From Acidobacteriota bacterium (GTDB taxonomy: Bacteria > Acidobacteriota > Thermoanaerobaculia > Multivoradales > Multivoraceae): 38,250 bases of DNA. The notes under the pieces were generated by a model. It ran no database searches. It had not been told where the DNA came from and worked only from the letters and a program-made list of their open reading frames with translations. The DNA lies in contig JAPOVF010000364.1 in assembly GCA_026708285.1 (NCBI GenBank), positions 1-38,250 of the forward strand, in the 5' to 3' direction. Positions 1 to 38,250 of this stretch are shown here, in pieces; position 1 is the first letter of the stretch, and the number at the start of each line of letters is the position of its first letter. Both the position numbers and the translations under genes were made by a program.

Positions 1-839
1 CTCCGCCGGCGCCAGGCGACCGCCGTGCCGGGGTATAGGCGGGCCATCGCCAGTTGCGGCCCGCGTCGGGACTCCGGCTCCGGCGGTCGAATGTAGAACC
101 GCCACTCCTCCAGCACGCCCACCCGGTCGACGCTGTTCATGTAGCCCGCCGGCCAGCTGCCCCCGCTCGACATCGAAAGAAAGCCCGCCGCGTACAAGCC
201 CCGCGAAGCATCGGCCTGGAACTCGACCCGCAACCTGCGGCCGCGGCCTCGGCCACTGGCCGCCACGTTGACGATGGGAACCACCGCGTGGACTCCCGTG
301 GCCTCACCGGAGACCAGGAGTAACGCGTCGTCACCGGCGTCGCCGGCGATCTGGAGCATCTCGAGCGATTGGGCAGCGCCGTATGGAGTCTGTGCGGCTA
401 CGACGACCCAGCCGCTCCTCGCTGCGGGGTCGAACCCGTACTCCTCGACCCAGTAGAGCGGGCCGTTGATCACGCCGCGGATAACCAGCACGTCGGTACC
501 CGCGGCTGCTGACCTGGAACCGACCGCGTGGCCGGCCCGCACATGCTTTTCGACTTCGACCGCGAGTTCGGGACGCGGCGCCTGGCCAGGCAACTGGTGA
601 GCCAGACCGCCGCGGCCGGCGGCCCGCAACGCTCGCCGCAGTTCGACGTGCGCCGCCTGCTGCGCTTGCAACAGCGACGCCGTCTCGAGTTGCGCCCGCG
701 CCAGTCGCTGATGAAGAACGAACAGGAAGAGAGCAGCCGCCGAAACCGCCACGGTCAAGGAGAACGCCACCAGCGTCTCGATCAAGCTGGCCCCGCAGTC
801 CGGCCGCGCCGCCAGATCCCTCCCGGTGTCGCCGTTCAC
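1..839 (-). CDS. PilW-like prepilin/pseudopilin (partial, runs off window start)
   Basis: Manual reverse-strand reading from GTG at 839: VNGDTGRDLAARPDCGASLIETLVAFSLTVAVSAAALFLF..., a type IV prepilin N-methylation motif (G^ASLIE) plus hydrophobic helix. Frame stays open to position 1. GTGA overlap with the upstream gene. Not in the ORF track because it is truncated. Confidence 0.75.
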   Translation of the reverse strand, partial: MNGDTGRDLAARPDCGASLIETLVAFSLTVAVSAAALFLFVLHQRLARAQLETASLLQAQQAAHVELRRALRAAGRGGLAHQLPGQAPRPELAVEVEKHVRAGHAVGSRSAAAGTDVLVIRGVINGPLYWVEEYGFDPAARSGWVVVAAQTPYGAAQSLEMLQIAGDAGDDALLLVSGEATGVHAVVPIVNVAASGRGRGRRLRVEFQADASRGLYAAGFLSMSSGGSWPAGYMNSVDRVGVLEEWRFYIRPPEPESRRGPQLAMARLYPGTAVAWRRR

Positions 840-1282
840 CGCACTTCCTTCGTGCGGAACGTGACGAACCGGATGGTCCGCTCGCCTGCCGCACGGCCCG
901 CCTGCAACGCAGTGACTTCGACCGTCACCTCCTCCACCTCCACGGACTCTCCACCACGAGCCGGCACCGCCACCGGCGCTGACCGCAGCGTACGCCGGAA
1001 CCGCGGCGCCTCCGTACCGCAGTCCTCCCGCCAGCCTGAGATCGAGGGACACCAGACCTGTTCGACGTTGGCCGCGTGACCGATGTCGTCCAGGGAGGAA
1101 CGCGCCATCGCCGCCAGGGTGTCGGCCCGAAACGCCTCTAGATTGTTCAGGCTGGACCGGATCAGGAGCGACATCACCGTCGCGGCGGCAAGCCCGAGCA
1201 AGGCGCACGAAACCAGCACCTCGACGAGGGTGAACCCGCCGCAGTCTGTGCCACCGGTGCCGGGACCGCGCAAGTCGCGCAT
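836..1282 (-). CDS. Type IV prepilin / pseudopilin with N-terminal methylation motif (PilV/GspI-like)
   Basis: MRDLRGPGTGGTDCGGFTLVEVLVSCALLGLAAATVMSLL... classic GFTLVEVLVS motif; internal start within the 836..2185 ORF. Confidence 0.85.
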   Translation of the reverse strand: MRDLRGPGTGGTDCGGFTLVEVLVSCALLGLAAATVMSLLIRSSLNNLEAFRADTLAAMARSSLDDIGHAANVEQVWCPSISGWREDCGTEAPRFRRTLRSAPVAVPARGGESVEVEEVTVEVTALQAGRAAGERTIRFVTFRTKEVR

Positions 1283-1323
1283 ACGGACCAGGACGGATCC
1301 GGGGCTCCGGTCTTGGCGCCGAG

Positions 1324-2112
1324 CTACAGCAGGGACGAGTAGGCGGCGATCAGACGCGGTCCGAAAAAGAGCGCCACGACCGCACCGATCGACAGAAAGA
1401 CTCCGAACGGCAGGCGCGAACCCCAGCCCAGCCGCCCGCGGACCATCAGCAGAATCCCGAACACCGCGCCGAACAGGCAGGCCAGAAAGAGCGTGAGCAG
1501 CATCCCGTAGGGGCCCAGAAACGCGCCCACACCGGCCAGCATCTTCACGTCGCCCAGGCCCATGCCCCGAACTCGCCGCAGCAGGTACCAGACCCCGATC
1601 AGGAGTAGCAGAGCCACGGCGCCGGCGGCGGCGCCGAGAGCCGATCCCAGCGGCGTCGTCCAGCTGACCCCGAAGGACGCAACCAGGCCAAGGCCCAGAG
1701 TCAGGTACGTCAGCTGATCCGGAAGCAGGTAGTGGGCCGCGTCGATCGTCGCGAGCACCAGCAGGAGGCTTGAAAAGAGCGCGGCCGCCAGACCGTCGAC
1801 GGTCGGTCCGAACGCGAGCCAGGAGACGAGCCACAGGAGCCCGGCGGTCGCTTCGACCGCCGGATAGCGCCACGAGATCCGGGCGCCGCACATCCGGCAG
1901 CGACCGCCGAGCAGAACGAAGCTCAGGACCGGCAGGTTGTCCCGGCCCGCGATCCTCCCGCCGCAACCCGGGCAGCGGGAACGCGGCCGGACCACCGACT
2001 CGGCGCGCGGCAAACGGTAGGCGACGACGTTCAGGAAACTGCCCACGCACAGGCCGATGACCGCCGAGTACACGGCGCCCAAGATGGCCATCGCCGGAGC
2101 CTCCTCGAACAT
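1324..2112 (-). CDS. Prepilin peptidase (A24 family)
   Basis: GSFLNVVAYRLP, paired CPGCGGRI...CRMCGARISWRYP cysteine motifs, GLGDVKMLAGVGAFLG; multi-TM. ATG at 2112 overlaps the stop of the upstream gene (ATGA). Confidence 0.93.
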   Translation of the reverse strand: MFEEAPAMAILGAVYSAVIGLCVGSFLNVVAYRLPRAESVVRPRSRCPGCGGRIAGRDNLPVLSFVLLGGRCRMCGARISWRYPAVEATAGLLWLVSWLAFGPTVDGLAAALFSSLLLVLATIDAAHYLLPDQLTYLTLGLGLVASFGVSWTTPLGSALGAAAGAVALLLLIGVWYLLRRVRGMGLGDVKMLAGVGAFLGPYGMLLTLFLACLFGAVFGILLMVRGRLGWGSRLPFGVFLSIGAVVALFFGPRLIAAYSSLL

Positions 2113-5018
2113 CAGGGCTCGCCGCGACGCCGTCCGCGGACGGCAGACGGCAAGGAGTCGTCCTGCGCGAGGACGAGAGCGGCAACCACCTGCTTCATCG
2201 TCTCGCAACCACGGAGGAAGGCCTCGACGGGTATCCGTTCGTCGGCGCCGTGGATCCCGCCCGCATCCTCGGCGGCGAGCGTGAAGGGCGAGAAGCCGTA
2301 GGCGTCCACGCCGTGGCGGCGGAAGAAGCGCGAGTCCGTCGTACCGGCAATCATCGTCGGCGCCACCGGTGCATGCACGCCGAGAACGCCTTCCAGCGTC
2401 CGGTAGACGTCGCTGCTCGTGCTGGACGCCGGACTGCGACCGGAACGCAGCAACTCCTCGACATGGATGCCGCTGCCGAGCACCGTTTCCACCCGGCGGC
2501 GGAACCGGTCGACATCGGTGTCCGGCAGGAGTCGCGCGTCGATCAACGCACTCGCCTCGCCCGGGGCCACGTTCACCGGGCCGGCGCCGTTGTCGATCCG
2601 GGTGATCTGAACCGTGTCCCGAAAGCTCGCCGACATACCCGGCAGGAGAATCCCGTCCAATGTCCCGTCCCGGATCCGACGGTCGAGCTCAGCCTGTACG
2701 ACATCCAGGGGCTGATCGAAGACCTGAGCGAACTCGCCCTGACGGAACTCGGCCAAGGCGCGGTAGGCCTGGTGGGCCGCGGCCGTGACCCGCCAGGGAT
2801 GCTCGAGGTCAAGCACCCGGTTCAGAGCCCTCAGCAACCGATGCGTAGGGCTCGCCGGGTTGAATCCCGAGCCATGGCCGCCCCGACCGGCCGCGCTGAC
2901 CCGCAGCCAAAGCACCTGTTTCTGAGCCGTCTCGATTCCCCACCACAGCAGCCGGTCTCCGGCCATCCGGTTGACGCCTGCCTCGTTCAGCACCGCCTCG
3001 ACATCACCGAACAGTTCCGGGTGCTCGGCCAGCAGCCATGCAACACCGTCTTCACCACCCGCTTCCTCGTCGGCGCTGGCTACGAGAACCAGGTCCCGGC
3101 GCCGGGAACGATCGCTCTCGAGCAGATCGAGCATGGCAACCAGGTGCGCGACGCCGAGGCTCTTCGCGTCCAGCGCACCGCGACCCCAGAGCCGCCCCCG
3201 GTGCAGCTCACCGCCGAACGGCGGCCGGCTCCAGCCGTCCCCCGCGGGCACGACATCGAGGTGGTGCAGCAGAACCAGGCCGCGACCGGTCGTTTCGACC
3301 GCGTTTGCCGGCAACCGGGCATAGAGGTTCGCTCGTCCGTCCGGACTCACCAGCATCCGGACTTCGATCTCTCCTTCCGGATCGCCCCGTTCGATCAGCG
3401 CCGCAAGGTACTCGGCGGCAAGGCGCTCGCCACCGGGCGGGTTGCTCGTATCGTAGGAAACGTAGCGCTGAAGCCAACCCACGGGGTCGTCCGGTGCCGG
3501 CAGGTTCGCGACCAGGGCCGCGGGGTCGGCCGGCGGCGGGGCCGCATCGAGCAGATCGCGTACGACCTGAGCGTACAGCTCCACACCTTCGACGAAGGCG
3601 GGCAGTGCGATCTTCTCGTTCGGACCCGCCACGGTCATCGTGTCGGCGGAGACGAGCCGGAACGGAGTGAAGCCGTAGGAGGCTATGCCCTCGTTGCGGA
3701 AGAACCGGGAGTCGTTGGCATAGCGGGTGAGCAGGTAGGGACCGACGCGACCCGGCTCGACGCCGGTCCGCCAGCGCAGCGATTCGATCAACTGAACGTA
3801 AGCCGGGTGGTCGAGGGGACTTCCCCGCACCGCACCCCGGCGCTCGTGGATCCTGATGTCGATTCCGTCGAGGAGACGGTCCGGGAGGAGTTCGGCGGCT
3901 GCCGCGTCGGCATCGAGCCCGGGCAATACGTGGAGCACGATCCGCAGCCGGTAGCCGCCGGCCGGCGACGGTTCGACGGCGAACGGGTGCGCCTCGTTCC
4001 GAAACAGGGCCTTGAGCAGAGCCGGCAGACGCTCGAACAGCCCTGGCTCGCTCAGGACGCGCTCGGGCTCGGCCAGCGCGGCCCGGTAGTCCGGATGAAG
4101 ACGCGACGGCGCGTAGGCGGTGGCGAAGGCCTTCACCTCCGGCACCAGGGCGGTCGGCGGCGCTGAGCGGAGCGCCTCGAACAACGCCGTTCGGAGTTCT
4201 TCCAGTCGCTCCGCCGACCCACTGGTTGCCGTCACTTCGAGGAATTGCTTTTGCGCGAACGACGTGCCCCAGTACTTGACCTCACCGACGGAGGGCGCCT
4301 CCAGCACCCCACCTTCGGTGAGCACAGCCCAGAACCGGCGCGTCAGCTCCGGCCGATTGGCGAGAATGTGGCGCGTACCCGGACCGCTCCCGGTCTCCTC
4401 GCTGCTGGTCGCGAGGAAGATCAGCGAGCGCCGCGGACGTCGGCCCGTCTCGTCCATCCGCTCCTTCGCCGCCAGCACCGCGGCGAGCTGGGCAACGGTG
4501 ACGCTCTTCATGTCGAAGACGCCTCGGCCGATGATCCAGGGCGGTTCGAGCCGGGCCTCGAAGGGAGGCACGACCCAGTCCTCCGGACGGCGTATCGGAT
4601 CCACATCGAGGTGGTTGTGAAGGACGAGCGCCTCCTCGCTCTCGCCCTCGAGGATCGCCCACAGGTTCGCCTTGGCGCCCGGATGCTCTTCGATCTCAAC
4701 CGTGAGGCCGGCGTCCTCCAGGATCCCCGCCAAGTAACGGGCAGCATCGATCTCCCGGCCCGTATCCGGCGTCGTGTCGATCCGGACCAGGGCCTGGAGC
4801 CGCCGGACATCCTCGTTCGCCTCGTAGTCGACCTCCGACCAGGCCGTGTCTGTCACCGGCGCCGGGACGCGCGGTCGCAACAGGACGCCAAGAACCACCA
4901 CGACGAGCAAGGTTCCGTAGAGCGCGATGCGGGACGCCACGGGGTGGCGCGCGTGCAGTTTCGCGCTACTCGACATCAACGGGATCAGCTTAACCCTTCC
5001 ACGGCGAACCGCTCTCAC
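2112..5018 (-). CDS. Tandem (two-domain) M20-family metallopeptidase with N-terminal TM segment
   Basis: Two consecutive M20 cores: LHNHLDVDP...DMKS...SSEETGS and LLHHLDVVP...DAKS...ADEEAGG. The start may instead be ATG 4976 (MSSSAKLH). Confidence 0.9.
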   Translation of the reverse strand: MRAVRRGRVKLIPLMSSSAKLHARHPVASRIALYGTLLVVVVLGVLLRPRVPAPVTDTAWSEVDYEANEDVRRLQALVRIDTTPDTGREIDAARYLAGILEDAGLTVEIEEHPGAKANLWAILEGESEEALVLHNHLDVDPIRRPEDWVVPPFEARLEPPWIIGRGVFDMKSVTVAQLAAVLAAKERMDETGRRPRRSLIFLATSSEETGSGPGTRHILANRPELTRRFWAVLTEGGVLEAPSVGEVKYWGTSFAQKQFLEVTATSGSAERLEELRTALFEALRSAPPTALVPEVKAFATAYAPSRLHPDYRAALAEPERVLSEPGLFERLPALLKALFRNEAHPFAVEPSPAGGYRLRIVLHVLPGLDADAAAAELLPDRLLDGIDIRIHERRGAVRGSPLDHPAYVQLIESLRWRTGVEPGRVGPYLLTRYANDSRFFRNEGIASYGFTPFRLVSADTMTVAGPNEKIALPAFVEGVELYAQVVRDLLDAAPPPADPAALVANLPAPDDPVGWLQRYVSYDTSNPPGGERLAAEYLAALIERGDPEGEIEVRMLVSPDGRANLYARLPANAVETTGRGLVLLHHLDVVPAGDGWSRPPFGGELHRGRLWGRGALDAKSLGVAHLVAMLDLLESDRSRRRDLVLVASADEEAGGEDGVAWLLAEHPELFGDVEAVLNEAGVNRMAGDRLLWWGIETAQKQVLWLRVSAAGRGGHGSGFNPASPTHRLLRALNRVLDLEHPWRVTAAAHQAYRALAEFRQGEFAQVFDQPLDVVQAELDRRIRDGTLDGILLPGMSASFRDTVQITRIDNGAGPVNVAPGEASALIDARLLPDTDVDRFRRRVETVLGSGIHVEELLRSGRSPASSTSSDVYRTLEGVLGVHAPVAPTMIAGTTDSRFFRRHGVDAYGFSPFTLAAEDAGGIHGADERIPVEAFLRGCETMKQVVAALVLAQDDSLPSAVRGRRRGEP

Positions 5019-5060
5019 GGCGCCCCCTTGTCCTGTACGGCCGAGAAGCTGCTACCGTCC

Positions 5061-6131
5061 ATGCCGCCTCCCGTGCCGGTCTCCCGCCACCGTCCGAGTG
5101 CAGCCGACCCGACCCAGCCGTTCCGCGGCATCGGGCGGGGTCTTCTCATCCTCCTGCTGCTCGGCATCGTGACCTTCGCAGCGCTGGGTTTCGTCGGCGA
5201 CTTCAACCAGATCCGGGATCTCATCGGGGGTTTCGACGGCGGCGTACTGACCCTCGTGCTCCTCCTGTCCGCGGTCAACTACGGCCTCCGCTTCGTCCGT
5301 TGGCAGGTCTACCTCCATCGGCTCGACATCCGACTCCCCATGGGTCGGAGCCTGGCCATCTTCCTCACCGGGTTCCTGCTAGCGGTGACGCCGGGCAAGG
5401 CGGGCGAACTGGCGAAGGCATGGATGGCGCGCGAGTTCGGCGCGTACCGGGCCCGCCCCGTCGTCGCCGTCGTGGTCACCGAACGGCTCCTCGACGTCAT
5501 CGCCGTCCTCCTGCTGCTGGCGTCCTCGGTCGTGGTCTTCACGGGACAGCGATCGCTCACCGCGACGATCGTTCTGGTGGTGGCCGCCGCGGTGATCGCC
5601 CTGGTCTACCGACCCCTCGCGGACCGCCTCATGCCGATGCTGGCGAAGACACGCCTGGGCGCGGGACGCGCGGCGATGCTGATCGACATCCACCAGGCGT
5701 TCAACCGCCTCCTCGAACCACGGACGCTCCTCGTCGGCTTGGCGCTCTCCACGACCGCCTGGGCAGCCGAGGGAATCGGTTGCGCGCTGGTCGTCCGGCA
5801 CTACGAACCGGCGGTGCCGATGCTCGCTTCGGTGTTCGACTACGCCGCCTCCAGCATCGCAGGCGCCGCCTCCATGCTCCCCGGGGGTCTGCTGGCCGCC
5901 GAGGGCTCCCTGGTCCTGTTGCTGGAGCGTCAGGGAGTCGCTCTCGACGCCGCCATGGCGTCGACCGTCATCGTTCGCGCGGCGACGCTCTGGTTCGCCG
6001 TCATCGTCGGCCTGCTGGCGCTTCCCTGGGTACTGGTGCTACTCCGCCGGGCCGCCGACGTAGACGATCAGGAGCACCGTCAGGCTGTAGAGGCCGATGT
6101 TGACCAGAAACGGGAGGTCGAACAGCAGTAA
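5061..6131 (+). CDS. Lysylphosphatidylglycerol synthase TM region / UPF0104-like flippase-domain integral membrane protein
   Basis: Internal ATG of the 4245..6131 ORF; multi-TM protein with FLTGFLLAVTPGKAGELAKAWM, ERLLDVIAVLLLL and SIAGAASMLPGGLLAAEGSLVLLL motifs typical of this family. Confidence 0.85.
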   Translation: MPPPVPVSRHRPSAADPTQPFRGIGRGLLILLLLGIVTFAALGFVGDFNQIRDLIGGFDGGVLTLVLLLSAVNYGLRFVRWQVYLHRLDIRLPMGRSLAIFLTGFLLAVTPGKAGELAKAWMAREFGAYRARPVVAVVVTERLLDVIAVLLLLASSVVVFTGQRSLTATIVLVVAAAVIALVYRPLADRLMPMLAKTRLGAGRAAMLIDIHQAFNRLLEPRTLLVGLALSTTAWAAEGIGCALVVRHYEPAVPMLASVFDYAASSIAGAASMLPGGLLAAEGSLVLLLERQGVALDAAMASTVIVRAATLWFAVIVGLLALPWVLVLLRRAADVDDQEHRQAVEADVDQKREVEQQ

Positions 6132-6929
6132 CTCGGTCGGATTGCGCTGCTTCGGGTTCTCCGCTTGATGGATGAGGTAGAGGTACCTGAAGATGCCGAA
6201 CAGGACGAACGGAACCGTCCAGATCAGGCTGTAAGCACCGAAGCGGGCGACCGTCTCGTCCGCCGTCGTGTACAGGGCGTAGGACAGGAGAGTCGACGCG
6301 GTCACAACGTTCATCATCTGATCGAGGAACGTCGGGCTGTAGTGCGTCAGGACCGCCCGCTGCTCTCCCGCCTCGCCAGGGAGCAGGATGAGTTCGTGCC
6401 GCCGCTTAGAGAACCCCAGGAACAGCGCCAGGAAGACGGTACAGAGCAGCAACCAGGCCGACACCGTGGCTCCGACCGCCGCGGCCCCGGCCAGCACCCG
6501 AATCACGTAGCCGCTCGACAGGACCATCACGTCGACGATCACGATCTCCTTCAACCACAGGGTGTACAGGAGGTTGACCGCCAGGTAGGCGGCGACGAGG
6601 AACGTCGTCTGGCTGTTCAGGGTCCACGCCGCGCCCCCGGCCAGCACAGCCAGAATCGAGCAGGCTACCGAAGCCGGCACCGCGCCCAACGCTCCGGACG
6701 CCACCGGCCGAAGCCGCTTCGTGGGATGCCGCCGGTCGCGTTCGCGGTCCACCAGGTCGTTGAACAGATACACCGCGCTTGCGGCGGCGCAGAACGCCAG
6801 TGCCGCGACCACCGAGGCGGTGACCGTTTCCGGATCCGTCAGGCCGCCGGCGAAGGTCGCCGGAGCGAGAACGAACACGTTCTTGCTCCACTGGGCGGGG
6901 CGAAGCGATCGGAGGAGTGGTGCGACCAT
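6039..6929 (-). CDS. UbiA-family prenyltransferase, decaprenyl-phosphate phosphoribosyltransferase-like
   Basis: LRPAQWSKNVFVLAP, YLFNDLVDRERDRRHPTKRLRPVASG (NDxxDxxxDxxHPxK), LGFSKRRHEL; multi-TM. Confidence 0.9.
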   Translation of the reverse strand: MVAPLLRSLRPAQWSKNVFVLAPATFAGGLTDPETVTASVVAALAFCAAASAVYLFNDLVDRERDRRHPTKRLRPVASGALGAVPASVACSILAVLAGGAAWTLNSQTTFLVAAYLAVNLLYTLWLKEIVIVDVMVLSSGYVIRVLAGAAAVGATVSAWLLLCTVFLALFLGFSKRRHELILLPGEAGEQRAVLTHYSPTFLDQMMNVVTASTLLSYALYTTADETVARFGAYSLIWTVPFVLFGIFRYLYLIHQAENPKQRNPTELLLFDLPFLVNIGLYSLTVLLIVYVGGPAE

Positions 6930-6943
6930 GGGCCGAAGCAGTC

Positions 6944-6961
6944 GGGAGCCTCGAGGCTCCC
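6944..6961. terminator. Perfect palindrome GGGAGCCTCGAGGCTCCC between the MFS stop and the UbiA start
   Basis: 18-bp perfect inverted repeat just downstream (minus strand) of the MFS stop. No clear T-tract, so terminator function is tentative. Confidence 0.4.
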
Positions 6962-6966
6962 AGGCA

Positions 6967-8280
6967 CTACGTCCTCGTGGGCACCGGGATTCCGTACTCC
7001 CGGAGTGTCCCCTCCAGGGTCGGACGGCCCAGCCTGATCCGATTGTCCGTCAGCAGATAACAGAACAGGAAGCCGCCGCCCAGCATCAGGATGCCGACCA
7101 GGAAGCAGTACATGACAGCCCGGTCCGGATAGACGTCCTTCAGGTAGCCCAGGTACACCGGACCGACGATTCCGGCCGCGGCCCAGGCCGTGAGCACGGC
7201 ACCGTAGATCGCCGACATCTTCTTCGGTCCGAACACGTCGAGCACGAAGGGTGGCATGGTGGCGAAACCACCTCCGAAGCAGAGCAGGACATAGCAGACC
7301 AGCGCCGAGAAGACCCAGGGGTTGGTCTCCGTCATCAGCACGCCGAAGACGACCATCTGACTCGCGTGCAGAATGCGGAACACCTTCACCCGACCGATGC
7401 GGTCAGAAAGCAGGCCCCAGAACAGACGCCCGACACCGTTGCACAGCGAGCTGATCGCGATGAGGGTGGCTCCGTACTCGGCGAGCGTCGCCGGCTCCAG
7501 GGAGGGATCGGAAAGCCCCCAGACTTCCTGCAACAGTTCTGACTGGAAGCTGATCACCGTGATCCCCGCCGCGATGTTGAAGAAGAAGACGACCCACATG
7601 ACCACGAACTGCTGGGAGTTCAGGTAGGTCCTCACCGCCAGGGTCTCCTCGGGCGGCGCCTCCCCACTCGTCGGCGCCGCGGCTACGGCGGGCGCCGCTG
7701 CCGGCGCGGGCGGATCACTCAGCAACAGACTGCAGGGGATCAGCAGGCAGGCGAAGATGATGCCCAGCCACAGGAAGACCTGTGCCAGGTCATCTCCGGT
7801 GCGTACGACCAGCAGGGGCGCCAGGCCCTTGCTGAGCAGGAACGCCCCGACGCCGAAGCCCATGACGACGATTCCGGTGACCAGCCCCTTGTGGTCCGGG
7901 AACCACTTCGCCACCGTCGCCACCGGGGTGACGTAACCCAGACCGATGCCGGCGCCGCCGATCACGCCGTAGCCCGCGTAGAACAGCGGCAGGAGGTCCA
8001 GAGTCAGGGCACCGGCAGCAATCACGTAGCCGGCCGAGAACATGACGCTGCCGATCAGGGCCAGCTTGCGCGGACCCATCCGCGGCAAAACCTGTCCGGC
8101 CCACGCCGCCGAGACGCCGAGCGAGAAGATCGTGATGCTGAATGCCCAGGCCGTCTGCGAGAAGGTCCATCCCACCTGCCGGACGAGCATCGTCTGAAAG
8201 AAGCTCCACGCGTAGACCGTGCCGAAGCACAACTGCAACGTCGTGCACAGCAACGCGATGACGGTTCTCGGGACTCGCAT
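6967..8280 (-). CDS. MFS transporter, oxalate/formate antiporter (OFA)-like
   Basis: MRVPRTVIALLCTTLQLCFGTVYAWSFFQTMLVRQVGWTFSQTAWAFSI..., GGAGIGLGYVTPVATVAKWFPDHKGLVTGIVVMGFGVGA; 12-TM pattern. Start refined to ATG 8280. Confidence 0.88.
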   Translation of the reverse strand: MRVPRTVIALLCTTLQLCFGTVYAWSFFQTMLVRQVGWTFSQTAWAFSITIFSLGVSAAWAGQVLPRMGPRKLALIGSVMFSAGYVIAAGALTLDLLPLFYAGYGVIGGAGIGLGYVTPVATVAKWFPDHKGLVTGIVVMGFGVGAFLLSKGLAPLLVVRTGDDLAQVFLWLGIIFACLLIPCSLLLSDPPAPAAAPAVAAAPTSGEAPPEETLAVRTYLNSQQFVVMWVVFFFNIAAGITVISFQSELLQEVWGLSDPSLEPATLAEYGATLIAISSLCNGVGRLFWGLLSDRIGRVKVFRILHASQMVVFGVLMTETNPWVFSALVCYVLLCFGGGFATMPPFVLDVFGPKKMSAIYGAVLTAWAAAGIVGPVYLGYLKDVYPDRAVMYCFLVGILMLGGGFLFCYLLTDNRIRLGRPTLEGTLREYGIPVPTRT

Positions 8281-8290
8281 GCCGCTCGTC

Positions 8291-9040
8291 CTACTCCGGT
8301 GCGGAGACGCCTTCAGCCGCGGGCGGCGTGCCGCTCCGTGTGCCTCGCCGCGCGACGTGAAGAAACAGGCGCGCCATGTCTCCCACCTCATCCTCCCGTA
8401 CGAGAATGTCGCGCTCGGCGAGATCTTCCGTTTCGCCGTCCCTGGCCAGGTCCACCGCATAGGCCAGCAGATCGGCCAGGGGTTTCGCGGCCAGATTGAC
8501 GAACCAGATCGAGGCCAGCACGCCGAGCACGAGGATGACGCAGATCAGGTAGACCTGCTGTCCGATCGCCCTCTGGATCTTGAGCGCCACGACATCCAGG
8601 TCCATGCCCACGTGAACCGTGCCAGCGACGCCGGCCAGAATCGGGCTGCCGACCTCGATGAAGTCTCCCATCCCGGGAAGACTCCGTTCGACCGGCTCCG
8701 TGCTCGCGTGGTCACTCTGGAGAATCTCCTCCGGGATGCCAGGCACGAACGTATGGGCCAGGAACTCGCCAGTCTCGCTGGTGATGTAGATGTACCTGAT
8801 TCCCTGGATCTCGAGAAACTGATCGACCAGCGACTGCAGCGTTGCGAGATTCTGGTTCAGCAGGATGCCAGCGCTCGAGTCCGCGATCGTCTTGGCGATG
8901 TTCTGCGTGTTGACTTCGTACTCCGCCGACAGCTGGGTGTCGACGGTATAGATGCAGAGAATGGACGTGGACAGGACGATCAGACCGAAGACGGCGAAAA
9001 TGCCGAACCTCGTCTTCTGGAACAGCCTGCGGATCTTCAT
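8291..9040 (-). CDS. Two-TM extracytoplasmic sensor protein ending in a HAMP-like segment, no output domain
   Basis: MKIRRLFQKTRFGIFAVFGLIVLSTSILCIYTV...periplasmic region...VYLICVILVLGVLASIWFVNLAAKPLADLLAYAVDLARDGETEDLAERDILVREDEVGDMARLF... then stop. Start 1 bp after the upstream gene's stop. Confidence 0.75.
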   Translation of the reverse strand: MKIRRLFQKTRFGIFAVFGLIVLSTSILCIYTVDTQLSAEYEVNTQNIAKTIADSSAGILLNQNLATLQSLVDQFLEIQGIRYIYITSETGEFLAHTFVPGIPEEILQSDHASTEPVERSLPGMGDFIEVGSPILAGVAGTVHVGMDLDVVALKIQRAIGQQVYLICVILVLGVLASIWFVNLAAKPLADLLAYAVDLARDGETEDLAERDILVREDEVGDMARLFLHVARRGTRSGTPPAAEGVSAPE

Positions 9041-9041
9041 C

Positions 9042-10409
9042 TCACGCGAACCTGGCTCCCCAGTCGTCCAGCGGCACGAATCGGCCGTCTTCCACGACGG
9101 TGTGGTACACCATCTGGAGTCCCTGGCGCCGGTCGGCACCGAACGAGACCTTCTCGCTGATCCCGAGGTCGAAGTCGCGAACCGAGAACACGGCTTCCTC
9201 CAGTCCCGCCCGGTCAGGGTTCGGGCCGAGCCGCCGGAGGATCTCCGCCAGCAGCTTGGCGTTGAGGAATCCCTCGAGACTGCCGAAGCTGTGCGCGAAG
9301 GGCGCGTACTCCTCCTGGATCAGCTCCTGCGGGACCTGGGGGTCGTACTGCGCCATCAGCTCGCGGTACTCCCTGACCGCCGGAATCGACGTGTCCTCGT
9401 AGCTTGGGACTACCTGGGAGTTGATCAGTAGCCGCGTGTACTTCTCGGTGTCGTCGCGGCCCTCCGTCAGGAGCTTGAGGAGGTTCTCGCTACCCACGAA
9501 GGACAGGTTGGCGATCGGAACGTTCAGCCCGAGATCGACCGCGTCGCGGGCGAAGGCAGCGCACGCCGCGTAGGCTCCGATACAGATCACCGCATCCGGC
9601 GAGACGCCCTGCAGGATCTCCACCTGCTTGCGCATGCTGCCGGTGAACTTCTCCCCGCGGCTGTACGTCGCTTCACCGGCGAGCCTCTCGCCGTGCTTGT
9701 CCAGGGCCGCACGGACTCCTGCCCAGCCGCTGCGACCATAGGCGTCGATCTGGTAGAAGACCGCGATCCGCCGCTTGCCGATGCGCACCAGGTTGTCGAC
9801 GAGGCCGGCCGTCTCCTGATTGTAGGAAGCCCGCAGGTTGAAGGCGAAGTCGCCGTACGGCGGCTCACGCTGCGGCTGAGCGCCGGTAAACGGGAAGAAC
9901 AGGAAGATGCTCTCGTTCTGGAACTTCTTGAGAATCGGCAGCACCCGAGTGACAGTCGGCGTTCCCACATAGCCGAACAGCAGGAACACCTTGTCCTCCA
10001 GCATGAGCCTCATCGTGTTCTGGACGCACGGGTCGGGCTGATACCCGTCGTCGTACAGCTTCATGCTGATCCGGCGGCCCTCGATGCCGCCGTTGTCGTT
10101 CACGTGGTTGAAGTAGGCGGTGGCGCCGCGGTACAGCTCCGCGCCGAGGCCCCTCGAGGGGCCGGAAAAGGCAGCAGAGACACCGAGGACGATCTCACTG
10201 TCGGTCGCACCCCCACTCTCCGTCCGGCCCGAGGCCTCGGTGCCTTCTTCGTCCGATTCCTGTGCGCCCCCGGCTCCGAGGGACGATGTCGTGAACGGCG
10301 CCACGAGCAACGCCGCCAAACCACCCCGCATGAGTGACTTTCTCGTGACCGGAGGGCCCCAGTTCTCGCTGCCGCCGCCGTCCGGTTCGAGACCTTCTTC
10401 CAAGTTCAT
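9042..10409 (-). CDS. ABC-type branched-chain amino acid-like substrate-binding protein (Peripla_BP_6)
   Basis: IVLGVSAAFSGPSRGLGAELYRGATAYFNHVNDNGGIEGRRISMKLYDDGYQPDPCVQNTMRLM... typical Leu/Ile/Val-binding fold signature. Confidence 0.9.
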   Translation of the reverse strand: MNLEEGLEPDGGGSENWGPPVTRKSLMRGGLAALLVAPFTTSSLGAGGAQESDEEGTEASGRTESGGATDSEIVLGVSAAFSGPSRGLGAELYRGATAYFNHVNDNGGIEGRRISMKLYDDGYQPDPCVQNTMRLMLEDKVFLLFGYVGTPTVTRVLPILKKFQNESIFLFFPFTGAQPQREPPYGDFAFNLRASYNQETAGLVDNLVRIGKRRIAVFYQIDAYGRSGWAGVRAALDKHGERLAGEATYSRGEKFTGSMRKQVEILQGVSPDAVICIGAYAACAAFARDAVDLGLNVPIANLSFVGSENLLKLLTEGRDDTEKYTRLLINSQVVPSYEDTSIPAVREYRELMAQYDPQVPQELIQEEYAPFAHSFGSLEGFLNAKLLAEILRRLGPNPDRAGLEEAVFSVRDFDLGISEKVSFGADRRQGLQMVYHTVVEDGRFVPLDDWGARFA

Positions 10410-10479
10410 CGTCTCCCCTCCTGATTGGAGAGGACACTATAACTCCCACGCGTCGTGGATCTTTCGGTCCTCCGGCGGC

Positions 10480-10501
10480 TTTCGGGGCTAGCGCCCCGAA
10501 A
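10480..10501. repeat. Perfect hairpin TTTCGGGGC-TAGC-GCCCCGAAA
   Basis: 9-bp perfect stem with 4-nt spacer, intergenic between the SBP gene (-) and accC (+). Confidence 0.85.
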
Positions 10502-10542
10502 CCCCTCGCAGCTCGGTGTTTCGGCCCATCCCGTCCTCTCCC

Positions 10543-10591
10543 AGGGGCTTGCGCCTCGACTCACACGTAGCGTTCTACGGCGCAAGCCCCT
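10543..10591. repeat. 13-bp inverted repeat AGGGGCTTGCGCC ... GGCGCAAGCCCCT with nested inner hairpin CGTAG-CGTT-CTACG
   Basis: Direct sequence reading; the right arm ends just before a possible SD (AGGA, 10592-10595) upstream of the accC ATG at 10609. Confidence 0.85.
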
Positions 10592-10608
10592 AGGATTTGA
10601 CCCTTGGC

Positions 10609-12143
<1,535 letters not shown>

Positions 12144-12153
<10 letters not shown>

Positions 12154-12644
12154 TCGTCGCCAGCGCGGAGCGTGAAGTCGAAGTCGAGGCGCAGGCTCGG
12201 GAGAACGGCGACTGGACGATCGCCATCGACGGTCGCGAATACCAGGTCGACGCGGCGACCGTCGGACGGCCGGACGTGCTGAGTGTCATCGTCGACGGGC
12301 GCCAGACGACCGCGAGCGTCCGTGCACTCGGCGAGGGCGTCTACGTCGTCAACGGGGCTGAACTGCGCGTGATCGACCCCCGGTCACGGGGCTTGGCCAC
12401 CGCCGCGCAGCAGGCCGAGGACGGCGCGTTCGAGGCCACGGCGTACATGCCCGGCCGCGTCACGGCGGTGCTCGCAGTGGAAGGCGCGGACGTAGCCGCC
12501 GGCCAGGGCATCCTCGTGCTCGAGGCGATGAAGATGGAGAACGAAATCCAGTCGGAGATCGACGGCCGGCTCGAGAAGCTCCTGGTCGAAGTCGGTCAGA
12601 CCGTCGACGGCGGCGATCCGCTGTTCGTGGTCAGCCCGACCTAG
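12144..12644 (+). CDS. Biotin carboxyl carrier protein / biotin attachment domain protein
   Basis: C-terminal VLEAMKMENEIQSEIDGRLEKLLVEVGQTVDGGDPLFVV biotinylation motif. TTG start preceded by GGAGGGG; 10-bp overlap with accC. Confidence 0.92.
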
Positions 12645-13038
12645 GGGTCGCGCCGCCGAGGACCGGAGCGGCAAGACCGCTGACGAAGATCACGGTCGCA
12701 TTCAGGATTCGGGCCACGCTTTCGGCGCCAGCCAAAACCGGCGCGTAGGTCCAGAACAGCCACAGCAGACTCCATGTGACCACGGCGGCCAGCGAGCCGA
12801 GCAGGAACTCCCAGACCGGCGGCGTCCCGGTCGCCGGCGCCGGGGCGAGTCCGAGCCGCGGCCGCACCATGGTGGCCAGCAGGAACAGCGCCGCGAACCA
12901 CAGGCCCGAAACCAGCCCATCCGCGGCTTCGGCGGCCGTCGGTTGCTCGGCAAGATGAAGAGCCGACACGAGCGTCACGGTCGGCAGCGCGAAACCGGCC
13001 CCACGCCAGAGACAGGGGCCCAGGCCGCCGACTTTCAC
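12631..13038 (-). CDS. Small membrane protein (about 4 predicted TM segments), function unknown
   Basis: Hydrophobic segments GLWFAALFLLATMV, VWEFLLGSLAAVVTWSLLWLFW, ILNATVIFVSGLAAPVLGG. GTGA overlap with the upstream dtxR-like gene supports it being real. Confidence 0.65.
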   Translation of the reverse strand: MKVGGLGPCLWRGAGFALPTVTLVSALHLAEQPTAAEAADGLVSGLWFAALFLLATMVRPRLGLAPAPATGTPPVWEFLLGSLAAVVTWSLLWLFWTYAPVLAGAESVARILNATVIFVSGLAAPVLGGATPRSG

Positions 13039-13715
13039 GGCGCCTCCCGTACGAGGACCTTGGACGCGGCCGGAAAGCCCAGGCTGAGCTGTCGGGACCC
13101 CGCAACCACGGCGACGCTGCCCGCGGTCTCGTCCCGCGCAGCGACCTCGACCGACTTGCCCGGCGCCAGACCCTCACGCTCGGCGAAGCGCAGGAACTCG
13201 GCGTCCTGATCGGTGACCCGCACCACCTCGACCGTGCAGTTCAGCGGGCACTTCAGCAGGCTGGGATGATCCACGATCTCGATGTGGCCGTCGGCGCTGG
13301 GGATGGGGTCGCCATGCGGGTCGACCGACGGACGGCCCAGCATCTCGTCCATCCGTTCGATCATCCGCTCCGAGACCGCGTGTTCCAGCAGTTCGGCTTC
13401 GGAGTGGACCTCGCTCCAGTCGAATCCCATCACGCTGACCAGAAACAGCTCGACCAGCCGATGCCGCCTGAGCACGTGCGCCGCAAGCTTGCGGCCCGCG
13501 GGCTCCAGCCGTACACCGCTGTAGGGTTCGTAGGCGATCAGCCCGGACTCGGCCAGCGTCTTCATCATCGCGGTAACCGAGGCCGGCGCCACCTCGAGCA
13601 GGGCCGCGATGCGGCCCATGGGCACGAGATCCCTACCAGCCTGCCGCGCCTCCTGCTCAGCCCGGAAGATGCACTTCAGGTAGTCCTCGACGGTGCTGCT
13701 GGCGCGCATGGTCAT
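13035..13715 (-). CDS. DtxR/MntR-family metal-dependent transcriptional regulator (with FeoA-like C-terminus)
   Basis: MTMRASSTVEDYLKCIFRAEQE..., HTH AALLEVAPASVTAMMKTLAESGLIAYEPYSGVRLEPAGRKLA, metal-site region RHRLVELFLVSVMG..VHSEAELLEHAVSERMIERMD. ATGA overlap with the upstream gene. Confidence 0.9.
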   Translation of the reverse strand: MTMRASSTVEDYLKCIFRAEQEARQAGRDLVPMGRIAALLEVAPASVTAMMKTLAESGLIAYEPYSGVRLEPAGRKLAAHVLRRHRLVELFLVSVMGFDWSEVHSEAELLEHAVSERMIERMDEMLGRPSVDPHGDPIPSADGHIEIVDHPSLLKCPLNCTVEVVRVTDQDAEFLRFAEREGLAPGKSVEVAARDETAGSVAVVAGSRQLSLGFPAASKVLVREAP

Positions 13716-14608
13716 CCCTGTCTGGAGCAGACGAGTGTACCGGCGCCTTCGGCGACTTCGGCCGGATGCCGGAGCACGGACTGAAGCAGACCCGGCTCGC
13801 GGCCGTCGATGATCAGCGACTCGACGTCGCCCCGGGCCAAACGCCAGGCCGTCACCAGCCGATGCTCCATGCCACCCGTCACGTCGATGGCCGCCGAACC
13901 GCCTACCGACGCGGACGCCGCCCCGATGTTCGTCGCGTCGATGCGTGGAATCAGCCGTCCTCCGCCGTCCAGAACGCCGGCCGTAGCACCCAGCCACACT
14001 GCGCGCCGAACGTCGATCCCAAGCGCGGGCAGGCTGCCCGCGAGGAACTCGAACACCGTCTCCGTCGAGACGATCGCCGCGCCGCGCCTGCGGTCGATCG
14101 CCACGTCGCCCATCGTCACCGGCACCAGGCCGAGCCGCAGGGCTTCTGCCAGGGGCGCGGGGGGATCGCCGCACGGCTCTCCATCCTCGGCGACCAGGAA
14201 GCCCGACGGCGGCTGGGAGTACGCGGGCACGCCGGCATCGATCAGACTGGAGACGACGACCCGGTGCAGGGCCTGCGCCGCGGCCTGCGTGCGGGCGATG
14301 CCCATCCGATCGGCCGGGGTCTCTAGCCGCCGGCCGTGAGCGCCTCCCACCAGGCCCGCGGCGCGCGCCTCCGGGTGACCGAAGGAGCCGCTGCCGTGAC
14401 CGACGATCAGCCCGCCACGGGGCCGGCCGGCCGCGATCTCGGCAGCCAGTCGCTCCAGACGCCGCCTCTCGACCGACCGCGGTCTGGCCTTGTCGGTGAT
14501 CAGGCTGCCGCCGAGCTTGACCAGGGTCACGTTCAACCGACCGCGGCTGCCGCTCGTCTCCGGCTGCGATCGTCGGACCATGATCAGAGCTCGGCGCCGC
14601 CACGCCAC
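13712..14608 (-). CDS. Isopentenyl phosphate kinase (archaeal-type IPK, amino acid kinase fold)
   Basis: VTLVKLGGSLITDK, GGLIVGHGSGSFGHPEA, PVTMGDVAIDRRRGAAIVSTE, AIDVTGGMEHRL, SLIIDGREPGLL. Start 14608, or 14581 if non-overlapping. Confidence 0.88.
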   Translation of the reverse strand: MAWRRRALIMVRRSQPETSGSRGRLNVTLVKLGGSLITDKARPRSVERRRLERLAAEIAAGRPRGGLIVGHGSGSFGHPEARAAGLVGGAHGRRLETPADRMGIARTQAAAQALHRVVVSSLIDAGVPAYSQPPSGFLVAEDGEPCGDPPAPLAEALRLGLVPVTMGDVAIDRRRGAAIVSTETVFEFLAGSLPALGIDVRRAVWLGATAGVLDGGGRLIPRIDATNIGAASASVGGSAAIDVTGGMEHRLVTAWRLARGDVESLIIDGREPGLLQSVLRHPAEVAEGAGTLVCSRQG

Positions 14609-15636
14609 ACGGGAGGGCCCCCGGTCCGGTCGCGCACGACGTACTTCACGCTGCCCTGCGCCTCCAGGCGGTCAGCCACCTTCTCTGCGTCCGCCGGCTG
14701 GCAGATCACGTGAACGTTGGCGCCAGCGTCCATCGTCGCGTAGGCGGCCACGCCGTCGGACCGCAAGCAACGGACCGCCGCCAGCACCTCGATCGTCCCA
14801 GGCGTCCAGTAGTAGACCGGCGGCCGGGAGGACATCGCGATGAGGTGCAGGTCGATCCCCTCCTCCTCGACCGCGTCGCCGAGCCCCTTGAAATCGCGGG
14901 CATGGAGCGCGGCGCGGACACGCTCGAGCCTCCCGTCGAGCGCGGCGAGGCGAGGCGCGAAGTACGGACTGCTCTCGGCCCGCCGGTGTCCGTCCCGCGA
15001 CGACACCTTCTTTGCGCCTGTTTCGACGACCGCGATCAGGTCGCAGAGTTCCCACGCCCGCTCGTCCAGGATCTGAACTGCCGCATTGGCGTCCCCGTCC
15101 GGCCACTCGACATAGCCGCCCCAGGCGGAGCGGGCGGCCGACCCCGAACCGCTGCTCCGCGACAGGGCGGAGAGCCTGCGCGGCGCCAGGTCGAACCCCA
15201 TGCAGGCCGTGGCGGCGAGCGTCAGCGCGGTGAAACCGGAGGCCGACGAAGCGATCCCCGCAGCCGTCGGGAACGTGTTGTACGTCGCGATGCGGAAGCC
15301 GCCCGAGTAGGGTGCGGCCGTCCGCCGAGACCAGTCCCGCAGCCGGTCCAGATGGCGCTTCGTGCGCTCGACGAATGCCGGGGGCGGCGCGGCCGGTCGG
15401 CCCGGCCGCCCGCCGGCCGGCTTGTCCAGCCACCAGATCTCGTCCTCCTCGCCTTCGCCGAACGGCGATGCAGAACAGACCGACCGGCACGCATCGAGGG
15501 TCATCGATAACGATCGGTTGAAGGGCACCGGCTCCTCGAGATCGCGGGCACCCCAGTACTTGATGAAGGCGATATTCGACGGCGCCTCCGCGGTCACCGG
15601 ACCCGGCTCGCGCACCGGTTCGATGGGGGATTCCAT
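14584..15636 (-). CDS. Mevalonate (di)phosphate decarboxylase family protein; possibly phosphomevalonate decarboxylase
   Basis: APSNIAFIKYWGARD, NTFPTAAGIASSASGFTALTLAA, SGSGSAARSAWGGYVEW, KKVSSRDG, ATMDAGANVHV (catalytic Asp region). Confidence 0.9.
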   Translation of the reverse strand: MESPIEPVREPGPVTAEAPSNIAFIKYWGARDLEEPVPFNRSLSMTLDACRSVCSASPFGEGEEDEIWWLDKPAGGRPGRPAAPPPAFVERTKRHLDRLRDWSRRTAAPYSGGFRIATYNTFPTAAGIASSASGFTALTLAATACMGFDLAPRRLSALSRSSGSGSAARSAWGGYVEWPDGDANAAVQILDERAWELCDLIAVVETGAKKVSSRDGHRRAESSPYFAPRLAALDGRLERVRAALHARDFKGLGDAVEEEGIDLHLIAMSSRPPVYYWTPGTIEVLAAVRCLRSDGVAAYATMDAGANVHVICQPADAEKVADRLEAQGSVKYVVRDRTGGPPVWRGGAEL

Positions 15637-15689
15637 GATGTGCTGCCGAGCCTACAGCCGCCGTCCAACCGTCCTGGAACGCAGACGGA

Positions 15690-16796
15690 TCAGTCCTCGA
15701 ACCGCAGCCCGTCGCCGCCGATGGGTGCATCGACCGCCACCAGGTCCGACAGGCCTTCGACCGTCCGGGCGTCCCGTCCCCCAAGCATGCACACCAGCGC
15801 GCCCGCCGATTCGCCGTCGAGAGCACCGGCGCCGGAGATCTTGGCAACTCCGCCGGCCGCTTCGACGCGCGCTATGCGCTCCGCGACGGCGGGCGGCACG
15901 ACACCAAGATCGACCAGGGCGCGGTGCGCCGCGGCCACCGACGTCACCGCAACCGGCGGCTGGTCCGTGACGACCGCGACCCGGAAGGACTCGACGGCCG
16001 CGGCGATCCGGTCGAGTACCGCGCCAACCCGCTCGGAATCCTCCTCGTACCGCCGGCGTACGATCGTCACCACGGCGCCTGTGGTCTGGTCGGGAGCGCC
16101 ACTGTCCACGATCCCGATCTCAAGGCGAAGCCAGTCCGGTCGCGGCAGGTCGTCGAACCGCAGGGTACCGCCCGTGCGGCGCACCAGGACGACACCGCCG
16201 CGCAGCACCGTCCCTGTGTCGATGCCGGACGGGAAGCCATGCTGCCGCCGCTCCACCTCCAGGGCAACGTTCTCGACTGCCGCCAGTTCCTGGTCCGCGG
16301 AATCGATGCCGCCCGAAACCGCACGAACGGCGGCGACGACGCCGACCGCGGCAGCCGCCGAACTGCCCAGACCCGCCCCAACGGGAATCGCCGATCGCAG
16401 CCGCAGGTCGAGCGACCGCTCCCGCAACCGGGCCGACGCCGCTGGTGTCAGCGACGCCACCGCCTCCCCGACCGCGATCCGGACCAACGAAGCCTGCTCG
16501 CGATCCGACCGAAAGGGCTCGCAGCCCGCCTCGTACGCCCGCCACCGCCGACGCGCGTCGTCGGTGAACGCCTCCACCTCTTGCCACGCACTCTCCTCCA
16601 GCACGTCGATGTCGGCAAGGTCGAGAGTCACCCGGCCGCGGCCCAGGGGTCGAATCCTCTCTCCCAGAGACGCTTCCACTTCGAGCCGCAGATCGACCGC
16701 AGCCACCACCGCCGGCCGGCCGTACACGGCGGCGTGCTCGCCCATCAGGATCACCTTGCCGGGCACGCTCAGCCGCACCGATCCGGTGTCGGCCAT
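15690..16796 (-). CDS. Mevalonate kinase (GHMP kinase)
   Basis: VPGKVILMGEHAAVYGRPAVVAAVDLR, IPVGAGLGSSAAAAVGV, ERRQHGFPSGIDTGTVLRGG, AKISGAGALDG. Confidence 0.88.
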   Translation of the reverse strand: MADTGSVRLSVPGKVILMGEHAAVYGRPAVVAAVDLRLEVEASLGERIRPLGRGRVTLDLADIDVLEESAWQEVEAFTDDARRRWRAYEAGCEPFRSDREQASLVRIAVGEAVASLTPAASARLRERSLDLRLRSAIPVGAGLGSSAAAAVGVVAAVRAVSGGIDSADQELAAVENVALEVERRQHGFPSGIDTGTVLRGGVVLVRRTGGTLRFDDLPRPDWLRLEIGIVDSGAPDQTTGAVVTIVRRRYEEDSERVGAVLDRIAAAVESFRVAVVTDQPPVAVTSVAAAHRALVDLGVVPPAVAERIARVEAAGGVAKISGAGALDGESAGALVCMLGGRDARTVEGLSDLVAVDAPIGGDGLRFED

Positions 16797-16805
16797 GGGC
16801 GGCGC

Positions 16806-18065
16806 TCAGCCGGCGCTCGCCGCGCTCGAGCGACCGAGCCGCTCGTGGGCGCGCGCCAGGTCGCGCGACGTGAACGCCGCGGTCAAGGACAGTTCGCCGG
16901 CCAGGACGACAGCGCCGACGATCTCGGCCAGTCGCCGTACGGCAGCTCCCGGCCGGTCCGGATCGGGCCGTACGCCCATCACTTCGAGCGCCTCGCGCTG
17001 TGTGTCAAGACCGGTACCGCCGCCGATTGCAGCCAGCGGCACGTCCGGCATGTAGACGGACGCGTAGACCGACCCGTCGTCGCGGGCCTCGAAGGAAGCC
17101 ACGCCCATCGCACCCTCGACGACGTGCGCGAGATCCTGGCCGCAGGCGACGAACACCGCCGCCAGCACGTTGGCGAACTGGGCGTTGAAGGCGAGCGCAC
17201 CGGCCGCGACGGAGCCGAGCAGGTTCTTGCGGTAGGCAACGTCCTGGAGCGCCTTCGCCTCCGACTTGAGCACCTTGCGCACGGTCAGTTCGTCGAGGAC
17301 GACTTCAGCGTGGATCCGCTTGCCGCGGCCGAGCTGGTAGTTGACCGCCGAGGGCTTCTTGTCGACACAGTAGTTGCCGGACAGCGCGACGCACTGGACG
17401 CCGGTTTCCGGTTCGATCAGCTCCGACACCAGGCGGTCGCAGGCGATCGTGACCATGTTCATGCCCATCGCGTCCCCGGTGGCGAAGCGGAAGCGCAGGA
17501 ACACCGTGCTGCCGACGACCGACGGCCGAATCTCCCGAAGCTCCAGGAAGCGGCTCGTCTCGTGCGCCTTGGCGCGGATCCTCTCCTCGTTCGCTTCCAG
17601 CCAGTGGAGCAGCCGCCTGGTGTCTTCGATTCCCGTGGTGCGGAAGACCGGCGCCCGGGTCATGCCCACGTCCTCGACGAAGACGGTGGCACCGCCCGCC
17701 GCCGTGATTGCCCGGCAGCCGCGGTTCACGCTGGCGAGCAGGGCTCCCTCGGTCGTCGCCATCGGCACGCAGACCGTGCCGTCGATCTCACTCCCGCGGA
17801 CGAGAACCGGCCCGGCGACGCCCATCGGCACCTGAGCGGCGCCGATGAAGTTCTCGCAGTTCTGGCTGGACGCGCGTTCATCGTCGAGCGAGTAGCCGCC
17901 GATGGCTCCAAGCGCCCCGCTGCCGCTAGCCAGTTCGAGAGCGCGGCGCCGCACCGCGGCCTTCCCGGCCGCGTCGAGTCCCGGCGGCGGCCGATGGAAA
18001 CCGCGTTCCCCGCCGGCGATCTCGACCGCCGCCGCCTCGAGCTCGGGATCCAGCCGGTCAGCCAT
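16806..18065 (-). CDS. Hydroxymethylglutaryl-CoA reductase (class I-like)
   Basis: ENFIGAAQVPMGVAGP, MATTEGALLASVNRGCRAI, FATGDAMGMNMVT, NYCVDKKPSAVNYQLGRGK, AAIGGGTGLDTQREALEVMG. ATG at 18065 overlaps fni by 8 bp. Confidence 0.95.
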   Translation of the reverse strand: MADRLDPELEAAAVEIAGGERGFHRPPPGLDAAGKAAVRRRALELASGSGALGAIGGYSLDDERASSQNCENFIGAAQVPMGVAGPVLVRGSEIDGTVCVPMATTEGALLASVNRGCRAITAAGGATVFVEDVGMTRAPVFRTTGIEDTRRLLHWLEANEERIRAKAHETSRFLELREIRPSVVGSTVFLRFRFATGDAMGMNMVTIACDRLVSELIEPETGVQCVALSGNYCVDKKPSAVNYQLGRGKRIHAEVVLDELTVRKVLKSEAKALQDVAYRKNLLGSVAAGALAFNAQFANVLAAVFVACGQDLAHVVEGAMGVASFEARDDGSVYASVYMPDVPLAAIGGGTGLDTQREALEVMGVRPDPDRPGAAVRRLAEIVGAVVLAGELSLTAAFTSRDLARAHERLGRSSAASAG

Positions 18066-19110
18066 CGCCTGTCTCCCGCGGCAGCGGCACGCGGCGCAGC
18101 GCCGCGAGGTCGACGGCGCCGGTGCAGAACATGCAGATCCGCAGTTCGAATGCGGTGCGGGCGATCCGGTCGACCACTGCGTCGGTCGAAGCGTTGGCCG
18201 CCTCCAGGAAGGGGAACGCCATACCGGCGATGTCGGCGCCGAGGGCCAGGGCCTTCGCCGCGTCGACGCCGGAGCGGATGCCGCCGCTACCGATGACCTG
18301 GACGCCGGGGACCGCCGCCAACTGGCGGATCGACTCCGGCGTCGGGACTCCCCAGTCGGCGAAGCGTTCGCCAAGAGCCACCTCGTCGGCCCGGGCCGCC
18401 TCGATCCGGGCCCAGCTCGTGCCACCGACGCCGGCCGTGTCCAGGATCCGGACACCGACGTTGGCGAGCTCGCGGCCAACAGCGGCCGAGATGCCGCAAC
18501 CGATCTCCTTGACCACGACCGGCACGTCCAGCGCCTCGACCACCCGGGCGATCTTCGGCAGCAGCCCCCGGAAGTTCAGTTGCCCCTCCGGCTGCAGTGC
18601 CTCCTGCAGGGCGTTCAGGTGCAGCACCAGGGCGTCCGCCTCGACCATGTCGACCGCCACACGGCACTCGTCGACGCCATACCCGTAGTTCAGTTGCACC
18701 GCACCCAGGTTCGCCAGGATCGGCACGTTGGGTGCGAACTCGCGCACCCGGAACGTCGCCGCGGTCTCCGGATCGTCGATCGCCTTGCGTTGCGAGCCGA
18801 CCCCGAGAGCGACCCGCTCCGCCTCCGCCGCCTCGGCCAGGCGCCGGTTGATCCGCTCGGCAACCCCGGTGCCCCCAGTCATGCACGAGATAAGCAGCGG
18901 CGCCTCCAGCTCCCGTCCCAGGAACTCGGCGCCGATCCGCACGTCCTCGAAGTCGATCTCGGGCAGCGCCCGGTGCTCGAACCGGTAGTCGTCGAAGTAG
19001 CTCCGCTCGACCTGCATGCGTCGATCCAGCGCCAGCCGGATGTGCTCCGCCTTGCGGTCCCGCTCCCCCTCGGCCGCCGCCAGCAGCGGCCGGGTGCTCA
19101 CTTTCGCCAC
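18058..19110 (-). CDS. fni: Isopentenyl-diphosphate delta-isomerase type 2 (FMN-dependent)
   Basis: RKAEHIRLALD, SCMTGGTGVAERINRRLAEAAEA, GVGSQRKAI, LHLNALQEALQPEGQLNFRGLL, VVVKEIGCGIS, GTSWARIEAAR, IGSGGIRSG. Start codon uncertain (GTG 19110 or 19101). Confidence 0.93.
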   Translation of the reverse strand: MAKVSTRPLLAAAEGERDRKAEHIRLALDRRMQVERSYFDDYRFEHRALPEIDFEDVRIGAEFLGRELEAPLLISCMTGGTGVAERINRRLAEAAEAERVALGVGSQRKAIDDPETAATFRVREFAPNVPILANLGAVQLNYGYGVDECRVAVDMVEADALVLHLNALQEALQPEGQLNFRGLLPKIARVVEALDVPVVVKEIGCGISAAVGRELANVGVRILDTAGVGGTSWARIEAARADEVALGERFADWGVPTPESIRQLAAVPGVQVIGSGGIRSGVDAAKALALGADIAGMAFPFLEAANASTDAVVDRIARTAFELRICMFCTGAVDLAALRRVPLPRETGDG

Positions 19111-19360
19111 CCCGGTTCCGCGCCCGTACACATGCGCGCCACTGTACCGGAATTCGGCCGCGTAAGTGGAGTCACTACCGCAGATAGAGCATCCGCCGAG
19201 GCCCCGGCTGCAACGTGGCGGCGTCGGTTGCACCCGCCTGCCTGGTCGGGGCTCACGGGGGAGGCTGGACGGTGTCGGGCTGCGGCCTATCCAGCACGGG
19301 CGGCCAGCCGCAACGCTACTCTTGCTGACCGAGCCAAGCACTCCCAAGCATCAACCGACG

Positions 19361-19585
19361 ATGAGAATCCAGCTATCCGCAGAGTTGCACCGCGAGCGAG
19401 ATGTCTGGGTCGCCTCGTGTCCGCAGCTCCACGTAGCAAGCCAGGGCTCCACGGCCGAGGAAGCCATGGTCATGCTGCAAGAGGCGTTGGCCCTGTTCAT
19501 CGATGGCTGCCGTGAGGAGGGGATCGTGAATCGGGTTCTTGAAGAAAGCGGTGTCACACTGGAACACGGTCCCTCGCCCGACTGA
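19361..19585 (+). CDS. Solitary HicB-like antitoxin-domain protein
   Basis: MRIQLSAELHRERDVWVASCPQLHVASQGSTAEEAMVMLQEALALFIDGCREEG... matches the HicB-like partial RNase H fold pattern; no adjacent HicA seen. Confidence 0.7.
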   Translation: MRIQLSAELHRERDVWVASCPQLHVASQGSTAEEAMVMLQEALALFIDGCREEGIVNRVLEESGVTLEHGPSPD

Positions 19586-19824
19586 GCCGCTCCGGTCGGC
19601 CTTCGCGCGTCAGAGCTTCACTGACGTACTTGGTGCCGTGCGGGAGAAGCTCCAGACTTGAACGCTCGATCATGCTCACAGCACGTGGGCCCGGCCCGTC
19701 GCGCAGACCGCAACACACCGGCACACAGACCAACGATGCCCGACGCCGTCCAGGCCGACCCCCCAGGCAGGCGGGTGCGTCCGACGACCCTCCGCCGCCG
19801 CGCCGCAGCCGCGCAGGCGATGTC

Positions 19825-20874
19825 TCAGCCGCCGATGCGGAACATCTCGACGCGCTGGGGAGCCGGCTGCAGGCCGGCGCGGAGGCGTTCGGCGCGGATC
19901 TCGGAGTAGCGATCCTCCCGTTGGCGCCAGTGGCCAGCCAGGAAGGTGAGCAGGTCGTCGTCGCTTGCGCCGGCGCGGAGGCGGTCGCGGAGGGAGGGGC
20001 CGGTGTCGGCGAAGAGGCAAGTGTAGAGCCGGCCGTCGGATGAAAGGCGCGCGCGGGCGCAGTCGCCGCAGAAGGGGCGGCTGATCGAGGGGATGACGCC
20101 GAACTCGACGCCGTCGTCGAGGTAGCGGAAGCGTTCGGCGACGTCGCTGGGTTGAGCGCGATCAACCGGTTCGAAGGGCCACCGTTCGGCGATTCGGTGG
20201 CCGATCTCCGAGGCGGTTACGACCTGGTCGAGGCTCCAGTCGTTCACCGTGCCGACGTCCATGAACTCGATGAAGCGGACGATGTGGCCTCGCTCCTTGA
20301 AGTAGCCGGCGATGTCGGCAACTTCGTCTTCGTTCGTGCCCTTCATGACGACCGTGTTGATCTTGACCGGGCCGAGACCGGCATCGGCCGCTGCGTCGAT
20401 GCCCTCCAGCACCTGGCCGACGCCGTGGCCCAGTCCCGTGACCCGGCCAAAGATGTCGTCGTGCAGGGACTCGACGCTCACCGTGACCCGGTTGAGGCCG
20501 GCTTCAGCGAGGGTCCGAGCTTTCTGTGCCAGCAGAGCTCCGTTCGTCGTCAACGCGAGGTCTTCGATTCCGGGCACCGCGGCCAGAGTCCCAACCAGAT
20601 CCTCGATGTCGCGGCGAAGCAGTGGCTCACCGCCGGTCAGCCTCAGCTTGCGGACACCAAGGCGAACGAACAATCTGACCAGGCGCTCGATCTCCTCGAA
20701 CGTCATCAGTTGCTGCCGGGGCAGGAACCGGTACTCCCGGTCGGCCGGCATGCAGAAGGTGCAGCGGAAGTTGCAACGATCGATGACCGAGATGCGCAGG
20801 TCGCGCACCGGCCGGCCGAGGCGGTCGATGACCGCGGCCGGAGCCGTGCCGCCGTTCGTGGAGTCGAGGGTCAT
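19825..20874 (-). CDS. moaA: GTP 3',8-cyclase (molybdenum cofactor biosynthesis protein A)
   Basis: RISVIDRCNFRCTFCMP radical SAM CxxxCxxC, KLRLTGGEPLLRRD, C-terminal CGDCARARLSSDGRLYTCLF second cluster, terminal GG. Confidence 0.96.
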   Translation of the reverse strand: MTLDSTNGGTAPAAVIDRLGRPVRDLRISVIDRCNFRCTFCMPADREYRFLPRQQLMTFEEIERLVRLFVRLGVRKLRLTGGEPLLRRDIEDLVGTLAAVPGIEDLALTTNGALLAQKARTLAEAGLNRVTVSVESLHDDIFGRVTGLGHGVGQVLEGIDAAADAGLGPVKINTVVMKGTNEDEVADIAGYFKERGHIVRFIEFMDVGTVNDWSLDQVVTASEIGHRIAERWPFEPVDRAQPSDVAERFRYLDDGVEFGVIPSISRPFCGDCARARLSSDGRLYTCLFADTGPSLRDRLRAGASDDDLLTFLAGHWRQREDRYSEIRAERLRAGLQPAPQRVEMFRIGG

Positions 20875-20905
20875 GAACCGACAATGCTACGCGAGCCGGC
20901 ATGGT

Positions 20906-20962
20906 CGCCGCTTCGCGGCGGCGTTGTTCCGGAAGGCCGGCGGGGACGCCGGCGCACCCAGT
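20906..20962. repeat. Intergenic repeat element, copy 1 (GCCGC hairpin plus 24-nt core GGCGGGGACGCCGGCGCACCCAGT at 20939-20962)
   Basis: Core identical to 33782-33805; preceded by hairpin CGCCGC-TTC-GCGGCG. Confidence 0.8.
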
Positions 20963-20970
20963 GGGGGCCG

Positions 20971-21903
20971 TCAGTCTTCGGCGCGCAACCAGTCGTCGAT
21001 CAACCGGCGGGCGATCGAGAAGGGCGGCGGCAGGCGGACTTCGCGGGCGCGGAGCGCGTACTCCAGTTCGGAGCGGGTCGCCCACACCGCCTGTTCCAGT
21101 TCCTCCGTGTCCACCTGCACGTCGCCGCCGGGCGAGGTGGCGTAGAAGCCGAGCATGATCGAGGTTGGGAAGGGCCACGGCTGGGAGGAGTGGTAGCGGA
21201 CCGTGTCGACCGCGATGCCAGTCTCCTCCCGGACCTCGCGCGCGACCGCGCTCTCCAGGCTCTCGCCGGGCTCGACGAAGCCCGCGAGCGCCGAGAACAT
21301 GCCCGGCGGCCAGGAGGCCTGCCGGCCCAGCAGGCAGGAGCCGTCGTCGCCGGCCTCCGTGTGGACCAGCATGATGACGGCCGGGTCCGTGCGCGGGAAG
21401 TGCTCGATGCCGCACGCCGTGCAGACGCGCAGGTGGCCGGCGTTGCGGCTCTCGGTCGCGGCGCCGCACTGGCCGCAGAAGCGGTGCCGGCGGTGCCACG
21501 TCGCCATGGCGCGGGCGTAGGCAAGCAGGTTGGCGCCACGGCCGCTCATCGCCGCGCCGACCTGCCGCAGCTCGACGAAGCGGCCGGCGCCCCGGAGCGG
21601 GCCGGCGAGCGGATCTTCCCGGTCGGAGAGGTCGACCGAGAAGTAGGCGACGCCCTCCGCTTCGCCGAGAAACACGACATCCTCCGCCCCGTCGACCAGC
21701 CCGGCCGCCTCGACGGTCGCCACCGTGCCGGGAACCGGCCCCCGGTCTCCGGTGTGGGCGTCGAAGACCAGGCTGCGCTCGCGCCAGACCGCGGTCAACT
21801 GGCTGCTCGGATCCGCCAGTCTCCGGGCCAGCCAGTCGGCGTCGCCGCGCCGCTCCGAGCGGCGGTCAACCGCCGGTTCGGCCAGTGCGTTGTGTGCCCT
21901 CAT
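20971..21903 (-). CDS. nudC: NAD(+)/NADH pyrophosphatase NudC-like Nudix hydrolase
   Basis: Zn ribbon CGQCGAATESRNAGHLRVCTACGIEHFPRTDPAVIMLV and Nudix box GFVEPGESLESAVAREVREETGI. Confidence 0.93.
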   Translation of the reverse strand: MRAHNALAEPAVDRRSERRGDADWLARRLADPSSQLTAVWRERSLVFDAHTGDRGPVPGTVATVEAAGLVDGAEDVVFLGEAEGVAYFSVDLSDREDPLAGPLRGAGRFVELRQVGAAMSGRGANLLAYARAMATWHRRHRFCGQCGAATESRNAGHLRVCTACGIEHFPRTDPAVIMLVHTEAGDDGSCLLGRQASWPPGMFSALAGFVEPGESLESAVAREVREETGIAVDTVRYHSSQPWPFPTSIMLGFYATSPGGDVQVDTEELEQAVWATRSELEYALRAREVRLPPPFSIARRLIDDWLRAED

Positions 21904-21925
21904 CCTCCGCAGGCTACAGCCCGGG

Positions 21926-23041
21926 TCAATTGGCGCGGCGAAAGGCCATCGCTTCCGAGACACGGCGCTGGGCGATGCTCATCGCCGCCTCGCGCAACAG
22001 GCAGCCTTCGGCCCGGGCCAGTTCCAGCACTTCACGCGTGTTCTGGCGCACCGTGTCCTCGATCCTCTCGAATGCCTGCCGCTCGGAGCCGCCCGCGTAC
22101 TCGACCGCGCCGCAGATGATGCCGCCGGCGTTGGCCACGAAGTCCGGAATCGAGAGGACGCCGCGGTCGTGGAGAATCCGCTCGCCCGCCGGCGTTACCG
22201 GAATGTTCGCGCCCTGGAGCACCACCTTGCAGCCGACCCGGCCGGCGTTGCCGCTGTCGATCACGTCCGGCCGCGCGGCCGGCACGAAGAAGTCGACTTC
22301 CAGGTCCAGGAAGGCGTCGCCCTCGATACGGCTGCCGCGCGGGTACGCGGTGACGCCGCCGGTCGCGTCCATCGTCGCCACGAGTTCGTCGATGTCGATG
22401 CCGTCCGGGTCGTGGATCGTGCCGTCGAGATCGGTGACCGACACGAGGCGCGCGCCCCTCTCGGCCAGGAACCGGGCTGCCGGCCGCCCGACGTTGCCGA
22501 AGCCCTGGATGGAGACGGTGGCGCCTTCGAGCGCGACGACGCCCGCCTCTTCCGCCACTTCGGCGGCGATGGCGAGACCGAAGCCGGTCGAGCCGCTCTC
22601 GTCGAGCGGAATCCCGCCGAGCGACCTGGACAGGCCGACGGAGCGGCCCCCCTCGTCGCGGATCCAGGCCATCGCGGTTTCGTTCGTGCCCATGTCGGGG
22701 GCCGGGATGTAGTCCGTCAACTGCCGGATCGCCCGACCGAACTGCCGGATCAGGGCCTCACGGTTCGCCGTCCGCGGATTCGCCCGGATGCCCGCCTTGC
22801 CGCCGCCGTGACGCAGGCGCGCCATGGCGTTCTTCCAGGTCATGGCCCGCGCCAGCCGGCACACCTCCTCCACGCTGACATCCGGCGCCATACGGATGCC
22901 GCCCATCGTGGGTCCGGCAGCGCTGTTGTCGATGACGACGATGCCCTCCAGGCCGCAACGGGGCTCGTAGACGGTAACGACCTTCTCGGGACCGTAGTCG
23001 TCCGCGAAGTCGAAGTGTTCGAAGGCAGATCCAGACATCAC
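21926..23041 (-). CDS. Glu/Leu/Phe/Val dehydrogenase family protein
   Basis: GGIRMAPDVSVEEVCRLARAMTWKNAMARLRHGGGKAGI, PAPDMGTNE, VSIQGFGNVGRPAARFL; AAGGAG SD upstream. Confidence 0.93.
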   Translation of the reverse strand: MMSGSAFEHFDFADDYGPEKVVTVYEPRCGLEGIVVIDNSAAGPTMGGIRMAPDVSVEEVCRLARAMTWKNAMARLRHGGGKAGIRANPRTANREALIRQFGRAIRQLTDYIPAPDMGTNETAMAWIRDEGGRSVGLSRSLGGIPLDESGSTGFGLAIAAEVAEEAGVVALEGATVSIQGFGNVGRPAARFLAERGARLVSVTDLDGTIHDPDGIDIDELVATMDATGGVTAYPRGSRIEGDAFLDLEVDFFVPAARPDVIDSGNAGRVGCKVVLQGANIPVTPAGERILHDRGVLSIPDFVANAGGIICGAVEYAGGSERQAFERIEDTVRQNTREVLELARAEGCLLREAAMSIAQRRVSEAMAFRRAN

Positions 23042-23167
23042 AACTCCTTATCAGGCAACCACCTGGCGACAGCCGCCAAGCGGAGAACAAGAGAAACCCG
23101 CGGCAACTTCCCATGCCGCCGGCAGCTGAGGTCCCGGTCGAGACCGGAGTGGGGCGGAGCCCGCCGA

Positions 23168-23734
23168 TCAGGATCCCCCGCCGGCTTCAAGTAGCCCGAG
23201 AACGGCCTCTTCGAACTCCGAGTACAGCATCCGTCCGAGATGAATGTTGGTCAGTTCGCCGCTACGGTCGAAGAACATCGTCGTCGGCAACGCACCGGGC
23301 CACTCGGGATCAAACGAGGTCACGAAGTCGACCGAGTTGTCGCCCGCCGACGCGAGGTAGGAGACGAGACCAGGTGCCCGCTTGGCGAAGAACGGCCGCA
23401 CCCGATCGTCGAGTTTCTCCGGGTCGTCCATCGAGACGGCGAGCACCACCAGGCCGCGGTCGGCATAACGCTCCTGCAGCAGGTCGAGCTCAGGCAACTC
23501 CTGCAGGCAGGGGATGCACCAGGTAGCCCAGTAGTTGACCACGACGACCTTGCCCCGGTGGTGCTCCAGGACCGCGCGGAACTGCTCCGCCGTCGCCGGA
23601 TGGATCGTGTCCGGATCAAGCAGATGATCCGCTGCCGCCGCCGCCTCCGCGACCGCCGGCGACGTGGCGACGAGCGCGGCCCCCATCAAGACCCCAACCC
23701 AGAGTAGTCGCGGACCCAGTGTGTTGAGCTTCAA
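23168..23734 (-). CDS. TlpA-like exported thioredoxin-family protein
   Basis: N-terminal signal sequence; VVVNYWATWCIPCLQELPELDLLQERY. Confidence 0.9.
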   Translation of the reverse strand: MKLNTLGPRLLWVGVLMGAALVATSPAVAEAAAAADHLLDPDTIHPATAEQFRAVLEHHRGKVVVVNYWATWCIPCLQELPELDLLQERYADRGLVVLAVSMDDPEKLDDRVRPFFAKRAPGLVSYLASAGDNSVDFVTSFDPEWPGALPTTMFFDRSGELTNIHLGRMLYSEFEEAVLGLLEAGGGS

Positions 23735-23844
23735 TTCAACCTCCTGCCTGACGGGCTACCAACTCTCTCAGCCGCCCGCCGAACCAGACGGGGTCAGCAG
23801 TATAGACCTCGGGCGAGACGGTTTCATTCCCCGACGCGTGAGCG

Positions 23845-24747
23845 TCAGCAAAGCGCCCGGTACGTCTCGCTGTCACGCTCGACCCGGCCCGCACGCTCGA
23901 GACGGTCGAGGTGGAGTTCCATGCTGCGCCGTTCGGCCTTGGGAATCCCGGCCCCCTCATCATGCGGCCGGTAGACGAAGCGGTGGGCGACGATGTCGTC
24001 CATCTTCCGTGGTTCCCGGAGGTACTCCAGCAGCCGTCCCTCGCGGTCGGCGATCCGATCAACGTACCGGCCCAGGCGAGCGAGAAACGCCTCGCGATCG
24101 TCGAGCAGGCCAATGTGGTGGCCGGTGAGGTAGTGCGCCGCCTCGATATCGCGCACCTGTTCCAGCGAGTGTTCAAACGCTTCGAGATCAGACCAGGCGT
24201 CCCCGTAGTACGGGCCGAAGCCGGTCAGGTCGATGTCGCCCAGGAACAGAACGCCGTCGGGTTCGACCAGAAGGGCGCAGTGACCACGGGTATGGCCGGG
24301 CGTGTGGATCACCCGTACCGAGACGCCGCCGCCGAGATCGAACAGGTCGCCGTTCCGGAACGGCACGGCGTCCGGCCGGGGCTCGTAGAAGAACGTCGTC
24401 CGCAGGTACCGGCCGTATTCGTCGCGGCGTTCCGGTTCGACCCCGAAGATGTCGAGGAAGCCGTCGAAGTCGAGCAGACCGGACAGATCCTCCTCGTGGA
24501 CGTGGACCGGGGCGTCCCTGAAGAGCGGCAGAGCCGCGGTGTGGTCCTCGTGGCAGTGGCTGAGCAGCACGAGGTCGACACGGGGCAGACCACCCCGGCC
24601 CCGCGCCCGAACGCCGAGCGACGGATCGATCAGCACCGTCGACTCGGCCCCCTCCACCACCAGGGCGTTGTTGTCGGGGTACTTGCCGCCGCCTTCTCCG
24701 AACAGGATGGTCGTGGCGCCGAGCCGGCGATCTTCGAGCCTGGTCAC
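23845..24747 (-). CDS. MBL-fold metallo-hydrolase
   Basis: LLSHCHEDHTAALPLF (HxHxDH-like), VIHTPGHTRGHCALLV, LFLGDIDLTGFGPYYGD. Confidence 0.92.
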   Translation of the reverse strand: MTRLEDRRLGATTILFGEGGGKYPDNNALVVEGAESTVLIDPSLGVRARGRGGLPRVDLVLLSHCHEDHTAALPLFRDAPVHVHEEDLSGLLDFDGFLDIFGVEPERRDEYGRYLRTTFFYEPRPDAVPFRNGDLFDLGGGVSVRVIHTPGHTRGHCALLVEPDGVLFLGDIDLTGFGPYYGDAWSDLEAFEHSLEQVRDIEAAHYLTGHHIGLLDDREAFLARLGRYVDRIADREGRLLEYLREPRKMDDIVAHRFVYRPHDEGAGIPKAERRSMELHLDRLERAGRVERDSETYRALC

Positions 24748-24767
24748 CTGGCTTGGCTTGGCAGCGA

Positions 24768-26138
24768 TCAGCCCGCCGACGCTTCGGCGGCCGTCACCTG
24801 CGGAAACTGCCAGCCGTTGTGGTACTCGGCACGCAGTAGCGCGTTCGCCTCCTCATCACCCTTGACGCGACCCGCCGCGTGATCCCAGTACACCCGCCGG
24901 CCGGTCCGGAACGCGATGTTCCCCAGGTGCGCGTTGACCGCAACTAGGGCGCCCACGTCCGCGTTGCACCGCGGCTGCCTGCGGGTCTTCATGCAGTCGA
25001 TGAAGTCCTGCGTGTGCTGGGCCAGCCCCCGCTGGTCAGGGGCCGCAGCCTGTCTCTCGATCGCCGGCGTCTTCTCGTAGCGCTCGCCGTCCTTGCGGCC
25101 GCTCTCGGCCAGCACTTCCCAGCCGCCCCGGTCGACGACCAGGGTGCCGTTGTTGCCGGTGAAGGAGACGCCGTGTCCGCGCTGGTGCGGCCCCAGGCTG
25201 ATGCCCAGGCTGTGCTCCCAGGTCATCGTGAAGTCGTCGTACTCGTAGATGGCCTGCTGGGTGTCCGGAGTCTCCATCGCGCTGCCGGGATAGCCGAACG
25301 GTCCGCCCAGGGACATCACCGACTTGGGCGCCGTCGCCTTCATGCCCATCAGCACGATGTCGATCAGGTGGACGCCCCAATCGGTCATCAGGCCGCCCGC
25401 ATAGTCCCAGTACCAGCGGAAGTCCCAGTGGAAGCGGTGCTTGTTGAAGGGCCGCTTCCGTGCCGGTCCCAGCCACATGTCGTAGTCGACGCCCGCGGGC
25501 GGATCCGAGTCGGGTACCGGCATCGGCGCCGCCCAACCCATGTAGGCCCATGTCTTGGCGCTACGGATCTGGCCGAGCTCACCGGACCAGAGGTACTCCA
25601 TCGCGTCCTGCCAGTGCTTGCCCGAACGCTGCCACTGGCCTACCTGGACCACCCGGCCATGGGCCTTGGCGGCCTGCTGCATGACCCGGACCTCCTCGAT
25701 CGAGTTCGCCATCGGCTTCTCGACGTAGACGTCCTTACCCGCTTCGCAGGCGTCCACCATGATCCGGCAGTGCCAGTGGTCGGGGGTGCCGATGATGACG
25801 GCATCGATCTCATCGTCCTCCAGCAGCTTGCGGTAGTCGCCGTAGCTGTCCGGCTTGCTGCCGGTCAACCCTTCGAAGGATTCGACCCGCTCGGCGAGAA
25901 CATTGCCGTCGACATCGCAGAGCGCGGCGCACTCGACGCCGTCGATGTCGAGCATGGAACGCATGTTGCTCGATCCCATGCCCCGGCAACCGATGACGCC
26001 GACCCGGATGCGGTCGCTGGCGGCCACCGCCCTGCCCCGAACCGGGGCAGCGAACCCCGCGCCCAGGTTGCCGAGACCGGCCGCCGCCGCTCCAAGACCG
26101 CCCATGCCATAGAGAAAGGAACGTCTGGTCGTACTCAT
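24768..26138 (-). CDS. Gfo/Idh/MocA-family oxidoreductase with Tat-type signal
   Basis: MSTTRRSFLYGMGGLGAAAAGLG (Tat motif), IRVGVIGCRGMGSSNMRSM, VIIGTPDHWHCRIMVDACEAGKDVYVEKPMANSIEE. Confidence 0.93.
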   Translation of the reverse strand: MSTTRRSFLYGMGGLGAAAAGLGNLGAGFAAPVRGRAVAASDRIRVGVIGCRGMGSSNMRSMLDIDGVECAALCDVDGNVLAERVESFEGLTGSKPDSYGDYRKLLEDDEIDAVIIGTPDHWHCRIMVDACEAGKDVYVEKPMANSIEEVRVMQQAAKAHGRVVQVGQWQRSGKHWQDAMEYLWSGELGQIRSAKTWAYMGWAAPMPVPDSDPPAGVDYDMWLGPARKRPFNKHRFHWDFRWYWDYAGGLMTDWGVHLIDIVLMGMKATAPKSVMSLGGPFGYPGSAMETPDTQQAIYEYDDFTMTWEHSLGISLGPHQRGHGVSFTGNNGTLVVDRGGWEVLAESGRKDGERYEKTPAIERQAAAPDQRGLAQHTQDFIDCMKTRRQPRCNADVGALVAVNAHLGNIAFRTGRRVYWDHAAGRVKGDEEANALLRAEYHNGWQFPQVTAAEASAG

Positions 26139-26191
26139 CGTCTCGCTCCTGACCGAAGTCGCCACTCTTCCGGGTGCCTGTACACTGCGCT

Positions 26192-27457
26192 ATGCAGACC
26201 GCGCATCATACCGACCTGAACGCCCCAGTCCCGTCCGCCGATCTGATCGGCAGGCTTCCGAAGACCGACCTCCACGTTCACCTGGACGGTTCGCTCCGGC
26301 TCGAGACACTGATCGAACTGGCGCGGGACGCGCGGCTCGAGCTTCCCTCGCAGACGCCGGAGGGCCTCCTGGAACTCGTCTTCAAGGAGCGCTACGACGA
26401 CCTGGAGGACTACCTGCGAGCCTTCTCCTACACGTCGCCGGCGCTCTGCAGCGAGGAGGCGCTGGAGCGGGCGGCCTATGAACTAGGGGCCGACAACCTG
26501 GCCGAGGGCGTCTGCTACGTCGAGGTCCGCCTGGCGCCCCAACTTCACACCGGGCCGGATCTGGATATCGCCGGCGTCCTGGCGGCTGTCGACCGCGGCC
26601 TCGCCCGGGTCCAGCGCGAACACGAGGCAACGGAGAACGTCACGAACGGCGCCGAGCCGCCCTTCCGCTTCGGCATCATCGCCTGCGCGCTGCGCATGTT
26701 CGGCCCCGCACACAGTCCCTACTACCGCGGCCTGTACTCGGCGCTCAACGGCTGGACCAGGCCGGAGATTCACGCCGCCGCTTCGCTCTCGCTGGCCCGC
26801 TCCGTGGTCGAGGCCCGCGACCGGCTCGGGCTACCGGTGGTGGCCTTCGATCTCGCCGGCGCCGAAGCCGGCAACCCGGCAGCCGTGCATCGGGACGCCT
26901 TCCTCTTCGCCCAGCAGAACTTCCTGATGAAGACGATCCACGCCGGCGAGGCCTACGGTCCCGAGAGCATCTTCCAGGCGATCACCCTGCTGCAGGCGGA
27001 CCGGATCGGGCACGGGACCCACCTCTACGCCGCGGACCGGCTCCGGCGCGACAACCCGAACTCGGCGGCGGCGAAGGATCCCGAGCGCTACATCAGAAAC
27101 CTTGCCCAGTACATCAGTGATCGCCGCATCACGCTCGAGGTCTGCATCACCTCGAACCTGCAAAGCATTCAGCGGCTCCAGAAGTTCTCCGACCACCCGT
27201 TCGGACGGATGATCGAAGACCGGCTCTCGGTCACTCTCTGCACCGACAACCGGCTCATGTCGCGAACCTCCGTGACCAAGGAGATCGCCTCCGCCTGCGA
27301 GGCCTTCGACCTGACCCACGAAGACCTGCGCAACGTGATCATCTACGGCTTCAAACGCAGCTTCTACCCCGGCAGCTACCTCGAAAAGCGCGCCTACGTC
27401 CGCCGCGTGATCGACTACTACGACGAGGTGATGGAGGCGGAGACGGCAACGAACTGA
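26192..27457 (+). CDS. Adenosine deaminase family protein
   Basis: LPKTDLHVHLDGSLRLETLIELA, MKTIHAGEAYGPESIFQAITLLQADRIGHGTHL, LCTDNRLMS. Start refined from 26174 to ATG 26192. Confidence 0.92.
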   Translation: MQTAHHTDLNAPVPSADLIGRLPKTDLHVHLDGSLRLETLIELARDARLELPSQTPEGLLELVFKERYDDLEDYLRAFSYTSPALCSEEALERAAYELGADNLAEGVCYVEVRLAPQLHTGPDLDIAGVLAAVDRGLARVQREHEATENVTNGAEPPFRFGIIACALRMFGPAHSPYYRGLYSALNGWTRPEIHAAASLSLARSVVEARDRLGLPVVAFDLAGAEAGNPAAVHRDAFLFAQQNFLMKTIHAGEAYGPESIFQAITLLQADRIGHGTHLYAADRLRRDNPNSAAAKDPERYIRNLAQYISDRRITLEVCITSNLQSIQRLQKFSDHPFGRMIEDRLSVTLCTDNRLMSRTSVTKEIASACEAFDLTHEDLRNVIIYGFKRSFYPGSYLEKRAYVRRVIDYYDEVMEAETATN

Positions 27458-27460
27458 CGT

Positions 27461-27751
27461 TCAGCGGGAGGCGGCCGCGGCCATCCGCGCCTGGCGCCGG
27501 CGCCAGCGCTCCCTCGCTTTCTCCGCCTCGAGTTCCCGGTTGCGCGGCGGCGCGGTCGTCGTGAGTTCCCCAAGGAGCACGGCGGTCGCCTCGGCAACGG
27601 CGTCCACGGCCTGTTCGAAGGCAGCCTCGTTCGCGCGCGACGGCCTGGTCGAGCCGCTCACCTTGCGCACGTACTGGAGCGCCGCCGCGCGCACTTCGTC
27701 TTCCCTCGCAGGCGGCTCGAAGTTGTAGAGGACGCGAATGTTCCTGCACAT
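27461..27751 (-). CDS. DUF2277 family protein
   Basis: MCRNIRVLYNFEPPAREDEVRAAALQYVRKVSGSTRPSRANEAAFEQAVDAVAEATAVLLGELTTTAPPRNRE..., characteristic N-terminus. Confidence 0.85.
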   Translation of the reverse strand: MCRNIRVLYNFEPPAREDEVRAAALQYVRKVSGSTRPSRANEAAFEQAVDAVAEATAVLLGELTTTAPPRNRELEAEKARERWRRRQARMAAAASR

Positions 27752-27761
27752 AGGGACTCCT

Positions 27762-28397
27762 TCAGTGGGCGTGGCTGCCGACATTCCCGTAGGTCGGCCA
27801 GTCCGGTTCGTACTCGCCGCTCTGATCGCCCCAGGCGGTCCAGAGTTCGGAGTGGCGGCCGCGGGCGAACAGCTCCAGATACGGACCGGGGCTACACGCT
27901 TCGATGATGTCGTAGAGCTCGTCCGGTTTGCGGGAATGCTCCCGCTTGCGCGAACGGATGATGTTGACCTGGCGCCGGCCGGGCGCCAGAGTTCGGAGCT
28001 TGCCGCGGACGCCGAACAGGACGAGCTCGGTCGTGTTGCGGAAGTAGAAGCCGACTCCCCGACCGTCCGGACCACCGTCCTTGCGGACCTTGTGCCAAAC
28101 CAGGTTCGTCTTGTATGTGAAGCCCCAGCGCCGCATCACGTCGAGGCCTTCCTGGAGGAGGGCATTCGGCACCCAGAGGTAGAGATGGGCGTCCTCGGCG
28201 CAGGCGTCCGCGACCGGAATCGCTTCGATCTCCGCCCGCTTCAGGGTTGGATACCGGCTCAGACGGCCGTGCTCCGGCGCCACCTTGCCCGTTCGATTCA
28301 GGAACTGCCAAGGCGGATCGGCCAGAACAGTGCCAAAGGCGCTGCAGGCATGTGCCTCTTCGAAATCGGAGGCCGCGGAGTGTTCGGTCGCGGGCAT
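27762..28397 (-). CDS. MT-A70 family N6-adenine methyltransferase
   Basis: FGTVLADPPWQFLNRTGK (DPPW), HLYLWVPNALLQEGLDVMRRWGFTYKTNLVWHK, GPYLELFARGRHSEL. Confidence 0.92.
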   Translation of the reverse strand: MPATEHSAASDFEEAHACSAFGTVLADPPWQFLNRTGKVAPEHGRLSRYPTLKRAEIEAIPVADACAEDAHLYLWVPNALLQEGLDVMRRWGFTYKTNLVWHKVRKDGGPDGRGVGFYFRNTTELVLFGVRGKLRTLAPGRRQVNIIRSRKREHSRKPDELYDIIEACSPGPYLELFARGRHSELWTAWGDQSGEYEPDWPTYGNVGSHAH

Positions 28398-28420
28398 GGC
28401 TCGACCGATGGTAGCGCCGA

Positions 28421-30124
28421 CTATCGCGCCTCCAACGTGTACCGTAGGAGGAGCCAGCCGTCCGGGTCGATCCGGAGGCGCTCGGGCCGTTGCGTCACGG
28501 ACAACGACGCCGTGGTTCGCTCGCCCTCGATGTCGACGCGGCCGCGAACGGCGCGGCCGGCCACCAAGACCGCCTCCACCTCCAGCGGCAGCCGATAGAT
28601 CGTCGGTCCCGTCTGCCGCACCTCGACCTCTACCGTCGACGCCACCGCGTCAAACTCCCATTCGATCTGGAGCTCCGGCACACCGGGCCGGCGGAGCCAC
28701 TGGTCGAAGAACCAGTCGAGCTTCCGCCCCGAGACCTCCTCCATGACCGCGGCGAAGTCAGCGGTCGAGGCGTTCCGGTGGCGGAACCGCTGGTAGTAGG
28801 TCCTCATGCCCTTCCAGAAGGTGCCGTCGCCGACCTCACCGCGCAGCATGTGCAGCACCCAGGCCGCCTTCTGGTAGACGTTCGGGCTCAGGAGCCGACG
28901 GGGATCGGGTACGGCCTCCGGCACGATGACGGAGTCCGGCGCCTGCTCCAGGTACCTGAGGATCCGCTCCCGCGCCGTGTCCATCTGGCCCATGAAGCGA
29001 CCGCGGCCGTAGGTCCACTCCAGGTAGCAGGCGGTCAGGTAGGTCGCAAAGCCCTCGCTGAGCCAGACGTGGGGCCAGTCGCTCTCGGTCACCGAGTCGC
29101 CGAACCACTGGTGGGCGACCTCGTGGGCGATCAGGGTCTCGATCCCGCGTTCGCTGTGGATCGCGTCCTCGTCGTAGAACACGTTGCCGGCGTTCTCCAG
29201 GCCGCCCCAGCGGGTCGTCGTCTGCACGTTGCCGAGCTTGGCGTACGGGTACTCGCCCAGCCGCCGCTCGAACGTCCCCAGCACTCGCGCCGCCGGTGCG
29301 AAGGCGCGCAGCCCAACTTCACGGTCCTGCGGATAGACCCAGATCTCCACGGGCACACCGTTGACCTCGGCTTGCCGGCGGCGGGCGAAACGAGCTACGC
29401 CGACCGCCATCACCTTGGTCGCGACCGGCGCCCGACTGCGCCACTCGGTGCGCCGCATGCCGCCTCCCAGATCAACGGCCTCGACGAAGGCACCGGTGGC
29501 AACGGCCTGGTACCGCGCCGGCGCCGTGACGACGAACGCCACGGTCGCCTTGTCCGACGGGTGATCGACCACCGGCAGCCAGTGATGAGCCCGGTTCGGC
29601 CAGTTGTCGGCAAAGAAGGTGCGCTCGCCGTGCCGGTTCCGGCCGATCGTGAAACCGTCGGCCGGGACGCCGCCGTACCGAACCTCGATGCGATGTCGTT
29701 CACCGGCCGCAGCTTCGCGGTCCAGGCTCACGAGGAGCCGGTCGTCCTGCTGCCGGAAACGAAGAGCCCGGCCAGGCTGAGGCGTTTCCGCAGCCGGGTC
29801 GGCGACCCTCGCCGAGGAAACGACCATGCCACCGGCCGACCGATCCTCACCGGCCTTCCCGTCCGCTTCCAGGCTGCTGCCTTCCACCAGATCATCGAGA
29901 TCGAATGCGACCTCGGTGACCCCTCGCAGGATGCGAAAGGCGATCGTCGCCTTGCCTTCGATCCCGTCGGTCTGATCGGAGAGCTCGAGTTCGAAGCGGT
30001 AGTCCAGGACGTCGATCGCCGCTCCAGGCCGTTGCGCCAGCGTGGGCGCGGCGAGACCCGCGGCCAGAAGGAGCGGCAGCGCCAGACGCACCGCAACGTG
30101 CCCCGGCCGGTCGGCCGAGGTCAC
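28421..30124 (-). CDS. M1-family metallopeptidase (aminopeptidase N-like), secreted
   Basis: Signal-like LALPLLLAAGLAAPTLA; GGLENAGNVFYDE (GxMEN-like), HEVAHQWFGDSVTESDWPHVWLSEGFATY (HExxH-18-E). Probable GTG start at 30124 or 30088. Confidence 0.92.
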   Translation of the reverse strand: MTSADRPGHVAVRLALPLLLAAGLAAPTLAQRPGAAIDVLDYRFELELSDQTDGIEGKATIAFRILRGVTEVAFDLDDLVEGSSLEADGKAGEDRSAGGMVVSSARVADPAAETPQPGRALRFRQQDDRLLVSLDREAAAGERHRIEVRYGGVPADGFTIGRNRHGERTFFADNWPNRAHHWLPVVDHPSDKATVAFVVTAPARYQAVATGAFVEAVDLGGGMRRTEWRSRAPVATKVMAVGVARFARRRQAEVNGVPVEIWVYPQDREVGLRAFAPAARVLGTFERRLGEYPYAKLGNVQTTTRWGGLENAGNVFYDEDAIHSERGIETLIAHEVAHQWFGDSVTESDWPHVWLSEGFATYLTACYLEWTYGRGRFMGQMDTARERILRYLEQAPDSVIVPEAVPDPRRLLSPNVYQKAAWVLHMLRGEVGDGTFWKGMRTYYQRFRHRNASTADFAAVMEEVSGRKLDWFFDQWLRRPGVPELQIEWEFDAVASTVEVEVRQTGPTIYRLPLEVEAVLVAGRAVRGRVDIEGERTTASLSVTQRPERLRIDPDGWLLLRYTLEAR

Positions 30125-30164
30125 GTGCGGTTTCAGGCGCCGGCGTGCGCCGGCGTCAGGAGTC

Positions 30165-30776
30165 TCAGTCGTTGAGGAACTTGTAGACGACCGCCGCCAC
30201 GGCGCCGCCAACGAGCGGTCCGACTCCGTACAACGCCAGCGTGTTGGCGTCGAAGCCGCCACCCGTGATCGCCTCCATGACCTGGGGACCGATACCGACT
30301 GCGGGGTTGATGGCACCACCGGATACTCCGCCGGCAGCGTACACGGCCGCCGAAAGCGTAAAGCCGATGACCAGCCCGTTGGCCGGGTTGCCCTCCGATC
30401 GCGAGGACATCATGTTCAGCACAACCGTGACGAGAGCGAAGGTGAGCAGCGCCTCGGCAACCATGCCGTGCATCAGCGGATGCTCAGTCGGCATCGGCGC
30501 CGTGCTTCCGCCGACCAGGTAGCTATGGACGAGCCAACCAAGACAGGCGCCGACAAGCTGGGCCACCATGTACTGAACCATGTCGGCCACACCAAGCTTG
30601 CCGCGCATCCACGCAGCCAAGCTCACGGCCGGGTTGAAATGAGCACCGGACAGGTGTCCGCCGCTGTAGGTCATCACCGCCAGCATCAACCCGACGGCGA
30701 TGGCGGCGTTGCCGGTTAGGGCCACAGCCATCATCAGGAACATCGTGCCGATGCACTCCATGAGCAGCTTGCGCAT
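30165..30776 (-). CDS. MIP-family aquaporin/channel
   Basis: SGAHFNPAVSLAAW and GGAINPAVGIGPQ twin NPA motifs; six TM segments. Confidence 0.92.
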   Translation of the reverse strand: MRKLLMECIGTMFLMMAVALTGNAAIAVGLMLAVMTYSGGHLSGAHFNPAVSLAAWMRGKLGVADMVQYMVAQLVGACLGWLVHSYLVGGSTAPMPTEHPLMHGMVAEALLTFALVTVVLNMMSSRSEGNPANGLVIGFTLSAAVYAAGGVSGGAINPAVGIGPQVMEAITGGGFDANTLALYGVGPLVGGAVAAVVYKFLND

Positions 30777-30896
30777 GTGTCTCCCTCCCTAGGTTCTACT
30801 TCAGATCTCTTCCTCCTCGTTTACGCCTTGCCGGCGACCAACCCGGCCGCGCTTCAACGTAGATGGTAGCGTCCGAACATCCGGCCAGAACATTGA

Positions 30897-32039
<1,143 letters not shown>

Positions 32040-32083
32040 TCAGGATCGCCGCCCGCACGGCCTACCCCGAGCCTGGTGCGGTC

Positions 32084-32611
32084 TCAGTCCTCCTGCGCGA
32101 CCGGATTCAGGACCATCGTCATCTGACGGCCCTCCAGGCCGGACCGTGTCTCGACCTCGCCCACACCCTCGATGGCGCTGCTCACCTTGTCCAGAATGGC
32201 CGCGCCGAGTTCGGGCCGGCGAAGTTGCCTGTAGCGGAAGAAGATCGTCACCTTGACCTTCTTGCCCTCGCGCAGGAAGCGCAGCGCCCGGTCCGTCTTG
32301 ATCTGGTAGTCGTGCGGGTCGATCGTGGGCCGGTACTTGACCTCCTTCAGGTCGATCGTCGCCGCCTTCTTCCGCGATTCCCGCTTCTTCTTCTCGCGCT
32401 CGAACTTGACCTTGCCCCAATCGAGGATGCGCACGACGGGCGGGTCCGCGTTCGGTCCCACCTCCACAAGATCGAGCCGCGCGTCCTGAGCGCGCGTCTT
32501 GGCCTGCTCCAAGGGGACAACACCGATCTGGGTGCCGTCCTGGTCGATGAGCCGCACCGGGCTCCTCCGGATCCGGTGGTTGATGCGCGGCTCTCTAGAT
32601 GGGGGTGCGAT
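32084..32611 (-). CDS. infC: Translation initiation factor IF-3 (probable non-canonical ATC start)
   Basis: Track ORF begins at GTG 32557, but the conserved IF-3 N-terminus (IAPPSREPRINHRIRRSPVRLIDQDGTQIGVV) extends in frame to ATC at 32611, with SD CAGGAG at 32625-32620. Confidence 0.88.
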   Translation of the reverse strand: MAPPSREPRINHRIRRSPVRLIDQDGTQIGVVPLEQAKTRAQDARLDLVEVGPNADPPVVRILDWGKVKFEREKKKRESRKKAATIDLKEVKYRPTIDPHDYQIKTDRALRFLREGKKVKVTIFFRYRQLRRPELGAAILDKVSSAIEGVGEVETRSGLEGRQMTMVLNPVAQED

Positions 32612-32619
32612 CTTGGGGA

Positions 32620-32625
32620 CTCCTG
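32620..32625 (-). promoter_or_regulatory. Shine-Dalgarno CAGGAG for infC AUC start
   Basis: Reverse complement CAGGAG-TCCCCAAG-ATC; 8-nt spacing. Confidence 0.65.
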
Positions 32626-32799
32626 TGCGTTGACTGGTCGGTTCCGCTTCGGGCGGCCGAGGTTCGGCCGCGAGTGAGACGAAGCGATACCTTAGCCGCT
32701 CTCAGCCCGCCTGTGGGCGTGGATCCAGTGGATTGAACGGACGCGCTCGTGCCAGCGCCGACGCCCTCGCCGGGAGGGCTTCACTGACCGCGCCTTGTG

Positions 32800-33669
32800 T
32801 CAACCAACGGCGGCCCTGCGTGCCGGCTCCGTCTTGGCCCGGCGAGCGGCTTTCCTGGACTTGCGGTCGGCCTCGCCGTCGCCTTCCTCGACATCGCCGT
32901 TCTTCGAGAGGCTCGCCTTGAGCGCCTCCATCAGGTCGATGATCTGAGCCTGGGGCGCCTCCGTCTCGTCCTCTGCGACTTCGCGCCCGTCGATCTTGTT
33001 CTGGATGGCCTGCCACAGCCGTCTGCGTACTTCGTCGGTGTACTGGTCGGGCTGGAACTCGTCGTTGGCGATCTGCTCGATCAACTGCACCGCAAGCTCG
33101 AGTTCTCCTGGCTTGAGTTCCGTCTCGTCGCCCAGCGGGACTTCGTCGAAGGACTTCAGTTCGTCCTCGTACTTCAGTTGCTGCATCAGCAGCCCGGAAG
33201 CGAAGGGGCGGAGCATGACGAGGTACTGCTTGCCGCGTGCGGCGTGCTTGGCCAGCGCCGAGCGCCCCGTCTTACGCATCGCTTCGCTGAGCAGGCGATA
33301 GGCGCGCTCGCCGCCCTTCTCGGGACCCAGGTAGTAGGACTTCTCGAAGTAGATCGGCTCCACCTCGGCCAGCGGCACGAACTCGGTGATCTCGATCGCC
33401 GGAGAGGCCTTCTCCTGCAGCTCCTTGATCTCCTCGTTGCTGAAGGTGACGTACTGCCCCTTACCGAACTCGTAGCCCTTGATCGTCTCCTTCCGCTCCA
33501 CGAGGGCACCGGTACGCGGGTTGACCAACTGCTGCTTGACCCGCGTGTTGTCCGTCGGGTCCAGCATGTTGAAGCGGACGCCGCCCGAGGTCTCCGACGT
33601 CGAGTACAGCCTGACGGGAATGGAAACCAGGCCGAAGGAGACGGTGCCGGTGCCGACGGAACGAGCGGG
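32800..33669 (-). CDS. ku: Non-homologous end-joining protein Ku
   Basis: MPARSVGTGTVSFGLVSIPVRLYSTSE..VRFNMLDPTDNTRVKQQLVNPRTG, YYLGPEKGGERAYRLL; lysine/arginine-rich C-terminal tail. Confidence 0.95.
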   Translation of the reverse strand, partial: PARSVGTGTVSFGLVSIPVRLYSTSETSGGVRFNMLDPTDNTRVKQQLVNPRTGALVERKETIKGYEFGKGQYVTFSNEEIKELQEKASPAIEITEFVPLAEVEPIYFEKSYYLGPEKGGERAYRLLSEAMRKTGRSALAKHAARGKQYLVMLRPFASGLLMQQLKYEDELKSFDEVPLGDETELKPGELELAVQLIEQIANDEFQPDQYTDEVRRRLWQAIQNKIDGREVAEDETEAPQAQIIDLMEALKASLSKNGDVEEGDGEADRKSRKAARRAKTEPARRAAVG

Positions 33670-33699
33670 CATAGACTGCAAATCATAGCACCGAAACCG

Positions 33700-33833
33700 G
33701 TTGCGCGGGGCATGGAGCCGGCCGCCAAAGCGGAGCCGGCCCTTGGGCCGGCACGTCTCAAGGCCGCCTACGGCGGCAGCGGGCGGGGACGCCGGCGCAC
33801 CCAGTAGGCGGCCTGCGCCATGCCCCGCGCAAC
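33700..33833. repeat. Structured intergenic element: 16-bp terminal inverted repeats GTTGCGCGGGGCATGG / CCATGCCCCGCGCAAC with nested palindromes and the 24-nt core (33782-33805)
   Basis: Outer arms 33700-33715 and 33818-33833; inner arms AGGCCGCCTAC 33761-33771 / GTAGGCGGCCT 33804-33814; palindrome GCCGGCCCTTGGGCCGGC 33735-33752. Confidence 0.85.
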
Positions 33834-33857
33834 TGCTTCTGGGAGAATGCGCCCCTG

Positions 33858-36431
33858 ATGCCGCGCGGCAATCTCGAGGCCTATCGCCGCAAGCGATCCA
33901 GCGAAGCGACGCCCGAACCCTTCGGTCCTGCGACGGGAACCGGCGCGGGCCGCTTCGTGGTCCAGAAGCACGCCGCCCGGAGGGTCCACTTCGACCTGCG
34001 CCTGGAACTCGAGGGGACGCTCAAGAGCTGGGCCGTGCCCCGCGGCCCAAGCCTGGACCCGGAGATCAAGCGTCTGGCGGTCGCCACCGAGGACCACCCA
34101 CTGGAGTACGCCGACTTCGAAGGATCGATCCCCGCCGGCAACTACGGCGCCGGCGCGATGATCGTCTGGGACACCGGCCGCTGGAAGCCGCTCGAGGACC
34201 CGGTCGCCGGTATTACGAGCGGCAAGCTGCTGTTCGAGCTCCACGGCTACAAGCTGCGGGGCGTCTGGACCCTGTTTCGTACCGGCGGCAAGGGCAATCA
34301 GAACGACGGCAATCAGTGGTTGCTGATGAAGAAACCGGACGCCGCCGCCCGCGCGGACAGCGGCGACGGCGGTGATGACCTGCCGCCGCAGTCCGTGCTC
34401 TCGGGCCTGACTGTCGAGGAGCTGCGAGACGGTTGCGACCGGATCGAGGACGTACGCACCGAGATCGTCGAATCAGCCGCCCGCCGCCGCCGGGTCGATC
34501 CCCGTACCCTGCCGCTGATGCTGGCGGTCACCGGCGAAAGGCCCTTCTCCCGCCACGGCTGGATCTACGAACTGAAGTACGACGGCTACCGGCTGGTGGC
34601 GGCCAAGGAGGGCGGCAGCGTCTTCCTGCGCTACCGGAAAGGCGGCGACGTGACCGCGCTCTACCCCGAGCTGACCCGCGCCCTCCACGCGCTGCCGGTG
34701 CAGTCCCTGATCCTGGACGGCGAGGTCACCGTCCTCGACGCCGGCGGCAGGCCAAGCTTCGCCAGACTGCAGACGCGGGCATTGCTCAGCCGGCCGGTCG
34801 ACATCGAACAGGCCGCCGTTCGCCGGCCCGCGACCCTGTTCGCCTTCGATCTCGTCGCCTTCGAGGAGCACGACCTGAGGTCGCTGCCGCTACTCGAGCG
34901 CAAGACCCTGCTCGCGAAGGTCCTGCCCCCGGCCGGACCGCTCCGCTACTCCGACCACATCGAGGACCAGGGCGAGGCGTTCTTCGAGCAGGTGGTCGCC
35001 ATGGGTCTCGAGGGCGCCATGGCCAAGGACGCCGCCTCCCGCTACGTCGGCCGCCGCTCGTCGTCCTGGGTCAAGCTGAGAACCGAGCGAACCGCCGACT
35101 TCGTGATCGTCGGCATGTCGCCACCCAAGGGCAGCCGGGTCGGCCTCGGCTCGCTCCACCTGGCGGTCTGGGATGCGGAGGCCGGCGAGCTGGTCTACTC
35201 CGGGCGCGTCGGCACGGGGTTCAGCGACGCGATCCTGACGGAACTCGCGGAGCGTCTGTCGGCGATCCGGCGCGAGGCTCCTCCGTGTCGAGCGCCCGCA
35301 GGCGAGGACGAAGCGGCAGGGGGCGAGCTGACCGACGACCACCTCATGGGCGGGCGCATCGAGGACCAGACCTGGGTCGAGCCGAACGACGAACTGATCT
35401 GCGAGGTCCGGTACAAGGAATGGACGCCCCACGGCTTGCTCCGGCATCCCGTCTTCCTGCGCCTGCGCGACGACAAGCCGATCGAGGACTGCGTGCGCCG
35501 GGCCGGGCCGCGCGGCGCCGGGGACACGCCGCCGGCACCACCGAAGCCGCGGGTCGAGATCACGAACGAATCCAAGGTCTTCTGGCCGAACGAGGGCTAC
35601 ACGAAGGGCGACCTGATCGACTTCTACGCCGCGATCGCCGACTCGATGCAGCCCTACCTCAGCGACCGCCCGCTGGTGATGACCCGCTACCCAGACGGGA
35701 TCGAGGGGAAGTCCTTCTTCCAGAAGAACGCGCCCGACTTCGCCCCGGACTGGCTGCACACGGTCCGGTTGACCAGCCCGCGGACGGAGAGGGAGGTCGA
35801 GTACTTCGTCTGCCAGAACAGGGAGAGCCTGATCTACGTGGCCAACCTGGCGGCGATCGTCCTCCATGTCTGGTCCAGCCGCTTGCACGAGCTCGGTCAA
35901 CCGGACTGGTGCATCCTCGACCTCGACCCGAAGGACGCGCCCTTCGAGGACGTGATCGAGATCGCCCTCGCCATCCGCCGCCTGTGCAGGCAGATCAAGC
36001 TCCCCAGCTTCGTCAAGACCAGCGGCTCGAGCGGCCTCCACGTCCTCCTGCCCCTCGGCGGAGCTTGCACCTACGAGCAGTCCCGGGGCCTCGGCCAACT
36101 GATTGCCCAGATCATCTGCCGGCAACTGCCGGAGATCGCGACCGTCACCCGCAACCCCGAACGCCGCGGAGGCAAGGTCTACCTCGACTTCGTCCAGAAC
36201 GGCCGCGGCCGGCTGCTCGTCGCCCCGTTCAGCGTCCGCCCCCTTCCCGCCGCTCCCGTGTCGACACCGCTCCGCTGGTCCGAGGTCAAACCGGGGCTCG
36301 ACCTGCGCGATCACAACATCCGGACCGTGCCGGAACGCCTCAGGAAGCTGAAGACCGACCCGCTGCGCGGGGTCCTGAAGGAGCAGCCCGACCTGCTGGC
36401 GGCGCTGCGTCGACTGAGCGAGCTGGTGTAG
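33858..36431 (+). CDS. ligD: Multifunctional DNA ligase D (phosphoesterase - ligase - polymerase order)
   Basis: PE: FVVQKHAARRVHFDLRLELEG...DHPLEYADFEGSIPAGNYGAG; ligase: YELKYDGYRLV; polymerase: SKVFWPNEGYTKGDLIDFYAAIADSMQPYLSDRPLVMTRYPDGIEGKSFFQKN... CILDLDPKD. Confidence 0.96.
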   Translation: MPRGNLEAYRRKRSSEATPEPFGPATGTGAGRFVVQKHAARRVHFDLRLELEGTLKSWAVPRGPSLDPEIKRLAVATEDHPLEYADFEGSIPAGNYGAGAMIVWDTGRWKPLEDPVAGITSGKLLFELHGYKLRGVWTLFRTGGKGNQNDGNQWLLMKKPDAAARADSGDGGDDLPPQSVLSGLTVEELRDGCDRIEDVRTEIVESAARRRRVDPRTLPLMLAVTGERPFSRHGWIYELKYDGYRLVAAKEGGSVFLRYRKGGDVTALYPELTRALHALPVQSLILDGEVTVLDAGGRPSFARLQTRALLSRPVDIEQAAVRRPATLFAFDLVAFEEHDLRSLPLLERKTLLAKVLPPAGPLRYSDHIEDQGEAFFEQVVAMGLEGAMAKDAASRYVGRRSSSWVKLRTERTADFVIVGMSPPKGSRVGLGSLHLAVWDAEAGELVYSGRVGTGFSDAILTELAERLSAIRREAPPCRAPAGEDEAAGGELTDDHLMGGRIEDQTWVEPNDELICEVRYKEWTPHGLLRHPVFLRLRDDKPIEDCVRRAGPRGAGDTPPAPPKPRVEITNESKVFWPNEGYTKGDLIDFYAAIADSMQPYLSDRPLVMTRYPDGIEGKSFFQKNAPDFAPDWLHTVRLTSPRTEREVEYFVCQNRESLIYVANLAAIVLHVWSSRLHELGQPDWCILDLDPKDAPFEDVIEIALAIRRLCRQIKLPSFVKTSGSSGLHVLLPLGGACTYEQSRGLGQLIAQIICRQLPEIATVTRNPERRGGKVYLDFVQNGRGRLLVAPFSVRPLPAAPVSTPLRWSEVKPGLDLRDHNIRTVPERLRKLKTDPLRGVLKEQPDLLAALRRLSELV

Positions 36432-36465
36432 GAGCCCGTACGCGGTCGCACAGCGCTTTCGGACA

Positions 36466-38250
36466 TCAGAACTGCAGCCGCAACCCGGCCCGGACGCGCC
36501 GGCTGTCCTGGAAGGCCGCCGGCAACGCCTGGCGAAGGTCGGGCCTCGCGCCTTGAACGGCTGCCGCCGCGAGCAGGTCGGACTGGCCCGGACCGATCAG
36601 GATCGGATCGAGGTACGCGAGGGGCCAGAGCTGGTTCGCGGCGTCCTGGTCGAAGACATTCAGCGCCTCGGCGAAGAAGGCGAGTCTCCGATGCTCGGAG
36701 CGCAATGGGATGCGGTAGGTCAGAGCAAGGTCCGCACGCTTCAGATCCGAACTCTTGACCGGCATGTCCGGGGCCGGTGCCAACGGCGCCATTCCTGCGC
36801 TGAGAATGCGTTTTGCCTCATCGACCCGCACGGCCAGGGTCCGGGGAACGTAAGCGGCACCGGTGCGGAAGCGGTAGACGAGGGCCATCATCCAGCGAGC
36901 GCCCGGCGTCAGCACCAGCCAGCCCGAGAACTGGTGCTCCCGGTCGGGGCTGAGGCGTCGAGCGTCCTCGGTGACGTCGAACACGTCACACGGCACGGGC
37001 GAGGAGCAGAGGTCGAGCGCCGCGACCGCCGGGTGGGCGGCCCCCGGACCCGCTGCCTCCAGTCCGAGACCGCCGGCCTCGTGATTGCCGGTCAGCCGGC
37101 TCAGGAGGTAGCTAAAGTGGATTCGCCAGGACGGGCGACCGACATTCGCGTTGAGTTCGGCGCCCCACCAGTCCTGTCGCAACCGAGGCAGACCTGCACT
37201 CGCGTCTCCCCAGGGATCCGATCCGGCACCCCGCCCCGGCGTCAGCAGCGTCGGGACGACCGTGCCACCCTCCATCACGGGCACCAGCCGTACTCCGTCG
37301 CGCAGCTGGCGACGGGCGAGTCGGGCGGAGATCGTGACGTCCGGCAGGAACTGGTATCTCGTTCCCAACTGAACCTCCCGCACTCTCCCGGGGCGCAGGT
37401 CGGGGTCTACGGCAGCATGCTCGAAGACCAGGGCTGAACCCGAATAGTCGGCCGCCTGCAGAACCGCCACTCCGTCGATGCCCGCCAGTCCGGCCACGGG
37501 CCGGAACACGTCGATGTGCGACCAGGCGGCACCGCCGTAGAACTTCCACTTACCGCGCCCGGTGACATCCCAAACGAAGCCAAGCCGCGGTTCCGTACGA
37601 TCATCAAAGCCCAGCTCGATGGGCCCGGTCGACTCTTCCTCGGCGCGCAATCCGAGATGCAGGGTCAGGCGCCGGTCGAACGCACCGGCTAGGCGCCAGG
37701 CGTCCTGCACGTAGAGCGCCCGTCTCTCCTGCCGCAACGCGGCCGCTCCAACCGCCTCGGCGCGCCAGTCCGGCAGGAGGCCTCCCGGAACCCGCAGAAC
37801 GCGCCCCGGATGATCCAGGCGCAGCAGTTGCAGGGAGCCGCGGGCGCTCTGAAAACCGACCTCGAGCGTGTGATCGAAGAGGAAGAACGATGGTTCGACG
37901 GCCCAGTTCCGGCGCGTGGCCGACCGACTCACCGGCCCTCCGGTCCGGGAGAACAGCGAGCCCACGGCAAGACCATCTTCGGGCGCCAGGAAGTAGGCGC
38001 CCGCGTCCTGCCAGGGATCGGCGCGGTCACGCAGGTCGGAACGGCCGCCGAACACGCGGAGCCAGAGTCGATCCGTGATTCCCCACTCCACGTTCAAGCT
38101 CGTCGTCTGGTGGCTCGAAAGGCTGCTCTCACCGCCATCCGCGTCGGGGAGGACCATCAGCGCCGGCCGGCGGCCGTCGAGCTCCGTGGCTCCCGAGTGG
38201 TGCTTCAGACTCAGGTTGCTGGCCGATCCGGCCCACCAGTCCAGCTTGCC
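36466..38250 (-). CDS. TonB-dependent receptor-like outer-membrane protein, C-terminal part (partial, runs off window end)
   Basis: Beta-rich sequence; YVQDAWRLAGAFDRRLTLHLGLRAEEESTGP, FFAEALNVFDQ..., C-terminal RVRAGLRLQF. Frame open from 38157 to the window end by manual reading. Confidence 0.85.
   Translation of the reverse strand, partial: GKLDWWAGSASNLSLKHHSGATELDGRRPALMVLPDADGGESSLSSHQTTSLNVEWGITDRLWLRVFGGRSDLRDRADPWQDAGAYFLAPEDGLAVGSLFSRTGGPVSRSATRRNWAVEPSFFLFDHTLEVGFQSARGSLQLLRLDHPGRVLRVPGGLLPDWRAEAVGAAALRQERRALYVQDAWRLAGAFDRRLTLHLGLRAEEESTGPIELGFDDRTEPRLGFVWDVTGRGKWKFYGGAAWSHIDVFRPVAGLAGIDGVAVLQAADYSGSALVFEHAAVDPDLRPGRVREVQLGTRYQFLPDVTISARLARRQLRDGVRLVPVMEGGTVVPTLLTPGRGAGSDPWGDASAGLPRLRQDWWGAELNANVGRPSWRIHFSYLLSRLTGNHEAGGLGLEAAGPGAAHPAVAALDLCSSPVPCDVFDVTEDARRLSPDREHQFSGWLVLTPGARWMMALVYRFRTGAAYVPRTLAVRVDEAKRILSAGMAPLAPAPDMPVKSSDLKRADLALTYRIPLRSEHRRLAFFAEALNVFDQDAANQLWPLAYLDPILIGPGQSDLLAAAAVQGARPDLRQALPAAFQDSRRVRAGLRLQF

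Follow-up and report, generated by a model that had tools for sequence, protein, structure and literature searches.

A conserved five-gene operon probably encoding the alternative mevalonate pathway in an Acidobacteriota bacterium that also carries MEP genes

The enzymes of the alternative mevalonate pathway, and the route itself, are already known from Chloroflexota and haloarchaea. As of 2013, no mevalonate-bearing bacterial phylum other than Chloroflexi was known to possess isopentenyl phosphate kinase (IPK), and Chloroflexi were described as lacking DXP-pathway genes (PMC3857490). In Roseiflexus castenholzii, as at the locus described here, an MDD-family decarboxylase occurs together with IPK, phosphomevalonate kinase (PMK) is missing and the position corresponding to Lys21 of MDD is not occupied by Lys (PMC3857490). 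The present source genome, in contrast, does possess dxr, ispE and ispH, and its mevalonate genes form one operon, whereas the Chloroflexota loci examined mostly show no visible cluster. Haloferax, with PMD and IPK, shares with this locus the missing PMK and the predicted chemistry, but the haloarchaeal decarboxylase is distantly related. Within the same phylum, mevalonate genes have been reported from a MAG of Acidobacteria subdivision 22 in which MEP genes are missing, and the accessible parts of that paper mention neither IPK nor an alternative route (PMC5462960). No report of an alternative mevalonate pathway in Acidobacteriota was found in the open-access papers searched.

The window, the whole stretch of 38,250 nucleotides analysed here, belongs to the Acidobacteriota MAG GCA_026708285.1 (93.6% complete, 4.7% contamination), the contigs of which were searched family by family with profiles. 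Positions 13712–19110 hold five tightly packed genes on the minus strand, fni–HMGR–MVK–decarboxylase–IPK; all five are where an earlier sequence-only reading had placed them, contiguous and in one direction. The features of the locus are as follows.

18058..19110, minus strand: fni/idi2, type 2 IPP isomerase; GTG start at 19110 or 19131; TIGR02151 387 bits (cut-off 281)
16806..18065, minus strand: HMG-CoA reductase, class I/NADPH-like; PF00368 E 1.5e-114; TIGR00533 427 bits (cut-off 442)
15690..16796, minus strand: mevalonate kinase (GHMP family); best model TIGR00549, 139.7 bits, below the cut-off of 163; PDB matches are solved MVKs
14584..15636, minus strand: MDD-family decarboxylase with a phosphomevalonate-decarboxylase-type signature; TIGR01240 200 bits; best PDB match Anaerolinea 6n0x, E 1.7e-57
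13712..14581, minus strand: isopentenyl phosphate kinase (IPK); NF040647 134 bits (cut-off 120); 11/11 invariant residues
13035..13715, minus strand: DtxR-family metal-dependent regulator with FeoA domain; PF02742, PF01325, PF04023
12631..13038, minus strand: 135-aa ORF, no Pfam match; start overlaps the dtxR stop

The 3' end of fni (18058) overlaps the start codon of the HMGR gene (ATG at 18065), and gaps of 9, 53 and 2 bases separate HMGR from MVK, MVK from the decarboxylase and the decarboxylase from IPK, respectively. The operon extends beyond IPK, as the start of the DtxR-type regulator gene overlaps the IPK stop codon (ATGA), and the 135-aa ORF is perhaps its last gene. In loci L015-L026 and L039, which are from the same genus, a DtxR-type gene likewise adjoins IPK. 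The order of the five genes is more than chance, since other genomes show it again in approximately 40 loci. In one of the loci (L035) MVK and the decarboxylase seem to be fused, but this was dismissed, as the frames are joined there by N-masked stretches.

The decarboxylase has Ala30 at the position of the MDD Lys21 and His217 where MDD has Met, and it keeps the catalytic Asp303. Ser-Ser at positions 139/141 and Ser-Arg at 192/193 are MDD-like, and position 27 is Pro, not Arg. Positions 21, 27 and 139 are thus Ala, Pro and Ser, whereas they are Leu, Arg and Ala in the MPD of R. castenholzii (PMC3857490). Of the residues tabulated for the Roseiflexus enzyme (Table 4), Arg83, Ala201 and Thr255 are not matched, the present protein having Pro, Ser and Ser; Anaerolinea 6n0x likewise has Ser, Ser at two of these places, and the three residues are therefore species-variable rather than family-defining. 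Loss of Lys together with the change of Met to His is the pattern of the dual-specific Chloroflexota enzymes (PMC11052028). In the clade of the present decarboxylase the His occurs in all 45 loci and the Lys is absent from all 42 readable ones. This clade is separate and fully supported, and stands apart from the Anaerolinea enzyme in the phylogeny; among solved structures the nearest enzyme is the Anaerolinea mevalonate-5-P decarboxylase (198 bits vs 165 bits for the Enterococcus MDD). The Anaerolinea thermophila MPD/MDD (6n0x, 6n0z) similarly has the active-site His and no Lys, the 6n0z sequence carrying K for N and M for H relative to 6n0x. Work by Thomas and co-workers in 2019 is said to have found that the Anaerolinea enzyme uses both mevalonate-5-P and mevalonate-5-PP, and PMC11052028 also reports this dual use. 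Judged by its residues, the decarboxylase studied here would convert mevalonate-5-P to isopentenyl-P, and it may use the diphosphate as well, as in Anaerolinea. The protein passes the cut-off of TIGR01240 (diphosphomevalonate decarboxylase) and reaches 126 bits with the haloarchaeal PMD model NF040704 (cut-off 475). The NCBIfam models were rejected as a test of MPD versus MDD because Chloroflexota homologs score alike.

The putative partner enzyme, IPK, has the catalytic His60 and the other invariant residues. IPK is found in the decarboxylase locus in 42 of the 45 clade loci, nearly always directly after the decarboxylase, and one more locus is cut by a contig end. This linkage favors a pathway enzyme, in line with the initial view that IPK was unlikely to serve salvage only.

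Because GHMP_C (PF08544) missed the operon kinases, GHMP_N was used in its place for the PMK search. Five GHMP genes were found in the whole MAG, encoding MVK, the decarboxylase, ispE, thrB and a heptose-kinase-like protein. With all five identified, there is no GHMP-type PMK in this 93.6% complete genome, and the absence of PMK noted originally from the window thus extends, for enzymes of this type, to the entire MAG. Nor is a PMK evident among the four GHMP genes of the closed same-genus chromosome L018, in which thrB, MVK and the decarboxylase were identified and ispE is absent. HMG-CoA synthase (HMGS), which the sequence-only reading had proposed to look for elsewhere in the genome, is encoded on a separate contig (C357). 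The candidate was recovered with PF08540 and has both HMGS Pfam domains, its TIGR01835 score being 246 bits, below the cut-off of 360. With HMGR and MVK in the operon, the upstream set is complete. The PF08541 search brought up FabH proteins and one HMGS-like protein (L014), which was discarded as HMGS since its catalytic Cys is apparently Ser.

The operon very probably encodes the alternative mevalonate pathway, a reading based on gene content and active-site residues. HMG-CoA would be made by the synthase encoded off the operon, HMGR would yield mevalonate and MVK mevalonate-5-phosphate. The MDD-family enzyme would decarboxylate the latter to isopentenyl phosphate in an ATP-dependent manner, IPK would phosphorylate this to IPP, and Fni would isomerize IPP to DMAPP. 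Flux through the pathway and control of the operon by the DtxR-like protein are likewise inferred. Points against this interpretation are the diphosphomevalonate decarboxylase label that NCBIfam gives the decarboxylase, its MDD-like Ser-Ser and Ser-Arg pairs and its Pro at position 27, and the score of MVK below the cut-off of its model.

The mevalonate route of dual Streptomyces and Mycobacterium marinum is the classical one. These bacteria have both routes in one genome (PMC13001223, PMC12632256), and so does the present organism, but here the mevalonate side is the IPK route and MEP decay is visible in relatives. In the source genome dxr, ispE and ispH are intact and score over the cut-offs of TIGR00243, TIGR00154 and TIGR00216. 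The search for MEP genes suggested at the outset thus turned up all three; the proposed formation of IPP from mevalonate-5-P via isopentenyl-P gained support, while these genes had not been foreseen. Contamination was ruled out as their origin, since synteny places the MEP contigs C110 and C399 on a single stretch of a contig from a relative, and this contig bears the mevalonate operon as well. In close relatives the operon, dxr and ispH reside on a single contig. Because dxr, ispE and ispH occur in the same genome, this organism probably has two routes to IPP, the alternative pathway operating beside an ancestral MEP pathway. In the closed chromosome L018 (OX638294.1, 4.63 Mb) all five operon ORFs are open and HMGS is present, ispE was not found and ispH is reduced to a remnant between conserved neighbors; its IPP is probably supplied by the alternative pathway alone. 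The same pathway would also be the only evident IPP route in other relatives without MEP genes.

A classical mevalonate pathway, with an unrecognized PMK, a true MDD and an IPK that merely salvages isopentenyl-P, would agree with the TIGR01240 match, with the incompleteness of the MAG and with the reported use of both substrates by Chloroflexota enzymes of the same type (PMC11052028). It is improbable, however, given that the MAG yields no PMK-like GHMP kinase and none is evident in L018, that the MDD Lys is missing across the whole clade and the MDD Met from the His217 position, and that IPK shares the decarboxylase locus so regularly. Still less credible is a Thermoplasma-type pathway, in which the MDD homolog would be a mevalonate-3-kinase or bisphosphomevalonate decarboxylase; these enzymes are homologous and likewise feed IPK, but their models score very low (33.8 vs cut-off 440 and 15 vs 560), the catalytic Asp missing in M3K (PMC9254496) is present and there is an ordinary MVK. 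The AcnX-type archaeal route (phosphomevalonate dehydratase, tAHMP decarboxylase) would be unnecessary, since an MDD-family decarboxylase is present.

The importance of the operon in the source organism is a separate matter: the MAG being incomplete and MEP genes being present, its necessity there is unproven. It is possible, if somewhat doubtful, that MEP supplies most IPP in the genus and that the operon is a special-purpose or conditional addition serving one isoprenoid class or growth condition, which is compatible with the biochemical reading. The intact MEP genes, ispH in 19 of the 21 same-genus genomes, a squalene/phytoene-synthase-family gene with the operon in 21 relatives' loci (usually right after ipk) and dual-pathway bacteria such as M. 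marinum (PMC12632256) speak for it. On the other hand, the closed same-genus genome has kept the operon and lost ispE and ispH, and ispH is absent from three genomes that belong to other genera of this family, as well as from several families of the order. A more speculative and rather unlikely idea is that dual members switch between the Fe-S-dependent MEP pathway (IspG, IspH) and the Fe-S-free operon according to metal supply, an effect mediated by the DtxR-like regulator with which IPK is translationally coupled; MEP loss in sister lineages would then follow from an always-on operon.

In a set of 148 genomes from the class, IPK is confined to the order of the window, Multivoradales, where 56 of the 71 genomes have it; ispH is missing in 29 of these 56, which makes 29 of the 71 with IPK but no ispH. 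The gene order fni-hmgr-mvk-mpd-ipk also occurs in Acidobacteriota, Gemmatimonadota, Rhodothermota and Planctomycetota (a planctomycete bin). Novel aspects are the phyla that host the pathway, the conservation of the operon with its five genes, its coexistence with MEP and the decay of the latter. The NCBI label "diphosphomevalonate decarboxylase" is unreliable in these bacteria, and mesophilic MPD/IPK pairs become available for isoprenoid engineering. As a single order includes MEP-only, dual and IPK-without-ispH genomes, together with a chromosome bearing an ispH remnant, the replacement of an essential pathway can be followed in it step by step.

Gene calls and profile searches of the window bore out the five contiguous minus-strand genes at 13712–19110, in the order proposed by the sequence-only reading, and a domain search added a further gene:

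18058–19110, minus strand, fni (gene call and profile search)
16806–18065, minus strand, HMGR (gene call and profile search)
15690–16796, minus strand, MVK (gene call and profile search)
14584–15636, minus strand, MDD-family decarboxylase, mpd (gene call and profile search)
13712–14581, minus strand, IPK (gene call and profile search)
13035–13715, minus strand, DtxR-family regulator with a FeoA domain (domain search)

The fni and HMGR genes overlap, and 9, 53 and 2 bases separate HMGR from MVK, MVK from the decarboxylase and the decarboxylase from IPK, respectively. Since the IPK stop and the regulator start share ATGA, and a 135-aa ORF without Pfam match overlaps the regulator gene, the operon extends past IPK and is longer than first noted. 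The closest solved relatives of the regulator are metal-dependent regulators including the manganese sensors ScaR and SloR; a part for it in pathway switching is speculation. Elsewhere in the window, a UbiA-family prenyltransferase (6039-6929), approximately 7 kb from the operon, is a possible consumer of its product, and a LigD-type protein (33858-36431) has phosphoesterase, ATP-dependent ligase and primase-polymerase domains.

In the predicted alternative mevalonate (MVA) pathway the decarboxylase would convert MVA-5P to isopentenyl-P with ATP, IPK would convert this to IPP, again with ATP, and Fni would yield DMAPP from IPP. While gene content, residues, distribution and MEP decay are observed, the reactions and the flux through them are inferred. 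NCBIfam models cannot decide between MPD and diphosphomevalonate decarboxylase (MDD) for the window enzyme, because Chloroflexota homologues, too, score above cut-off with the MDD model and below it with the haloarchaeal PMD model. Among solved structures the best match is the Anaerolinea enzyme 6n0x (198 bits), followed by the MDD of Enterococcus (165 bits) and Staphylococcus (145 bits). The Anaerolinea origin of 6n0x is backed by PMC9254496. The catalytic Asp is conserved, the position of the MDD selectivity residue Lys21 (PMC3857490, Table 4) is Ala30, and the His that marks PMD-type enzymes (PMC11052028) is retained as His217; the only substitutions that the alignment shows between 6n0x and the mutant structure 6n0z fall at those two sites (N→K, H→M). 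Within the clade of the window enzyme the His was found in 45/45 loci and the Lys in 0/42 readable loci. A Lys21-type Lys was seen in four Patescibacteria loci without neighbouring IPK. MDD-like Ser192–Arg193 is present and Arg27 absent, so the enzyme may have dual specificity as in Anaerolinea. The window IPK scores above the NCBIfam cut-off and conserves K6, G8, G9, K15, G54, H60, P140, G144, D213, T215 and G216 (residue list from PMC3857490).

The fni–hmgr–mvk–mpd–ipk order is repeated, with small variations, in Acidobacteriota, Gemmatimonadota, Rhodothermota and a planctomycete bin. In a decarboxylase phylogeny, the enzymes from these loci group with full support in a single clade, apart from Chloroflexota and from Firmicutes MDD; sampling for the tree is skewed to near relatives. 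In decarboxylase sequence the window comes closest, among named relatives, to Acidobacteriota bins: it shares 99% identity with loci L015 and L016 and 78–86% with bins labelled 'Thermoanaerobaculia' and 'Holophagales'. Judging from their names, several of these bins probably come from sponges or the sea. A squalene/phytoene-synthase-family gene accompanies the operon in 21 loci, mostly immediately after ipk and sometimes followed by a metallohydrolase and dtxR; in the window's genus dtxR directly follows ipk. Locus L030 (263-2917) has the variant mpd, squalene/phytoene synthase, dtxR, with ipk absent from its usual place. The actinomycete Phytomonospora (L053, 3490-8681) carries HMGR, MVK and a decarboxylase of the window clade, with Leu at the Lys21 place and the His retained, adjoining ketosynthase genes; neither IPK nor an evident PMK was found within 13 kb.

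The MAG, of which the window is contig C226, comprises 4.99 Mb in 402 contigs (4.72% contaminated). Its five real GHMP-kinase matches are MVK, the decarboxylase, ispE (contig C259), thrB (C30) and a heptose-kinase-like gene (C61), a sixth match of 12.5 bits not being counted. Thus, as first read, no phosphomevalonate kinase (PMK) was found among the GHMP-kinase matches across the whole MAG (93.57% complete). HMG-CoA synthase is encoded at C357:8642–9745, with both HMGS Pfam domains and the Cys within an ACYGGT motif; its best model, TIGR01835, scored below cut-off. An archaeal-HMGS-like protein (L014, C255 near 15295; PRK04262, 140 bits, below cut-off) has a C-terminal Cys-motif extension, its catalytic Cys apparently being Ser.

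The alternative pathway genes stand, but the operon is probably not the sole gene set for IPP: dxr (C110), ispE (C259) and ispH (C399) of MEP, the usual bacterial route, each score above the NCBIfam cut-off. These are not stray contigs, because C110 and C399 match consecutive parts of one stretch (530–560 kb) in relative G002; on a single contig there, the MVA operon lies at 493–495 kb, dxr at 535 kb and ispH at 550 kb. MEP might make most IPP in this genus, with the operon working as a conditional or special-purpose addition; this physiological claim is compatible with the biochemical reading of the operon, and we consider it possible, if rather doubtful. The same-genus closed chromosome OX638294.1 (L018, G001; G053 of the class survey by matching coordinates) counts against it. 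There all five operon ORFs are open, and HMGS and dxr are present; ispE is not among its four GHMP genes, and ispH gave no profile match. At the ispH site, between two conserved neighbours, approximately 0.55 kb holds short ispH-matching pieces in a broken frame (85% over 67 bases, E 5.5e-18). Therefore IPP evidently could not come from MEP via IspH in this host, where the operon would be the only evident source. Short of an assay, nothing speaks more strongly for the operon's function than that it is kept beside an ispH remnant. The MVK of this chromosome (L018, local 4342-5748), like that of L017 (4344-5750), carries an in-frame insertion of several dozen residues in near-repeats (GGALPAGP...AGVEGAE) between conserved motifs; like repeats precede the decarboxylase.

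Among 148 genomes of the class surveyed with profile cut-offs, IPK was found in 56, all within the 71 of the window's order (0/77 elsewhere). Within the order, 27 genomes have IPK and ispH, 29 IPK only, 11 ispH only and four neither, two of the latter carrying IPK in fragments. HMGS is present in 42/56 IPK-bearing genomes; the remainder may be incomplete or their HMGS diverged. Some genomes of family f13, outside the order, have neither ispH nor IPK above cut-off (e.g., G052, 99% complete).

The five-gene cluster is very probably a genuine operon for the alternative mevalonate pathway, found in a genome that carries MEP genes as well and whose relatives show MEP decay. No earlier report of such an operon in Acidobacteriota was found in the open-access literature searched. 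The pathway is of a known kind; what is new is its hosts and their telling evolutionary setting.
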